64,000 bases of DNA from contig NZ_JNAR01000006.1 in assembly GCF_000760095.1 (NCBI RefSeq), forward strand, positions 1-64,000, written 5' to 3'. The stretch is from Prochlorococcus marinus str. MIT 9401. Lineage in GTDB: Bacteria > Cyanobacteriota > Cyanobacteriia > PCC-6307 > Cyanobiaceae. Of the stretch, positions 1 through 64,000 are shown piece after piece. Position 1 is the stretch's first letter, and each line of letters begins with the position of its first letter. The notes beneath the pieces were generated by a model that was not told where the DNA came from, did no database searches, and was given only the letters and a program-made list of their open reading frames with translations. Position numbers and translations under genes: made by a program.

Positions 1-312
1 TGTTTTTGGTGCTGATTCAACAAGTGCTTTTGCATCGCCAAGACCTAGACCAGTTGCATTTCTTACAACTTTAAGGACTTTAATCTTTGCAGCTGCATCA
101 AAGCTTTCGAGAACTACATCAAATTCAGTTTTTTCTTCAGCAGCGCCACCATCTGCCTCACCGCCAGCTGCTCCTGGAGCTGCCATTACTACACCTGCAG
201 AAGCTGCAGCAGATACACCAAAAGCCTCTTCAATTTGCTTTACAAGCTCAGATGCTTCTAAAAGTGATAGAGATTTTAATGATTCAAGAATTTCTTCAGT
301 TTTTGCGGACAT
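1..312 (-). CDS. rplL: 50S ribosomal protein L7/L12, C-terminus cut by window edge
   Basis: This is the multicopy acidic stalk protein of the large ribosomal subunit, which recruits translation factors. 104 codons are visible from the ATG at 310-312. They show the N-terminal dimerisation helix ([20 protein letters not shown]), the alanine/glycine-rich hinge and the start of the C-terminal domain ([19 protein letters not shown], then the GLGLGDAK motif). The stop lies beyond base 1, so about 25 residues are missing. It follows rplJ with a 28-bp gap, the usual L10-L12 pair. Confidence 0.97.
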
Positions 313-340
313 TTTCTTAAAAGTTAATTAGGTTTTGAAT

Positions 341-868
341 TTAGGATTCTGATTTTTCAGAATGTTGCTTAAGTGATCTAGCAAGTCCAGAAGGTACTTC
401 ATTAATTGAAATCGCAATTTTTGTTGCAACGCCATTAAGAGCACCAGCAATTTTTGCCATTAATACTTCTTTAGATGGAAGACTTGCAATTTCTTTTATT
501 TCAGAATCGCTTAGAAGTCTGCCTTCAAATAAAGCTCCTTTGGTTTCGGATTTTTTGGTGTCTTTTTGAAAAGATTGGATAGCTTTTACAGCACCACCAA
601 CATCTTCTTTAATTAAGACAAAAGCATTAGTTCCGTTCAGTAAAGATTCAAGATCGTTCCAATTACTATCTCCATCAATAGCTTTGCGCATTAATGAATT
701 TTTAGTAACTTTGCAAATGCCGTTAGTTGTTTGCAATCTGGATCGCAAATCTGACATTTCTTTGATAGTTAAACCTTTATAGTCAAGAACTACAGCCATT
801 TCCGAGTCGTTTAATAGAGATTTAATCTCAGTAACGATTTGTTGCTTATTCTCTAGTGTTCGGCCCAT
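341..868 (-). CDS. rplJ: 50S ribosomal protein L10
   Basis: L10 anchors the L7/L12 stalk on 23S rRNA. The 175-residue product has the family length, opens with the typical [16 protein letters not shown] helix and continues with the [20 protein letters not shown] motif; the C-terminal helix that binds L12 dimers is present. It sits between rplA and rplL. In many bacteria an L10 or L10-L12 complex represses this operon through the rplJ leader; the 190-bp leader upstream here carries hairpins that could serve this role. Confidence 0.97.
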
Positions 869-1058
869 TGATGTTTTTTGGATCGTAATTTAGGGAGAGC
901 AGGAAATGCGGCAAAGTTCTTATAAAGAGGCCGCTTTTATTAGATCCAAAAAGAAATAATTTAAGACGAGTCCTCGGTAGGAATTAAAAATTTAGAAAAA
1001 CTAAATCAACCTACTTTCTTTGGCCGTATTATTGCAATATAAATTATACTACAAAGAG
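869..1058 (-). promoter_or_regulatory. Structured rplJ leader, possible L10 autoregulatory RNA
   Basis: This 190-bp gap lies inside an otherwise tight ribosomal-protein operon. On the minus strand GTAGG/CCTAC (977-981 with 1010-1014) closes a hairpin that continues as ATTTAG/CTAAAT (990-995 with 1001-1006). Nearer the gene GCGGC pairs with GCCGC (908-912 with 930-934). No T-run follows either stem, so this is not an obvious terminator. The position matches known L10 leaders; assignment as one is inference. Confidence 0.45.
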
Positions 1059-1766
1059 TTAACCTTCAGGTTGGTAATCTTGTACAGCATTTATATCTAC
1101 TTGAACCGAAGGCCCCATTGTTGAAGTTACATAAAAAGTTTTCCAATACTTTCCCTTGGCTCCACTTGGTTTATTTTTATCAATTGACTCTTGTAAGGTT
1201 TTCAAGTTGTCAAATAAAGCCTCTTTTGTGAAACTTGCTTTTCCAAAGCGTACATGAACGATTCCAGCCTTATCTGCTCTAAATTCGAGCTTACCAGCTT
1301 TGAATTCTTTTATTGCATTAGCAATATCATTAGTTACTGTTCCAGCTTTAGGATTAGGCATTAAACCTCTAGGTCCTAAAACTCTTCCTAATTTTGCAAC
1401 CTTTGGCATCATATCTGGAGTTGCAATAAGTAGATCAAACTCCATATTTCCTTTGTTGATGCTTTCCACAAGATCTTCTTCGCCAAATAAATCTGCACCA
1501 GCAGTCTTTGCTTTCGATACATTCTCACCGCTTGTGATTACTGCGATTTTGATGCTTTGGCCAGTACCATGTGGTAATGCAACAGTGGTCCTTAATTGTT
1601 GATCAGTATATTTTGGATCAATACCTAAACGAATATGTGCTTCGATAGTTTCATCAAATTTTGCATTAGCGTTTTCCTTGATAATACTAAGAGCTTCAAG
1701 TGGTGCGTAAATGCGATCTTCTATCTTTGTTGATAGAGCCGCCATTCTTTTGGATAGTTTTTTCAT
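1059..1766 (-). CDS. rplA: 50S ribosomal protein L1
   Basis: L1 forms the mobile L1 stalk near the ribosomal E site and is often a translational repressor of its own operon. The 235-residue length is normal. The central signature is visible as [18 protein letters not shown], followed by [18 protein letters not shown]. It lies 66 bp downstream of rplK, in the conserved rplK-rplA order. The start is ATG with no strong Shine-Dalgarno sequence. Confidence 0.97.
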
Positions 1767-1832
1767 AATAATATTGGGTGCAAACGGTTATTAACTAACC
1801 TCCCCTAAATAGTGAGAAATTTTGTAAGGAAC

Positions 1833-2258
1833 TCAATCAGTAATAGAGACGCCCATATTACGAGCAGTACCCTCAATTACTTTCATTGCAGATTCAACAC
1901 TAGAACAGTTTAGATCAGGAAGCTTAGTTTTGGCTATCTCTTCTAATTGAGCTTTACTTATATTCCCAACAGAGCCTTTTGCGGATTCACCTGATCCTTT
2001 CTCTATACCAGCTGCTTTTGTTATTAAGACGGAAGCAGGAGGTGTTTTTGTGATAAAAGTAAAGCTTCTATCTTCAAAAACAGAAATCTCAACTGGAATT
2101 ACAAAACCTGCTTTATCTTGTGTCCTTGCATTATATTCTTTGCAAAATGCCATGATATTGACACCATGCTGTCCTAAAGCTGGCCCTACAGGAGGAGCAG
2201 GATTTGCTTTGCCTGCTTGTAGAGCAAGCTTGATAACTGCAACAATTTTTTTTGCCAT
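1833..2258 (-). CDS. rplK: 50S ribosomal protein L11
   Basis: L11 binds the GTPase-associated centre of 23S rRNA. The 141-residue protein is full length. The N-terminal proline-rich segment [19 protein letters not shown] is intact, and the C-terminal rRNA-binding domain includes [12 protein letters not shown] and the end motif ARNMGVSI. It follows nusG by 67 bp in the classic secE-nusG-rplK-rplA order. Confidence 0.97.
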
Positions 2259-2325
2259 TAGATTAGAGAATTTAAGCTGAAGTAGAAAATCATAATTTTA
2301 CTCGATAAACAAGAACAATTAGAAA

Positions 2326-2937
2326 TTAATTTTGTTTATTGATTTGGGAGAATTCTAATTCTACAGGAGTCTCGCGCCCAAATATTGAAAGTAATGCTTT
2401 TAATTTATTTCTTTCTCCAGAAACTTCTATAACTTCTCCTTGGAAATCCTTGAACGGACCGCTAGTTACAATGATTCTATCTTTTTCTTCAATATCTAAC
2501 TTAATTACAGCTTTTTTCTCTGATGCGCGCTTAAAGATTCTATTAACTTCTTGTCTTGATAATGGTCGAGGTTTGATATGACCTCGAGATCTTCCGCTGC
2601 CTCTACCGTCTTCAGCACCGACAAAGTTAATTACATTTGGAGTACTTTTAACAGCCATCATTGTATCTTCATCCAAAATCATTCTTACGAGGACATAACC
2701 CGGGAAAACTTTTTCTTCAGTAGTTTGTCTGCTTCCATCTTTTTTTAATTTAATTCCTGGAGTTTGAGGAATTTCAATTTCAATGATTCGATTATTGACA
2801 CCTAAAGTTACTGACCTCTGCTCCAGAGTCGCTTTTACTTTTTTTTCACAGCTTGATGCTACTTGAACTGCATACCATCTTGCGATGCTTGTATTTGCTT
2901 TTGAAGAAGCAAGGCTTGTAGTTAATTCATTACTCAT
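2326..2937 (-). CDS. nusG: Transcription termination/antitermination factor NusG
   Basis: NusG binds RNA polymerase and links it to Rho, NusA or the ribosome. Residues about 19-130 form the NGN domain (it begins ARWYAVQVASSCEKKVKATL and contains PGYVLVRM). Residues about 150-200 form the KOW domain (VTSGPFKDFQGEVIEV and GRETPVELEF). At 203 residues it is slightly longer than E. coli NusG because of an N-terminal Ser/Thr-rich leader of about 18 residues, as is common in cyanobacteria. It lies 51 bp after secE. Confidence 0.96.
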   Translation of the reverse strand: MSNELTTSLASSKANTSIARWYAVQVASSCEKKVKATLEQRSVTLGVNNRIIEIEIPQTPGIKLKKDGSRQTTEEKVFPGYVLVRMILDEDTMMAVKSTPNVINFVGAEDGRGSGRSRGHIKPRPLSRQEVNRIFKRASEKKAVIKLDIEEKDRIIVTSGPFKDFQGEVIEVSGERNKLKALLSIFGRETPVELEFSQINKQN

Positions 2938-2988
2938 TTTTCTGGAAGCTTAATTAAAATCTTTATTAATGGATATTTGGGAGATAAT

Positions 2989-3231
2989 TCAACCAAAAAT
3001 TTGTGAGGCTGCCCATCCATAGAATCTGCTAACAGAAGCAATGGCTGCAGCAGAAAACGACACCATAATTATAACTGCTACTGATTCGCTAAAAAGCTGT
3101 TGTTTGTTAGGCCACACGACAAGTTTAAGCTCATCGTAGGTAGATCTAAAAAAATTATTCTTTTTTTTAGGCTCTTCAACTTCAGGAGAATCCTTTTTCA
3201 GAGGTTCTTTATTAGTAGTGGGACTTGTCAC
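2989..3231 (-). CDS. secE: Preprotein translocase subunit SecE
   Basis: SecE is the small clamp subunit of the SecYEG channel in plasma and thylakoid membranes. This is the single-span cyanobacterial form of 80 residues: a charged, disordered N-terminus, the conserved amphipathic STYDELKLVVWPNKQQ segment, then one transmembrane helix near residues 52-75. The start is GTG at 3229-3231. It is the first gene of the secE-nusG-ribosomal protein run and starts 62 bp after the end of the Clp gene. Confidence 0.95.
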   Translation of the reverse strand: MTSPTTNKEPLKKDSPEVEEPKKKNNFFRSTYDELKLVVWPNKQQLFSESVAVIIMVSFSAAAIASVSRFYGWAASQIFG

Positions 3232-3292
3232 AAAATTTTTTAGAAATTAAGCTTTATGCTTTAGTATTTATTTTAGCTTATTGATTTACTCC

Positions 3293-6046
3293 TCAGCTAG
3301 GTTTGAAAACGATCTCATCTTTTTTAGCAGAGTTAAGTTTAATTGTTATATTTTTTTTATTTTTGAAGTTATCTTCTAAAAGTTTTGCAGCCAAGGGATT
3401 TTCTATTTGTCTTCTAAGTTCTCTGCTAAGGGGCCTAGCACCATATTCAGGTTCGTAAGAATCGTTTGCAATTTTATTAATAACTTTTTTGTCTATAACG
3501 ATATTTATTTTCTGTTCAAGTAATAAGTTTTTTAAATCTTCTGTTTGTAAAATTATTATTTTTTGAAGTTCATCAATAGACAATGGATTAAACTTTACTA
3601 CTTCGTCAATTCTATTTAAAAATTCAGGTCTAAAAATTGAAGACAATGTATTATTAATTGAATCATCTAAGGTTTGTTGGTCTTCTTCTGACTTTCCCTC
3701 ACCTACAATCTTTTGTGAATACTCCAGTATAGATTTACCAGCTAGGTTGCTTGTCATAATGATTACAGTATTTTTGAAGTCTACGGTCCTTCCTTGAGAG
3801 TCTGTTAATCTTCCTTCGTCTAAGACTTGTAAAAGGATATTAAAAACTTCTGAATGTGCTTTTTCTATCTCATCAAGAAGTATTACTGAGTAGGGTTTAC
3901 GTCTTACAGCTTCAGTTAATTGACCTCCCTCTTCATAACCAACATAACCTGGAGGAGCTCCCAAAAGTCTTGCTACGGCATTTTTCTCCATATATTCACT
4001 CATATCTAATCTTAAAAGTGCGTCTTCTTCATCAAATAAAGCTGTTGCAAGAGATTTTGCTAATTCTGTTTTGCCAACACCTGTAGGACCCATAAATAAA
4101 AAAGATCCTACAGGTCTTTTAGGACTTTTCATGCCAACGCGAGCTCTTCTAATTGCGGCAGAGACAGCTTCTATAGCTTTTTCTTGTCCAATAACTTTTT
4201 CACTTAGCTCTATTTCTAGATTGACTAATTTCTTACGTTCATTTGACACTACTTTAGAAATTGGAATACCTGTAATTTTTGAGATAACATCAGCAATATC
4301 ATCAGGTTCAACTTGATATTTAAAAGGGAAATTTCTATTTTTCTTTATTTTATTGAAGTTGTCTTCAACTTTTTGTATTTCATTCTCTATTTCATTTAAC
4401 TCTTCTTCAAGGTTTTCTAAATAATCCAGATCATTTTCAATTTCGCGATTTGATTTATCTTTAATTTGTTTTGTTAGCCTATCTTCTTCTTTCATTAAAA
4501 TGGATAATTGCTCCATTTCCTCCCGCAAATTGTTCCAATTGTCCAAAAGAACGTTCAATTTTGCCTCTGATTGTTGCCTCATATGTAACAGTTTTTCTTG
4601 AGCTTCGATATTTTCTCCTTGCAAATTATTCAGTTTTTCATTAATAGTAAGAAGTTTGTTTTCTTGCTGGATAATTATTTGTGGCTTTTTATTAGACTCA
4701 ATTTTTAGCTCTGCAGCTGCTTCATCAATTAAATCAATTGCTTTATCAGGAAGACATTTATCGCTGATGTATCTGTCGGCCAACTTTGCAGAATAGTTTA
4801 CAGCTTCTTCAGAAATTTTTATGCCATGATGTGATTCATATTTCTTTTTGATACCTTTCAGTATTTTTGCGCTTAATTCTACTGAAGGTTCATTAACTGT
4901 TATCTTTTGAAAGCAATTATTTAATGCTTGATCTTTTTCAATAGTTTCGCGAAATTTCTCAGGTGTTGTTGTACCGATACATCTAAGTTCTCCTTCAGCC
5001 AGTAAAGGTTTTAAGATATTGCTAATGTCGGTAGAAGATCTGTCAGAACTTAATATTGAATGAATTTCATCAATAAATAGAATCGTTCCTTGGCGTGGAT
5101 TTTTTAATTCCTGCATTATTAAGCTTAGCCTTTCTTCTAGTTGGCCTCTAAATTTTGTCCCAGAAACTAAAGTACCTAAGTCAAGCGAAATAATTTTAAA
5201 ATCCTTTAAAGAATCAGGAACTTTTTTGTCTACAATTAATTGAGCAAGTAATTTTGCAATTGAGGTTTTACCAACTCCAGGATTGCCGATAAGTATAGGA
5301 TTATTTTTGTTCCTTCTGCAGAGTACCCTCATTAAATTATTGATCTCATTTTCTCTTCCTAAAACGGGATCCATTAAGCCTTTTTTAGCTGATTCTGTTA
5401 AATCTTTTCCATAAATTAAAAGTGCATTTTCATCTTTCCCAGCTTGTTTTTTGGTTTTAATTTCAAGTTTACTTTTGGGTAATGGAACAATAGCTTCTTT
5501 AAATTTATCTTCTTTAACTAAAGTCTCTTTATTTGATTCAAAATTAGATTGATTATTTATTTCAAGTACGTTCTCATAATTTAAAGAATCTTTTGATAGA
5601 TTAATATTTGGGAAAAACTTTAATTCTTCTTCTAATTTTTCCATCGAAAGGTTGCTTTCTTCAAAAACATAATTTCCAATTCTTAAATCTCTTCCAAGAG
5701 CAATAAGTAAATGAGGGATTTCTATGAATCTAGAACCCCATTGGATTTTAATCTGATTTGCATTATCTAATAAAATTTCTAAATCTTCTCCGATAGTAAA
5801 AATATCCGACTCATTTATTGGAGTTTCTTCTAAAAAATCTTCTGTTATATCTAAAACTGTATCTTGGTCGATTGATAATTTTTCAATGAAAGCAAAGAAT
5901 TCACTTGATGTGAACAATGTATGAATTATGTGTTCAATATTAAATTCGCTATGATCCCATTTTTTTGCTGTTTCTTCCCCTAATAAAAGAAGATTCCAAC
6001 TTATATCGCTAAATAATTCAGGACTGGATGTAAGTGTTTCTCTCAT
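3293..6046 (-). CDS. clpB2: ClpB-type AAA+ unfoldase (ClpB2-like)
   Basis: An Hsp100 protein of 917 residues with two AAA+ modules. Walker A1 is GNPGVGKT near residues 254-261 and Walker B1 is ILFIDEIH. Walker A2 is GPTGVGKT near residues 652-659 and Walker B2 is VILLDEIEKA. A charged coiled-coil middle domain lies at about 440-570. No ClpP-docking IGF/LGF loop is visible after the second module, which argues for a disaggregase or unfoldase and against a ClpC protease partner. The N-domain is divergent from the usual ClpB repeat. Marine cyanobacteria typically carry a second ClpB of this kind; the ClpB2 name is inferred. Confidence 0.88.
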   Translation of the reverse strand: MRETLTSSPELFSDISWNLLLLGEETAKKWDHSEFNIEHIIHTLFTSSEFFAFIEKLSIDQDTVLDITEDFLEETPINESDIFTIGEDLEILLDNANQIKIQWGSRFIEIPHLLIALGRDLRIGNYVFEESNLSMEKLEEELKFFPNINLSKDSLNYENVLEINNQSNFESNKETLVKEDKFKEAIVPLPKSKLEIKTKKQAGKDENALLIYGKDLTESAKKGLMDPVLGRENEINNLMRVLCRRNKNNPILIGNPGVGKTSIAKLLAQLIVDKKVPDSLKDFKIISLDLGTLVSGTKFRGQLEERLSLIMQELKNPRQGTILFIDEIHSILSSDRSSTDISNILKPLLAEGELRCIGTTTPEKFRETIEKDQALNNCFQKITVNEPSVELSAKILKGIKKKYESHHGIKISEEAVNYSAKLADRYISDKCLPDKAIDLIDEAAAELKIESNKKPQIIIQQENKLLTINEKLNNLQGENIEAQEKLLHMRQQSEAKLNVLLDNWNNLREEMEQLSILMKEEDRLTKQIKDKSNREIENDLDYLENLEEELNEIENEIQKVEDNFNKIKKNRNFPFKYQVEPDDIADVISKITGIPISKVVSNERKKLVNLEIELSEKVIGQEKAIEAVSAAIRRARVGMKSPKRPVGSFLFMGPTGVGKTELAKSLATALFDEEDALLRLDMSEYMEKNAVARLLGAPPGYVGYEEGGQLTEAVRRKPYSVILLDEIEKAHSEVFNILLQVLDEGRLTDSQGRTVDFKNTVIIMTSNLAGKSILEYSQKIVGEGKSEEDQQTLDDSINNTLSSIFRPEFLNRIDEVVKFNPLSIDELQKIIILQTEDLKNLLLEQKINIVIDKKVINKIANDSYEPEYGARPLSRELRRQIENPLAAKLLEDNFKNKKNITIKLNSAKKDEIVFKPS

Positions 6047-6306
6047 AAAACTATAAAAACTATAGTTGATTACTAATTAATATTCTAAATAGTTTCTGCA
6101 TTAATAATCATCCAATAATTTTTAAATTGTAAGATGAATTTAAAAAATATGTTTGTGTGAGGGGTTACAGGAACTTTGGAATTAATAAAAGGGTTAACTA
6201 ATATTTAAGTTGTTTTGAAATTAAAAATTATAATTGGTTAACATATATATTTCAGATATTAGCCAAATAGTTCAGCTATTTATAGGATTTAAATAGTAAT
6301 AATTAA

Positions 6307-7602
<1,296 letters not shown>

Positions 7603-7607
7603 TTTTT

Positions 7608-9275
7608 TTAGCGCTTAAGTTTTTCTAAACGTGAGCCTTTTCTCATACTTAATTGGCACTTTATCCAATCAATACTTATTGGTAGTGCAAAAAAAAGTGG
7701 CAACAATGCAAAATTATTTTGTTTATTGGTTACAAGTAAAGCAGATGCAATTGATAAGCTTCCTATGAGAATTGAATGACCTAAAGTTTTTTGCGCAGTA
7801 AACATTTTTTTGAATTGCCTATCAGACTCTCCCATTCTTATTTGCAATTGTAAATCGCCCTGTTCTAATCTTTCTAAACTTTCATCTATTCTTTTGGGAA
7901 TTCCAACAGCTTTCGATCCTAGTTCACCTACTTGCCTTCCAAATTGGTTAATTAAATCGTTGGGAGTTTGATTATTTGAAGTCATAAGTTCTATTAAATA
8001 AGGCTTGGTAACTGATACAAGGTTAAACCCTGGATCAAGCATTCTACCAACTCCTTCAAAAGTTGATAAAGCTCTCATCACAAAGATTAAATCTACTGGC
8101 AGTTGAAATGGCGTTTCATAAACCAGTTCGTATAAATCTCCAGATAATTTTTCAATAATATTAGGACTAAATGGCGGAGTTAAGGCTTCTTTAAGCATCA
8201 ATCTGACTAATCTTCTTACTGGTCCTACATCAATATCTTTTGAAATTAGCCCAGCTAGTTGTAATTGACTAACAAGTGATGAGGCGTCTCTAAGAGCAGC
8301 AGCCTTAACCATCCCCCCTAATCTTGTTTGAAGGTTATTTGAGATGTTCCCCATCATTCCAAAATCATAAAAAATCAATTTACCTTCACTTGAAACTGCT
8401 AGATTCCCTGGATGAGGATCTGCATGAAAAAACCCGTAATTTACTAATTGTTTTAAGTAGCTGATTGCACCTATCTCTGCAATTTTAGATAAATCAATTT
8501 CTTGTGATTTTAATTTTTCTAAATCGCTTATTTTTGTCCCTTCTACATAACTTAAGCAAAGCACTTTTTCACTGCTCATATCCCAAATTACTTCAGGAAC
8601 TTTAACATTTTCATCATCAAGAAATTGCTGCCTAAATCTTGCTGCATATTGCGCTTCGCAATTAAAATCAAGTTCTTTCATAAGAACTTTCCTACACTCT
8701 TTAGCAATCTCAACCCAGTTTCTACCTCGACTCCAATTCTTATTTTTCTGCAATAATCCTGCTATTTGCTGCATTATGCCCAAATCGATAATAAACAATT
8801 CTTTTAAATTGGGTCTTTGAACTTTAAAAACTACTTTCTTACCATCTTTTAAAGTCGCTCTATGAACCTGAGCTAGTGATGCTGATCCAACCGGATCGCA
8901 TATTATTTGATCTATTTCATTAAACTTAGACCCTATTTCATTTCTTATAGTCTCTTCAACTTGTGCAAATGAAAAATTAGGTACTTGATCCTGCAATTTA
9001 GACAATTCCTGTATCCAGGTATTAGGAATTAAATCAGGTCTCGCTGATAATAATTGTCCAATTTTAATAAATGCTGAACCAAGCTTTATTAATTGATTAG
9101 TAAACCACCTAGCTCTTTTAATTTGGACCCTACTTTTTTGGTCGCTCTTAGTTTTAAAAATTGTAAATCTAATATTATCTATCCATAAATTTAATAAAAG
9201 CGAAATCAGAGTTATCCAAATAAGAAAGAACCTCTTCAATTTTTTTAAACGATAATGCAGAACGTGATAACTCAT
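7608..9275 (-). CDS. UbiB/ABC1 (ADCK) family atypical kinase
   Basis: Members of this family support isoprenoid-quinone or tocopherol/plastoquinone homeostasis and have an atypical kinase fold with weak or absent protein-kinase activity. The diagnostic KxGQ motif is seen in AFIKIGQLLSARPDLIP. The alanine-rich loop GSASLAQVHRA, the ATP-contacting Lys in VVFKVQRP, the catalytic FFHADPHPGNL and the metal-binding DFG in IFYDFGMMG are all intact. Hydrophobic helices occur at the N-terminus and near residues 500-535. The 555 residues match cyanobacterial paralogues. It overlaps the upstream 105-residue gene by 4 bp (ATGA), suggesting translational coupling. Confidence 0.9.
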   Translation of the reverse strand: MSYHVLHYRLKKLKRFFLIWITLISLLLNLWIDNIRFTIFKTKSDQKSRVQIKRARWFTNQLIKLGSAFIKIGQLLSARPDLIPNTWIQELSKLQDQVPNFSFAQVEETIRNEIGSKFNEIDQIICDPVGSASLAQVHRATLKDGKKVVFKVQRPNLKELFIIDLGIMQQIAGLLQKNKNWSRGRNWVEIAKECRKVLMKELDFNCEAQYAARFRQQFLDDENVKVPEVIWDMSSEKVLCLSYVEGTKISDLEKLKSQEIDLSKIAEIGAISYLKQLVNYGFFHADPHPGNLAVSSEGKLIFYDFGMMGNISNNLQTRLGGMVKAAALRDASSLVSQLQLAGLISKDIDVGPVRRLVRLMLKEALTPPFSPNIIEKLSGDLYELVYETPFQLPVDLIFVMRALSTFEGVGRMLDPGFNLVSVTKPYLIELMTSNNQTPNDLINQFGRQVGELGSKAVGIPKRIDESLERLEQGDLQLQIRMGESDRQFKKMFTAQKTLGHSILIGSLSIASALLVTNKQNNFALLPLFFALPISIDWIKCQLSMRKGSRLEKLKR

Positions 9276-9589
9276 TTAATTTGATTATTTATAGTTTTAT
9301 TAAAGAGATCAATTTGCTTATTGATACCTTCAATTTCATTTAAAGCTTTTTTTATTTTGGGATCTTGATAAGTATTTGTAGACTCATTTTCTTCAATATT
9401 CTCTGCTTTTTCTAGTCTTGATGCTTCTTCGATTATGGATTCTTTTAAATTATCAAATTCTTTTTTGAGAATTTCAGGAGCATCCTGAGCAATATGTGTT
9501 GCTTCTTCAATTTTTTCAACCAATATTTCGTTTAATTTTTCGGTTACTTTCTTAATGGCAGCTTTTAAAAGGTAATCAGAGTTGGTCAT
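9272..9589 (-). CDS. Conserved hypothetical, predicted coiled coil
   Basis: I do not recognise a named family. The 105-residue product is highly charged and helical throughout, with heptad-like hydrophobics (for example KALNEIEGINKQIDLFNKTI at the C-terminus), and has no signal peptide or transmembrane segment. Its TGA overlaps the ATG of the UbiB-like kinase, so the two are probably co-transcribed and may act together; this is inference from position alone. The start is ATG at 9587-9589. Confidence 0.8.
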   Translation of the reverse strand: MTNSDYLLKAAIKKVTEKLNEILVEKIEEATHIAQDAPEILKKEFDNLKESIIEEASRLEKAENIEENESTNTYQDPKIKKALNEIEGINKQIDLFNKTINNQIK

Positions 9590-9841
9590 GAAAAATATAA
9601 TGTTTCAACGGCAATTGATTTTTCGATATGATTTAATAATAGATCAATACAGAACGTTTCACGTAACCGATCATTTTGATAATTAATTTTTTATGTTTTT
9701 CCTATGTAAGTTTGTTTCTATATTAAGCTTTTTTCTCTTTTTTCTTTTAACTTATATTTATATAAAGGTTGAGGTATTTACTTTAAAAATATCTTCTAAC
9801 CAAGAACTCATCTAATTAACTACAAAAGGAGTTTTTAAAAA

Positions 9842-10798
9842 TTGGAAATCATTGAGTCAGATGTAGTTATTATCGGAGGAGGCCCCGCCGGATGTACTTG
9901 CGCACTTTATACATCTCGTTCAAATTTAAAGACAGTAATTTTAGATAAAAATCCATCTGTTGGCGCCTTAGCAATAACTCATCAAATAGCTAATTATCCA
10001 GGGGTTCCTGTTGATATAAGTGGAGAAAAATTACTTACCCTAATGAGAGAACAGGCTGTGCAATATGGTACAGATTATAGAAGAGCGCAAGTGTTTGGAA
10101 TAGACGCTAGTGGAGAATGGAAAATGGTTTACACGCCCGAAGGCACTTTTAAAGCTAAAGCACTTGTACTTGCAAGTGGAGCCATGGGTAGGCCTGCATC
10201 ATTTAAGGGAGAAGCGGATTTTCTTGGTAAAGGAGTAAGTTATTGTGCTACATGTGATGGGGCTTTTTATAAAAATAGAGAGGTTGCCGTTGTTGGAGTA
10301 AACAAGGAGGCAATTGAAGAGGCAACTGTTCTAACTAAATTCGCATCAACCGTGCATTGGATTACATCAAGTGATCCTAAATCAGATAACGAAGAAGCTA
10401 TGGAATTGATGGATAATTCAAATATAAAACATTGGAGTAGAACAAGATTATTAGAAATATTGGGAGATGATATGGGTGTTAATGGGGTCGTTGTAAAAAA
10501 TAAGCAAGAGGAAAATCCTATCAATTTAAATTTAGATGGAGTGTTTGTCTACATGAGTGGTTCGAAGCCTATTACTGATTTTTTAGGGGATCAAATTGCT
10601 TTAAAAGAAGACGGAGGAGTTATTGTGGATGACTTTATGTCTACAAATTCTGATGGAGTATGGGCTATTGGAGATATAAGAAACACACCATTTAAGCAAG
10701 CCGTAGTTGCAGCTTCTGACGGATGTATTGCTGCAATGTCAATTGATAGATATTTAAATAGTAGAAAAAATATTAGAGTGGATTGGATTCATTCTTAA
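9842..10798 (+). CDS. Thioredoxin-reductase-like flavoprotein lacking the NADPH signature
   Basis: A 318-residue FAD-dependent disulfide reductase. The FAD site GGGPAGCTCALYTSRSN is at residues 12-28, the redox-active CATC lies in SYCATCDGAFY near residue 136, and the C-terminal FAD motif is GVWAIGDIR. Where NADPH-dependent enzymes have GGGDSAxEEA and HRRxxxRA, this protein reads VGVNKEAIEEA and WITSSDPKSDN, so canonical NADPH binding looks lost. Pyridine-nucleotide-independent thioredoxin reductases (DTR and FFTR types) are described in cyanobacteria, and this may be one. The start is TTG with AGGAG 10 bp upstream. It is divergent from the small coiled-coil gene. Confidence 0.85.
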   Translation: MEIIESDVVIIGGGPAGCTCALYTSRSNLKTVILDKNPSVGALAITHQIANYPGVPVDISGEKLLTLMREQAVQYGTDYRRAQVFGIDASGEWKMVYTPEGTFKAKALVLASGAMGRPASFKGEADFLGKGVSYCATCDGAFYKNREVAVVGVNKEAIEEATVLTKFASTVHWITSSDPKSDNEEAMELMDNSNIKHWSRTRLLEILGDDMGVNGVVVKNKQEENPINLNLDGVFVYMSGSKPITDFLGDQIALKEDGGVIVDDFMSTNSDGVWAIGDIRNTPFKQAVVAASDGCIAAMSIDRYLNSRKNIRVDWIHS

Positions 10799-10819
10799 AT
10801 AAAATATTTCTTTTTTGAT

Positions 10820-11101
10820 CTAAAGGGGTGTTGCTTCAGAAATATAAGCGACTCCTCCGTAATAGCTCAAATCGTCCCTGATATTATCTCTCATTTTATC
10901 TATTAATTCTTGCTCGCAAAAAACAATTACATGAGCATTCGCTCCTAATCCTGTAAATTCCATATCTTCCGTAACAACTCTTTCAGGTCCTCTGCCTGTA
11001 GCGTGTTTCATAACTGTATATCCAGGAACATTAGCTTTTTCTAATGTTTTAATGATTGCATCTAGTTCTCTTTCACTAAATATCAAATCTAATCTTTTCA
11101 T
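10820..11101 (-). CDS. sbtB: PII-like bicarbonate-uptake regulator SbtB
   Basis: SbtB is a trimeric PII-like protein that binds adenine nucleotides and controls the bicarbonate transporter SbtA. The 93 residues show the ferredoxin-like fold (RLDLIFSERELDAIIKTLE, VPGYTVMKHATGRG, NAHVIVFCEQELIDKM) and end in YISEATPL. There is no C-terminal CxxxxxC extension like the redox R-loop of other cyanobacterial SbtB proteins. It lies 2 bp after sbtA at the end of a bicA-sbtA-sbtB run, so co-expression is very likely. Confidence 0.92.
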   Translation of the reverse strand: MKRLDLIFSERELDAIIKTLEKANVPGYTVMKHATGRGPERVVTEDMEFTGLGANAHVIVFCEQELIDKMRDNIRDDLSYYGGVAYISEATPL

Positions 11102-11103
11102 TT

Positions 11104-12102
11104 TTATAAAGGTGATAGTGGGATAATAGTATTTACTAAACTCATATATATGGGAATGCCAAGAACTATATTGAATGGGAAAGTTAGACCTAGTGTAGTT
11201 GAAATATAATAACTAGATTTAGCTTCTGGAACTGTCATCCTCATTGCTGCAGGAACTGCTAAATAAGACGCGCTTGCACATAAAACCACAAATAAAAGTG
11301 CGTTGCCAGGTCCTAAAGATAAAAATCTTGCAACGAAAACACCAATAAATGCGTTAAATAAAGGCATAAAAATGGCGAATCCAATCAAGAACGAACCTGC
11401 ATTTTTCAGTCTCGGCAATCTTTGAGCAGCAACTATTCCCATATCTAACAAGAAGAAGCATTCTGCTCCATAGAATAATTGTCCAGTAAAAGGCTCCATT
11501 TTTTCAATACCTGAGGGATTACTGGCAGCAGTGAGAAATCCTACAATCAAGCTTGAGAGCAATAAATAAACTGATCCATTCAAAAGTGATTCGTGTAATA
11601 TTGCGCTTAGATGCATTTTTCTTGATTTTGGTCTATTTTTTGGAGCTGCAAATTTCACAAGTAATAATCCAACGATTATTGCAGGAGACTCCATTAAAGC
11701 TAAAGCGCCAACCATAAATCCATCAAAAGCTATTTTTTGACTTTCTAAAAAACTTTCTGCAGAGATAAATGTAACAGCACTAATTGAACCGTATGCTGCT
11801 GCTATCGCGGCTGAATTAAAGACATCAAACTTAAATCTTAAAATTAAAAATCCAATCAGCGGGATAATTAGTGACATCAGAATTGCAGCACTTAAAGTAG
11901 GCAATACTTGATCTGTAAAACCACTTTTCTGTATCTCTATACCTCCTTTAAAACCAATAGCTAGGAGTAGGTATAAGGAGAAGAGTTTAGGTAATGGAGC
12001 TGGTATCTCTAAATCAGATTTAAAGAGTACTGATATTGCTCCAATCAAAAAGAAAAGAACTGGCGGGGCTAATACATTTTGCAGAATTGGGCTTATTTCC
12101 AT
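11104..12102 (-). CDS. sbtA: Sodium-dependent bicarbonate transporter SbtA
   Basis: SbtA imports bicarbonate with sodium across the plasma membrane for the CO2-concentrating mechanism. The 332-residue protein has about ten hydrophobic helices in two inverted halves; FLIGAISVLFKSDLEIP and the glycine-rich IGFKGGIEI in the first half are characteristic, and the second half carries ASASYLAVPAAMRM. It sits 6 bp after bicA and 2 bp before sbtB. It is shorter than freshwater SbtA (about 370 residues), mainly in the central loop. Confidence 0.93.
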   Translation of the reverse strand: MEISPILQNVLAPPVLFFLIGAISVLFKSDLEIPAPLPKLFSLYLLLAIGFKGGIEIQKSGFTDQVLPTLSAAILMSLIIPLIGFLILRFKFDVFNSAAIAAAYGSISAVTFISAESFLESQKIAFDGFMVGALALMESPAIIVGLLLVKFAAPKNRPKSRKMHLSAILHESLLNGSVYLLLSSLIVGFLTAASNPSGIEKMEPFTGQLFYGAECFFLLDMGIVAAQRLPRLKNAGSFLIGFAIFMPLFNAFIGVFVARFLSLGPGNALLFVVLCASASYLAVPAAMRMTVPEAKSSYYISTTLGLTFPFNIVLGIPIYMSLVNTIIPLSPL

Positions 12103-12108
12103 AAATTA

Positions 12109-13776
12109 TTAGGCTATTTCATTTAGAGCAGTTTCTAAAGCTTCTTTTCTTGTTTCAATAATCCCTTCAACTCCAAACCTAGCTAATCTATCTTTTACTT
12201 TTTCATTAGCACCTGCAACAAATGCTTTTCTGGAATTATTTTTTGCTTCTTGCATCATATCTTCTATTGCCAGAGTCGCGGTCACTCCAAGTCTTGGAAC
12301 ATCAGTGATATCTAATATCAAAACTTTGTAGTTTCTTACAAGCATCATTCTCTCAGATATACCTTTAGCTGCTCCAAAACTAAGTGGTCCTTTAAGTCTA
12401 AATAGCATTACTTCTCCTGAACATCTATCTAGTAGTGCTTTTTCATCAGCAGGTAATGCATTTTTAGCTTGATCATCTTTTGATAAAGGATTATCCTCAT
12501 CCATACCTTCTAGTTGAGTTTCAGTTATTGAATCGATAGTGAGCATATTTGCTATAAATACACCTACTAAAACTGCCCAAATTAAATCCCAAAAAACTGT
12601 CATCAAAAGTACGCCATACATTACTACTGAAGTTTTTAAAGATAATTTGTGAGCCCTCCTTAAAAATCCCCAATCAATAATATCTAAACCTACTTTTATA
12701 AGGATTCCTGCTAGTAACGCAGTTGGTATTTGCTCAGCTAAAGGTCCCGCACCAACTAAAACTATCAACAACACAACTGAGTGAACCATACCAGAGATAG
12801 GAGTTGATCCTCCAGATTTAACATTTATGACTGTTCTCATTGTTGCTCCTGCTCCAGGTAAACCTGAAAACAGACCTGCAACTGCATTTCCTATCCCTTG
12901 ACCAATAAGTTCTCTATCAGAATCATGTTTTGTTTGAGAGATATTATCTGCTACTAGAGATGTCAGTAAGGAGTCAATTGCGCCAAGTACTGCTAGGACT
13001 AATCCTGCTTTGAAAATAATTGGGAAATATTGATTAAAACTTGGGAAATTTAAAGATGGAACTCCCCTTGGAATTTCTCCAATTCTATCAATTGCTCCAT
13101 CTCCAAAAATTAATATTGATATTGGAGTAACTATCAATAGTGCCAAGAGAGGAGAAGGTACCCACTGACTTATTTTTCTAGGAGTAAGGAATACTATACC
13201 TAGTGTCATTATTGCAACTCCAATAGCAGCACCATTGGGCTGGAAATTTGAAAATACAGTAGTTAAAGATTCGACTACTCCACCTCGAGTGCTAATTCCA
13301 AGTAATGGACCAATCTGAAGCGCAATGATTATTACTCCAATACCAGACATAAATCCTGAAACAACAGAATATGGAACTAAAGTAATGTATTTACCTAGTT
13401 TTAGAATCCCGAATAATATTTGCAGTAAGCCGCCAATGACTACCGCTGCCATAACTAAAGGTAAAATTTGTCCTGCAGAAAGATCTCTTGGAACCCCCAC
13501 TGCGGCCAAGCCTGCTACTACACCTGCAACAGTTACACTCATGGGACCGGTAGGTCCACTAACTTGAGCAGGTGTTCCGCCGAATAATGCGGCTAAAAAA
13601 CCAACTACTACTGCTCCATAAAGTCCATAAATTGCTCCGCCAGGTCCTAACGCAGCATTTCCAAAAGCAAGAGCGAGAGGTAAAGCCACTACTGCGGCTG
13701 TGATGCCTCCTAGAATATCGCCTCTTACATTTTTCAGATGAAATCCATTAATTATGTTCAAAGATGCTTTCCTCAA
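12109..13776 (-). CDS. bicA: SulP-family anion transporter, BicA-like bicarbonate transporter
   Basis: The 555-residue protein has a membrane domain of roughly 10-14 helices (from GGITAAVVALPLALAFG to about residue 405) followed by a cytoplasmic STAS domain (residues about 435-550, with LKGPLSFGAAKG and VLILDITDVPRLGVTATLAI). BicA is a low-affinity, high-flux sodium/bicarbonate importer; SulP homologues can also carry sulfate, but the sbtA-sbtB neighbours favour bicarbonate. The start appears to be TTG at 13774-13776. The upstream 208 bp is shared with divergent hemB. Confidence 0.87.
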   Translation of the reverse strand: MRKASLNIINGFHLKNVRGDILGGITAAVVALPLALAFGNAALGPGGAIYGLYGAVVVGFLAALFGGTPAQVSGPTGPMSVTVAGVVAGLAAVGVPRDLSAGQILPLVMAAVVIGGLLQILFGILKLGKYITLVPYSVVSGFMSGIGVIIIALQIGPLLGISTRGGVVESLTTVFSNFQPNGAAIGVAIMTLGIVFLTPRKISQWVPSPLLALLIVTPISILIFGDGAIDRIGEIPRGVPSLNFPSFNQYFPIIFKAGLVLAVLGAIDSLLTSLVADNISQTKHDSDRELIGQGIGNAVAGLFSGLPGAGATMRTVINVKSGGSTPISGMVHSVVLLIVLVGAGPLAEQIPTALLAGILIKVGLDIIDWGFLRRAHKLSLKTSVVMYGVLLMTVFWDLIWAVLVGVFIANMLTIDSITETQLEGMDEDNPLSKDDQAKNALPADEKALLDRCSGEVMLFRLKGPLSFGAAKGISERMMLVRNYKVLILDITDVPRLGVTATLAIEDMMQEAKNNSRKAFVAGANEKVKDRLARFGVEGIIETRKEALETALNEIA

Positions 13777-13984
13777 AATAAATACTTAACTAAAAGATAT
13801 TATCTCTAAATGATGTAAATTTGTGAAAAATGAAGATTGTGCAAAATATTTTTGTAACTTTTTTTGCTCTTATTAAATAAATTTTAGTTAATTTTCCTGA
13901 ACAAAAGTAGTCTCTGATTAATTTTTGTGCGAGGCAAGCGATTAATGTATTAGATAAATATTTTTCAATTTAAATAATATTCAA

Positions 13985-14986
13985 ATGAATTCGATTATTC
14001 GTCCAAGGAGATTAAGAAGAAATGAGGCAATTAGAGAAATGGTTAGAGAAAACCATCTAACGGCATCGGACTTTATATATCCATTATTTATTCATGAAAA
14101 AGATTTTAAAGAGGACATTTCAGCAATGCCCGGAACTTATAGATGGGATATTAATGGCTTAATAAAGGAGGTTACTAGGGCATGGGAATTGGGAATAAGG
14201 TGTGTGGTTCTTTTCCCAAAAATTGACGATAGCTTAAAGACTGAAGATGGAGCAGAATGTTTTAATGAAGATGGTTTAATACCTGAAGCTATTCGAATAT
14301 TAAAAAAAGAGATTCCAGAAATGGCAATAATGACAGATGTTGCCTTGGACCCATACTCTTGTGATGGTCATGATGGATTAGTTGATGAAACTGGCAAAAT
14401 ATTGAACGATGAAACAATCGAAATTTTAAAAAAACAAGCTTTAACTCAAGCTAGAGCTGGAGCAGATTTTATTGGCCCAAGTGACATGATGGATGGGAGA
14501 GTTGGAGCAATTAGAACTGCTCTTGATAGTGAAGGATTTAGTGATGTAGGTATTATTAGTTATACAGCTAAATATTCATCTGCTTATTATGGTCCGTTTA
14601 GAACTGCTTTAGATTCGGCTCCTAGAGAAAATAGTAAGAAAGTAATTCCAGACAATAAGTCTACATATCAAATGGACCCTGCCAATTCAAAAGAGGCTTT
14701 AATTGAATCTGCATTGGATCAGTATGAAGGAGCTGATATTTTGATGGTAAAACCAGGAATCTCATATTTGGATATTGTTTATAGACTAAGCACATTTTCA
14801 AATAAGCCCATAGCTGCATACAACGTTAGTGGGGAGTATTCCATGGTAAAGTCTGCTGCTATGAAGAACTGGATTAACGAAAAAGATATTGTTTTAGAGA
14901 CATTGCTTAGTTTTAAAAGAGCAGGAGCAAAATTAATACTCACTTATCATGCTTGTGATGCATCTCAATGGTTGCAGGATACTTAA
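13985..14986 (+). CDS. hemB: Porphobilinogen synthase (5-aminolevulinate dehydratase)
   Basis: It condenses two 5-aminolevulinate molecules into porphobilinogen for haem and chlorophyll. The 333-residue sequence shows the two Schiff-base lysines, one in YTAKYSSAYYGPFR and one in ILMVKPGISYLD. The active-site metal segment DVALDPYSCDGHDG resembles the magnesium-dependent aspartate-rich type of photosynthetic organisms more than the cysteine-rich zinc type. The ATG is at 13985, divergent from bicA. Confidence 0.97.
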   Translation: MNSIIRPRRLRRNEAIREMVRENHLTASDFIYPLFIHEKDFKEDISAMPGTYRWDINGLIKEVTRAWELGIRCVVLFPKIDDSLKTEDGAECFNEDGLIPEAIRILKKEIPEMAIMTDVALDPYSCDGHDGLVDETGKILNDETIEILKKQALTQARAGADFIGPSDMMDGRVGAIRTALDSEGFSDVGIISYTAKYSSAYYGPFRTALDSAPRENSKKVIPDNKSTYQMDPANSKEALIESALDQYEGADILMVKPGISYLDIVYRLSTFSNKPIAAYNVSGEYSMVKSAAMKNWINEKDIVLETLLSFKRAGAKLILTYHACDASQWLQDT

Positions 14987-15048
14987 AAACTCATTATTAA
15001 CAAAAATTTGGTTTATTCTTAGATAAATAATAAATTAATTGATTTGTT

Positions 15049-15435
15049 TTGAAGTTTTCACAAGGAGTAAATAGGATTGGTCACATTGCACTTAGAGTAG
15101 AGGATCTCGAAAGGGCGAGATCTTTTTATATTAAGCTGGGTATGAAATTGGTTTGGGATGATAAAGATTGGTCTTATTTAGAGGCAGGTAAAGGTAAAGA
15201 TGGACTTGCCTTGTTAGGCCCTAGCTACAAAGCTGCGGGACCTCACTTTGCTTTTCATTTTGAAAATAAAAAAGAAGTAGAAAATATTCAAAATGATTTA
15301 AAAAATTCTGGTGTAAAAGTTGGTCCTTTACATGAGCATAGAGATGGAACAGCATCTTTTTATATGAAGGATACTGAAGGAAACTGGCTTGAGATGCTTT
15401 ATGTTCCTCCTGAGGGTATTCAATCGAATACTTGA
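15049..15435 (+). CDS. VOC/glyoxalase-family metalloprotein
   Basis: A 128-residue single vicinal-oxygen-chelate module. It has the paired beta-alpha-beta-beta-beta units starting RIGHIALRVEDLERARSFY and ending DTEGNWLEMLYV. Metal ligands are suggested by His in IGHIAL, His in PHFAFHF and Glu in WLEMLYV. Substrate is not predictable from sequence: lactoylglutathione lyase, dioxygenase and resistance-type proteins all share this fold. The start is taken as TTG at 15049-15051. It lies 62 bp after hemB and 12 bp before mutS2, so an operon is likely. Confidence 0.82.
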   Translation: MKFSQGVNRIGHIALRVEDLERARSFYIKLGMKLVWDDKDWSYLEAGKGKDGLALLGPSYKAAGPHFAFHFENKKEVENIQNDLKNSGVKVGPLHEHRDGTASFYMKDTEGNWLEMLYVPPEGIQSNT

Positions 15436-15447
15436 TTCTTTTTTTGT

Positions 15448-17859
15448 ATGCAAGAGAAAAGTTATTCTAAAAAATCATATTCAGATAACACCTTAGAAGA
15501 AGAATCTATAAACCTTTTAGAGTGGGATTCATTAAAAACCCATTTATCTTCCTTCGCCTCAACGGAAATGGGTAAACGATCAATTTTAAGTTTTGTTATA
15601 CCCTCAGAATACGAAGCATCTAAAAGACTCTTGAATGAAACTGTTGAAATTAATGAGTTAGAAAAAAATTTAGATAAATCAATCAGTTTTTCTGGTGTTT
15701 TTGATATTAGTAGAAATATTGAAATTTGTTCGAAGGGAGGTGTAATTTCATCTTCTGAATTGTTAGAGATAGCGAAAACAATTGCTGCAGCAAGAAATTT
15801 AAAAAAAATCTTATTAGATTTTGAACAAAGGCCTTATATTTCATCATTCACAAAAAATTTAATTGACCATCAGAATATCGAAACGATTTTTAAAAAAGGC
15901 ATTGAATCCAATGGAAGGATTTCAGACAATGCTAGTAATGCACTATCTATTCTTAGAAAAGAATTTTTATCTAAGAAACTTGAAAGAAAAATATTAGTTG
16001 AAAAATTTATTCAAAAGAATTTAGCTTATTTGCAAGATACTACTATTGGAGATCGATATGGAAGGCCTGTTTTAGCAGTAAAAGTTAATTATGTAGATAA
16101 ATTTAAAGGAATAATTCATGACTCTTCATCTTCAGGAAATACAGTATATTTTGAGCCTGAAAGTGTAGTAACTAAAGGTAATAAGATTGCTTCTTTAGAG
16201 GCTAGGATCACAGCAGAAGAATTTAAATTACTTAAGAAATGGTCCCAGGTTGTTAGTGATAATTCAGAAAATCTTATTGAAATGGCATCCATTTTATTGA
16301 GATTAGAAAATGCCCTAACTCGTTCAAGATATTCGAAATGGATTGGAGGCAAAACTCCTACTTTTGAGAAAAGTCCTATTATTTCTTTAATTGGTTTTTC
16401 TCATCCGTTATTGATTTGGGAACATAAGAAAAAAGGAGCCCCTTCACCAGTAGCTGTCGATTTTTATATAAATAGGAATATTAAAGTTGTAGCTATTACA
16501 GGTCCAAATACTGGAGGTAAAACAGCAGCTTTAAAAGGTTTGGGCTTGTCTTTACTTATGGCTAGAGCAGGATTATTGATACCTTCAACTAATAATCCTA
16601 TTATCCCTTTTTGTCCAAATATATATGTGGATATAGGAGATAATCAATCATTAGAAGAAAATTTATCTACCTTCAGTGGGCACATATCCCGCATAAAAGA
16701 AATATTAGATTCACTTGATTATAAGAAAGGATTGTCGGTCGTTTTGCTAGATGAGATTGGATCTGGCACAGATCCTCTTGAAGGAAGTGCTCTTGCGATG
16801 GCTTTATTAAAAGAATTTGCAAATAAATCTGATATCACTTTTGCAACTACACATTATGGAGATATTAAGGCTTTAAAATATAACGACTCAAGATTTGAAA
16901 ACGTATCAGTTGCCTTTGATGAGGATTCTTTGAAGCCAAAATATATACTCAACTGGGGTATTCCTGGGAGAAGTAATGCTTTGTCAATTTCAAAGAGAAT
17001 TGGTCTCGATGAAAGCATACTCAATGAAGCTGCAAATTATCTAAAGCCAAAAGAAGTTGACAATATTAACAGTATTATCAAAGGACTTGAGGAAGAGAAG
17101 ATTAAACAACAAAATTCTGCAGAAGCTGCTGCAGAATTGATTGCAAGGACTGAAATATTACATGATGAACTGAAGAGAAATTATGAATATCAAAAAATAA
17201 ATGCTGAAAAAATCCAGGAAATTGAAAGGTCTAAATTATCAAAACATATTGTATCCGCTAAAAAAGAGGTGATAGATTTGATTAAAAAATTAAGAGATAA
17301 AAATGTAAATGGAGAGGATACGAGAATTATTGGAAAAAGATTAAAGGAAATTGAAAAGGAACATTTAACCCAAAAAAAACCTGAAAAGTCAATATCGTGG
17401 AACCCTCAGGTAGGTGATTTTGTAAAAATTAAAAGTCTAAATAGTACGGGACAAATTATAGATTTAGATAAAAAAGATGGTTTTTATGAAATTAAATGTG
17501 GTTCATTTAGAAGTACATTATCTGTAAATGACTTTGAAGGTATTAATGGAGAAAAGCCTAATTTTAAGATGTCAAAAATTGAGGTCAATTCTACTAGAGA
17601 AGATTTTTCTTTTTCTAAAGTTAGAACGAGTAAAAATACAATTGACGTAAGAGGACTAAGAGTTCATGAAGCCGAAATAATTATTGAGGAGAAAATTAGA
17701 AAATTTCATGGACCGCTATGGATTGTTCATGGAATTGGCACAGGGAAATTAAAAAAAGGAATAAGAAATTGGTTATCAGGTATAAATTATGTTGATAAGA
17801 TTGAAGATGCAGCCAACAACGAAGGTGGACCTGGTTGCAGTATTGCGTGGATAAAATAA
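15448..17859 (+). CDS. mutS2: Endonuclease MutS2
   Basis: A MutS-family ATPase lacking the mismatch-recognition domain; in other bacteria it acts on branched DNA or on collided ribosomes. The 803 residues include an N-terminal core and clamp, Walker A GPNTGGKT near residue 351, Walker B VVLLDEIGSGTDPLEG, TTHYGDIKAL, a charged coiled coil at about 530-640, and a C-terminal Smr nuclease domain (IDVRGLRVHEAE and IVHGIGTGKLKKGI). All parts look intact. It is followed by obgE after 41 bp. Confidence 0.94.
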   Translation: MQEKSYSKKSYSDNTLEEESINLLEWDSLKTHLSSFASTEMGKRSILSFVIPSEYEASKRLLNETVEINELEKNLDKSISFSGVFDISRNIEICSKGGVISSSELLEIAKTIAAARNLKKILLDFEQRPYISSFTKNLIDHQNIETIFKKGIESNGRISDNASNALSILRKEFLSKKLERKILVEKFIQKNLAYLQDTTIGDRYGRPVLAVKVNYVDKFKGIIHDSSSSGNTVYFEPESVVTKGNKIASLEARITAEEFKLLKKWSQVVSDNSENLIEMASILLRLENALTRSRYSKWIGGKTPTFEKSPIISLIGFSHPLLIWEHKKKGAPSPVAVDFYINRNIKVVAITGPNTGGKTAALKGLGLSLLMARAGLLIPSTNNPIIPFCPNIYVDIGDNQSLEENLSTFSGHISRIKEILDSLDYKKGLSVVLLDEIGSGTDPLEGSALAMALLKEFANKSDITFATTHYGDIKALKYNDSRFENVSVAFDEDSLKPKYILNWGIPGRSNALSISKRIGLDESILNEAANYLKPKEVDNINSIIKGLEEEKIKQQNSAEAAAELIARTEILHDELKRNYEYQKINAEKIQEIERSKLSKHIVSAKKEVIDLIKKLRDKNVNGEDTRIIGKRLKEIEKEHLTQKKPEKSISWNPQVGDFVKIKSLNSTGQIIDLDKKDGFYEIKCGSFRSTLSVNDFEGINGEKPNFKMSKIEVNSTREDFSFSKVRTSKNTIDVRGLRVHEAEIIIEEKIRKFHGPLWIVHGIGTGKLKKGIRNWLSGINYVDKIEDAANNEGGPGCSIAWIK

Positions 17860-17900
17860 AATTAAAAATACTTAGAAAAAAATTTAATAAGCTTAATTAA

Positions 17901-18884
17901 GTGCAATTTATTGATCAAGCAAACATTATTCTTAAAGCTGGAAAAGGTGGAAATGGAATAGTTTCATTTAGAAGAGAAAAATTCGTTCCTGCTGGAGGAC
18001 CTTCCGGGGGAAATGGTGGCAGAGGGGGTTCAGTTATTTTGATGGCTGATAATAATCTTCAAACATTATTAGATTTCAAATTCAAACGTGAAATAATTGC
18101 TCAAGATGGATTCAAAGGAGGTCCTAACAAGAGATCAGGTGCTTCAGGTGAGGATACAATCCTTAAAGTTCCATGTGGGACAGAAATTAGGGATATTAAA
18201 ACCGGCATTATTTTAGGAGACTTAACTAAAGATAAACAAAGTTTAATTATTGCCATTGGAGGAAAAGGTGGACATGGTAATGCTTACTATTTAAGTAACC
18301 AAAATAGAGCCCCAGAATCATTCACTGAAGGTAAAGATGGTGAGATATGGGAGGTTCAATTAGAACTAAAACTTCTTGCAGAGGTTGGGATTATAGGACT
18401 TCCAAATGCTGGGAAAAGTACTTTGATTTCCGTTGTATCATCTGCTCGTCCAAAAATTGCAAATTATCCTTTCACAACTCTAATACCTAACTTAGGTGTA
18501 GTAAGAAAAATTGATGGGAACGGTTGCCTTTTTGCGGACATTCCTGGATTAATATCAGGGGCAGCTGATGGAGTGGGTTTAGGGCATGATTTTTTAAGGC
18601 ACATCCAAAGAACGAAGATACTTGTTCACTTAATTGATGCTATTGCAGATAATCCTTTAAATGATTTTGAGATAATTGAGCAGGAATTAAAAAAATATGG
18701 GAAAGGTCTTTTAGATAAAGAGAGGATAATAGTTTTGAATAAAATGGAACTGGTAGATGATGATTATTTGAAAATAATTTCAAAAAAGTTAGAAGATTTA
18801 TCTAAAAAGAAAGTTTTAGTTATTTCTTCATCTTTAAAAAAAGGTTTATCTTCATTGCTTTCTGAAGTATGGAAAAGGATCTAA
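17901..18884 (+). CDS. obgE: GTPase Obg
   Basis: Obg is a ribosome-associated GTPase for 50S assembly and stress responses. The 327-residue protein begins with the glycine-rich Obg fold ([33 protein letters not shown]). The G domain follows from about residue 160: G1 [10 protein letters not shown]3 [20 protein letters not shown], and G4 NKMEL. It lacks a long C-terminal OCT extension, as is common in cyanobacteria. The start is GTG at 17901. Confidence 0.95.
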
Positions 18885-18970
18885 CTTAAATTAAAAATTG
18901 TTTTGTAAAAAAAAACACTTGATTTAATTTTGAAAATTAGTCATAAATAAGATACTCCTCTAAACACAAT

Positions 18971-19153
18971 ATGAATTTCTATACTTGCTTTGATCAACAA
19001 GGAAAAATAATAGCTAGATGTCAAACCATTCAAGATATTGAGGTTTTGAAGAAAATGGGAAGACCAATTGTAGAAGTTAAGGAAATGAAAAATGAGGAGT
19101 CGGTTGTATGTTCCCTTACAGGAAGTCCATCCGACTTTAATAGAGATTACTAA
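18971..19153 (+). CDS. Small conserved hypothetical protein
   Basis: 60 residues, soluble, with no membrane segment. It reads as a compact beta-rich domain (NFYTCFDQQGKIIARCQTIQ) with a charged tail. I do not recognise a domain family. Support comes from protein-like composition, an ATG with correct spacing in the obgE direction, and a strong terminator 22 bp after its stop. It might be co-transcribed with obgE (86-bp gap). Confidence 0.7.
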   Translation: MNFYTCFDQQGKIIARCQTIQDIEVLKKMGRPIVEVKEMKNEESVVCSLTGSPSDFNRDY

Positions 19154-19170
19154 TAGAATTTAACAAATAA

Positions 19171-19197
19171 AAAAAGGGCTACTAGAGCCCTTTTTTT
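19171..19197. terminator. Bidirectional intrinsic terminator
   Basis: AGGGCT (19175-19180) pairs with AGCCCT (19186-19191) across a five-base loop. A T-run follows on the plus strand (19191-19197) and an A-run precedes it, so it can stop transcription from both the 60-residue gene (plus) and the convergent CP12 gene (minus). Confidence 0.88.
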
Positions 19198-19224
19198 ATT
19201 ATGCATTATCTATCAAAAGAAAAC

Positions 19225-19443
19225 TTAATCATCATAAACTAGACATTCTGGTTCATCCGGATTGGCGTCGCAGAATAGTTCCAAAGCATTAGGGTCATGT
19301 TTATCCTCTGGATGATGATCCTTATATTCTTCGAGTTCTTTAAGCTCATCAGTTAAATGTCTGACCTTTGGAAGATTGCCCTCTGCTTTTGCAGATTCGA
19401 TTTCCGATTGATCTTTTTGGATGTGTTCGTCAATGGATTTCAT
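19225..19443 (-). CDS. cp12: Calvin-cycle regulator CP12
   Basis: CP12 is an intrinsically disordered protein that assembles GAPDH and phosphoribulokinase into an inactive complex in the dark. The C-terminal signature ELFCDANPDEPECLVYDD holds the cysteine pair that forms the GAPDH-binding disulfide loop. The N-terminal cysteine pair of plant CP12 is absent and the AWD_VEEL core is replaced by VRHLTDELKELEEY. The 72-residue length fits the picocyanobacterial form. The gene faces a shared terminator at its 3' end. Confidence 0.93.
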   Translation of the reverse strand: MKSIDEHIQKDQSEIESAKAEGNLPKVRHLTDELKELEEYKDHHPEDKHDPNALELFCDANPDEPECLVYDD

Positions 19444-19569
19444 TTTAAGCTTTTCGTACTTTAGTAGACATACATAACATAGTTAATTTCTAATGAAATT
19501 GCATTATCTATGAATTAAATAAGTGTTCATTACAACATCATTTTTTTTTCGAAATTGATTTATGTATTT

Positions 19570-20514
19570 TTAAGACTCTAATCTCATTATTTCCTCTAAA
19601 GATGATAAAACGGGGATTAATTGATTTGGGTTTAAAGGGAATAAAGCTTTGTAGTAATCTTTTTTCCATTCATTGTCGAAGCATGTCCTTTTTACGTTAG
19701 ATAAGTTAAAGAATTTTAATCTCCATTCAATAATCTTTTTGAAACTTGATAGTTCTTGTTCAGTACATTTGAAAAGTTTGCTATATATCAATTCCCATCT
19801 TATAAGCGTTGGAAAAAGGTAAATATCTGCGTAGGTTAACTCTTTTCCAAAGATCCAGTCCCCTTTGTTTTTCTGTAGTAAGTTTTCAACTTCATTTATA
19901 GCTGCGAAAAGATTTTCACTAGCTTTTTCATATGCTAACTGGTTTCTGGCAAAACCACATTTATATACGCCATCATTAATGCTGTTATTAATTAAATCTA
20001 AAAATTTTTGATTACAGTCTTTAATATTTATTACCTGATACTTTGGTTGAATTTTTATTGAATTGAGTAGTTTGATTATCTGGGAACTTTCATTAGACAA
20101 AATATTTACTTTATCTTTTGCAAAACTAACTAAGAGAGGTAATGTCGCTCTAAAAATTATCTTTTTATTAGCTTTTTTGTAGAGGTCAGAAAGTCTCATA
20201 CATCCCTTAATCTTGGCATTGAAAATCCATTCTCCATGCTCAACGTCTGCTTTTAAAAAAATAACTTTAACTTTTTTAGATAAATGTTTTATTTCGTGTA
20301 CGAGCAAAGTTCTTTGACACCATGGACAAGAATGACCTACTAATAAATAAATTTGTCCATTCTCATTATTAATGTCGTATTCACTATTAATAGTTATACC
20401 TTTAGGCCTTTTATAATTACCATGTAAATCTGATGGCGCGAAGCCATTCATTAATTGGGTCCAAAACCAAAACCAGAATTTTCTAGAGGCATTTATGAGG
20501 TATTTATTTTGCAT
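19570..20514 (-). CDS. Glutathione S-transferase-like protein (omega/xi type)
   Basis: A 314-residue protein with an N-terminal thioredoxin-like domain holding VGHSCPWCQRTLLVHEIK and a C-terminal all-helical GST domain (GDWIFGKELTYADIYLFPTLIRWE). Xi-class glutathionyl-hydroquinone reductases have a single catalytic Cys in CPWAHR; here the motif is CPWCQR, so a second cysteine is present. A role in quinone or disulfide reduction is plausible but unproven. It is divergent from aspartoacylase with a 23-bp gap. Confidence 0.8.
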   Translation of the reverse strand: MQNKYLINASRKFWFWFWTQLMNGFAPSDLHGNYKRPKGITINSEYDINNENGQIYLLVGHSCPWCQRTLLVHEIKHLSKKVKVIFLKADVEHGEWIFNAKIKGCMRLSDLYKKANKKIIFRATLPLLVSFAKDKVNILSNESSQIIKLLNSIKIQPKYQVINIKDCNQKFLDLINNSINDGVYKCGFARNQLAYEKASENLFAAINEVENLLQKNKGDWIFGKELTYADIYLFPTLIRWELIYSKLFKCTEQELSSFKKIIEWRLKFFNLSNVKRTCFDNEWKKDYYKALFPLNPNQLIPVLSSLEEIMRLES

Positions 20515-20537
20515 AAAATTTTATTTTTAAAGAAAAA

Positions 20538-21446
20538 ATGACCGTTCAAAGAATACTTATCGTTTCAGGCACTCATGGAAATGAAATTAATCCTGTTTGG
20601 GCTGTTAAGCAATTTATTAATAGCAAGGAAAATAGTTTAAATAATGATATTGAGTATGAGTACATCATAGGTAATCCTGCTGCCTATGAAAAAGGTTGCA
20701 GATATATAGATGTAGATTTAAATAGATCTTTTAAAGAAAGTGAGAATTTTGATCAATACAAGAACAGCTTTTATGAAACTAATAGAGCCAATTTTTTAGT
20801 AGATGAATTTGGAATTGACGGATCTAAACCCTGTCAAATTGCAATTGATTTGCACACTACTACTGCAAATATGGGAACAAGCATTGTTATGTATGGGAGG
20901 AGATCCAAAGATTTTTGTTTAGCTGCATTACTGCAGAACAAATTTGGATTGCCTATTTATTTACACGAAAAAGATAAATCCCAAACAGGTTTTCTTGTAG
21001 AAGCTTGGCCATGTGGTTTAGTTATTGAAATAGGAGCTGTCGCACAAAATTTTTATGATCAAAACATTATAAATAGATTCTCCCTAATAATTAGCTCCCT
21101 AAGGGAAGAGATAGATAAATTAAAAAATAAACTTATAGAACTTCCAAAGGAATTAGTGGTTCACGTTCATCAAGGGAGTATAGATTATCCAAGAGATGAA
21201 AAGGGAGATATTGATGGCATAATTCATCCTGAGAGAATAAACCAAGATTGGAAAATGATTAAAAAAGGAGATCCATTATTTCTTGATAGCCAAGGAATAA
21301 TCCACAAATATGAACGGGACCAATTGATTTGGCCTGTTTTTATTGGAGAAGTTGCTTATAAAGAAAAAAAAATTGCCATGAGCTACACAAAAAAAGAAGT
21401 GGTTTGTTCCAACAAACAATGGGTTCAAGAGTTTGAAAGTTTTTAA
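20538..21446 (+). CDS. Aspartoacylase-family zinc amidohydrolase
   Basis: A 302-residue AstE/AspA-type zinc carboxypeptidase fold. The zinc-binding signature GTHGNEINP holds the first His and Glu and the third ligand is the His in IAIDLHTTTANMG. The substrate Arg segment DLNRSF and the catalytic Glu in LVIEIGAVAQ are present. Family members deacylate N-acetylaspartate or related amino acids; the true substrate in marine cyanobacteria is not known to me. Confidence 0.87.
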   Translation: MTVQRILIVSGTHGNEINPVWAVKQFINSKENSLNNDIEYEYIIGNPAAYEKGCRYIDVDLNRSFKESENFDQYKNSFYETNRANFLVDEFGIDGSKPCQIAIDLHTTTANMGTSIVMYGRRSKDFCLAALLQNKFGLPIYLHEKDKSQTGFLVEAWPCGLVIEIGAVAQNFYDQNIINRFSLIISSLREEIDKLKNKLIELPKELVVHVHQGSIDYPRDEKGDIDGIIHPERINQDWKMIKKGDPLFLDSQGIIHKYERDQLIWPVFIGEVAYKEKKIAMSYTKKEVVCSNKQWVQEFESF

Positions 21447-21563
21447 ATCAAGAAAACGGAACAATAAATCGTTGAAAACTAATAAGGATTTTTTATTTTA
21501 TAGATAAGTTTATTTAATATTTAACAATTTTAATTTTTTTTCTAATTTTTAAATCTTAAAAAC

Positions 21564-21692
21564 CTAAATTCTTTCACTCCAATAAATAACAGCTCCAAAA
21601 GCCTCTAATTGCAGTCTTCTATGCTTAGCCTCTCTTAAGGAAACTACCTCTCTAGATCTTTTTCCGTTAAGGAGCCATTCGATTATTACCAA
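21564..21692 (-). CDS. Small conserved-looking protein upstream of psbA (42 aa)
   Basis: A minus-strand frame of 42 codons reads MVIIEWLLNGKRSREVVSLR then EAKHRRLQLEAFGAVIYWSE and ends RI. It starts at TTG (21690-21692) with GAGG placed seven bases before it; a TGA lies just upstream in frame. Composition and the orderly beta/alpha pattern look like a real folded small protein. I recall similar short proteins in marine picocyanobacteria but cannot verify it. It occupies the space between aspartoacylase and the psbA promoter, convergent with the former and divergent from the latter. Confidence 0.65.
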   Translation of the reverse strand: MVIIEWLLNGKRSREVVSLREAKHRRLQLEAFGAVIYWSERI

Positions 21693-21781
21693 GTTGAATC
21701 CTCAATAACAAAGAAAATCTTAAGACATGGAAGTTCTTTTCTCCTGTTTTCCAAAAAATAAGTTTACTTAAAGAAAAAATA

Positions 21782-21881
21782 TTTACACATTTTTAGCGAT
21801 TTTGGTCTAAAATCTTCGAAGCGGAATTTATTTTCCGTTTTTATTTACACGTCTCACTTTAGAGACATACTTTACGAACTC
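21782..21881 (+). promoter_or_regulatory. psbA promoter and structured 5' leader
   Basis: A TAAAAT -10 candidate lies at 21808-21813, with TTTACA about 20 bases upstream as a poorly spaced -35 candidate. The inferred leader of about 60 bases carries two hairpins: CGGAA/TTCCG (21822-21826 with 21833-21837) followed by a T-rich tract, and GTCTC/GAGAC (21851-21855 with 21862-21866) ending 15 bases before the ATG. No Shine-Dalgarno sequence is obvious. The first hairpin resembles a weak intrinsic terminator. Confidence 0.55.
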
Positions 21882-22964
21882 ATGACAACTATTCAGCAGC
21901 AGCGTTCTTCGCTGTTAAAAGGTTGGCCACAGTTTTGTGAGTGGGTAACATCAACTAACAACAGAATTTATGTTGGTTGGTTCGGCGTCTTAATGATTCC
22001 ATGCCTTCTTACAGCAGCGGCTTGCTTCATCGTTGCATTCATCGCAGCACCACCAGTAGACATCGACGGAATTAGAGAGCCAGTTGCTGGTTCATTCCTA
22101 TATGGTAACAACATCATCTCAGGTGCAGTTGTTCCTTCATCTAACGCTATTGGTCTACACTTCTACCCAATTTGGGAAGCAGCAACTGTAGATGAGTGGT
22201 TATACAACGGTGGTCCTTACCAGCTTGTAATTTTCCACTTCCTAATTGGTATCTCAGCATACATGGGAAGACAGTGGGAGCTTTCATACCGTCTAGGTAT
22301 GCGTCCTTGGATCTGTGTTGCATACTCTGCACCAGTTTCAGCAGCTTTCGCAGTATTCCTTGTATATCCATTCGGTCAAGGTTCATTCTCTGACGGAATG
22401 CCTTTAGGTATCTCTGGAACATTCAACTTCATGTTTGTTTTCCAGGCAGAGCACAACATTCTTATGCACCCATTCCATATGGCTGGTGTTGCTGGTATGT
22501 TCGGAGGATCTTTATTCTCAGCTATGCACGGTTCACTTGTTACTTCATCTCTAATCAGAGAAACAACTGAGACAGAATCTCAGAACTATGGTTACAAGTT
22601 CGGACAAGAAGAAGAAACATACAACATCGTTGCAGCACATGGCTACTTCGGTCGTTTGATCTTCCAATATGCAAGTTTCAACAACAGCAGAAGTCTTCAC
22701 TTCTTCCTAGCTGTATTCCCAGTTGTTTGTGTATGGTTAACTTCAATGGGTATCTGCACAATGGCATTCAACCTTAACGGTTTCAACTTCAACCAGTCAG
22801 TTGTTGATGCAAACGGTAAGATTGTTCCTACATGGGGTGACGTTCTTAACAGAGCAAACCTAGGTATGGAAGTAATGCACGAGCGTAACGCTCACAACTT
22901 CCCACTTGATCTAGCAGCAGCTGAGTCTACAACAGTAGCTCTTTCAGCTCCAGCTATCGGTTAA
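21882..22964 (+). CDS. psbA: Photosystem II reaction-centre protein D1
   Basis: D1 binds P680, pheophytin, QB and most ligands of the Mn4Ca cluster in thylakoids. The 360 residues form five membrane helices. The segment [17 protein letters not shown] places Gln at the position usually numbered 130, as in D1:1-type proteins. The C-terminal processing site is present ([12 protein letters not shown], cut after the first Ala), followed by a 16-residue extension. Codon use is visibly more C-rich than in neighbouring genes, as expected for very high expression. A strong terminator follows. Confidence 0.99.
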
Positions 22965-22987
22965 GCTTAAAGTTCTTAAATTTACAA

Positions 22988-23012
22988 GCCCCCCTTTAGG
23001 GGGCTTTTTTTT
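22988..23012 (+). terminator. psbA intrinsic terminator
   Basis: GCCCCC (22988-22993) pairs with GGGGGC (22999-23004) around a short CTTTA loop, followed by eight T bases. It is the most GC-rich hairpin in this part of the window and lies 24 bp after the psbA stop. Confidence 0.93.
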
Positions 23013-23072
23013 GTTTAATTTTCAATTGGCTTCATATAATGTTTATATATAGATAAAACATTTGATATTTCT

Positions 23073-24170
23073 ATGAGTAGTAGTTTTGGAAAAATTTTTC
23101 GTGTTAGTACTTTTGGAGAATCACATGGTGGTGCAGTAGGAGTTATCCTTGATGGATGTCCACCTAAGTTAAAAATAGATATACATCTGATACAAAATGA
23201 ATTAGATAGGCGCAGACCTGGCCAAAGTGACATTACAACCCCTAGAAATGAAGAAGATAAAATTGAAATATTAAGTGGGATAAAGGAAGGGTTAACACTT
23301 GGAACTCCAATAGCAATGTTGGTAAGAAATAAGGATCAAAGACCAGGAGATTATAATAATTTGGAGCAGGTATTTAGACCTTCTCATGCAGATGGTACAT
23401 ATCATCTGAAATATGGTATTCAGGCAAGTTCTGGCGGTGGAAGAGCCTCTGCTAGAGAAACAATTGGGAGAGTAGCTGCTGGTGCTGTAGCAAAACAATT
23501 ATTAAAAACCTTCTGTAATACTGAAATACTATCTTGGGTAAAGCGTATACATGATATTGATTCTGATATAAATAAAGAGAAGATTTCTCTCCAAAAAATA
23601 GATTCTAATATTGTTAGATGTCCAGATGAAAAGGTATCAAAAGAAATGATCGAGAGAATTAAGGAATTAAAGCGTCATGGAGACTCTTGCGGCGGTGTTA
23701 TTGAATGTCTAGTAAGAAATGTTCCTTCTGGTCTTGGAATGCCTGTTTTTGATAAATTAGAAGCTGATTTAGCAAAGGCTTTGATGTCTTTGCCTGCCAC
23801 GAAGGGCTTTGAAATAGGTTCAGGTTTCTCTGGAACTTATTTAAAAGGAAGCGAACATAATGATGCCTTCATCAAGTCTGATGATATTCGTAAGTTAAAA
23901 ACAACATCAAACAATTCAGGAGGTATACAGGGCGGAATAAGTAATGGTGAAAATATCGAGATGAAGATAGCTTTTAAACCTACAGCAACCATCGGGAAAG
24001 AACAGAAAACAGTAAATGCTGAAGGTAAAGAAGTACTTATGAAAGCAAAAGGGAGACACGATCCATGCGTTCTCCCAAGAGCAGTTCCCATGGTTGATGC
24101 TATGGTAGCTTTAGTACTTGCTGATCATTTGCTTCTAAATCATGCCCAATGTGACTTAATAAATAAGTAG
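23073..24170 (+). CDS. aroC: Chorismate synthase
   Basis: It converts EPSP to chorismate using reduced FMN, the last step of the shikimate pathway. The 365-residue sequence contains the three signatures [36 protein letters not shown] and [18 protein letters not shown]. Conserved His residues at the active site are in the first and third signatures. ATG start; it probably has its own promoter after the psbA terminator. Confidence 0.97.
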
Positions 24171-24204
24171 TAGTTTTGTTGAATAAATTATATTTATCTT
24201 TGAT

Positions 24205-24831
24205 TTAATTATTTCGGAGCCATTCATATATTTTCGGATCAAATTTTTGTTTAATAATACCTTTATCTCCAATCACGATTGCTTTATATCCTAAAGATTT
24301 ATAAGTATTTACATCATTGATTGATAGGCCTCCAGCAGCAATGAAATTAATATTTTCAAAGTTGAGTATATCTATGGAACTAGCTTTACTTCTTATAGGA
24401 TAAATTTTGATAATGTTGCAATTATAATTTATCGCTTCCTCAAGATCATTTAAATTTTTTATCCCAGGAATTAATAAATAATTTTTTGACTGCGCATAAC
24501 TGAAAAGATCTTTATCCCAGAATTTCATCATCGAAAAATTTAATCCAATTTTAAAAGAATCCTCTAATGATTGCTTATTAACTATGGAGGCAGAGCCTAG
24601 ATTAATTCTTGGAAAATTGAGTTTGATTTCGGATACAAAATCAAACCATTTTTCGTTGTTGGACCAACTTATTTCAATATTTTTTAATCCTAGTTTTACT
24701 AAGCTTCTTAATTCTTCAAAAAGTGAATTTCTTATAGAAGTATTTGAGTAAATATTATCTTCCGGTTTTATGAGTAAAAAAAAAGATTCTTCCAGCAGTA
24801 AATCAGAAAAAGAATCTTTTTTAATATTCAT
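24205..24831 (-). CDS. eda: KDPG/KHG aldolase family protein
   Basis: A 208-residue class I aldolase-like TIM barrel. The Schiff-base Lys is in CNIIKIYPI, with PGIKNLNDLEEA before it and IAAGGLSINDV after it. Glu of IEIS corresponds to the catalytic Glu. The arginine that normally follows four residues later (EVTLR in E. coli Eda) is replaced by Ser, and the GAGT motif reads GSAS. KDPG cleavage in the Entner-Doudoroff route is the likely role, but substrate specificity is uncertain. It lies 15 bp downstream of ftsH on the same strand. Confidence 0.78.
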   Translation of the reverse strand: MNIKKDSFSDLLLEESFFLLIKPEDNIYSNTSIRNSLFEELRSLVKLGLKNIEISWSNNEKWFDFVSEIKLNFPRINLGSASIVNKQSLEDSFKIGLNFSMMKFWDKDLFSYAQSKNYLLIPGIKNLNDLEEAINYNCNIIKIYPIRSKASSIDILNFENINFIAAGGLSINDVNTYKSLGYKAIVIGDKGIIKQKFDPKIYEWLRNN

Positions 24832-24846
24832 TAATTAAATTTGAAA

Positions 24847-26700
24847 CTAGATATAATTCGCTACTACAACTTCTGATCGGTTGAGCAAATCTTGGATATC
24901 TTCAGTGTCTATAGTTTCTCTCTCAATTAGCATTTGAGCCATTTCGTCGAGAACAGATCTATTATCTGATAAAACTTTTGTGGCTCTCTTGTAGGCAACA
25001 TCAACGAGTTCTGAAACCTCTACATCAATTGTTGCGGCAGTGTCTTCAGAGAAGTCTCTTGTAGAACTCATATCTCTTCCAAGAAACATTCCACCTTGAG
25101 ATTGACCTAGAGCGACTGGACCTATTTTGTCACTCATACCAAATTTCGTGATCATTTGTCTTGCTACATTGGCAACTTGTTGTAAATCATTTGAAGCTCC
25201 GGTTGTTACCTCTTCTTCGCCATAAACTATTTCTTCAGCGACTCTTCCACCAAGAGCTACAGCCATTTGATTCTGAAGGTAAGAACGAGAGTAGAGACCA
25301 GACTCCATTCTTTCTTCACTTGGGGTAAAGAAGGTTAAACCTCCAGCTTGACCTCTAGGAATTATTGAAACTTTTGCTACGGGATCATAATCAGGCATTA
25401 ATGCTCCAACAAGTGCATGACCAGCTTCATGATAAGCAACTAATTCTTTTTTCTTATCACTGATAACTCTATCTTTCTTTTCTGGACCTGCCATAACTCT
25501 TTCAATGGCATCACCGACTTCATCGTTACTTACTTTATCTAGATCTTTTCTAGCTGCTAATATTGCTGCTTCATTTAAAAGATTAGCTAAATCTGCACCA
25601 GTAAATCCTGGAGTCCTTCTTGCAACTTTATCTAAATCAACATCTTTTGAGAGAGTTTTATCTTTCGCATGAACATTTAATATTTGTAATCTTCCAGCGT
25701 AATCTGGTCTATCTACTGTTACTTGTCTATCAAATCTACCAGGGCGCATTAAAGCTGAATCTAAAACGTCTGGTCTGTTGGTGGCAGCAACTATTATTAT
25801 TCCTGAATTACCTTCGAAACCATCCATTTCGGTCAAGAGTTGATTTAATGTTTGTTCTCTTTCATCATTTCCTCCGCCCATACCAGCACCTCTTTGTCTT
25901 CCAACTGCATCTATTTCGTCAATGAAAACAATACAAGGAGCATTCTTTTTAGCTTGTTCAAAAAGATCTCTAACTCTGCTAGCTCCAACTCCTACAAACA
26001 TTTCTACAAATTCTGAACCAGATATTGAGAAAAAAGGTACCCCCGCTTCTCCAGCCACTGCTTTTGCAAGTAATGTTTTTCCTGTACCAGGAGGTCCAAC
26101 AAGAAGTACTCCCTTTGGAATTTTTGCACCGACTGCAGTAAATCTATCTGGACTTTTAAGAAAGTCTACAACTTCAGTTAATTCTAATTTAGCACCTTCA
26201 ACACCAGCAACATCTGAAAAAGTTACTTGTGTAGATGGTTCCATTTGCAGTCTAGCTTTGCTCTTGCCAAAACTCATGGCAGGGTTGCCACCTCCAGCAT
26301 TTCCATTTTGGGATCTTCTGAAAAGAAAAAATAGGCCTCCAATCAAAAGTACCGGAAAAATCAAGCTACTTACAGCCTGTTGCCATGGATTGGCTAGTTT
26401 TGTGGGTGTTACAGCTATATCTACATTATTCTCAGTCAGTATTTTTAATAAATCTTTGTCAGGGGCTAAGTTGACCTCAGACCTACTCCCATCATTTTCA
26501 ATAACTTGAGCTGTGGCATTATCTGGAGATATTAGAACTCTACTGATTTCTTTATCTTGGACTGCCTCTATAAAATCACTATATCTCAAGATCTTTGTAG
26601 AACTTTCAGTACTAGGTTTATCAAAAACTGAAGTACCAATGAAAATCACAGTAATCACAGCTAGTACGTAGAGTCCTACGTTTCTCCAACGTTTGTTCAC
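24847..26700 (-). CDS. ftsH: ATP-dependent zinc metalloprotease FtsH
   Basis: A membrane-anchored AAA+ protease of 617 residues. Two N-terminal transmembrane helices (about residues 7-24 and 112-128) flank a lumenal domain. Walker A is GPPGTGKT, Walker [16 protein letters not shown], the second region of homology [19 protein letters not shown], and the zinc site HEAGHAL. It most resembles the thylakoid FtsH2 type that degrades photodamaged D1; that subtype is inferred. The position between eda and ATP sulfurylase in a region with psbA and psbO is suggestive only. Confidence 0.96.
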
Positions 26701-26746
26701 GATAAAAAATCTATAGTAAATCTATAATACTAATAATAAAACAATA

Positions 26747-27922
26747 TTAAGAGCGTCTTAGAACATCTACTACACTTTTGAACGCAAACCATTCAGGAAT
26801 TGGCTCACCATTCCTCAATTTCTTTCTAAATTCAGTACCACTAAGTTTCATAATTTCATAATTAAATTCTTTAGCTTCTTCAGCTGTTATGTATCCTTTT
26901 TCCTTCGTATAAACTAAATTTTTTGAAGGAACAGTTTGCATCATCAATTCATCTGCACACTTATTCGCAAAATTCTGGGCATCATATGGGCCATAAAAAT
27001 CTTCACCAGTTGATGATGACTTACAACCAGCCATATCTCTACCAATTATAAAATGGGTGCAGCCATAATTTCTTCTTATTATCATGTGTTGAAGAGCTTC
27101 TCTTGGCCCTGCCATATGCATTGAATAAGGTAAAAAAGCCCATTTAATTCTTTCATCAGATATTTCCTCTTCTAATTCTTTATAGGTCAAATATCTAACT
27201 TTCCCAGGGATATCATCTTGTTGAGTTGGCCCACAAGTTGGATGAACTAAAACAACTGAATTAGAGGAGACATTATCTGAAAGTAAGGCATTAGTAAATA
27301 ATTCATAATGTGCTCTATGAATTGGATTTCTGCATTGAAATGCAACTACATCATGATTTGATGGCAGTGTAGATCTAACTTCTTCTGGGGTTTTGCAGGG
27401 GAATTCTCTAATTGGCAGTTCGAAACCAAAAACTCTTCCTCCTATATAAAATCTCCCTCTCTCGTTAAAAATCATCTTGACAGCAGGATGATCTAAAGAA
27501 TTAGTACCATAACAAAGTTCAGCTTCTAAGGATTTATCAGGCTCCCATTTAGAGCTAACTTCTAAAACTGCTATTTTTTGTTTTTTATAGGTAAGCAATA
27601 TTGTCTCTCCATCTTTTACTTTTTCATTATTTGAATCAAACACGATAGGCAAACCAAAAAGCAACCCGTTTGTATCTCTATTATTTTTAATTACGGAATT
27701 GTAGTTATTTTCATCCATAAAACCTTCCAATGGGGAAAAAGCTCCTACCATCAAAAGTTCTACATCGCATGCATTTCTCTCGCTACACTCAAACTCATAA
27801 GTAGCTTGGGAGATAAGCTTATTTCTAAGGTTTTTATCTTTAATAATTAAATTTTTTAGTTCCCCCCCATAAGGCGGTATTAGTCCATTATTATCTGTTT
27901 TAGTTTTTTGTTGTAATTCCAT
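26747..27922 (-). CDS. sat: Sulfate adenylyltransferase (ATP sulfurylase)
   Basis: It makes adenosine 5'-phosphosulfate from ATP and sulfate, the first step of assimilation. The 391-residue monofunctional form carries the active-site signature AFQCRNPIHRAHYEL and the second nucleotide-binding segment IIGRDMAGCKSSS. There is no APS-kinase domain. ATG start. It lies downstream of psbO but behind that gene's terminator. Confidence 0.96.
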   Translation of the reverse strand: MELQQKTKTDNNGLIPPYGGELKNLIIKDKNLRNKLISQATYEFECSERNACDVELLMVGAFSPLEGFMDENNYNSVIKNNRDTNGLLFGLPIVFDSNNEKVKDGETILLTYKKQKIAVLEVSSKWEPDKSLEAELCYGTNSLDHPAVKMIFNERGRFYIGGRVFGFELPIREFPCKTPEEVRSTLPSNHDVVAFQCRNPIHRAHYELFTNALLSDNVSSNSVVLVHPTCGPTQQDDIPGKVRYLTYKELEEEISDERIKWAFLPYSMHMAGPREALQHMIIRRNYGCTHFIIGRDMAGCKSSSTGEDFYGPYDAQNFANKCADELMMQTVPSKNLVYTKEKGYITAEEAKEFNYEIMKLSGTEFRKKLRNGEPIPEWFAFKSVVDVLRRS

Positions 27923-27950
27923 TTTTTAAATTGATAAAGAAAAATTTTGA

Positions 27951-27974
27951 AAAAAAAAGAGGGGGTCAACCCCC
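27951..27974 (-). terminator. psbO intrinsic terminator
   Basis: On the minus strand GGGGG and CCCCC (27961-27965 with 27970-27974) form a tight hairpin with a four-base loop, followed by TC and an eight-base T-run. It lies 20 bp after the psbO stop and ahead of the ATP sulfurylase start. T bases on the other side allow weak reverse function. Confidence 0.9.
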
Positions 27975-27993
27975 TTTTTCTCTTGAGTAGGAT

Positions 27994-28788
27994 TTATGCC
28001 TTTCTTCCGTAAAGCTCCCCAATTATTTTTACATCAAGTGGATCTTTTGAACCCATATCTGTATCTGAAGGTTGGATAGCTTCAAAAGTACCTGCAAATT
28101 CGTCTGTATCAGAATCTACATTGTTGATTGAAAGAGTAATAACGCCAGTACCGTTTACATCAACTTTAATATTCTCTTTTGCAAGTTCTTCATCATCTCC
28201 TCCTAATGCAACTAAACCTTGAGCATATTCAACACCAGTATTTTTAGCTCTTGCCTTAGGATCTAGAAAATCACCAGTTCTGTAGTTAGGTGTAAATGTT
28301 GAACCACTAACCTCAGTGCCTGGCTCAATAGATGAAGGTAAATCAGCTGTCAGGTCTTTTGCTGAGAATGCAAATGGCACTTCTAAACCACCAGGAGTTA
28401 ATACAGTAATAAGTTGAAAATCAATACCACCTTTTTCGGTGAAAGTTCCTGAATCTATATCTCCATAAACTTCTGTCACTGTAGTGTTATTTCTTGGACT
28501 AATAATTTTTGTAGAAACAAATTCTGCAGCTTTTCGTTTTGTCCCTGGCACTTTTACATAAACTTCTGTTGGATGCATGCATATTCCTTTAAGGCTATCT
28601 CCATTCCCTAGAGATATTGATCCGACAAGAGATGAATCTAATGTAGGGCAATCATTAGCTTTTCCTGTGTTAACAACATCAGTGAATTGTGCATTTCCTC
28701 TTTCAGAAAAAGCAAATGTTTTAACAGGTACGAAAGCAAATGTTATACAAATTGAGATAACAAAAGCTAAGAAAGAACGAATTCTCAT
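27994..28788 (-). CDS. psbO: Photosystem II manganese-stabilising protein PsbO
   Basis: The lumenal extrinsic protein that stabilises the oxygen-evolving Mn4Ca cluster. The start is set at the ATG for MRIRSFLAFVISICITFAF, which gives a normal Sec signal peptide (cleavage near VKTFAF) and 264 residues. An in-frame ATG 15 codons upstream (28833) would put a hydrophilic leader before the signal and is less likely. Visible PsbO motifs are CPTLDSS, KGICMHPTEVYVK, GGIDFQLITVLTPGG and VPFAFSAKDL. A terminator follows. Confidence 0.95.
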   Translation of the reverse strand: MRIRSFLAFVISICITFAFVPVKTFAFSERGNAQFTDVVNTGKANDCPTLDSSLVGSISLGNGDSLKGICMHPTEVYVKVPGTKRKAAEFVSTKIISPRNNTTVTEVYGDIDSGTFTEKGGIDFQLITVLTPGGLEVPFAFSAKDLTADLPSSIEPGTEVSGSTFTPNYRTGDFLDPKARAKNTGVEYAQGLVALGGDDEELAKENIKVDVNGTGVITLSINNVDSDTDEFAGTFEAIQPSDTDMGSKDPLDVKIIGELYGRKA

Positions 28789-29003
28789 AATTAAAGTTGC
28801 AGTAAAGTTCTGTGACGATAGATTAAAGGTCATCTAATAAGTTCAGTACGGATATTACAAGGGAAAGGACCATAAAAGATAGCACTTTTAAATCCTCGAA
28901 ACAACCCGTAGCTTTTTAGATTTTAAAAAACTTGAATTATTGTAAGCTATCACATTATTTTTAATGATTAAGATTACAAAAAAAATACAAATAGAAATTT
29001 GTT

Positions 29004-30260
29004 TTATTGTTTTTCTGCAATAATTTGAGTTATTAATTTATTCGCTAAATCAATTTTTGATGTTTTTTTAATGTAGTGTTCCATATTTTTTGTATCGAAT
29101 AGCCAACCTTCATTTTGTGCCAAAAAGCCAAATCCTTGGTCTTTAAGATCAATTGGATTTGCGAAAAGATAATCACAACCTTTCTGGATAATCTTTTCTC
29201 TAATTGTTATTCTTGCCTCTTTAATAGATCCTGTAAAAGCGCAAAAGCCTACAAAAATTTGGTTATCTTTTTTTGATTCACTAATTGTTTGTAAAATATC
29301 AGGTACTAGCTCAAAGTTTTTATTCAAATAAGCATTAATTTTATTTTTAGGAATTTTAGCTGATGTATCACAAGCTAACTTAAAATCAGATACTGCAGCA
29401 TTCATGAAAAAATAATCACAATTTGTTATCTCATTATTAAGTACTTTAATTAAATCAATACTTGTTTCAATTTCATATCTTTTTATTCCATCAGTAAGAT
29501 TTTTATTGATTTTCAAAGGACCATGGATATATTTTACTTGTGCTCCCCGGAACCTTGCTACTTGAGAGAGAAGTAAGCCCATAGCTCCGGAACTTTTATT
29601 AGTAATGTGTCTTGCCGCGTCAATTTTTTCTGTGGTGCACCCTCCAGTTATTAAAATTTCTTTATTAAGTAAATCTTTGCGAAAAGGATTTTTATTGTGT
29701 GAGATTATAAATTCGAGAGCTAATTGAATAAGATCGTTTGGAGGTATCTTACCGATGCCAACGGCATCACATGCTAGAAGGCCTTCACTAGGTTGCAAAG
29801 ATAAAACATTTTCATAATTCTGTAAATTCTCATAATTTTTTTGAACTGCTTTATTTAGCCACATTTGTGTATTCATTGCTGGTGCAACAATAATTGGCTT
29901 TATATTTGCTATTAAAATGCTTGGGATCAATCCCTCTGCATTTCCAGTTACCCATTTTGCTAATGTTGTTGCTGTTAAAGGTGCAATGATTAAAATATCA
30001 GCCCAATCGCTTAGTTCTATGTGTAGAGGTTTTGATTGACTATTTGACCATTGATCACTTTCTATAACGCAAGGGTTTCTACTCAAGATAGAAAGAGAAA
30101 GAGGTTTTATTAATTTTTCGGCATTTTCAGATAAAACGCACTTTATTTCATAATTTTCTTTTGCTAATTGACTAACCAATAATGGAATTCTTACAGCTGC
30201 GATACTACCAGTAATTAGTATAAGAACCTTTATTTTAGAGTCTTTACTTTTAGTTTTCAT
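29004..30260 (-). CDS. coaBC: Phosphopantothenoylcysteine decarboxylase / synthetase
   Basis: A bifunctional coenzyme A enzyme. The N-terminal CoaC flavoprotein part includes the catalytic His in PLHIELSDWADI, TATTLAKWVTGNAEGL and PAMNTQMW. The C-terminal CoaB part includes TGGCTTEKIDAARHITNKSSG and NAAVSDFK. The ATG at 30258-30260 is preferred because AGGA precedes it by nine bases; a TTG at 30278 would add six residues. It overlaps the upstream DUF2555 gene by 11 bp. Confidence 0.93.
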   Translation of the reverse strand: MKTKSKDSKIKVLILITGSIAAVRIPLLVSQLAKENYEIKCVLSENAEKLIKPLSLSILSRNPCVIESDQWSNSQSKPLHIELSDWADILIIAPLTATTLAKWVTGNAEGLIPSILIANIKPIIVAPAMNTQMWLNKAVQKNYENLQNYENVLSLQPSEGLLACDAVGIGKIPPNDLIQLALEFIISHNKNPFRKDLLNKEILITGGCTTEKIDAARHITNKSSGAMGLLLSQVARFRGAQVKYIHGPLKINKNLTDGIKRYEIETSIDLIKVLNNEITNCDYFFMNAAVSDFKLACDTSAKIPKNKINAYLNKNFELVPDILQTISESKKDNQIFVGFCAFTGSIKEARITIREKIIQKGCDYLFANPIDLKDQGFGFLAQNEGWLFDTKNMEHYIKKTSKIDLANKLITQIIAEKQ

Positions 30261-30471
30261 CGAAAGGTTCCTGATCAAGGAGATGGATATAATTAGTTGT
30301 TAATTCAGGTCTATTGATTGCAAGAGCTCTAAGTAAGTGCCAGTCTTTTAAACCATCAAATGGACTATTATAATTATCTTCCTCTAACCTTTTAGCTAGC
30401 TCAAAGGTCATTTCTTCATCAAAAGAATTTACTAATTCCTCACTTATTTTATTTTCAGAAACAAATTTCAT
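30250..30471 (-). CDS. DUF2555 family protein
   Basis: A small cyanobacterial and plastid-lineage protein of unknown function. The 73 residues contain EEMTFELAKRLEEDNYNSPF and DGLKDWHLLRALAINRPEL, which I associate with DUF2555. It is acidic and has no membrane segment. The ATG at 30469-30471 is preferred over a TTG five codons upstream. Its 3' end overlaps coaBC, suggesting a two-gene operon. Confidence 0.8.
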   Translation of the reverse strand: MKFVSENKISEELVNSFDEEMTFELAKRLEEDNYNSPFDGLKDWHLLRALAINRPELTTNYIHLLDQEPFDEN

Positions 30472-30686
30472 ATTGAGTAAAGCCAATATATTTTTATAAT
30501 AAAGCCTTGGGTTATTATTATAAAAATTAAAGTGTTATGTATATATCTTTAAGAATAAAAATTTGTTTAATTACATTATGTTATGAAATTTTTATTTAGT
30601 AATTTATCTTCATTTTCACTCATAAATATCTAAACTCTCTCTATCAAAATATTCTTTCTTAAGATATTAAAGTGCAAATTTAAATC

Positions 30687-30887
30687 ATGTCGCAAACCAA
30701 AAGAGAGCAAGTCACAAGTCACATCCGCTATTTAAGGCAAGAACTAAGAGAACTGCATATAAGCATAAAAGAAGATGGACTGTTCCCTGAACCAGGAGAA
30801 TTAAGAGGAATAATGGCTCAGCTTGAGGCGTTACTTGAATTAGTGGAAGGAAATACTAAAATTCAATCAAATTCTGAAGCTGCTTAG
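30687..30887 (+). CDS. Small conserved hypothetical protein, helical
   Basis: 66 residues, mostly helical and charged (SHIRYLRQELRELHISIKED, then GELRGIMAQLEALLELVEG). It resembles small cyanobacterial proteins of unknown role. ATG start, 11 bp ahead of the DUF565 gene, so the two are probably co-transcribed. No catalytic motif is visible. Confidence 0.78.
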   Translation: MSQTKREQVTSHIRYLRQELRELHISIKEDGLFPEPGELRGIMAQLEALLELVEGNTKIQSNSEAA

Positions 30888-30898
30888 TTGTAGGCAAA

Positions 30899-31240
30899 AT
30901 GGTTTTAAGACCTCAAAAGACAAAATTTCAACTAAAGATTGTAGAAAATATTCAAACATTGAGTATTTGGGCTAGTAATCCATGGAGAAGATACTCAACA
31001 TCCTTAATTACACTTTTAATTGGTTATTTTGTTGGAAGTTCTCTTGGCATGGTAAGTGCCGTTGTAGAACTCATGGATCCTGTTGCTGCTTTCTTATCAG
31101 TAGTTTTTATTGAGTTTTTAATAGTATTGAGAAGAAATTTTAGATTTGAAAGGAAAAAGAAATTTTTAGTACTTTTATTAGATTCTTTAAGATTAGGATT
31201 ATTTTATGGTTTCTTTACAGAAAGTCTTAAGTTGCTATAA
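30899..31240 (+). CDS. DUF565 (Ycf20-like) membrane protein
   Basis: 113 residues with two or three hydrophobic helices (about 36-58, 62-80 and a shorter C-terminal one). The segment NPWRRYSTSLITLLIGYFVG and the basic RRNFRFERKKK loop are typical of the Ycf20/DUF565 family. In algae a Ycf20 relative has been linked to energy dissipation; the cyanobacterial role is unclear. It is convergent with pyrB, with a 2-bp gap. Confidence 0.82.
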   Translation: MVLRPQKTKFQLKIVENIQTLSIWASNPWRRYSTSLITLLIGYFVGSSLGMVSAVVELMDPVAAFLSVVFIEFLIVLRRNFRFERKKKFLVLLLDSLRLGLFYGFFTESLKLL

Positions 31241-31242
31241 AT

Positions 31243-32259
31243 TTACTTGTTGTGTTTCTGTAATAGATAAAGCAAAGCCATTCTTATAGGGATACCATTT
31301 GCAACTTGATTATTAATTAAGCAATTAGGATATTGATCTACCACTTTGCTGCTAATTTCAATATCTCTGTTAATGGGACCGGGATGAAGAATTGGAATTT
31401 CTTTTTTATTTAAAGATAATTTCTCTGGGGTTAAGCCATAATCCAAACTATATGAATCAATGCTACTTAGTAAATTTTCCATCATTCTCTCTTTCTGAAG
31501 TCTTAAAACAATAATCGCATCTGCAATTTTTATTGATTCTTCCAATGATCTAGAAATTGCTATAGAACCTCTTGATTTAACGGGATCTTCTGTTTGATTT
31601 GGCGCGGGGGTTTTTAAAAAATTGATAAATTCATCAGGTATTAATGTCTTAGGACCACATAAGATTATATCGGCGCCGAATGCACTCAAAGCCCAAAGAT
31701 TTGACCTAGCAACCCTTGAATGATTAACGTCGCCAATTATTAAAATTTTTTTGGAATTTAAAACCTCTGGATTTAGTGTTTTTTGGGAAAAGAATTTTAT
31801 CAATGTATAGATGTCAAGCAATCCCTGGCTGGGGTGACTATGTAATCCATCTCCTGCATTAAGAACTGAAGTCTTGGCATTTATTGCATCAAGTTTTTTT
31901 GCGATCTCAAAGGTTATGTAACTTGATGAATGTCTGATAACTAATGTATCTGCCCCCATAGCAGAATAAGTTATGGCTGTATCAATTATTGTTTCGCCTT
32001 TTGTTAAAGAGCTGGAGGATGGCGCAAACGTTTGGACATCAGCAGAAAGTCTTTTTGCTGCAAGCTCAAAACTATTTTTTGTTCTTGTACTAGCTTCAAA
32101 AAATAAAGACGTTACCAAAGTCCCTTGTAAGGCCGGTATCTTTTTTGTTCCTGCATTCTTTAATACATCAAATCTATTAGCTAATTCAAATACTGACTCA
32201 TAATCTTTAATTGAAAAATTAGCGAGTGTGTGGATATGTTTATGAGGCCAAATTTGCAT
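31243..32259 (-). CDS. pyrB: Aspartate carbamoyltransferase catalytic subunit
   Basis: It makes N-carbamoyl-aspartate, the committed step of pyrimidine synthesis. The 338-residue sequence shows the carbamoyl-phosphate loop [19 protein letters not shown], the 80s loop [13 protein letters not shown], the segment [16 protein letters not shown] with its active-site His, and the [11 protein letters not shown] loop. No regulatory subunit gene is adjacent. The glycosylase gene lies upstream by 21 bp on the same strand. Confidence 0.97.
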
Positions 32260-32280
32260 TACGCTTAAAAAGATAAATGA

Positions 32281-32865
32281 TTATTGAAATTTAGGTGTTC
32301 TGTCACCTTTTAATCTTTTACTTACACTCCTACTATTTTTGAGATACCAACGCCATTTTATATTTTTTGCCTTTGATATGCCAATTCTCGTAGTTTGAAT
32401 AAGATCTTTTTCTTCTAGAGTTGAGTCTCGTGGAGAAATCCATAAAGATTTGTTATTAAGAACTTCAAGTGAGTTAAATGAAATGTCAATACTGAATGTT
32501 TTTGTTACTAGGCCAGGTCCAGAAGCTAATCTTTCATCATTATTTGAGATAAAAACTGATCTTATCAAAACACCACTCGCAAAATTTTCTTTATCAGTAA
32601 CTATGTTTAAACAATGATGAATGCCATAAGATTTGTAAATATAAAATGTGCCAGGTTTGCCAAATAATGATTTGTTTGATTCAGTCATTTTGCGGTAGCC
32701 ATGACAGGCCTCTTCTTCCTGTGAATAAGCTTCAGTTTCAACAATGACCCCTTTAACTTGATCTATCTCATTATTTTTTTTTATGAGGTAACAGCCTATT
32801 AAATCAGGAGCAACAAGTTTAGAGTGCCGATAAAAAAAATTTTTTGGAAAGAATTCTTCTTCTAT
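32281..32865 (-). CDS. mpg: 3-methyladenine DNA glycosylase with apparent ATA start
   Basis: An AAG/MPG-type base-excision glycosylase. The first ATG (32688) would give only 135 residues and drop the catalytic half. The same frame is open upstream to a TGA at 32869-32871 and encodes EEEFFPKNFFYRHS, LVAPDLIGCYLI and VIVETEAYSQEEEACHGYRK, which match the N-terminal part of the family, including the catalytic Glu of the VETEAY motif. No ATG, GTG or TTG occurs in this stretch; ATA at 32863-32865 is the best candidate and gives 194 residues, the family length. The alternative is a start-lost pseudogene. Confidence 0.75.
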   Translation of the reverse strand: MEEEFFPKNFFYRHSKLVAPDLIGCYLIKKNNEIDQVKGVIVETEAYSQEEEACHGYRKMTESNKSLFGKPGTFYIYKSYGIHHCLNIVTDKENFASGVLIRSVFISNNDERLASGPGLVTKTFSIDISFNSLEVLNNKSLWISPRDSTLEEKDLIQTTRIGISKAKNIKWRWYLKNSRSVSKRLKGDRTPKFQ

Positions 32866-33036
32866 TTTTCAATATCTATCTAATAACATATTTAGCTGAG
32901 AAAAATAATTAAGGCTATTAATTGATATTGATTTTCAAAAAGATGTGATTATTTTTTAAAATTATTTGAAATTCAAAGGATATGTAAATAAGTTGTTCTT
33001 AATAAACTATTATTTAATAAGAAAGATATTAAATGT

Positions 33037-33330
33037 ATGACACAAATAACTAAAGAGGAAGTAAAAAAAGTTGCTCATTTAGCGAGATTAGAACTTAACG
33101 AGAATGAAATTAATAATCATGCACAACAATTAGAAAAGATATTGGATTATATAAAACAACTTGAAAAAATTGATACAGATGATGTCCCCTGTACAACGAG
33201 AGCTATAGAGGTTGTAAATGTATTTAGAAAAGACGAAAAGAAAAATTCTGATTGTAACGAAGAACTTTTAGAATTGGGTCCATCGAGAGAAGATAAATAT
33301 TTTAAAGTACCAAAAATTATTAATGAATGA
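33037..33330 (+). CDS. gatC: Aspartyl/glutamyl-tRNA amidotransferase subunit C
   Basis: GatC stabilises the GatCAB complex that converts Glu-tRNA-Gln to Gln-tRNA-Gln. The 97 residues show VKKVAHLARLELNENE, LEKILDYIKQLEKIDTDDV, and a C-terminal proline/charged wrap ending GPSREDKYFKVPKII. ATG start. It is convergent with crtR (5-bp gap) and divergent from the glycosylase gene. gatA and gatB are not in the window. Confidence 0.93.
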   Translation: MTQITKEEVKKVAHLARLELNENEINNHAQQLEKILDYIKQLEKIDTDDVPCTTRAIEVVNVFRKDEKKNSDCNEELLELGPSREDKYFKVPKIINE

Positions 33331-33335
33331 GTAAG

Positions 33336-34355
33336 TTAGTTGCTTCCAATAAATGTTTTGTTGACTAGCTTTAATAAAAATTTTTTTATCTTAAAGCCTG
33401 GATATAAATTTATGATTTTTCTTATTTTCCCCCTCTTTTTGCTATGACTCCTTACACCTATTAATAAGTCATAAATAAAGTTAAAAATGTCTTCTTTACT
33501 TTCAAATATCCCAACCCTTTGAGGGGAGCCTTTTTTATCCAATAAGGGCTTAGTTTTTTCATAAGCAATTTTGTATTCAAACCAAGGAATCGAAGGCCAT
33601 AGATGATGAATGAGATGGTAATTTTGTCCCATTATTAATAAATTCATAAATTTGCTCGGATAAACTCGAGAATTTATCCATTTATTTCTTGATCGAAATG
33701 GTCTATGGGGTAAATAATCAAAAAATATTCCTAAAGTGACTCCTACCATTAATGCTGGGCCGAACCATAAATTATAAATTAAATTCATAAAGTCAAATTT
33801 CAAACCTGCCAAGATAATTGTCAGGAATATGGATCTTTCGATTCCCCATTGTAGTAATTCATATCTTCGCCAGAGTTTTCTTTGAAAGAAAAACACCTCA
33901 TGATAAAAAAATCTTGGAGCAATTAGCCAAATTGGACCAAAAGTACTGACTATATGATCTGGATCATTTTTGGGGTGATTTACGTGAATATGATGTTGTA
34001 AATGAACTCTCGTAAAAACTGGGAAGCTAAACCCCAATAGAATAGCTGAGCCATGGCCCATTGCTTGATTTATCCAAGGAACTGGATGAGCAGCTTTATG
34101 ACAGGCATCATGAATAACAGTACCTTCAATATGTAATGCTAAAAAAGCAGTGGCTACAAGTAAAGGTAAAGGCCAAACACCTCTATACCATTGCCATATA
34201 CTAAGAAATGCAAGAAAATAACCGCCAAAAAATAAACCTAATGTTGGATTCCAAAAACTTGGCGGATCTACGTAATTTTTAATCTCTTTTTGCCAATTAA
34301 ATGTTTTTGAAGAATTAGTATTTTTCGTTGTATTTTTAATGGTTAAGTTTGAAAT
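33336..34355 (-). CDS. crtR: Beta-carotene hydroxylase CrtR, no standard start codon
   Basis: A membrane di-iron hydroxylase that makes zeaxanthin from beta-carotene. Three histidine clusters are visible: HDACHKAAH, RVHLQHHIHVNH and YHLIHHLWPS. The first box and the helix NPTLGLFFGGYFLALF lie upstream of the first available ATG (34059-34061), in one unbroken frame that reaches a TAA at 34362-34364. That stretch has no ATG, GTG or TTG codon. An ATT at 34353-34355, four bases after AAGG, is proposed as the start and gives 339 residues. The truncated 241-residue version would lack the first metal-ligand box. Confidence 0.82.
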   Translation of the reverse strand: MSNLTIKNTTKNTNSSKTFNWQKEIKNYVDPPSFWNPTLGLFFGGYFLAFLSIWQWYRGVWPLPLLVATAFLALHIEGTVIHDACHKAAHPVPWINQAMGHGSAILLGFSFPVFTRVHLQHHIHVNHPKNDPDHIVSTFGPIWLIAPRFFYHEVFFFQRKLWRRYELLQWGIERSIFLTIILAGLKFDFMNLIYNLWFGPALMVGVTLGIFFDYLPHRPFRSRNKWINSRVYPSKFMNLLIMGQNYHLIHHLWPSIPWFEYKIAYEKTKPLLDKKGSPQRVGIFESKEDIFNFIYDLLIGVRSHSKKRGKIRKIINLYPGFKIKKFLLKLVNKTFIGSN

Positions 34356-34522
34356 CGTTCCTTATATTCTTTAAATAATATAACTAATATTTTAAGGTGT
34401 TTGCATTTTTAAATGTAAAAAATTTTTTTAGTAGATATTTAATCTAATTTTATGTGTCAAAATAATCATCTTGAGTTAAAAAGTTTTTAAAATAAACATC
34501 TTTCATTTATTATTTTATTTGA

Positions 34523-34604
34523 GCGGTCGTGGCGGAATTGGTAGACGCGCGAGTTTTAGGTACTCGTATCTTCGGGTGTGGGAGTTCAAGTCTCCCCGAC
34601 CGCA
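34523..34604 (+). tRNA. tRNA-Leu (UAG)
   Basis: An 82-base class II tRNA. The acceptor GCGGTCG (34523-34529) pairs with CGACCGC (34597-34603). The anticodon stem CGAGT/ACTCG encloses TTTAGGT, which gives anticodon UAG. A long variable arm (ATCTTCGGGT region) and a T arm GGGAG-TTCAAGT-CTCCC are present. The CCA end is not encoded. Discriminator is A. Confidence 0.97.
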
Positions 34605-34676
34605 CTTAAGGGAATTTAAATAGAACGTTTTTTTATCAATATCAACTTCTTATAATTTAATTAATTACCTACTTTA

Positions 34677-35126
34677 ATGAATAACTTCATTTACTATTTA
34701 GGATTTTTTTATGTATCGATTGGAACTATATTTTTATTCGTTCCGATAATGTATCTTGAGCTTGGCCGACCTAAAGATTTAATAAAAGCTTTTTTGAATT
34801 TATCAATAGGTTTAGTATTGATTATTAAATTTAAAACATTAGATGGATCATTTTTTGTAATTTTATTTTTACTAACAGGCCTTGTTTTTTTATATCTTTT
34901 AGAGCTTTTCTTATCAAGATGGTATCAGTTGACAGATAACGAAAAGAAAAAATTAACCACCTTTTTGGAATTAAAGAAAAATCTTTCGAAAATATTAGAG
35001 GCTATTAATCTAGGAGTTGGTACATTTACGAAAACCCTAAATTTTTTTAATATTGGGAACAATAAATTAACCACTACCACAAAAAAATGGGTAAGAAATG
35101 AAAAAAATGATAATATAAAAGCTTGA
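34677..35126 (+). CDS. Ycf66-family membrane protein
   Basis: A 149-residue protein with about three hydrophobic helices in the first 85 residues, followed by a basic, Lys/Thr-rich tail. The segment IMYLELGRPKDLIKAFLNLS between helices 1 and 2 fits the Ycf66 N-terminal family of cyanobacteria and plastids. Function is unknown. It lies between tRNA-Leu and ileS on the same strand. Family assignment is from memory. Confidence 0.7.
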   Translation: MNNFIYYLGFFYVSIGTIFLFVPIMYLELGRPKDLIKAFLNLSIGLVLIIKFKTLDGSFFVILFLLTGLVFLYLLELFLSRWYQLTDNEKKKLTTFLELKKNLSKILEAINLGVGTFTKTLNFFNIGNNKLTTTTKKWVRNEKNDNIKA

Positions 35127-35246
35127 AACCAAATCAATTGGTTATTTGAAACATGCAAAAAAAACTACAGGTCAATTGAGAAAGAATATAATAAATTAGA
35201 TTTATTTAAAAATTCTTTTAATCAAAAATATTTTTTATATCGTTAT

Positions 35247-38153
35247 ATGAAATCTCAAAATAACAAAGAGCAAAAATCAGAATTTTCTTATAAAGAAACT
35301 TTAAATTTACTGAAAACTGACTTTTCGATGCGTGCTAACTCAATTGTAAGAGAACCTGAGATTCAGAATTTTTGGGCAAATAATAGTATCGATTTCGAGT
35401 TGGGCTCAAAGAACAAAGGCAAAACATTTACATTACATGATGGCCCACCTTATGCAAATGGAGATCTTCATATGGGTCACGCTCTTAATAAGGTTTTAAA
35501 AGACATAATAAATAAGTACAAAACCTTGAAAGGATTTAGGGTACATTATGTTCCAGGGTGGGACTGCCACGGATTACCTATTGAATTAAAAGTACTTCAA
35601 AATTTAAAATCAGACGAGAGAAGGAATCTAGATATTCTAACTCTAAGAAAAAAAGCAACAGATTATGCATATAAACAAATAAACAATCAAATGGAGGGTT
35701 TTAAAAGATGGGGCATATGGGGAGATTGGAATAACCCTTATTTAACTCTTAAGAAAAGTTATGAATCTGCTCAGATTGGAGTATTTGGGAAAATGTTTTT
35801 AAATGGCTATATATATCGAGGTCTTAAACCTGTTCATTGGAGTCCAAGTTCGAGGACTGCTCTTGCAGAAGCAGAATTAGAATATCCAGACGAACATTAC
35901 TCAAAGAGTATTTATGTATCCTTAAAAATCACTAAACTATCTGAAGAAATTTTACAGAAATTCTGTCAAGAAAATCCAAATTACAAAAAGGATTTTTTTC
36001 TGGGGAATTCTTTCATAACTATTTGGACTACCACACCCTGGACTATACCTGCAAATGAGGCAGTTGCAGTCAATCCTAAAATAGACTATGTTTTTGCAAT
36101 TGATGAAGAGAAAAGAATATACCTTTTTGCAAAGGAATTATCTTCTGAAATAAGTAAAAAATTTAATAGAGATTTAAATAGCCTGTTAGAGGTTAAGGGA
36201 TCTGAATTGGAAAATATTGAATATAAACACCCTATCGAGAATAGAAATTGCAGTATTGTGATTGGGGGAGATTACATTACTACAGAATCTGGAACTGGAA
36301 TTGTTCATACTGCACCAGGTCATGGAATAGATGATTTTAATGTGGGGCAAAAATATGATCTACCTACAACTTGCGTTGTTGATGAAAAAGGGGACTTAAA
36401 TCAATATTCAGGTCAATTTAAAGGATCAAACGTACTTAAAGACGCAAATGATTTAGTTATTGACTTTTTAAAAGAAAATAATTCACTTCTACTAAAAGAA
36501 AATTATAAGCATAGATATCCTTATGATTGGAGAACCAAAAAACCAACTATTTTTAGAGCAACAGAACAATGGTTTGCATCTGTAAATGGCTTCAGATCAT
36601 CTGCTTTAAAGGCAATAGAAGAGGTTGAATGGATGCCTGAAACCGGCAAGAAAAGAATTTATTCCATGGTCGTTGGCAGAGGAGATTGGTGTATTTCTAG
36701 ACAAAGGTCATGGGGGGTTCCAATTCCAGTTTTTTATAAAAAAAATGGTAATGAAATTCTCCTAAACAGTGAGATAATTAATCATATTCAAAAACTTTTT
36801 AATGAACACGGGGCTGATATTTGGTGGGATTGGGATATTAAGAATTTATTGCCAGAAAAATATGCAAAAGAATCTGATTTATTGAAAAAAGGGACAGATA
36901 CAATGGATGTTTGGTTCGATTCGGGATCTAGCTGGGCAGCAGTGTGTCAACAAAGAAGTGAATTAAAATATCCTGCAGATCTTTATTTGGAAGGTTCAGA
37001 TCAACATCGAGGATGGTTCCAATCTTCTTTGCTTACATCAGTTGCAGTTAATAATAAACCTCCATATAAAAAAGTTTTAACTCATGGTTTTGCACTTGAT
37101 GAAAATGGAAGAAAAATGAGTAAATCTCTCGGAAATGTTGTTGATCCAAATGTAATTATTAATGGTGGGAATAATAAAAAAAATGAACCTGCTTATGGTG
37201 CTGATGTGTTAAGGCTATGGGTAAGCTCTGTCGACTATTCTGTAGATGTTCCAATTGGTTCAAATATACTCAAGCAACTATCAGACGTTTATAGAAAAGT
37301 TCGGAACACTGCAAGATATCTTCTTGGTAATATTCATGATTATGACCCTAATATTGATAGTTTTGAAATTGATCAATTGCCAATCTTAGATCAATGGATG
37401 TTAGGCAGATTGGTTGAAGTTACTGATCAAATAACAAATGCTTATGAAAATTATGAATTTTCAAAATTTTTTCAGATTTTACAAAGTTTTTGCGTTGTAG
37501 ATTTATCAAATTTTTATTTGGATATTGCAAAGGATAGGTTATACGTTAGTTCTAAAACACAATTTAGGAGGAGATCATGTCAGTTTGTCATGTCTAGAAT
37601 TGTTGAAAGTTTAGCTGTTATTATTTCTCCAGTCCTTTGCCATATGGCTGAAGATATTTGGCAAAATATTCCATATTCAACTAAAGAAAAATCAGTATTT
37701 CAAAGAGGTTGGCCAATCTTTCCACAGTCATGGAAGAATGAAAGTCTTAATGGGCACATTACAAATTTAAGAAATTTGAGAGTTGAAATTAATAAAGCCA
37801 TAGAAGGATGTAGAAATAAACAAATAATTGGTGCCGCTTTGGAAACAGAAGTGAATTTTTTACCTGTAGATAAAGTGGTAAAAGATTCTCTTGCTTGGCT
37901 CGAGAAATTTGGTAATGGTGATGTGGATGTATTTAGGGATTGGCTAATAGTTTCAAATTTTCAAGTCATATCAGATTTGGTTGAGGATTCCATGGTTATT
38001 GAAAGCAATGAACTTGGAAAAATTCAAATTCTTAAAGCTCCTGGTCAAAAATGTGATAGATGTTGGCATTATCAAATTGAAACTTTTAGTGGGATTCAAA
38101 ACACAAAACTATGCAAAAGATGTTCAAATATTATTAATCTTGAATTTTCTTAG
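35247..38153 (+). CDS. ileS: Isoleucyl-tRNA synthetase
   Basis: A 968-residue class I synthetase. The HIGH-type motif is [16 protein letters not shown] near residue 68, the editing domain contains [12 protein letters not shown] and [12 protein letters not shown], and the KMSKS loop is [11 protein letters not shown]. The tRNA-binding WFDSGSSW motif is present. The C-terminal zinc finger reads [10 protein letters not shown] followed by CKRC. It is complete and bacterial-type. Confidence 0.98.
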
Positions 38154-38256
38154 AGCCAGTTTTTTGATCTGAGAAATGTAAGTTTTGATTTTCCTTTATA
38201 AAGTTATTTTTGGTTTCTGATGGGCTTGACTAATAGAGCCTAAATTTTGTGACTAT

Positions 38257-38355
38257 TTATTCAAATTTAAAAACTTTTTTTGTTTCTAAATCCATTTCAA
38301 TAGGATGCGCGGTAGAGCTAATACAGCCTTTGAAAATAATATTTCTTAATGTTCT
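38257..38355 (-). other. Coding-like short frame without a standard start
   Basis: Between ileS and the DUF3177 gene, one minus-strand frame stays open from a TAG (38356-38358) to a TAA (38257-38259). It encodes KGCISSTAHPIEMDLETKKV and ends FKFE, which looks more protein-like than the overlapping plus-strand frame. No ATG, GTG or TTG lies early in it. It could be a small gene with a rare start, a decayed gene end, or chance. Confidence 0.3.
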
Positions 38356-38386
38356 CTATGATGTTATTTGGAAGATAACATTCTAC

Positions 38387-38437
38387 CTTAATTATCTTTT
38401 TAGGTATTTTGAAGCTTATTCTTTTAAGATAATTAAG
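38387..38437. repeat. Perfect 12-bp inverted repeat
   Basis: CTTAATTATCTT (38387-38398) is the exact reverse complement of AAGATAATTAAG (38426-38437), with a 27-base spacer. It sits immediately after the stop of the minus-strand DUF3177 gene (38442). It could act as a weak AT-rich terminator or mRNA 3'-end stabiliser; no long T-run follows on the minus strand. Confidence 0.5.
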
Positions 38438-38441
38438 TAAA

Positions 38442-39065
38442 TCATTTACTTCCATTTTCAGAAAAGTAAGAGTTTCTCCCATTTTTAGGTAGTTTTATTA
38501 TTAACCACTGAATTAAACCTAAAAAATAAATTAATAATGCAAATAAACCTAAAAATTTAGCTATGGGCTGAGTAAAGTTGGCCCCGAAGAAAAAATTAAA
38601 TAAACTTTTTAAAATAATGTAGAAATTTGAAGAAGGTTGAATCCAAATTGTACATTCAGCAGAATTAATAAAAGAAAAGCAATTAAGGTTTTGTAAACTT
38701 TGAATTAAGAAATTTAAAGATATAAAAGTTAGTGACCATCTCCATACTTTTGTTGTTGTAATAAGTGAGTAATTAAATTCATATTCTTTTAGCTCATCAT
38801 TAATATCATTCCAAAACCAAACTGAAACTGTCATTAATAATGTGGAAATATTTGTAATAATCAGTGCATAATTATACTTCCCAATTAATAGCAATAGGCT
38901 TATAAAAAATAAAAGGGATATTTTCCAATAGATAGATAGAAGCCTATTAACCGCTTTATTTCTTTTTTTTATTGACCATAAGAATAATGTAGCAGGAATA
39001 CCAATCAGGAAAATTATTGAAAGTTGAAAAGATAGCCAAACAGAAATTTGATTAAAAACGTTCAA
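38442..39065 (-). CDS. DUF3177-like integral membrane protein
   Basis: 207 residues with about five hydrophobic helices spread over the whole length (about 12-32, 48-64, 65-84, 110-128 and 165-190). No catalytic motif is visible. Size, topology and the [22 protein letters not shown] loop fit a cyanobacterial membrane family that I recall as DUF3177. It stands alone on the minus strand between ileS and the divergent trmB. Confidence 0.65.
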   Translation of the reverse strand: MNVFNQISVWLSFQLSIIFLIGIPATLFLWSIKKRNKAVNRLLSIYWKISLLFFISLLLLIGKYNYALIITNISTLLMTVSVWFWNDINDELKEYEFNYSLITTTKVWRWSLTFISLNFLIQSLQNLNCFSFINSAECTIWIQPSSNFYIILKSLFNFFFGANFTQPIAKFLGLFALLIYFLGLIQWLIIKLPKNGRNSYFSENGSK

Positions 39066-39187
39066 AACTTTTTCTTTTTACATACATAATAATAAAACAT
39101 AAAACTATTACTTTTTAACTTTCTATTGTCATAGTTATGAATATTATGCATGTTTATATTATCGCTGAGAAATAAATTTATATTTTT

Positions 39188-39823
39188 ATGAGACAGCACG
39201 TTAATCCGCTTAGTAGAAATTTTGATGAAATCGAGAGAATTCCCTCTTTAATTGAAATGTTTGATGATTCTAAATTGAATCTCCATTTGGATGTAGGTTG
39301 TGCTGCTGGTGAGGTTTTATTTGAATTAGCTTTAGTTAATACCAGTTGGAATTATTTAGGAATCGAGATTCGTGAGAGATTAGTCAAGACAGCAAAAGTA
39401 AAGGCTCAAGAAAGAGCATTTAAAAATTTATATTTTGTATTTGGTAATGCTAATAACATTGTGGATAATGTTCAAAGTAAATTTATTTTTAAAAATGTAA
39501 AAAGTATTTCCTTTAATTTCCCAGATCCATGGTTTAAAAAAAGGCATTATAAAAGGCGTATAATTCAGCCAGAGTTTATTAATAATCTTTCAAAATTATT
39601 GCAAGAAGGAACTTTGATTTTTATTAAAACTGATGTAAAGGAATTATTCGATTATATGGATTATACGATATTAAGTAATTTTAATTTTAAAAAAATTGAA
39701 AAAAAAGATTTTAATTATTCAGAAAGTTTTAATCCAAAAAAATTTTTGACTAATAGGGAAAAGTATGTGATTTCTAATCAATTTGATATTTTTGAGAGTA
39801 TTTATATTAAAAATTGTGATTGA
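39188..39823 (+). CDS. trmB: tRNA (guanine-N7-)-methyltransferase
   Basis: It methylates G46 in the tRNA variable loop. The 211 residues show the SAM site [28 protein letters not shown] and the family-specific [15 protein letters not shown], then [12 protein letters not shown] near the end. ATG start, divergent from the DUF3177 gene. It is convergent with glmM (3-bp gap). Confidence 0.95.
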
Positions 39824-39826
39824 TAA

Positions 39827-41179
39827 TTAATTCACAATTTTTTTAATTTCTGAAATAAGTTTGTTTGTTATTTCACTAGATAAAGAATCAACCTTGTGCT
39901 GATGTTTCGCCTCTACCAGTACTCTCATTATGGGTTCTGTTCCGCTAGGCCTAATGTAAATTCTGCAATTATCGGAATACATAACCTGCAAATTTTCAAT
40001 AGTTTGATCAATTAGCCCTTTAGCTTTGGAATTAATTTTATTAATATTAAAATTTAAATTAATGTTGGTTAGCTTCTGTGGAAAAGGCTCGAAACTACTT
40101 TTAAGCCAGTCTTTTAAAGTAATATTTTTCGTTTTGCAATATTTAGAAATCTGAAGAGCAGTTAATATCCCATCTCCAGAAAAGTTATTAATTTTTGAAA
40201 GTATATGACCTGATTGTTCACCCCCTAAATCAGCATTTTCTCCCTTAATTGCATCATGAACGTATTTATCTCCTACATCAGTTCTATAAAGAATCCCACC
40301 AATTTTGTTCCAGGCCTTTTCAAAACCTAAATTAGCCATTTGAGTAGATATTAGTAAATTATTAGTGAGATTCTTTTGCTCCATAAGTTCCCTACCCCAT
40401 AAAAAAAGTATATGATCTCCATCTAATACATTGCCCATTGAATCTACACCGATTACCCTATCAGCATCGCCATCGAAGCTAAATCCCATATCTGAAGGAT
40501 TCTCTTTTAATGCTTTTTTTAATGGTTCAAGGTTAGTAGAACCGCAATTCATATTAATTTTTAAACCATTCTTAGAGTTATTGATAACACTAACATCAGC
40601 GCCAAGATTCTGAAAAATTTGTTTTGCGCAGGTTGACGCTGATCCATAGCATGTGTCTAATATTATTTTCATCCCAGTTAAATCCACCCCTCCCATTGTT
40701 TTAGTTAAGCTTTGCCAATAAATATCAATAAGCTCTTTATTGTCTTTTAGAAAGATATCTTTTGAGGGATCTGACAAATTGTGATTTGAATCTTCAATTA
40801 ATTTTTGAATTTTATTTTCAAAAGTTTTGCCAATTTTTTGACCATTATGATCAAAAATCTTTATTCCATTATATTCGGGCGGATTATGACTAGCAGAGAT
40901 CATTATCCCGCTACTTAATTTTTCTTTTCTAATCAAAAAAGGGATTGCTGGGGTGGGGCAGATTCCAAGACTTATAAATTTTTTGCCACTTGCAATAATA
41001 CCTTTTATTGTTGCCTTAAGCAGAATATCTCCACTAATCCTGGTATCTCTTCCAATTAATATTGGATTAGTATTTTCTAATAACAAACCTAGAGCATATC
41101 CAACTTTATATGCTAAAGAAACAGTTATGTCTTCATTAAATTTTCCTCTTATTCCATCAGTTCCAAAGATTGATTGCAT
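39827..41179 (-). CDS. glmM: Phosphoglucosamine mutase
   Basis: It converts glucosamine-6-phosphate to glucosamine-1-phosphate for peptidoglycan and lipopolysaccharide. The 450-residue sequence begins [14 protein letters not shown]. The phosphoserine loop is [14 protein letters not shown] near residue 100, the metal loop [11 protein letters not shown], the sugar loop GGEQSGHIL and the phosphate loop [16 protein letters not shown]. Confidence 0.96.
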
Positions 41180-41314
41180 AATAAGATTTTAGAAATAAAT
41201 ATAATTTTCATATTATTTTAAGCTTATCTTATCAGTTGATTAAAAGGTAAAAGGTTACTCCTCCCTTTATTTGTTTAACTTATTTAAAATATACTAATAC
41301 AGTAATTATCAATA

Positions 41315-41860
41315 ATGCAATCTGAGAATTTAGAACCACTTTTGAATAAAAACTTAAGAGCAATAATAGTTTTCTTAATTGCTGTTTTGGTTGTTAGTTT
41401 GATTTTGTTTAGAAATGTTTTTTTTCAAGGAACTTATCTTCTTAAGAGTTTTGGAGAATCATCTGTTGATCCTGAAATAGCTTTTAAAAACAATAAACCT
41501 ACTTTTCTTGAATTTTATGCTGACTGGTGCGAAGTTTGCAAAGAAATGGCGCCAAAAGTATCCTCATTAAAAGAGGAATACGAAAAAGACGTTAATTTTG
41601 TTTTTTTGAATGTTGATAATCAAAAATGGAATAATTACATTCGTAAATTTGAAGTAAATGGGATTCCTCAAGTAAATCTTTTTGATAGAAAAGGTAATTT
41701 AGTATCTACTCTTGTAGGAAAACAAGAAGAATTAAAAATAAAAGAATATATTGATCAACTAGAGAGAGAAACAAAAACTCATGAAGAAATTATTAATTCT
41801 GAGTTTTCAGTAATTACAAAAAATAAAAATAATAATGTTAGTCCTCGCAGTCATGGTTGA
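41315..41860 (+). CDS. txlA: Membrane-anchored thioredoxin-like protein (TxlA/HCF164-like)
   Basis: 181 residues: one N-terminal transmembrane helix (about 18-36) then a thioredoxin fold with FLEFYADWCEVCKEMAPKV at about 62-80 and the cis-Pro loop NGIPQVNLFDRKG. The active site is WCEVC, the HCF164/TxlA type, not WCGPC. Relatives face the thylakoid lumen or periplasm and pass reductant to cytochrome b6f assembly. The last 30 residues are polar. It is convergent with thyX (3-bp gap). Confidence 0.87.
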   Translation: MQSENLEPLLNKNLRAIIVFLIAVLVVSLILFRNVFFQGTYLLKSFGESSVDPEIAFKNNKPTFLEFYADWCEVCKEMAPKVSSLKEEYEKDVNFVFLNVDNQKWNNYIRKFEVNGIPQVNLFDRKGNLVSTLVGKQEELKIKEYIDQLERETKTHEEIINSEFSVITKNKNNNVSPRSHG

Positions 41861-41863
41861 AGT

Positions 41864-42496
41864 TTACCAATCTAGCGACTTCGATACTATCGGAAAACTT
41901 TTTTTAAAAATAGACTTGCAATTTTCAGCTATCCTCTTGTGTTCTACCTGAGTACCATGAGCTGTCCTTAAATTAATATAATGTATCCATGATCTGCATG
42001 ATCCAGACATGTATATTCTTGTTGGAGTTGCTAGTGGCAATATGAATCTCGCACATTCTTTAGCTATTCCTTCAGAAAGTAAATCTTCATATAATTCTAA
42101 AGAAGCTTTAAAATGTGAAGCAATTTTTGTATTGAATCTTTGTTTCAATTCATCAGGAAGATCAGGAATAGAATTTTGCCTATTTTTAAAATCTTGTCTT
42201 CTTAACTCGGGTAAAGGAATATTCCCTAATTGTGTGCTATCTGCATATCTTTGTGAAAATTCTTGGAAAGTAAATGATCTATGTCTTAGTATTTGCGCTG
42301 CAATTCCTCTGTTGGTTTCTATTTGTAATGTCATAAATGATTGTTCAAATACACTCCAATGTTCATTTTTAATGCAATAACTCAATAGTTTTGAATAATC
42401 TTCATTTTTCTGATTTTTTGGATTGCTAACTCTTGCAATGTAAGCCATTGTTTTTTCTGCTTCAGGAGTTAGTGAAATCAGTTCAACTTTACTCAT
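41864..42496 (-). CDS. thyX: Flavin-dependent thymidylate synthase
   Basis: ThyX makes dTMP with methylenetetrahydrofolate, FAD and NADPH. The family signature RHRSFTFQEFSQRY is at about residues 70-83, with the second conserved block FILPLATPTRIYMSGSCRSW near 150. The 210 residues match the family. It is followed upstream by dcd (1-bp gap) and the cobO-like gene, forming a tight three-gene run with two nucleotide enzymes for dTMP supply. Confidence 0.96.
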   Translation of the reverse strand: MSKVELISLTPEAEKTMAYIARVSNPKNQKNEDYSKLLSYCIKNEHWSVFEQSFMTLQIETNRGIAAQILRHRSFTFQEFSQRYADSTQLGNIPLPELRRQDFKNRQNSIPDLPDELKQRFNTKIASHFKASLELYEDLLSEGIAKECARFILPLATPTRIYMSGSCRSWIHYINLRTAHGTQVEHKRIAENCKSIFKKSFPIVSKSLDW

Positions 42497-42497
42497 T

Positions 42498-43091
42498 TCA
42501 AATCTTTGCTAGAGTCACTCTTTCTGGTTGATTTTGATATTTACCTCTTCTGTCTTCGTAAGTTGTAGAGCAAGGATCACCTTCAAAAAAGAGAAGTTGA
42601 CATATACCCTCATTTGCATAGATTCTGCAATCTGCGCCTGAACTGTTACTAAACTCTAATGTTAAATGACCTTCCCAACCCGCTTCTGCAGGAGTTGTAT
42701 TAACTATTATTCCTAGTCTGGCGTAAGTACTTTTTCCTATGCAAATCACAGTTATATTTTCAGGTACTTTCATTTTTTCTAGAGCAACACCTAAACCATA
42801 GGAGTGAGCAGGAAGAATAAAAAAGTCCCCATCTTCATCATGGTGAAGTGCAGTTTTTTCTAAATTATTAGAATTAAACTTTTTGGGATTCATTACAGTT
42901 CCTGGTATATGTCTAAAAATTAGGAATTCTTTTGATGAAAGTCTTAAATCATAGCCATAAGATGAACATCCATAACTTAAAACTGGCTTTTTTTGGTTAT
43001 TAGGATCGAGATGTCTCACCAAATTTGATTGGAAGGGGTTTATCATTCCCTCAGATGCTTTTTGATTTATCCAGAGATCATTTTTAAGCAT
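42498..43091 (-). CDS. dcd: dCTP deaminase
   Basis: It deaminates dCTP to dUTP, feeding dTMP synthesis by thyX immediately downstream. The 197 residues show YGCSSYGYDLRLS, GVALEKMKVPENI, the STYARLGIIVNTTPAEAGWE block with its catalytic Glu, and TLEFSN. It ends one base before thyX and begins 4 bp after the cobO-like gene. Confidence 0.95.
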   Translation of the reverse strand: MLKNDLWINQKASEGMINPFQSNLVRHLDPNNQKKPVLSYGCSSYGYDLRLSSKEFLIFRHIPGTVMNPKKFNSNNLEKTALHHDEDGDFFILPAHSYGLGVALEKMKVPENITVICIGKSTYARLGIIVNTTPAEAGWEGHLTLEFSNSSGADCRIYANEGICQLLFFEGDPCSTTYEDRRGKYQNQPERVTLAKI

Positions 43092-43095
43092 TGTT

Positions 43096-43677
43096 TTATG
43101 AGCGGAGTTCGGTAATTTGGTTAGCCATTAATAATAAATCTTTAGGAATATCTGTACCAGTAAGGATTACATCTCCTGATATAAATCGGTTTTCAAGTGT
43201 TGAAATCAAATCATCTTTATCGATTATCTTCATCTCTACAGCAAGAAAAATTTCATCAAGTATGATCTGATCGTTTTCACCAGAAAGTAATTCTTTTTTG
43301 CAAAAATTCCACAATTCATATGTAGATTCATGAATAGATTTTTTTAAATTTTCATCATTATCAATTTCTTCAGAATTATATTGATCAAAGGAATTTGATG
43401 ATCTTAGCCAAGTTAAATTACCACAAAGCTTTACTGCATTAGAAATTCCTTGTTTAACTCCTCCTTTCATGAATTGCACTAAAAGCACTTTCCTTCCAAG
43501 AGCAGCATTTCTTAGAGAGTCTCTAATAATAGGGGAATAACTTCCTCGATAAGAAGATTGATAAATTTGAATTTGCCCATTTTGTGTAAACTTTTTTGAA
43601 CTTATTTTGTTAGCAGTACTAATATTGACAACGTCATAATTTGTTTCTGAAAAACTATTAGTTGAACTAATTAGCAT
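43096..43677 (-). CDS. CobO/BtuR-like corrinoid adenosyltransferase homologue without Walker A
   Basis: The 193-residue protein aligns by eye with cob(I)alamin adenosyltransferases: GRKVLLVQFMKGGVKQG, then QIILDEIFLAVEMKII (Walker B-like) and DVILTGTDIPKDLLLMANQITEL. Where real CobO has GDGKGKTTAA, this protein has SYRGSYSPIIRDSLRNAAL, so the ATP-binding P-loop is missing. Adenosyltransfer is therefore doubtful. It leads a cobO-like-dcd-thyX run and is divergent from ntcA, with a perfect inverted repeat in the gap. Confidence 0.8.
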   Translation of the reverse strand: MLISSTNSFSETNYDVVNISTANKISSKKFTQNGQIQIYQSSYRGSYSPIIRDSLRNAALGRKVLLVQFMKGGVKQGISNAVKLCGNLTWLRSSNSFDQYNSEEIDNDENLKKSIHESTYELWNFCKKELLSGENDQIILDEIFLAVEMKIIDKDDLISTLENRFISGDVILTGTDIPKDLLLMANQITELRS

Positions 43678-43694
43678 TATCTTAGATTTCTTTT

Positions 43695-43735
43695 CTATAT
43701 GCAGTATAAATAGAATTCAATTACGCTGCATATAG
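43695..43735. repeat. Perfect 10-bp inverted repeat, candidate operator or hairpin
   Basis: CTATATGCAG (43695-43704) and its exact reverse complement CTGCATATAG (43726-43735) flank a 21-base AT-rich spacer containing TATAAAT. The arms are 31 bp centre to centre, about three helical turns. The repeat starts 18 bp upstream of the cobO-like start codon. Confidence 0.6.
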
Positions 43736-43816
43736 TGTAATTTTACTTAAAAAAGTGTTGAAAAAGTTGAAACTATACGAAAGAAGCATGGGAATAAATT
43801 AAGAAGTATTGGAAAT

Positions 43817-43859
43817 TGTTACTGTTGATACAAGATATTTTAAGCCGTCTTCTTAAATT
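43817..43859 (+). promoter_or_regulatory. NtcA-activated class II promoter of ntcA
   Basis: TGTT-N8-TACA at 43817-43832 matches the NtcA consensus TGTA-N8-TACA with one difference. Exactly 22 bases after the TAC comes TAAATT (43854-43859), a TAnnnT -10 element. This is the textbook class II NtcA arrangement and implies positive autoregulation, with transcription starting near 43866. Confidence 0.78.
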
Positions 43860-43880
43860 TTTTTAATAATCAAGATATTT

Positions 43881-44615
43881 ATGATACCTTCTTCTCGGGG
43901 ATTCAACCGCTTTACTGCGCAACAGTCCAGACAAACTAAAATTAACTCCGTTGGAGAACGTTTCCCAATAAATAGGACCTTAATGGAAGTCATTAAGGGT
44001 TTAGAGGGCGCGAGTACAGAAATGGTTGAGAGATCTAAAACAATATTTTTCCCTGGAGATCCTGCAGAGAGGGTCTATTTGATAAGGAGAGGAGCAGTAA
44101 GGTTATCAAGAGTTTATGAGTCAGGTGAAGAAATAACCGTTGCTCTTTTGAGAGAGAATAGTCTCTTTGGTGTTTTATCTCTTTTAACTGGTCATAGATC
44201 TGATCGTTTTTATCATTCCATAGCTTTCACAAGAGTTGAAATGATAACAGCACCTGCCAACTCTGTCTTAAAAGCAATAGAAGAAGATGCATCAGTTGGC
44301 TTATTATTGTTGCAAGGTCTTTCAAGTAGGATTCTTCAAACAGAAACCATGATTGAAACTTTGACTCATAGAGATATGTCTTCTCGTTTAGTAAGCTTTT
44401 TAATGGTTCTTTGTAGAGACTTTGGAGTGGCTAGTGAAAAAGGAATCACAATAGATTTGAGGCTTTCACATCAAGCAATAGCTGAAGCTATTGGTTCAAC
44501 AAGAGTAACGATTACAAGATTGTTGGGCGATTTAAAGGATTCTGGGCTTCTTACTATTGAAAGAAAAAAGATTACAGTATTTGACCCAATAGCTCTTGCA
44601 AAAAGATTTAATTGA
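43881..44615 (+). CDS. ntcA: Global nitrogen regulator NtcA
   Basis: A CRP-family activator that responds to 2-oxoglutarate and PipX. The 244-residue form has an N-terminal extension of about 20 residues, the cyclic-nucleotide-type beta barrel ([40 protein letters not shown]), the dimer helix, and a C-terminal helix-turn-helix [20 protein letters not shown]. The DNA-recognition helix is intact. It probably activates its own promoter and amt1 in this window. Confidence 0.97.
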
Positions 44616-44636
44616 TTCATCATTCATTATGATGTA

Positions 44637-45614
44637 TTGAGTATATGTAATAGTGTGGCCTGGGTTCTAATTATTTTCTTAATATTACTTGGAGGATTAA
44701 TTGCACCATTTGGGGATTTACTTGGCACAAAGATTGGTAAAGCAAGATTTAGTATCTTAAAATTAAGACCAAAGAAAACAGCCACAATAGTAACGATAAT
44801 AACTGGAGGCTTTATTAGTGCAACATCTATAGGACTATTGCTTTTAGTTAGTGAAGAATTTAGGCAGAGACTTTTTGTAGATATTCCTTTTTTACAAAAA
44901 ACATTGGATGAAAGTAAAAAAGCGCTTGTTCCTTTGCAAGAAGAAAGGCAAAAGCTTGAAAATAAGATTAATAAAAAGGAAAGGGAATTAAATAAACTTA
45001 AAGGCGATATTAAAGACTTTAGAAGTGGAAATGTAGTTCTTAAAAGAGGCCAAACTTTATTTATTGCAGAGTTATCTTCTAATCCAAATATAAAATTAGA
45101 TCTTGGGAAAATTTATAAAAGTGCAGATAAATTTGTTCAAAAAATTGTAATCCCTAGTAAAAAAGAGGTAAAAAATATTCTTTTGTGGAGACCTAGTGAT
45201 ATTTCTGAAATTGAAGGCATAACATCAAAAGGCGGGAATTGGATCTTATTGATTAAATCAGCGACTAATGTTTTGAAAGGAGATAATTTTGTTTTTGTAT
45301 ACCCAGAATTGCTGCAAAATAAAATCATTGTAAAAAGAGGGGAAGTTATCACAAGTGAAATTCTTGAAAAAAAAGATCTTGATTATAAAAATATCAATTC
45401 AAAAATAAAAACTTTGATGAGAAAAACCAGAGATAAAATTCAGTTAAGGGGCTCAATTGTCAACGAAATTACTACAAGAGGTGACTTCATAAAAAAACTT
45501 AGAGATTCGTTGGAGTTGAATCAAAATAATGAATATAGATTAGAGATTGTTTCTTTAAAAGATAGTAAAACTGCAGACCCAATAATAGTTGCATTGAATA
45601 TTATTAAATTATAG
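44637..45614 (+). CDS. DUF3084 membrane-anchored coiled-coil protein
   Basis: 325 residues: two N-terminal transmembrane helices (about 8-28 and 51-72) separated by DLLGTKIGKARFSILKLRPK, then a charged coiled coil (about 90-130) and a soluble domain. It matches the cyanobacterial DUF3084 family, whose role is not established. The start is given as TTG at 44637; a GTG six codons later is an alternative. It follows ntcA by 21 bp and precedes the RuvC-like gene by 6 bp. Confidence 0.83.
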   Translation: MSICNSVAWVLIIFLILLGGLIAPFGDLLGTKIGKARFSILKLRPKKTATIVTIITGGFISATSIGLLLLVSEEFRQRLFVDIPFLQKTLDESKKALVPLQEERQKLENKINKKERELNKLKGDIKDFRSGNVVLKRGQTLFIAELSSNPNIKLDLGKIYKSADKFVQKIVIPSKKEVKNILLWRPSDISEIEGITSKGGNWILLIKSATNVLKGDNFVFVYPELLQNKIIVKRGEVITSEILEKKDLDYKNINSKIKTLMRKTRDKIQLRGSIVNEITTRGDFIKKLRDSLELNQNNEYRLEIVSLKDSKTADPIIVALNIIKL

Positions 45615-45620
45615 TTTTCT

Positions 45621-46058
45621 ATGTTTAAATTAGTATCTATCGATCCTGGTAAAAGTAAATGTGGTTTAGTTTTAGCTGAAATAAGTGAAAAAATAGTTTA
45701 TAAAGCAATTATTCTTAAAAGTGAAATCGTTGAAGACTATGTCAGAAATTTAAATACTGTTGAAGATATATCAAAAATTATTATTGGTAATGGTACAACC
45801 AGTAAAGAGGTAAGAGAAAAACTGGATTTTTTTAAAAAAGAAATAATAATTTTCGAAGAAAAAAATACTACTTTTAGAGCTAAAGCAAGATATTTTGAAC
45901 TATTTCCTATAAGTGGTTTTAAGTTTTTAATTCCTCGAGAGGTTTTTATTCTTAATAAAAATCTTGATGCCATATCAGCACTAATAATCCTAGAAGATTA
46001 TTGCAATATGAAATTTACTTTGAATCAAAATCTAGATTTTAAAACTTGGCTGAAATAG
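45621..46058 (+). CDS. RuvC-like RNase H-fold protein
   Basis: 145 residues. The N-terminal LVSIDPGKSKCGLVLAE carries the first catalytic Asp of RuvC/YqgF proteins. IIIGNGTTSKEV, the Glu-containing IIFEEKNTTFRAKARYF and the Asp in NLDAISALIILEDY complete a D-E-D set. It could be a Holliday-junction or RNA-processing nuclease; no direct assignment is possible. It follows DUF3084 by 6 bp and its end overlaps the convergent DUF3146 gene by 20 bp. Confidence 0.75.
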   Translation: MFKLVSIDPGKSKCGLVLAEISEKIVYKAIILKSEIVEDYVRNLNTVEDISKIIIGNGTTSKEVREKLDFFKKEIIIFEEKNTTFRAKARYFELFPISGFKFLIPREVFILNKNLDAISALIILEDYCNMKFTLNQNLDFKTWLK

Positions 46059-46296
46059 TGAACTTATATTCATTACCTGCCTCTAGTGCATAATCTTTTT
46101 TTAATAAAAATCTTAATAAGGCATCTTCAATTAATGCTCTTCCCAAAGGAGGATCAACTAATAATAAACCTTTATTGAAAGACCATGTAAAAGTCCACCT
46201 AAATTGACTAGCTTCTACAACCCCTTTAATGTGCTTTTTTGAGAAGCTATATTCTTTAATACTAAGATTGACTGTCGTTTCTGGTTTTGATCGCAA
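46039..46296 (-). CDS. DUF3146 family protein
   Basis: 85 residues, soluble, beta-rich. SQFRWTFTWSFNKGLLLVDP then LGRALIEDALLRFLLKKDY and a C-terminal KFTISAKF match the small cyanobacterial family I recall as DUF3146. The start is TTG at 46294-46296. It directly follows pth (3-bp gap) and overlaps the convergent RuvC-like gene at its 3' end. Confidence 0.78.
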   Translation of the reverse strand: MRSKPETTVNLSIKEYSFSKKHIKGVVEASQFRWTFTWSFNKGLLLVDPPLGRALIEDALLRFLLKKDYALEAGNEYKFTISAKF

Positions 46297-46299
46297 TTT

Positions 46300-46902
46300 T
46301 TAAATTTGATTTTTATGAAAAGAATTTAATTCGTTTATTATAAATTCTTCTTTTTTAGTATTTAATTGTTCGAGGGATTCTATTACTCTCTGATAAACTT
46401 TATCCAATATTGTTTTCTCATCTAAAGAAATATTTCCTAGTACGTGTGAAATAGTATTAAATTTATTTTTTCCATTAAATGATAAAGGGGATCCAATACC
46501 AATTCTTATTCTATTAAAATTTTGAGTTTGCAATTTTTCAATGATGCTTTTCAGCCCATTATGTCCTCCTGAGCTTCCTTTTTTTCTAAATCTTATTTTT
46601 CCAAGGGGAAGATCTTTATCATCTACAATTATAAAAATTTGATCTAAAGTAATTTTGTACCAATCTACTATTGCTCTGACAGCATCACCACTATTATTCA
46701 TGAACGTATTTGGTAAAAATAATCTGTAAGTGTAATTATCGATTTTGAATTCTGAATAGTAACTTTTAAGTTTCTCCTTTAATAAAAAATTTGAATTATA
46801 TTTCAAGGAGAGGTTTTCAAGAAGCAAAAAACCTACATTATGCCTATTTTCAGAATATTTTTTACCAGGATTACCCAACCCTACTAGATATATTTCATTC
46901 AT
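46300..46902 (-). CDS. pth: Peptidyl-tRNA hydrolase
   Basis: It recycles peptidyl-tRNA that drops off ribosomes. The 200 residues begin YLVGLGNPGKKYSENRHNVGF, which includes the catalytic His. PNTFMNNSGDAV, VDDKDLPLGKIRFRKKGSSGGHNGL and RIRIGIGSP complete the family signatures. ATG start. It pairs with the DUF3146 gene. Confidence 0.96.
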   Translation of the reverse strand: MNEIYLVGLGNPGKKYSENRHNVGFLLLENLSLKYNSNFLLKEKLKSYYSEFKIDNYTYRLFLPNTFMNNSGDAVRAIVDWYKITLDQIFIIVDDKDLPLGKIRFRKKGSSGGHNGLKSIIEKLQTQNFNRIRIGIGSPLSFNGKNKFNTISHVLGNISLDEKTILDKVYQRVIESLEQLNTKKEEFIINELNSFHKNQI

Positions 46903-47045
46903 AATGTATTACTAAATCTCTTTTCATAGAGAATTATATATATTCATATAAACTATAACTAAGTAAATTAATACGAAAACTCTAAAAGAAGTCTACATAT
47001 CAGTATTCAGATGAATAAGATAACCCTTTGAAAGTTTTTATAAAT

Positions 47046-47246
47046 TTAGTTTCCGTTCCAATCTACTGAGAAACCTTGTAATAGTAATGACTGGTTATAA
47101 ATTTGTAGGAGAATAACTAGAAAAACAAGAAGTAGTAACCCTATGACTGTCATCACAGGAACTGCTCCCCAACCAGGCACAACTTTTCCTTGACCTGAAT
47201 TGCCAATTGCTTTTAAAAGAGTTCCTAACGCTGTTTTTTGACCCAT
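47046..47246 (-). CDS. psbH: Photosystem II phosphoprotein-family subunit PsbH
   Basis: A 66-residue single-span photosystem II subunit. It shows the conserved [21 protein letters not shown] stromal segment and [20 protein letters not shown] transmembrane helix. It is divergent from psbN with an 80-bp shared promoter gap. ATG start. Confidence 0.97.
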
Positions 47247-47326
47247 GTTGAATTCACAAAATCGAATATTATTTCGCTATTGTATAAGAACTTATACATA
47301 AATTGTTTACAAACTTAGCAAAATTG

Positions 47327-47479
47327 ATGCAAACTTTATCATCCGCGCCTGATCCTGCAGTTTCCATAGCAGTTACCATTCTGGCATTACTTCTAGCTTT
47401 AACCGGATTTGGGCTTTGGACTGCATTTGGACCAAAAGCTGCAAAGCTAACAGATCCTTGGGATGATCATGATGATTAA
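47327..47479 (+). CDS. psbN: Photosystem II assembly protein PsbN
   Basis: A 50-residue protein starting at ATG 47327: after MQTLSSAPDPAVSIAVTILA comes one transmembrane helix, then TGFGLWTAFGPKAAKLTDPW and an acidic tail. PsbN is needed for photosystem II assembly or repair and is not a stable subunit. It is divergent from psbH, as in other cyanobacteria, and 121 bp upstream of psbI. Confidence 0.96.
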   Translation: MQTLSSAPDPAVSIAVTILALLLALTGFGLWTAFGPKAAKLTDPWDDHDD

Positions 47480-47600
47480 CTCTTAAAAAAATTATAAATT
47501 AAAGTATTTCAAAATTTTCCAAAAATACAAAAAGTAAACCTTTTCCCATAAATTAAATATAAATTTAATAAGATATAAATCTGTTAGCACACGTTATCTC

Positions 47601-47729
47601 ATGCTTGCTTTAAAAATCTCTGTCTACACTATCGTATTTTTCTTTGTTGGGATCTTCCTCTTTGGTTTCTTAGCGAGTGATCCAACTAGAACTCCCAATA
47701 GAAAAGATTTAGAGAGTCCACAAGATTAA
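47601..47729 (+). CDS. psbI: Photosystem II subunit PsbI
   Basis: A 42-residue core subunit that contacts D1. It starts [20 protein letters not shown] with one transmembrane helix and continues [20 protein letters not shown]. Full length. The next gene starts 22 bp after its stop. Confidence 0.97.
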
Positions 47730-47751
47730 TTTTTACTAAATTTTCACTACT

Positions 47752-49761
47752 TTGAATTCAGGCGATTTTCAAAAAGCGATACTTTATTTTTTTCTTTTAA
47801 TTAACTTAGGTTCATCAAGTGAAGCTGGTGTTTTTACAAAACTTAGTGATAAAAGATATCCTTCTAATGTTGATATAAATTGGTCAAATTTTTCTAAATC
47901 TACTAATAATAATTCAAAAGTAATTTCTACTATTAATAAAGATAAGTTTGGCTACTTTACAAATCAAAAATTTCAAGATGCAGATGTTCGATTAGTATTA
48001 GCCAATTTATCTAATAATAAAGGGGAATTTGTGATTGAATCGGAAATTCAATCAGAAGAAAATAATATTTTGTTCGCAGAAAGAAATGTCTCAGTCTCTT
48101 ATAAAGGTAAAATTCTTAGGGCTGACAAATTAACATACGATAAATCACAAAAAATTATCAGCGCATTTGGAAATATAACTTTGGTTTTTGGTGACCAAAT
48201 TTTTAAAATGTCTCAACTTGAGTACAATCTCAAAGATGAAACAGGGTATTTGTTAGATGTGAAAGGCACTATTAATTCTGATAATTTAATTACCGATATA
48301 TCCAAAAATTTTAATGACTCAGATATTGAAAAGATTAATCACTTACTAAATTTACAAAAAAAAGAAGTTTTAAATACCCCAAACAAAGTAAATAACTGGA
48401 TTTTTTCTACGAAAAAAATTATTATTGATGGAAATAAATGGAAAAGTAAAAAGGCAATATTTTCTAATGATCTTCTACAGTTTAAACAAGTAAAAATAGT
48501 TATTAATTCATTAGAAGCTTTCTCTTTGAAAAAAGAATTAAGATTTAGATCATCTTTGAATTATTTAGTTTTAGATGAAAATGTTTCCATCCCATTTTGG
48601 CTTGGCAATAGAGCGTTAACTAAATCAGGACAAAATTTTGATTCAAAAAGTAGTTGGACAATTAGTTATGACAATCTAGATAAAGATGGTTTGTTTATTG
48701 GTAGAAAATTTAAATCTATGAATTTAGGAGATGATTTTATTATAGATTTTGAACCACAATTTTTCATTCAACGTTCACTAAAGGGACATACAAAAAGTTT
48801 CGTAAAGAAAGGAGATTTAATAACCAGTGAAAAGGTAAAAAGAGATACTCATATGTCTGATTATTTTGGTTTTGAATCTAAATTAAAAGGTAAAATAAAT
48901 TCTTGGAATATTGAAATAGATAATCAAATAAACTCTCTAGATACAAATAAATTTTCTGATGCGCTTAGATTTAAATCTATTTTGAATAAAGAAATTAATT
49001 TTTTGAATGCTAAATGGGATAAAAGTTTTTACGGGGTTTATCGAGATAGAGTATGGAATGGTTCATTAGGGGAAGCTGAAATTTATTTAGGGTATGGTTC
49101 GCAATTAGAAAAAAAACATACTTGGGAAGTAAATGGCACTACTAATACTGAAGTTTTCTCTTTTGGTCTAGCGCATTTGAAAGGAGAGCAGTTGAGCAGT
49201 AAAAACTTAGTTGATAGTTTTAAAGGTAATTTGTTTTACTCCTTGGATAAAAACACTCCATTAAGTATTGATAAACCGAAAAATAAAATTATTGATACTT
49301 CCTATGAGTATATCTATGAGCCAATTAATAAAGGACTTAGTCTAAATACAAGAATTGCATCATTATATTCTTTTTATGATAATGGAAAACATCAAGAATA
49401 TATTGGCTTTGGTTTAGGTCCTGAGTTAATTTTAGGGGATTTCAAAGCTAAAACTTTTGACTATACAAGGATTAGTATTTTCCCATTTTATAAATTTAAA
49501 AGCGGAGAAAGTGTATTTAAATTTGATCAAATTTCTGACAAATTTACCCTAAATATTGGTTTTGATCAACAAATTTTTGGACCAATTATTCTTAAGAGTA
49601 ATGGAACATTAAACTTAGATGGTAATTCAGATGATTACGGAGAATTTATAGATTCTAAAATTTCTGTTAATTGGAAAAAAAGATCCTATGAATTTGGTAT
49701 TTTTTATCAGCCTCATAATCAATCAGGAGGTATTTCTTTTAGTCTCTATGGATTTAAATAG
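47752..49761 (+). CDS. DUF3769 outer-membrane protein, LptD/OstA-like
   Basis: 669 residues with an N-terminal signal-like helix (ILYFFLLINLGSSSEA), an OstA-type beta jellyroll (about 100-165: ENNILFAERNVSVSYKGKIL, ADKLTYDKSQKIISAFGNI), and a long C-terminal beta-barrel region of alternating aromatic strands ending in SFSLYGF. This layout suits lipopolysaccharide insertion at the outer membrane. The cyanobacterial version is known as DUF3769. The start is TTG at 47752. Confidence 0.8.
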   Translation: MNSGDFQKAILYFFLLINLGSSSEAGVFTKLSDKRYPSNVDINWSNFSKSTNNNSKVISTINKDKFGYFTNQKFQDADVRLVLANLSNNKGEFVIESEIQSEENNILFAERNVSVSYKGKILRADKLTYDKSQKIISAFGNITLVFGDQIFKMSQLEYNLKDETGYLLDVKGTINSDNLITDISKNFNDSDIEKINHLLNLQKKEVLNTPNKVNNWIFSTKKIIIDGNKWKSKKAIFSNDLLQFKQVKIVINSLEAFSLKKELRFRSSLNYLVLDENVSIPFWLGNRALTKSGQNFDSKSSWTISYDNLDKDGLFIGRKFKSMNLGDDFIIDFEPQFFIQRSLKGHTKSFVKKGDLITSEKVKRDTHMSDYFGFESKLKGKINSWNIEIDNQINSLDTNKFSDALRFKSILNKEINFLNAKWDKSFYGVYRDRVWNGSLGEAEIYLGYGSQLEKKHTWEVNGTTNTEVFSFGLAHLKGEQLSSKNLVDSFKGNLFYSLDKNTPLSIDKPKNKIIDTSYEYIYEPINKGLSLNTRIASLYSFYDNGKHQEYIGFGLGPELILGDFKAKTFDYTRISIFPFYKFKSGESVFKFDQISDKFTLNIGFDQQIFGPIILKSNGTLNLDGNSDDYGEFIDSKISVNWKKRSYEFGIFYQPHNQSGGISFSLYGFK

Positions 49762-50385
49762 CTATGAAATATTAGTATTGAATTTTATATAGGGTAATTG
49801 ATTAAATTTATTTTCTATTAAAATTTTATTATCAAGTAGTGTTGATGTAGCATCCCATTCTCCAGATAAAAACATTTTTCTTGAGCTTTCCTTGATCTCA
49901 AGATTGAAATTTAAATCTTTTGATTGTGCTGATAAATTTTTAAGATCGATTTCTAAGAATAAAGATTGATTATCACAATAGTTTTGTATTTCTTCTATGG
50001 ATTTTTTAGGTAGCGTAAAACATGGAATTCCTATAGCAATACAGTTACTGTAAAAAATGTCAGCGAAACTCTCGCCTATGATTGCTTTTATACCCCATCT
50101 CATAAGGGCTTGGGGGGCATGTTCTCTGCTGGAACCACATCCAAAATTGCTATTAACAACTAGTATTGAGGCATATTTGTTTTCCTCTAGATCAAAAGGA
50201 TGATTTCCTTTTAAAGTTTTTCTATCATCCTCAAAAACAGATTCACCCAATGAATCAAAGTTAACACATTTCAAAAAACGCGCTGGAATTATCCGATCTG
50301 TATCAATGTCGTTACCAATCAAGGAGATACATTTCCCGTTCATATTTGAAATTTTTCCGATTGGTGGGGTGAACTCTGATTTCAT
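49762..50385 (-). CDS. leuD: 3-isopropylmalate dehydratase small subunit
   Basis: With LeuC it isomerises 2- to 3-isopropylmalate in leucine synthesis. The 207 residues show GNDIDTDRIIPARFLK and the swivel-domain signature NFGCGSSREHAPQALMRWGI. The gene starts inside the leuC stop (TGATG overlap of one base), so translation is probably coupled. It abuts the convergent DUF3769 gene. Confidence 0.96.
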   Translation of the reverse strand: MKSEFTPPIGKISNMNGKCISLIGNDIDTDRIIPARFLKCVNFDSLGESVFEDDRKTLKGNHPFDLEENKYASILVVNSNFGCGSSREHAPQALMRWGIKAIIGESFADIFYSNCIAIGIPCFTLPKKSIEEIQNYCDNQSLFLEIDLKNLSAQSKDLNFNLEIKESSRKMFLSGEWDATSTLLDNKILIENKFNQLPYIKFNTNIS

Positions 50386-51791
50386 CAGTTAATAAATTCT
50401 CTAACATCACTGACTTTGCCATTAATTGCAGCAGCAGCAACCATTGCTGGACTCATGAGCAGTGTTCTTCCACTGGGAGATCCTTGCCTACCCTTAAAAT
50501 TTCTATTACTAGAACTAGCACTAACTTGATTACCTATTAGCTTATCTGAATTCATTGCTAAACACATTGAGCAGCCAGGCTCTCTCCATTGAAATCCAGA
50601 ATCCTTAAATATCTGATCAAGACCTTCTTGTTTTGCTTCAGTGGCTACTTTTTCTGAACCGGGAACTGCAAATGCTTTGACATTCTTGGATACTTTTTTG
50701 CCTTTTAATACTTTAGCTGCAACTCTTAAGTCACTGATTCTTCCATTTGTGCAACTACCTATGAAACAAACGTCTACAGGAGTATCTTTTATTAATTGTC
50801 CAGGCTTGAAACTCATATATTCATAAGCCTCTTCTGCAACTAATTTATCATTTGGGGATAATTCATCTAAAAGAGGGATTTGTTGATTAATGCTTATACT
50901 TTGACCGGGAGTAATCCCCCAGGTTACAGTTGGCTCTACCTTAGAAGCATCTAATTTAATTACGTCATCATAAATTGAATTTTGATCGCTTTTTAACGAT
51001 TCCCACCATCTAAGCGCTATATCCCAATGCTCATTTTTTGGAGCATATAATTTATCTTTAATGTAACTAAAGGTCTTTTCATCAGGGTTGATGTAGCCGC
51101 ATCTTGCTCCTCCTTCAATAGACATATTGCATATCGTCATCCTTTCTTCCATTGATAATTCATGTATCGCAGGTCCTGCGAATTCATATGCAAAACCTAC
51201 TCCTGCCTTTACACCAAGTTTATTAATTATATGAAGGACTAAATCCTTAGCATAAACACCCTTAGATAATTTATTGTCACACCAAATCTGCCTCACTTTC
51301 AATTTGTTCATGGCTAAGGTTTGGGTAGCAAGAACATCTCTCACTTGACTTGTACCTATACCAAAAGCAATTGACCCAAAAGCTCCATGAGTTGAAGTAT
51401 GAGAATCTCCGCAAGCAATTGTCATTCCTGGCTGAGTTAGGCCTAATTCCGGTGCTACTACATGAACTATTCCTTGATTACCACTACCAATATTAAAAAA
51501 TCTTATTTTATGTTCTAAGCAATTCTTCTCAAGTGTTTCAATCATCTGTTCAGCGAGATTATCTTTGAAGGGCCTGCTTTGATTATCTGTTGGCACAATA
51601 TGATCAACAGTGGCAACAGTTCTATCAGGGAATTTTACTTTTAATTTTTTGTCCTTTAAAGCACCAAATGCTTGAGGACTCGTTACTTCATGGATAAGGT
51701 GAAGACCAATAAATACTTGATCAGATCCTCCAGGAAGACTTGAAACCTTATGTAAATCCCAAACTTTATCAAATAGGGTATCTTGACTCAA
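50385..51791 (-). CDS. leuC: 3-isopropylmalate dehydratase large subunit
   Basis: An aconitase-family [4Fe-4S] enzyme of 468 residues. Cluster cysteines lie in [12 protein letters not shown] and [11 protein letters not shown]; substrate motifs include [12 protein letters not shown] and [17 protein letters not shown]. The start is TTG at 51789-51791 for [14 protein letters not shown]. It lies upstream of leuD and 13 bp after cinA. Confidence 0.97.
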
Positions 51792-51804
51792 TTTGTAAAA
51801 ATAG

Positions 51805-53079
51805 TTACTTACTATTCGATAATAGGATTAATCGGAGGCTGTTCAAACACACATTTACACTTAGTCTTTGAATTTCTATTCGATTTCGTGTTGAGTTAAA
51901 TAGTTTTTTTATATTAGTTATATGATTATTCGGTCCTGAAATTGACATATAGACAAGTCCAACCGGTTTATCTTGACTGCCTCCGTTAGGACCAGCTATT
52001 CCACTAATTGCTATTGCCCAATCTGCTCTTAATTTCTCTTTTACATTAATTGCCATGGCCTCACAAACTTCTTCAGAAACAGCTCCATATTTTGTAAGCT
52101 TTTCTTTAGAAATATTTAATAATGAATTTTTTAGTTCATTACTATAGGAAACAATACTACCTTTAAAAACTTGAGATGAGCCTGATATTGAGGTTAGTGA
52201 TGAAGATAGAAGGCCTCCGGTGCAGGATTCAGCAAAAACAATAGTTTCGTTCCTCTTGGTTAATTCTTTTATTAAAACGCTAGGAAGAGTATCGTTATCC
52301 TCTCCAAAAATATATTTTGAAAAATCTTTTTTTAATTTTTCTTTAATAGGTTTAATTATATTTTTTGCTTCTAGGTCGTTCTTAGCTCGCGCGGTGATTC
52401 TGAGTTTAACCTCTCCTAAGTTTGCGTATGGAGCAACGGTAGGGTTTTTAAGATTTAATAGATCATTAATTTTTTCAGCAACGTTTGATTCTCCAATACC
52501 CGCAAATTTAAGAGTATTTGAAAAAAAGGAATAATTATCTGAGAATTTGGTTTTAATGAAATCATACGCAGTCTCTTCCCACATAGTTTTCATTTCACTG
52601 GGTACTCCTGGGAAAGTAAGGATAGTAAAATCTTTTACTGGTTCCCAAATCATTCCTGGGGCCGTGCCCCTAGGGTTATTAATAATTTGAGCATTTTCTG
52701 GGAAGAAACATTGTTTCCTTAAGCTGGAGGAATCGTCCTTGAGCTTTGAGTTAGAAAGTTTTTGTTTAATTTCATCCCATAAAAGCGGTCTTTCAAAAAG
52801 AGATACATTAAAAGATTTGGCTATTGCTTCAGTAGTTAAGTCATCTGGGGTGGGTCCCAAGCCACCAGTTGTAATTAAAAGATTACTTCTTTTCGATATT
52901 TCTTGAATTACTTTTATAATTCGATCACAATTATCACCGACAGTTGATTGCCTAAAGTGATTTAAGCCTAATTGAGATAACTGTTCAGAAATCCATTGAG
53001 CATTTGTATTGATAATATTTCCTAAGAGTAGCTCTGTTCCGATAGAAAGAATTTCAACTCCCTTGGAGTTAGGACTCAT
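51805..53079 (-). CDS. cinA: CinA-family protein
   Basis: 424 residues. The N-terminal MoaB/MogA-like domain ([38 protein letters not shown]) is often an ADP-ribose pyrophosphatase. The C-terminal CinA domain ([40 protein letters not shown]) is an NMN amidohydrolase in characterised members. Both domains are complete. It overlaps glyA by 4 bp (ATGA), indicating coupling. Confidence 0.94.
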
Positions 53080-54347
53080 TTAATTGATGCTTCAAGTTTG
53101 CCTTCATAAAGAGGAAAACGATTACATAAGGTTAATACTCTCTCTTTACATTGACTTTCAATCAGTGAATCGTCTGGGTTAAGTAATCTATCAGCAATAA
53201 TTTCGCCAACTTCAGCAAAAGCATCCTCATTAAAGCCTCTAGTAGTTAAAGCAGCAGTTCCCAACCTTAGTCCGCTGGTTACAAAAGGTGATTCAGGGTC
53301 AAATGGAACAGTATTTTTATTTGCAGTGATATTCACTTCACTTACAAGTAAATCAGCAATCTTACCAGTCATATTGATACTTCTTAAATCGAGTAAAACA
53401 ATATGATTATCAGTGCCTCCACTAACGATATTAATACCTCTATTTATTAAAGTTGAAGCTAGAACTTTTGCATTTTTTATTACTTGTTGGGAATAATTAA
53501 CGAAATCTGGCTGCAAGGCTTCTCCAAATGCAACTGCTTTAGCTGCAATTATATGTTCGAGGGGCCCACCCTGAGTTCCAGGGAAAACAGATTTATCAAA
53601 TTTCTTTCCAAATTCTGCATCTTTACACAAGATAAGTCCGCCTCTAGGACCTCTTAATGTTTTATGAGTAGTTGTGGTTACTACATCACAATATGGTATC
53701 GGATTTGGGTGAAGTTTACTTGCTACAAGACCGGCGATGTGTGCAATATCAGCCATTAAGAATGCACCAACTTCATCTGCAATATTTCTAAATGACTCAA
53801 AATCGATTGTTCTTGGATAAGCAGAATATCCACATATGATTAATTTTGGTTTTGTTTCAAGTGCTATCTCTCTTATCTCATCAAAATTTAATTCACTAGT
53901 TTCTTTATTTACACCATAGTGAACTGCATTGAACCATTTACCACTCATATTTACTGGAGACCCATGAGTTAGGTGTCCACCATGAGATAAATCCATCCCC
54001 ATGATTGTGTCGCCAGGTTTAAGTAGACTTAGGAAAACAGCAGCATTTGCTTGCGCTCCACTATGGGGTTGAACATTAGCCCAATTTGCATTAAATAATT
54101 TTTTCGCTCTTTGAATAGCTAATTCTTCGATTTCATCAACAAATTCACATCCCCCGTAATATCTTTTTTGTGGTAATCCCTCGGCATATTTATTTGTAAG
54201 TACGGAACCTTGAGCCTGCATAACGGCAATTGATGCGAAATTTTCGCTTGCGATTAACTCAAGATGAGTTTCCTGCCTATTTTTTTCAGAGTTAATAAAA
54301 TTTGATATTACTGGATCTCTATCTTTTAGATTTTGAAGGATATTCAT
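53076..54347 (-). CDS. glyA: Serine hydroxymethyltransferase
   Basis: A PLP enzyme that interconverts serine and glycine and supplies one-carbon units. The 423-residue sequence has [28 protein letters not shown], the PLP Lys in [15 protein letters not shown] and [16 protein letters not shown] start. Downstream cinA starts inside its stop codon. tRNA-Arg lies 77 bp upstream on the same strand. Confidence 0.98.
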
Positions 54348-54424
54348 TGAATTTGATAAGTAATAACCATAATATAGACGATATTTTTTAGAAAAATATA
54401 AAAAGAATATTTCAGAATTTTAAA

Positions 54425-54498
54425 CGCGCCTGGAGAGATTCGAACTCCCGACACCCTGATCCGTAGTCAGGTGCTCTAATCCACTGAGCTACAGGCGC
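54425..54498 (-). tRNA. tRNA-Arg (ACG)
   Basis: A 74-base cloverleaf. On the minus strand acceptor GCGCCTG (54498-54492) pairs with CAGGCGC (54432-54426), discriminator G. The anticodon stem CCTGA/TCAGG encloses CTACGGA, which gives anticodon ACG. The T arm CGGGAGTTCGAATCTCTCC is typical. CCA is not encoded. Confidence 0.97.
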
Positions 54499-54584
54499 AT
54501 AATTATGTAATATCTCTGTTTCAGGGTCTCTTAGTCAACTAGATTTCGGGTAAAATATCTATTATTAACAATCTAATTATTAAT

Positions 54585-54836
54585 ATGCCTATAAAGTGGT
54601 ACGGAAATGGTGACTCAGAAGATCCTATCTATAAACATTTTTCTCGAATAGTAAATTTTGTTATTCACTGCATGATATTTACTGCGATTGTAAGTGGTAC
54701 GTGGCTTTTAAAGGAGATTAAATATGAAATCAGCTACTTTAGTAATTTTGCAATTGTCTGGTCAGTTCTTTTGGTCTCCCATTTACTTTTCGTAATTATA
54801 AAAAAACCTAAAGATACTTCAAAACAATCAACTTAA
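54585..54836 (+). CDS. Small two-helix membrane protein
   Basis: 83 residues with two predicted transmembrane helices (about 24-44 and 53-72) and a lysine-rich tail. I do not recognise the family with confidence. It lies between tRNA-Arg and the DUF3181 gene (14-bp gap) and is probably co-transcribed with the latter. ATG start; no other motif. Confidence 0.72.
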   Translation: MPIKWYGNGDSEDPIYKHFSRIVNFVIHCMIFTAIVSGTWLLKEIKYEISYFSNFAIVWSVLLVSHLLFVIIKKPKDTSKQST

Positions 54837-54850
54837 ATTAATTTCTATTT

Positions 54851-55135
54851 ATGGACTCTCAGATAAGTATAAGTGATCTAGAAAATGTTATTTCCGAAAA
54901 GGTTTTTATAAAAATAGAAAAGTGGAATTTGTATCTTGGAGACGCTGGACTAGCTAGGCATCTTGCTATTGAATGTATCAGCAATAAAGATCAAAGTCCA
55001 TTGGAGGCTGCAAAATTAAGTCTGAAAGCAATAAATGTAAAAGTAGGTGATGGTGTTAATAGTATTCCACTGATTAATTTAATCACTAAATCACAAATTC
55101 TAGAATTAGAAGAGATTTTGGAAAGCTTTTTTTAA
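54851..55135 (+). CDS. DUF3181 family protein
   Basis: 94 residues, soluble, mixed alpha/beta. It contains IEKWNLYLGDAGLARHLAIE and a C-terminal ILELEEILESFF helix, matching the cyanobacterial family I recall as DUF3181. No function is known to me. It is convergent with murJ (3-bp gap). Confidence 0.78.
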   Translation: MDSQISISDLENVISEKVFIKIEKWNLYLGDAGLARHLAIECISNKDQSPLEAAKLSLKAINVKVGDGVNSIPLINLITKSQILELEEILESFF

Positions 55136-55138
55136 AAA

Positions 55139-56722
55139 CTAAATCTCTTTTTTTGAAACTTTGAATTTATTTACTTTAAATAATTTTGTAAGTAAAAAAT
55201 AAATCACAAAAAAAGTTAGAGTTCCAAATATTAATATTAAAAATTCTGAAAGATTTGAATTGAAGTTATTAGTAGTTTGGAGGATAGTAAAACAAAGCGT
55301 GCTGTCTATAAATGCTGCTAATGACATGAGGCTAATTTTCCTCAATAAATCCAAGTTAGGTAAATCGATATCTTCATTTCGTAGATTAAAAGAAAGCAAA
55401 ATACAGACTATAAGGTTGACTATTACTGAAGAAAAGATTATTCCCACAACTCCGAAATTATATGGAGAAAGATTCCCAAAATTCTTAATTGGGGCACCAA
55501 TTAAAAACCAATCAAAAAAAATATTAAAAATTATCCCTGCAAATGAAGACTTAAAAGGGAATTTTGTTTTTTCTATTGAATAGTAAGTTCTTACTAATAA
55601 ATCTCTATAAAGATAAAATGGTATGCCAACTGCATAAGCAATTAATATATTTTTTACTTTTAAAGTTGCTGAATAATCAAAAGATCCTCTTTGAAAAACT
55701 AATTGTACGATTTGATTATTGAATGTTATGAAAAATCCTGTTAAAAAAATAGCTGTTAAGAAACAGTACTCTATCCCAGATATCAATTTTTTTTGGAGAC
55801 CTCTTTTGTCTTTTTCGCTTCTTAATTTAGAAAATTTTGGAAGTAATGGCAGAATCAAGGAGTTAGATAATATGCCTAAGGGGGCTTGTATAAGAAAGTT
55901 TCCGTAAGCTAGTCCAGATGCTGCGCCTTGAAAACTTGAAGCGAAAAACATATCGATAAAAACATTAATTTGACTTAAACCTGATGAGATAGATGCTGGA
56001 ATAATTAGTTTAAAAATTCTCCTCTCTTCATCTTTATATAAATTGAAGGTTGACTCTAATCTCAAGAGACCAATTTTTTTTATTTCCCAAATTTGAACAA
56101 CAAACTGAATTAAAGTTCCTGTCAAAGTTGCAAATGCCAGTAATCCCGTATAAGCAAAGAAATTAGAAGATGTATTTTCTTGGTTGAAAATCCAACTAAA
56201 TAAAATAAAAAAAATAATAGTTACGCTTGTTATTGCAGGACTTATACTTGATAAAAAGAATTTTCTTTGGGAATTTAAGGCGCCAAAACTTAAACCTATG
56301 AAGCCGGATAAAGGGATGCAAGGTGTAAGTATTTGTAATTGGTAAGTGGCAATAGATTTTGCTTCATAACTTAAATTCGGGGCCAATAAATCAATTAGTA
56401 AACTGGAATTTGAGTAAATCAATATGGCTAAAATTATTAATAATATTGAGAGTTTTATGCTTACTTGAGTTAAAATAATCCCTCCATTTTTTTTGTTAAG
56501 CGGAGTTAAAACTGCAACCACTGCGTTATGCAAGGGACCATTAATACCCCCAATGATTATTAGCAAAAAACCAGGAATTATATATGCATAATTAAACGCG
56601 TCGTACGTTACACCAACCCCAAAAGCAGCAGCTATAAATATTTGTCTTATACATCCAGCTAATTTACTTAGACTAGTACCAAACGAAATTGAAAAAACAT
56701 TATTTTTTAAAAATGAATGCAT
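55139..56722 (-). CDS. murJ: Lipid II flippase MurJ
   Basis: A MOP-superfamily flippase for peptidoglycan precursor export with about 14 transmembrane helices. The N-terminus SLSKLAGCIRQIFIAAAFGV carries the conserved arginine helix, and NGPLHNAVVAVLTPL and QAPLGILSNSLILPLLPKFS are typical MurJ segments. The ATG at 56720-56722 (527 residues) is preferred; a TTG 13 codons upstream (56761) would add a charged leader. Divergent from sfsA. Confidence 0.9.
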   Translation of the reverse strand: MHSFLKNNVFSISFGTSLSKLAGCIRQIFIAAAFGVGVTYDAFNYAYIIPGFLLIIIGGINGPLHNAVVAVLTPLNKKNGGIILTQVSIKLSILLIILAILIYSNSSLLIDLLAPNLSYEAKSIATYQLQILTPCIPLSGFIGLSFGALNSQRKFFLSSISPAITSVTIIFFILFSWIFNQENTSSNFFAYTGLLAFATLTGTLIQFVVQIWEIKKIGLLRLESTFNLYKDEERRIFKLIIPASISSGLSQINVFIDMFFASSFQGAASGLAYGNFLIQAPLGILSNSLILPLLPKFSKLRSEKDKRGLQKKLISGIEYCFLTAIFLTGFFITFNNQIVQLVFQRGSFDYSATLKVKNILIAYAVGIPFYLYRDLLVRTYYSIEKTKFPFKSSFAGIIFNIFFDWFLIGAPIKNFGNLSPYNFGVVGIIFSSVIVNLIVCILLSFNLRNEDIDLPNLDLLRKISLMSLAAFIDSTLCFTILQTTNNFNSNLSEFLILIFGTLTFFVIYFLLTKLFKVNKFKVSKKEI

Positions 56723-56792
56723 TTGGAATGGTCTAAATTTTTCAATAAGTTTAAGTTTCAATTATATTTGATTTCTAACCAACGACATATTT

Positions 56793-57533
56793 ATGAATGA
56801 TCGGTTAATTGATTTTGATCCATTAATTGAAGGGGTTTTAATTAAAAGGTATAAAAGGTTTCTCGCAGATATTGAATTAGAGAGTGGAGAGGTAGTAACT
56901 GCTCATTGTGCTAACACGGGCCCAATGAAGGGACTTTTGAGTGAGGGAGCAAAAGTAAGAATAAGTGTTTCTTCTTCTTTAAAAAGAAAATTACCTTTTA
57001 CTTGGGAACAGATATGTGTTCTTAATGCAAAAAATGAGGAAGTTTGGGTAGGTATTAATACTCTATTCGCAAACAAGTTAATCAAAAAGGTTATTGAGAA
57101 AAATCTTTTAATAGAAACAATAGGTGAAATAGAGACAATCAAATCTGAAGTGCCCTACGGAAAAGATAAAAAAAGCAGAATTGACTTTTTTTTAACCCCA
57201 AAATCTTCAAATCCTGATAAACGTAACATTTACATAGAGGTTAAAAATACGACTTGGATTAAAGAAAATGTAGCTCTATTCCCAGATACAGTAACGAAAA
57301 GAGGTCAAAAACACCTCATTGAATTAAAGGAATTAATTCCTGAAAGTAAAAGTGTTTTGGTACTTTGTATTACGAGAAAAGATGCTTGTTTTTTTGCACC
57401 TGGAGATGATGCAGATCCCTTATACGGCAATCTTTTTAGAGAATCTTTAAGTGCAGGATTGATAACTATCCCATGTTCCTTCGAATTTCATAAAGACCAC
57501 GTATCATGGAAAGGGATAAAACCTTTGAAATAA
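56793..57533 (+). CDS. sfsA: SfsA-family nuclease-like protein
   Basis: 246 residues. SfsA (sugar fermentation stimulation protein) has an OB-fold and a restriction-endonuclease-like fold. The signatures [28 protein letters not shown] and [16 protein letters not shown] are visible; Asp of SRIDF and Glu-X-Lys of IEVK form the nuclease-type metal site. The physiological substrate is uncertain. ATG start. Confidence 0.92.
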
Positions 57534-57616
57534 ATATAATCTTGAAATTTTAAAACTCCCAAAAAAAAAATTTTTTAATTTAACAGATATATTTTTAGGA
57601 TGCAACTATAAAATTG

Positions 57617-57630
57617 GTAACAACGACTAC
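57617..57630 (+). promoter_or_regulatory. NtcA box upstream of amt1
   Basis: GTA-N8-TAC (GTAACAACGACTAC) matches the core NtcA recognition sequence exactly and lies 84 bp before the amt1 ATG. A canonical -10 at the usual 22-base spacing is not seen, so the promoter geometry is uncertain. Confidence 0.7.
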
Positions 57631-57671
57631 TAGACACTAATTAGTTTTTTGAGCAAAATTGAAAATGAAAG

Positions 57672-57694
57672 AAAACAGCACAAACTGTTTTTTT
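57672..57694 (+). terminator. Terminator-like hairpin in the amt1 leader
   Basis: AAAACAG (57672-57678) pairs with CTGTTTT (57685-57691) across a six-base loop and runs into a T-tract. It lies between the NtcA box and the amt1 ATG (57714), so it could attenuate or stabilise the leader mRNA. The stem is AT-rich and may be weak. Confidence 0.4.
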
Positions 57695-57713
57695 GCAGAT
57701 CTAATTTTTTTTT

Positions 57714-59174
57714 ATGACCACTGCTTTGCAAACGCCTCAAAGGCGCTCTAGGTCCAAGTTACAAGATGCAAGTCTTGTAAATGGACCTATGCTCCTTTTG
57801 AGGAGTATTCGAGGATTTAGTTCAAACCGCTCTATGTTGTGGCTTGCAACTGTTCCTTTAGCTTTGTTTGGTTTAGGTATTTTTAATCTTTCAGCTCACG
57901 CAGCTGATTTACCTGAGTTGAATGCAGCTTTTCTTGCTAACAATTTATGGCTTTTGATCGCTACTATTTTAGTGATCTTTATGAACGCTGGTTTCGCTAT
58001 GGTTGAGGCAGGTATGTGTCGTTCTAAGAACGCAGTTAACATCCTTGCTAAAAACCTATTCGTATTTGCTCTAGCTGTAACCTCATATTGGTTTATCGGC
58101 TACTCATTAATGTACGGAGGTAGTGTTGCTGACGGATGGCTTTATTTTGGCGGCTTATTTTTTGATCCAACAGTTACTGCAGATATGGTAACTGATGCTG
58201 GATTAGTCCCAACAGTTGATTTCTTGTTCCAGTCTGCATTTGCAGGAACTGCGGCAACTATCGTATCCGGTCTTGTTGCTGAAAGAGTTAAATTTGGAGA
58301 ATTTGTTGTTTTTGCTGTTGTATTAACTGCATTTATATATCCAATTGCTGGTAGCTGGAAATGGAATGGTGGTTGGCTTGATTCTTTAGGTTTTGTAGAC
58401 TTTGCTGGTTCTTCAATTGTTCACTCAGTTGGAGCATGGGCTGGTCTTGTAGGAGCTATGCTTCTTGGGCCAAGAATAGGCAAATACTCTGATGGGAAAC
58501 CACAGGCTATGCCAGGACACAATATGGCAATAGCTACTCTTGGTGCATTAGTTCTATGGATAGGTTGGTATGGTTTTAATCCCGGTTCTCAACTTGCTAT
58601 GGATCAATGGGTTCCATACGTTGCTGTAACAACTACTTTGGCAGCAGCAGCTGGAGCTATTGGTGCAACTATTGTTTCAACTTTAACTTCTGGTAAGCCT
58701 GATCTTACAATGATAATTAACGGAATCCTTGCTGGTTTGGTTAGTATCACTGCTGGTTGTGGTGATATGACCCTTGCTGGAGCCTGGTTCGCAGGACTAG
58801 TGGGCGGAATTATTGTTGTATTTTCTGTTGCAGCACTTGATGCCGCTGAGATCGATGATCCTGTAGGTGCATTCTCTGTTCACGGAGTTTGTGGTGTATG
58901 GGGTACTGTAGTTATCGGTCTTTGGGGTACAGCTGTACAAGGTGATGGAGCAGGTATGGGATTGTTCAATGGCGGAGGTATTACCCTTCTTCTAGTTCAA
59001 GCTCTTGGTGCCGCAGCTTATGCTATTTGGACACTAGTTACTTGCTGGATTGCCTGGTCTGTAATTGGAGGATTGTTCGGTGGAATCCGAGTATCTGAAG
59101 AGGAAGAGACTCAAGGCTTAGATATAGGAGAGCATGGAATGGAAGCATATCCAGACTTTGCATCTGCTAAATAA
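57714..59174 (+). CDS. amt1: Ammonium transporter Amt1
   Basis: A 486-residue Amt/Mep/Rh channel. After an N-terminal leader ending near SAHAADLPEL come 11 transmembrane helices. Visible motifs are NAGFAMVEAGMCRSKNAVNI, GSSIVHSVGAWAGLVGAM with the first pore histidine, and FSVHGVCGVWGTVVIGLWG with the second. The acidic C-tail GLDIGEHGMEAYPDF is the regulatory segment contacted by PII in other bacteria. The NtcA box indicates induction under nitrogen limitation. Codon use is more C-rich than average. Confidence 0.97.
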   Translation: MTTALQTPQRRSRSKLQDASLVNGPMLLLRSIRGFSSNRSMLWLATVPLALFGLGIFNLSAHAADLPELNAAFLANNLWLLIATILVIFMNAGFAMVEAGMCRSKNAVNILAKNLFVFALAVTSYWFIGYSLMYGGSVADGWLYFGGLFFDPTVTADMVTDAGLVPTVDFLFQSAFAGTAATIVSGLVAERVKFGEFVVFAVVLTAFIYPIAGSWKWNGGWLDSLGFVDFAGSSIVHSVGAWAGLVGAMLLGPRIGKYSDGKPQAMPGHNMAIATLGALVLWIGWYGFNPGSQLAMDQWVPYVAVTTTLAAAAGAIGATIVSTLTSGKPDLTMIINGILAGLVSITAGCGDMTLAGAWFAGLVGGIIVVFSVAALDAAEIDDPVGAFSVHGVCGVWGTVVIGLWGTAVQGDGAGMGLFNGGGITLLLVQALGAAAYAIWTLVTCWIAWSVIGGLFGGIRVSEEEETQGLDIGEHGMEAYPDFASAK

Positions 59175-59194
59175 TCTAACTGAAAATTGATTTG

Positions 59195-59228
59195 AGAAAC
59201 CTGACTTATGTCAGGTTTCTTTTTTTTT
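59195..59228 (+). terminator. amt1 intrinsic terminator
   Basis: AGAAACCTGAC (59195-59205) pairs with GTCAGGTTTCT (59210-59220) around a four-base TTAT loop, an 11-bp perfect stem, followed by an unbroken T-run of at least eight bases. It lies 21 bp after the amt1 stop. Confidence 0.93.
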
Positions 59229-59262
59229 ACGAAAATTATTTAAAACGTTGTAATATAGAAAG

Positions 59263-60459
59263 ATGGATACACAAGCTTTTAGAAGATCACTTCATCATTC
59301 TGATAGATACAACAGAAGGGGTTTCGATTCTCCAACAAAAAGAGCTCAAGCGTTAGAAGAAGCTTACCAAAGTGATTTGATAAGTTCTATCAGGGATAAT
59401 GGTTTTACTTACACTAAAGGCAGACTAAATATTAAATTGGCCCAAGCTTTCGGTTTCTGTTGGGGAGTTGAAAGAGCTGTCGCAATGGCTTATGAAACTA
59501 GAAGACATTACCCAAAAGAAAATATTTGGATAACAAATGAAATTATTCATAATCCCTCGGTTAATGATCATTTAAGAAAAATGAATGTAAAATTCATTTC
59601 AGCTAAAAATGGAATTAAAGATTTTTCTTTAGTGTCTAACGGGGATGTTGTTATACTTCCTGCTTTCGGCGCTACTGTTCAAGAAATGAAACTCTTGCAT
59701 GAGAAAGGTTGTCATATAATTGATACAACTTGTCCATGGGTTTCTAAGGTTTGGCATACAGTTGAAAAACATAAAAAACATATTTTCACATCCATTATTC
59801 ATGGAAAATTTAAACATGAAGAGACTCTCGCTACAAGTTCATTCGCAGGTAAATATTTAGTCGTACTTGATCTAGAAGAAGCAAACTACGTATCGGAATA
59901 TATTCTGGGGAGAGGTAATAGAAATGAGTTTATGAACAAATTTGCTAAAGCCTGTTCTAATGGATTTGATCCTGATAAGGATTTAGATAGAGTGGGAGTT
60001 GCAAATCAGACAACTATGCTCAAGAGCGAGACTGAGGAAATTGGAAAGGTGTTTGAAAGAACGATGTTAAAAAAATTTGGACCAGAAAATGTAAATAGTC
60101 ACTTTTTAGCTTTTAATACTATTTGTGATGCGACTGAAGAAAGACAAGATGCAATGTTCTCTCTGGTTGATGAAGACCTTGATATCCTAGTGGTTATTGG
60201 AGGGTTCAATTCTTCCAATACTACCCACTTACAAGAAATAGCAATTACTAAAAATATTTCTTCTTTTCACATTGATACCCCAGAGAGGATATCAGTTAAA
60301 GAAAACTCAATATTTCATAAACCACTAGGATCAGAATTAGAACTTAAAAATAATTTTCTACCTAGTGGAAAAATTAATGTTGGAATTACCTCAGGTGCAT
60401 CCACTCCTGATAAGGTCGTAGCAGATGTTATTGAAAAGTTAATTGATATTGCTTCATGA
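59263..60459 (+). CDS. ispH: 4-hydroxy-3-methylbut-2-enyl diphosphate reductase
   Basis: The last enzyme of the MEP isoprenoid pathway, a [4Fe-4S] protein. The long cyanobacterial/plant form of 398 residues has about 60 extra N-terminal residues. Three cluster cysteines are seen in [26 protein letters not shown] and [15 protein letters not shown], with HGKFKHEE and [13 protein letters not shown] completing the active site. ATG start, own promoter after the amt1 terminator. Confidence 0.96.
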
Positions 60460-60562
60460 ATTTCTTATGTATTTATAAATTTGCTTAGTTTTTTTAATTT
60501 ATTAGTCAGATAATTCCAAAAGATCTACTTTATTAACTAGAATAATGAAAAAATAATGAAGT

Positions 60563-61123
60563 ATGGAAGACAAAGCACAAACAGATCAGATTCAAACTGC
60601 AAGTATGAATAGAACTAAAGCCCCCCAAAAAGTTGAAGTTGTGGTTGCCAATTCATCTTCAGGGTCAGAAGTTAATATCCTTGGAGAACTATCAATTTTT
60701 GTTTTAAGAATAGGTTTTTGTGCTTTGATGATTCACCATGGCCTTGAGAAACTTCAGGATCCGCAAGGTTTTGCTGAGTTTGTAGTTGGTAAGTACTTTC
60801 CATTTTTGCCAGGCGATCCTGTTATTTGGACTTTTGGAGCAGCAATTACTCAATTGGTATGTCCAGTAGGTTTGGCTTTGGGGGTTTTTGCTAGGCTTTC
60901 TTCTCTTGGTCTATTCTCCACCATGGCATTCGCAGTTTATTTTCATCTTCTTGATACTGGACTAGAAGGTTTTCCTCTGGCAGTGGTCGAGGGTCATAAT
61001 TATGCTTTCGAATTGTCTTTTATATATGGGGCTATTTCTCTTTACTTTCTATGTGCAGGTCCTGGCAGGCTATCTTTATTTAGAAAGACAAACAAAATAA
61101 CATATTATCCAAAATCAACATAA
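60563..61123 (+). CDS. DoxX-family membrane protein
   Basis: 186 residues: a polar N-terminus of about 45 residues, then four transmembrane helices. The segment RIGFCALMIHHGLEKLQDPQ with the following loop VIWTFGAAITQLVCPVGLAL fits the DoxX/DoxD family. Family members are linked to quinone or thiosulfate redox chemistry, but no specific role can be set here. It abuts the convergent purH stop. Confidence 0.8.
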   Translation: MEDKAQTDQIQTASMNRTKAPQKVEVVVANSSSGSEVNILGELSIFVLRIGFCALMIHHGLEKLQDPQGFAEFVVGKYFPFLPGDPVIWTFGAAITQLVCPVGLALGVFARLSSLGLFSTMAFAVYFHLLDTGLEGFPLAVVEGHNYAFELSFIYGAISLYFLCAGPGRLSLFRKTNKITYYPKST

Positions 61124-62677
61124 TTAATGTAAGAAGTGCCTTTTTTGGGTAAATACCATTGAGATTCCTTTCAAATTACACATATCAATACTTTCTTGGT
61201 CTCTTAGACTTCCTCCAGGTTGAATAATAGCTTTTATTCCATATTCATTTGCTAACTCTACAGTATCCGCAAATGGAAAAAATCCATCGCTTGCTAAGAC
61301 AGCATCAGAGCACAAACTTCCAGCTGCTTTTAATGCAATTTTTGCTGCTCCAACTCTATTCATTTGTCCAGCACCAATACCAATAGTTTTTTGGTCTTTT
61401 GCAATAACAATGGCATTGGATTTCACGTGCTTGCAAATTCTCCATGCAAAATTTAGATCTAAGTTAATTTGATTACTCGGATTTTTATCTGTTACTGAAA
61501 TCCAATTTTCAGTTTTTTCTTCACTATCGTCAGTATCTTGAACAAGTAATCCTCCCATTATTGATTTAGTAGAATTTTGATTCTTTTTTGGAAGTTGATT
61601 TTTTGCAAATTTTAAAATTCTTAAATTCTTTTTAACTTTTAAAATTTCTAAAGCTTCCTCATCAAAAGATGGAGCGACTATACACTCTAAGAAAATATCT
61701 TTGAGGTGAATTGCGGTCTCACTATCAACATTTGAATTAAAAGCAACTATTCCTCCAAATGCACTAACAGAGTCGCATTCCAGGGCATTCAAAAATGCTT
61801 TAGAAGCTGAATTACTTATGGAGGCACCACAAGGATTATTGTGTTTTAAAATAACAGCGGCAAACATGTCGTTTGTTACATCATCTTTTTCTGTGTAGCC
61901 AAATTCTAAAACTGTTGAAAGTGCCGACTCTAGATCTAATAGATTGTTATAACTTAAGTCTTTTCCTTGAAGTTGTTCTGCTGAGTTCCATCCAACGTTA
62001 TTTAAACCATACCAGAAAGCTTTTTGATGTGGATTCTCCCCATATCTTAAGGTTTTGATTAGTGGATAAGATTCAATATATTTGGAAGATTGTAAATCTC
62101 TTTCTTTTCTTATCCAATTAGATATTGCAGTGTCATAGTCTGCTGTGTGTTGAAAAGCTTCAAGGGCTAATTTTGCTTTATATGAGTCTTTTAATTCGCC
62201 TTTTTTACTTTCTTCAAGAAAATTTTGATACTGACTAGGATCTACTAAAACCGAAACATTCTTGTGATTTTTAGCTGCAGAACGAATCATAGATGGCCCT
62301 CCGATATCGATATTTTCAATAGCTTCTTCCCATTTAGCTCCCTGATCTACAGTTTTTTTAAAAGGATATAAATTTACAACTACTAAGTCAATTAACTCAA
62401 GATTGTTAGCTTCTATATCTTTTTTATGTTCCTCATCAGTTCTTTTAGCTAATATTCCCCCGTGTATTTTTGGATGTAAAGTTTTAACTCTTCCTCCAAG
62501 AATTTCTGGAGAATTAGTAAAATCAGCAACTTTAATAACTGGAATTTTAGCCTCTATAAGATGTTTGGCAGTTCCTCCACTTGATAGAATTTTATAATTA
62601 AATTGCTCTACCAATTCCTTACAAAATGGGATTATATTTTTTTTATCAGAGACACTTACTAAAGCTAATGGAGACAT
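61124..62677 (-). CDS. purH: Bifunctional AICAR transformylase / IMP cyclohydrolase
   Basis: The last two steps of purine synthesis in one 517-residue protein. The N-terminal cyclohydrolase domain shows VSDKKNIIPFC, LSSGGTAKHL and GRVKTLHPKIHGGIL. The C-terminal transformylase domain has LRYGENPHQKAF, KHNNPCGAS, AFGGIVAFN and SDGFFPFADTVELA. ATG start, divergent from the esterase gene. Confidence 0.97.
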   Translation of the reverse strand: MSPLALVSVSDKKNIIPFCKELVEQFNYKILSSGGTAKHLIEAKIPVIKVADFTNSPEILGGRVKTLHPKIHGGILAKRTDEEHKKDIEANNLELIDLVVVNLYPFKKTVDQGAKWEEAIENIDIGGPSMIRSAAKNHKNVSVLVDPSQYQNFLEESKKGELKDSYKAKLALEAFQHTADYDTAISNWIRKERDLQSSKYIESYPLIKTLRYGENPHQKAFWYGLNNVGWNSAEQLQGKDLSYNNLLDLESALSTVLEFGYTEKDDVTNDMFAAVILKHNNPCGASISNSASKAFLNALECDSVSAFGGIVAFNSNVDSETAIHLKDIFLECIVAPSFDEEALEILKVKKNLRILKFAKNQLPKKNQNSTKSIMGGLLVQDTDDSEEKTENWISVTDKNPSNQINLDLNFAWRICKHVKSNAIVIAKDQKTIGIGAGQMNRVGAAKIALKAAGSLCSDAVLASDGFFPFADTVELANEYGIKAIIQPGGSLRDQESIDMCNLKGISMVFTQKRHFLH

Positions 62678-62710
62678 TATGGAAAAGTTTACTTACTTAA
62701 GAATATAAAC

Positions 62711-63328
62711 ATGAAATATGCTATCGATCATGAATTTGTCTCGATTAGCTCTCAAACTGCAACTCATAGAATTATTTTGATGCATGGTTGGGGAGCTGAT
62801 TCAGATGACCTTTTAACATTTGGAAAGGAGATGACTGAAAAAATAAATCTTGATTTTGAGGTAATTTCTTTAAGGGGTCCTGGATTACACCCAAGTGGTC
62901 AGGGAAGGCAGTGGTATGGATTATACCCACATGATTGGAATGGAGCTGAGGTTGAAGTCAATAAACTTTTAGTTACATTAAAAAAATTTGATACTGATCA
63001 GATTCCACTAAGAAAAACAATTTTGTTGGGGTTCTCTCAGGGGGCGGCAATGGCAATTGATGCGGGATTTAAGTTAAATTTTGGATTAATTGTTGCTTGT
63101 AGTGGTTATCCTCACCCCAACTGGGCCCCTGGAGAAACATTATCGCCATTTATTATTAGTCATGGTTTACTTGATGACGTTGTGCCTGTAAATGCTTCTA
63201 GGAATATTTATGAAAAGGTAAAGAGTAAGTCCTCTAAATTTTGTGAATTACTAGAATTCGATGGATCTCATCAAATTGATTCAAATTTAATTAATTTTAT
63301 AAGTTCAAATATAAGCAATATTTTTTAA
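62711..63328 (+). CDS. Alpha/beta-hydrolase, carboxylesterase/phospholipase type
   Basis: 205 residues with a complete triad: nucleophile Ser in LGFSQGAAMA, Asp in HGLLDDVVPV and His in DGSHQID. The oxyanion segment is LMHGWGADSDDL. It matches acyl-protein thioesterase or phospholipase/carboxylesterase-like enzymes; the substrate is open. Its last 4 bp overlap the convergent DUF3155 gene. Confidence 0.87.
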   Translation: MKYAIDHEFVSISSQTATHRIILMHGWGADSDDLLTFGKEMTEKINLDFEVISLRGPGLHPSGQGRQWYGLYPHDWNGAEVEVNKLLVTLKKFDTDQIPLRKTILLGFSQGAAMAIDAGFKLNFGLIVACSGYPHPNWAPGETLSPFIISHGLLDDVVPVNASRNIYEKVKSKSSKFCELLEFDGSHQIDSNLINFISSNISNIF

Positions 63329-63693
63329 ACAAAAGCATATTCATATTCTTCAATCTCTTCCCAATCATCTGCAGTAAGTTCTAGACCCTCAAATATTTTT
63401 TCTTCACCAATTCCTTCAACTACAACTTTTAGTGATGGAAATAGAAAATGATTTTCTTCAGCATATTGTGCGCTAAACAAACCTTTTTCACCCCAAAAAA
63501 ATCTATCGGTGGTGTGTTCATTTCTTCTGACATTGAAAACTGAAGGTGCAGAGAGACCATTTTCAGCTATGAATCTTCTTGCGGCTGTAATTGGTTTATG
63601 TTTGCCAGTTTCGATATGATAAATAGGTACATGTGCCATTACTCTTTGGCCAGCCAATCTTCTTCTGCTGATTCTTTTTCTTTTTTTTGACAT
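63325..63693 (-). CDS. DUF3155 family protein
   Basis: 122 residues. It begins with a very basic run (MSKKRKRISRRRLAGQRVMA) and ends strongly acidic (DDWEEIEEYEYAF), with a compact middle holding IETGKHKPITAARRFIAENG. It matches the cyanobacterial family I recall as DUF3155. Basic N-terminus suggests RNA or ribosome contact, which is speculation. ATG start preceded by a GGAGT stretch at suitable distance. Confidence 0.82.
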   Translation of the reverse strand: MSKKRKRISRRRLAGQRVMAHVPIYHIETGKHKPITAARRFIAENGLSAPSVFNVRRNEHTTDRFFWGEKGLFSAQYAEENHFLFPSLKVVVEGIGEEKIFEGLELTADDWEEIEEYEYAFV

Positions 63694-63782
63694 TGATTGG
63701 TACTCCTGAAATTATTAATGAGATTAGTCTTAGTTATTTTTACTAATCTTATATGTGATTTTAAATTCACTTCAAATTACAT

Positions 63783-63862
63783 AGAGGACCCATCAACCCC
63801 TGATGTAGCTTAAAATATGATTAAATATTCATATTTAAGGCTGGCTAAAGTCAGACCTCTTT
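63783..63862 (+). ncRNA. Candidate structured RNA with cloverleaf-like fold
   Basis: In the 250-bp gap between DUF3155 and the next gene, AGAGG (63783-63787) pairs with CCTCT (63858-63862) and encloses three hairpins: CATCA/TGATG (63791-63795 with 63801-63805), an 11-bp stem with one bulge (63809-63820 with 63829-63839), and CTGGC/GTCAG with one G-T pair (63843-63847 with 63852-63856). It is not a tRNA. The complementary strand could fold as well, so orientation is provisional. Confidence 0.4.
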
Positions 63863-63943
63863 ATATATCTTAATACTTTTTTCATATTTTACAAGCCCTT
63901 TTTTAATTTTTTTTTTAAAAAATTTCCCAAAATTTTATTAATT

Positions 63944-64000
63944 ATGAATCTTTCAAAAAAATTTGAAGAGCTCATTTTAAAACAGTTAGAGAGTTTTGGC
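63944..64000 (+). CDS. Start of an unidentified gene, cut by window edge
   Basis: An ATG at 63944 opens a frame of 19 codons reading MNLSKKFEELILKQLESFG to the window end. The segment looks helical and charged. This is too short to name; the frame might be a regulatory or sensor protein, but nothing in it proves that. Confidence 0.55.
   Translation, partial: MNLSKKFEELILKQLESFG

Follow-up and report, generated by a model that had tools for sequence, protein, structure and literature searches.

A conserved ATA codon as the probable translation start of the DNA glycosylase gene aag in Prochlorococcus

We identified a gene for a methylpurine (3-methyladenine) DNA glycosylase, aag/mpg, in Prochlorococcus marinus str. 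MIT 9401 that carries no standard start codon ahead of its catalytic motif and that is, by all sequence evidence, a genuine and conserved AUN-start gene. It is encoded on the minus strand of the window, i.e. the whole stretch of 64,000 nucleotides analysed here, at 32281..32865 and comprises 194 codons plus stop when read from an ATA at 32863..32865, a codon that is invariant in all same-genus loci examined and for which the comparison argues strongly as the site of initiation. We consider it probable that aag is an intact DNA glycosylase gene with translation beginning at AUA, the codon being kept as a weak start. Starts of this kind are known and very rare, and as far as known aag is a new gene for them, in a phylum that is new for them as well.

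An intact glycosylase frame without a standard start codon

The aag frame shows on the minus strand the order TGA (32869..32871), AAA, ATA (32863..32865) and finishes with a TAA at 32281, the TGA being an in-frame stop in the leader two codons 5' of the ATA. No ATG, GTG or TTG is present in the frame before codon 60 (32686..32688, minus strand), which is its first ATG, and the open reading frame from there encodes 135 amino acids. Upstream of the ATA the leader contains a mini-frame, ATG-TTA-TTA-GAT-AGA-TAT-TGA (32869..32889, minus strand), which is in the aag frame but closed. Our reading agrees with the first-pass annotation, which had described the frame as open 5' of the first ATG (32688) up to the TGA at 32869-32871, had seen no ATG, GTG or TTG upstream of 32688, and had proposed a 194-residue enzyme starting from the ATA, as opposed to 135 residues lacking the Glu of the VETEAY motif starting from the ATG.

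The 194-residue product covers almost the complete Pur_DNA_glyco profile PF02245 (positions 2-180 of 181, E 2.1e-50, 171 bits at a cut-off of 27) and exceeds the cut-off of TIGR00567 (135.9 bits over 116.35), staying under the stricter equivalog cut-offs of NF002001-NF002005. A phmmer search matched the solved 3-methyladenine glycosylase structure 3qi5 (E 1e-15), which we take to be the human AAG. The VETEAY motif is formed by residues 42-47, and the alignment to 3qi5 places its second and last Glu at codon 45 (32731..32733, minus strand), presumably the catalytic residue matching human Glu125. The 135-residue product begins past the motif and does not contain this residue. At first pass the part upstream of the first ATG had been described as the complete N-terminal half of the MPG/AAG family, including VETEAY. 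The motif, allowing for VE[TAS]EAY, is present in 144 of the 146 same-genus loci and not matched in two of them (L127 and L137), and the source genome holds a single copy of aag. The domain shared nearly end to end and the VETEAY motif place the product among the AAG/MPG glycosylases (PF02245) such as 3qi5, compared to which the Prochlorococcus gene is odd in its start codon only, the protein hinting at no other activity. At the level of homology and purifying selection the frame is shown to encode a functional AAG-type glycosylase.

The ATA codon is invariant throughout the genus

Orthologues were obtained from a genome-contig scan (80 relatives listed out of 195) and from a family search yielding a match in 357 of 400 genomes, both sources overlapping. 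For the same genus 66 of the 67 other matched genomes were used, one at a contig edge being dropped, resulting in 146 loci that represent 131 distinct coding sequences; comparison of the leaders was done on 129 distinct sequence windows. Among the matches listed, the closest named relatives are Prochlorococcus genomes with up to 99% identity, and the same-genus loci cover 58-99% protein identity.

The first-pass annotation had suggested looking at the orthologous codon at 32863-32865, and this codon is ATA in 146 of 146 loci (131 of 131 distinct coding sequences) and ATG in none. Altogether 123 of the 146 loci are devoid of any ATG, GTG or TTG from the in-frame stop to the FF anchor of the conserved core. 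The remaining 23 loci comprise 16 with an open-frame ATG located 16 or 17 codons before the FF anchor, four whose TTG is codon 5 or 6, and three with another standard codon further up. From -90 to +180 the ATA is the sole in-frame site holding ATA, ATT or ATC, or else ATG, GTG or TTG, in all 129 leader windows; in whatever frame, a standard start shared by all of them does not exist.

The frame downstream of the ATA is under strong selection. No in-frame stop occurs over +0..+177 in the 129 windows, whereas each of the other frames has one in all 129. Over 400 random pairs, the dN/dS of aag is about 1.3 for columns 2-9, 0.15 for columns 10-59 and 0.18 for columns 60-190, which points to no net amino-acid constraint on codons 2-9 and to strong protein constraint from about codon 10, well before the first ATG. 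The alternative considered at first pass, orthologues starting at a standard codon downstream with an unconserved upstream frame, is at odds with these data, the upstream frame being conserved. Codon 60 is an ATG in 100 of the 131 distinct coding sequences and a standard start codon in 95 of the 129 windows; its incomplete presence and the dN/dS of 0.15 ahead of it rule out the codon-60 ATG as the start.

The fraction of non-modal codons is zero at column 1 compared to 2-37% at columns 2-9, of which columns 6 and 8 vary little, so that this stretch is not wholly unconstrained. Invariance as such is not peculiar to the start, seven of 204 codon columns in the alignment being invariant, and ATA is likewise the only Ile codon used at column 169, by each of the 130 rows having Ile. 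Among 35 columns in which AAA, GAA or CAA is the commonest codon, ten are likewise free of any G-ending synonym; the missing ATG within the genus is therefore no proof of selection against ATG, and mutation bias can explain part of its absence. An argument for selection against AUG from the absence of ATG alone was dropped for this reason. A run of A6T8 at codons 7-12 (32832-32845, minus strand) is well kept in the genus and may merely reflect the residues K-N-F-F.

A Shine-Dalgarno motif is nearly absent from the leaders: an SD-like core was detected in five of 120 aag windows, and the mean minimum free energy of -4.3 kcal/mol compared to -5.9 kcal/mol for shuffled sequences (one simple base shuffle each) does not point to unusual structure. 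A promoter scan of the aag leader returned six sites against a shuffle mean of 10.6, i.e. no excess, and an Rfam search over 32000-34600 returned tRNA only. Two codons before the ATA, the 129 distinct windows have TGA (86), TAA (15) or a sense codon (28). An ATG at -24 is present in 92 of the 129, the frame being open from this ATG to the ATA in 10 of the 92.

AUN-only aag loci in related genera

To cover other genera we used 112 distinct loci from 42 genera of the family, representing part of the matches, two more loci being dropped at contig edges. The family presumably corresponds to the marine picocyanobacteria, some of its genera being Synechococcus-like. In 51 of the 112 loci, distributed over 15 of the 42 genera, no standard start exists from the stop to the anchor, and all 51 hold ATA, ATT or ATC. 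Genera g11 (3 of 4 loci), g39 (3 of 3) and g50 (1 of 1) show an ATA nine codons before the anchor as in Prochlorococcus aag. The loci without standard start of g56 (29 of 30) mostly have ATC, sometimes ATT or ATA, and those of g34 (5 of 16) have ATC with or without ATA, the leaders in g34 not being AT-rich. The other 61 of the 112 loci have an ATG, GTG or TTG on offer, which does not imply the use of that codon, and a weak start is therefore not obligatory for aag. One locus of g44 (L256) has an ATG where the related loci L243, L247 and L235 read 'CCC ATA GCC ACC', hinting that this column is the start. A tree of 87 rows requires a minimum of 15 switches between loci with a standard start on offer and AUN-only loci, six of them forced by well-supported branches and all of them undirected. 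Taken over the family, the sequences suggest that the AUN start of aag is probably old.

Clear candidates for AUN starts are limited to aag and crtR in the regions surveyed

A second gene without standard start, crtR, encodes a beta-carotene hydroxylase (33336..34355, minus strand) with the ATT at 34353-34355 as candidate start. Its product matches NF045688 with an E-value of 3.1e-141 and 469.7 bits, slightly under the cut-off of 475. Across 76 distinct same-genus loci the start column is ATT in 74 and ATC in two; 69 of the 76 are free of ATG, GTG and TTG between the upstream stop and codon 36, and in four the codon just before the start column is an ATG. In all of 30 genomes from 16 other genera a standard start is on offer for crtR (29 ATG, one TTG only), so that the AUN start of crtR seems to be an innovation of this genus. 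The starts of aag and crtR are separated by about 1.5 kb, and gatC lies between the two genes. The gene infC was matched in 41 genomes and starts with ATG in 20 of the 20 same-genus loci examined, ruling it out as a co-regulated AUN gene. With infC having a plain ATG, a feedback loop via IF3 of the E. coli type is not evident here.

We surveyed 256 kb of two same-genus genomes and counted, for 229 conserved frames, how many codons align before a standard start first occurs. At least eight such codons were found in 35 of the 229 frames and at least 25 only in aag and crtR, a putative rRNA block excepted; seven of the 35 frames lie in this putative rRNA operon (121,960-126,756 on the joined stretch of G117). 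A general AUN-start habit of the genome is ruled out, aag and crtR being the only clear cases in the 256-kb survey. A looser first test, comparing the window with two relatives, had flagged 20 of 71 frames. Besides aag and crtR these include one frame cut by the window edge. Of the others, frames 35127-38150 and 21762-22961 have the latest first standard start, at codon 40, and are ordinary, the ATG being shared and the upstream alignment containing stops or representing a conserved leader; the rest reach a standard start by codon 24, except for the short frame 13793-13969 without any. The segment 21762-21881 (plus strand), just 5' of the ATG of frame 21762-22961, is strongly conserved in two relatives, suggestive of a conserved leader; the product of this frame, judged by eye, presumably resembles PsbA.

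Alternative explanations for the ATA codon

The first-pass annotation had left two options, a very rare ATA start in use or a start that was lost recently. The conservation and the purifying selection strongly support the former. A recent start loss or a sequencing error, leaving a dying or mis-assembled gene, has practically no probability left: the same ATA recurs in 146 of 146 loci (131 distinct) from many assemblies, and the conserved core shows a dN/dS of 0.15-0.18, excluding this option. Almost as improbable is a true start at the upstream ATG, from which ribosomes would reach the aag frame by stop readthrough or frameshifting. Such a start would be compatible with the 10 of 129 windows in which the frame is open from the -24 ATG through the ATA, and with the well-kept A6T8 run at codons 7-12, but the codon two before the ATA varies between stops and sense codons (TGA 86, TAA 15, sense 28), the ATG is missing in 37 of 129 windows and all frames lack a universal standard start. 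As a general start the upstream ATG with readthrough is ruled out, this ATG being present in 92 of 129 windows and followed by an open frame in 10. Termination-reinitiation, in which the mini-frame from ATG to TGA is translated and the ribosome restarts at the AUA shortly behind the stop, is in line with many leaders, 82 of the 129 windows combining an ATG at -24 with an in-frame stop before the ATA and TGA being the commonest codon two before it (86 of 129). We still regard it as very unlikely, as 37 of the 129 windows do without that ATG and 28 without a stop two codons before the ATA, many of these being divergent and all of them keeping the ATA.

The chief rival accepts initiation at AUA and regards the codon as a remnant of mutation pressure towards AT, i.e. 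ATG drifted to ATA in a gene of low demand in which the loss of output was neutral, the weak start being tolerated rather than selected. In its favour, third-position A-to-G changes are rare in aag, crtR as the second such gene has ATT here and standard starts on offer in other genera, and for aag a standard start is on offer at 61 of the 112 loci outside the genus. Against it, none of the 131 distinct coding sequences departs from ATA at the start column, whereas columns 2-9 show 2-37% non-modal codons, AUN-only loci also exist in g34 with leaders that are not AT-rich, and switches from AUG to AUU are exceedingly scarce, with one case among 61,358 reconstructed ancestral AUG starts (PMC5622118). 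In balance we consider neutral drift an unlikely explanation, though one that has to be taken seriously.

A model for a weak start of aag

According to the reading we prefer, in which the AUA is kept as a weak start, AUA would be the initiation codon as the only invariant candidate in a region where most neighbouring codons drift. The initiator tRNA would pair with AUA despite a mismatch at the third position, the leader having no Shine-Dalgarno motif. Judging from AUN starts elsewhere, initiation would be inefficient and subject to proofreading by IF3, which is described to disfavour weak third-position pairs in vitro (PMC10158994). AAG output is proposed to be low because of this inefficient, IF3-proofread initiation, making low expression of aag from the ATA start plausible. 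Raised levels of human AAG have been linked to mutation in repeats (PMC5363859), and harm caused by an excess of AAG may be the reason for its scarcity in Prochlorococcus as well. That low output is favoured since excess glycosylase would be harmful is the weakest step of this model. In its full form, the model holds that a selected, IF3-proofread AUN start on leaders lacking a Shine-Dalgarno motif keeps AAG low in marine picocyanobacteria, the codon wandering between AUA, AUC and AUU among genera with its weakness kept, and that the nearby crtR was recruited to this mode in the Prochlorococcus genus studied here. We put this forward tentatively, as a possibility that we would rate somewhat below an even chance.

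Bacterial genes starting with AUN codons are known from E. coli, in which infC and pcnB have AUU starts. Prochlorococcus aag resembles these in being a complete gene with an AUN codon as its only start, and weak initiation would likewise result in a scarce product. E. coli infC is autoregulated by IF3 (PMC13009471), whereas aag encodes a DNA glycosylase and infC of this genus begins with ATG in all 20 loci examined. The same source describes conserved AUN starts for ccpN of S. aureus and B. subtilis (AUA), S. aureus cvfC1 (AUU) and S. aureus infC (AUA), and gives for S. aureus reporters of ccpN and citZ (both AUA) and cvfC1 (AUU) about 10% of the AUG output in poor medium, the ccpN reporter reaching up to 30% in rich medium (PMC13009471). 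Similar to the AUA or AUU starts of S. aureus ccpN, cvfC1 and infC, the AUA start of aag is conserved across relatives. The S. aureus genes, belonging to another phylum, have strong extended Shine-Dalgarno motifs, a trait of these cases rather than of AUN-start genes in general, in contrast to the SD-like core in five of 120 aag windows, and the aag codon varies among genera between ATA, ATC and ATT. Among the open-licence papers listed, titles and abstract openings pointed to none on an AUN start of aag or on AUN starts in Prochlorococcus. We know of no earlier AUN-start gene set in cyanobacteria.

If the AUN start is indeed selected, a repair and a carotenoid enzyme would both depend on how stringently start codons are selected, in a lineage without an AUN start in infC. 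Being genus-wide and having its like in many related genera, the AUN start of aag provides a natural test case for translational attenuation that operates in the absence of Shine-Dalgarno motifs. Gene finders limited to ATG, GTG and TTG would be expected to cut AAG past VETEAY, and owing to such shortened calls, aag could be miscounted when DNA-repair genes are surveyed in Prochlorococcus.

Apparent insertions into aag in other genera

Several other-genus (Synechococcus-like) genomes contain extra 5' fragments of aag, found in L381 (1568-7137), L382 (1744-5443), L383 (1851-9349) and L388 (3651-5456), with further 5' fragments in L384-L387 and L389-L393. For seven of seven fragments compared with one intact aag, homology ends within the same seven bases, at about codon 88 ('GIHHCV'). 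In L381, L382 and L383 the fragment lies 3-7 kb upstream of an intact aag on the same strand. A tyrosine recombinase follows the fragment in L381 and L383 (PF00589), with a similar protein in L388 and pieces only in L382; of the 14 stretches compared, the remaining 10, including one intact aag locus, gave no recombinase by similarity. It looks as if elements encoding tyrosine recombinases insert site-specifically in aag and supply the gene with a new 5' end including leader and start.
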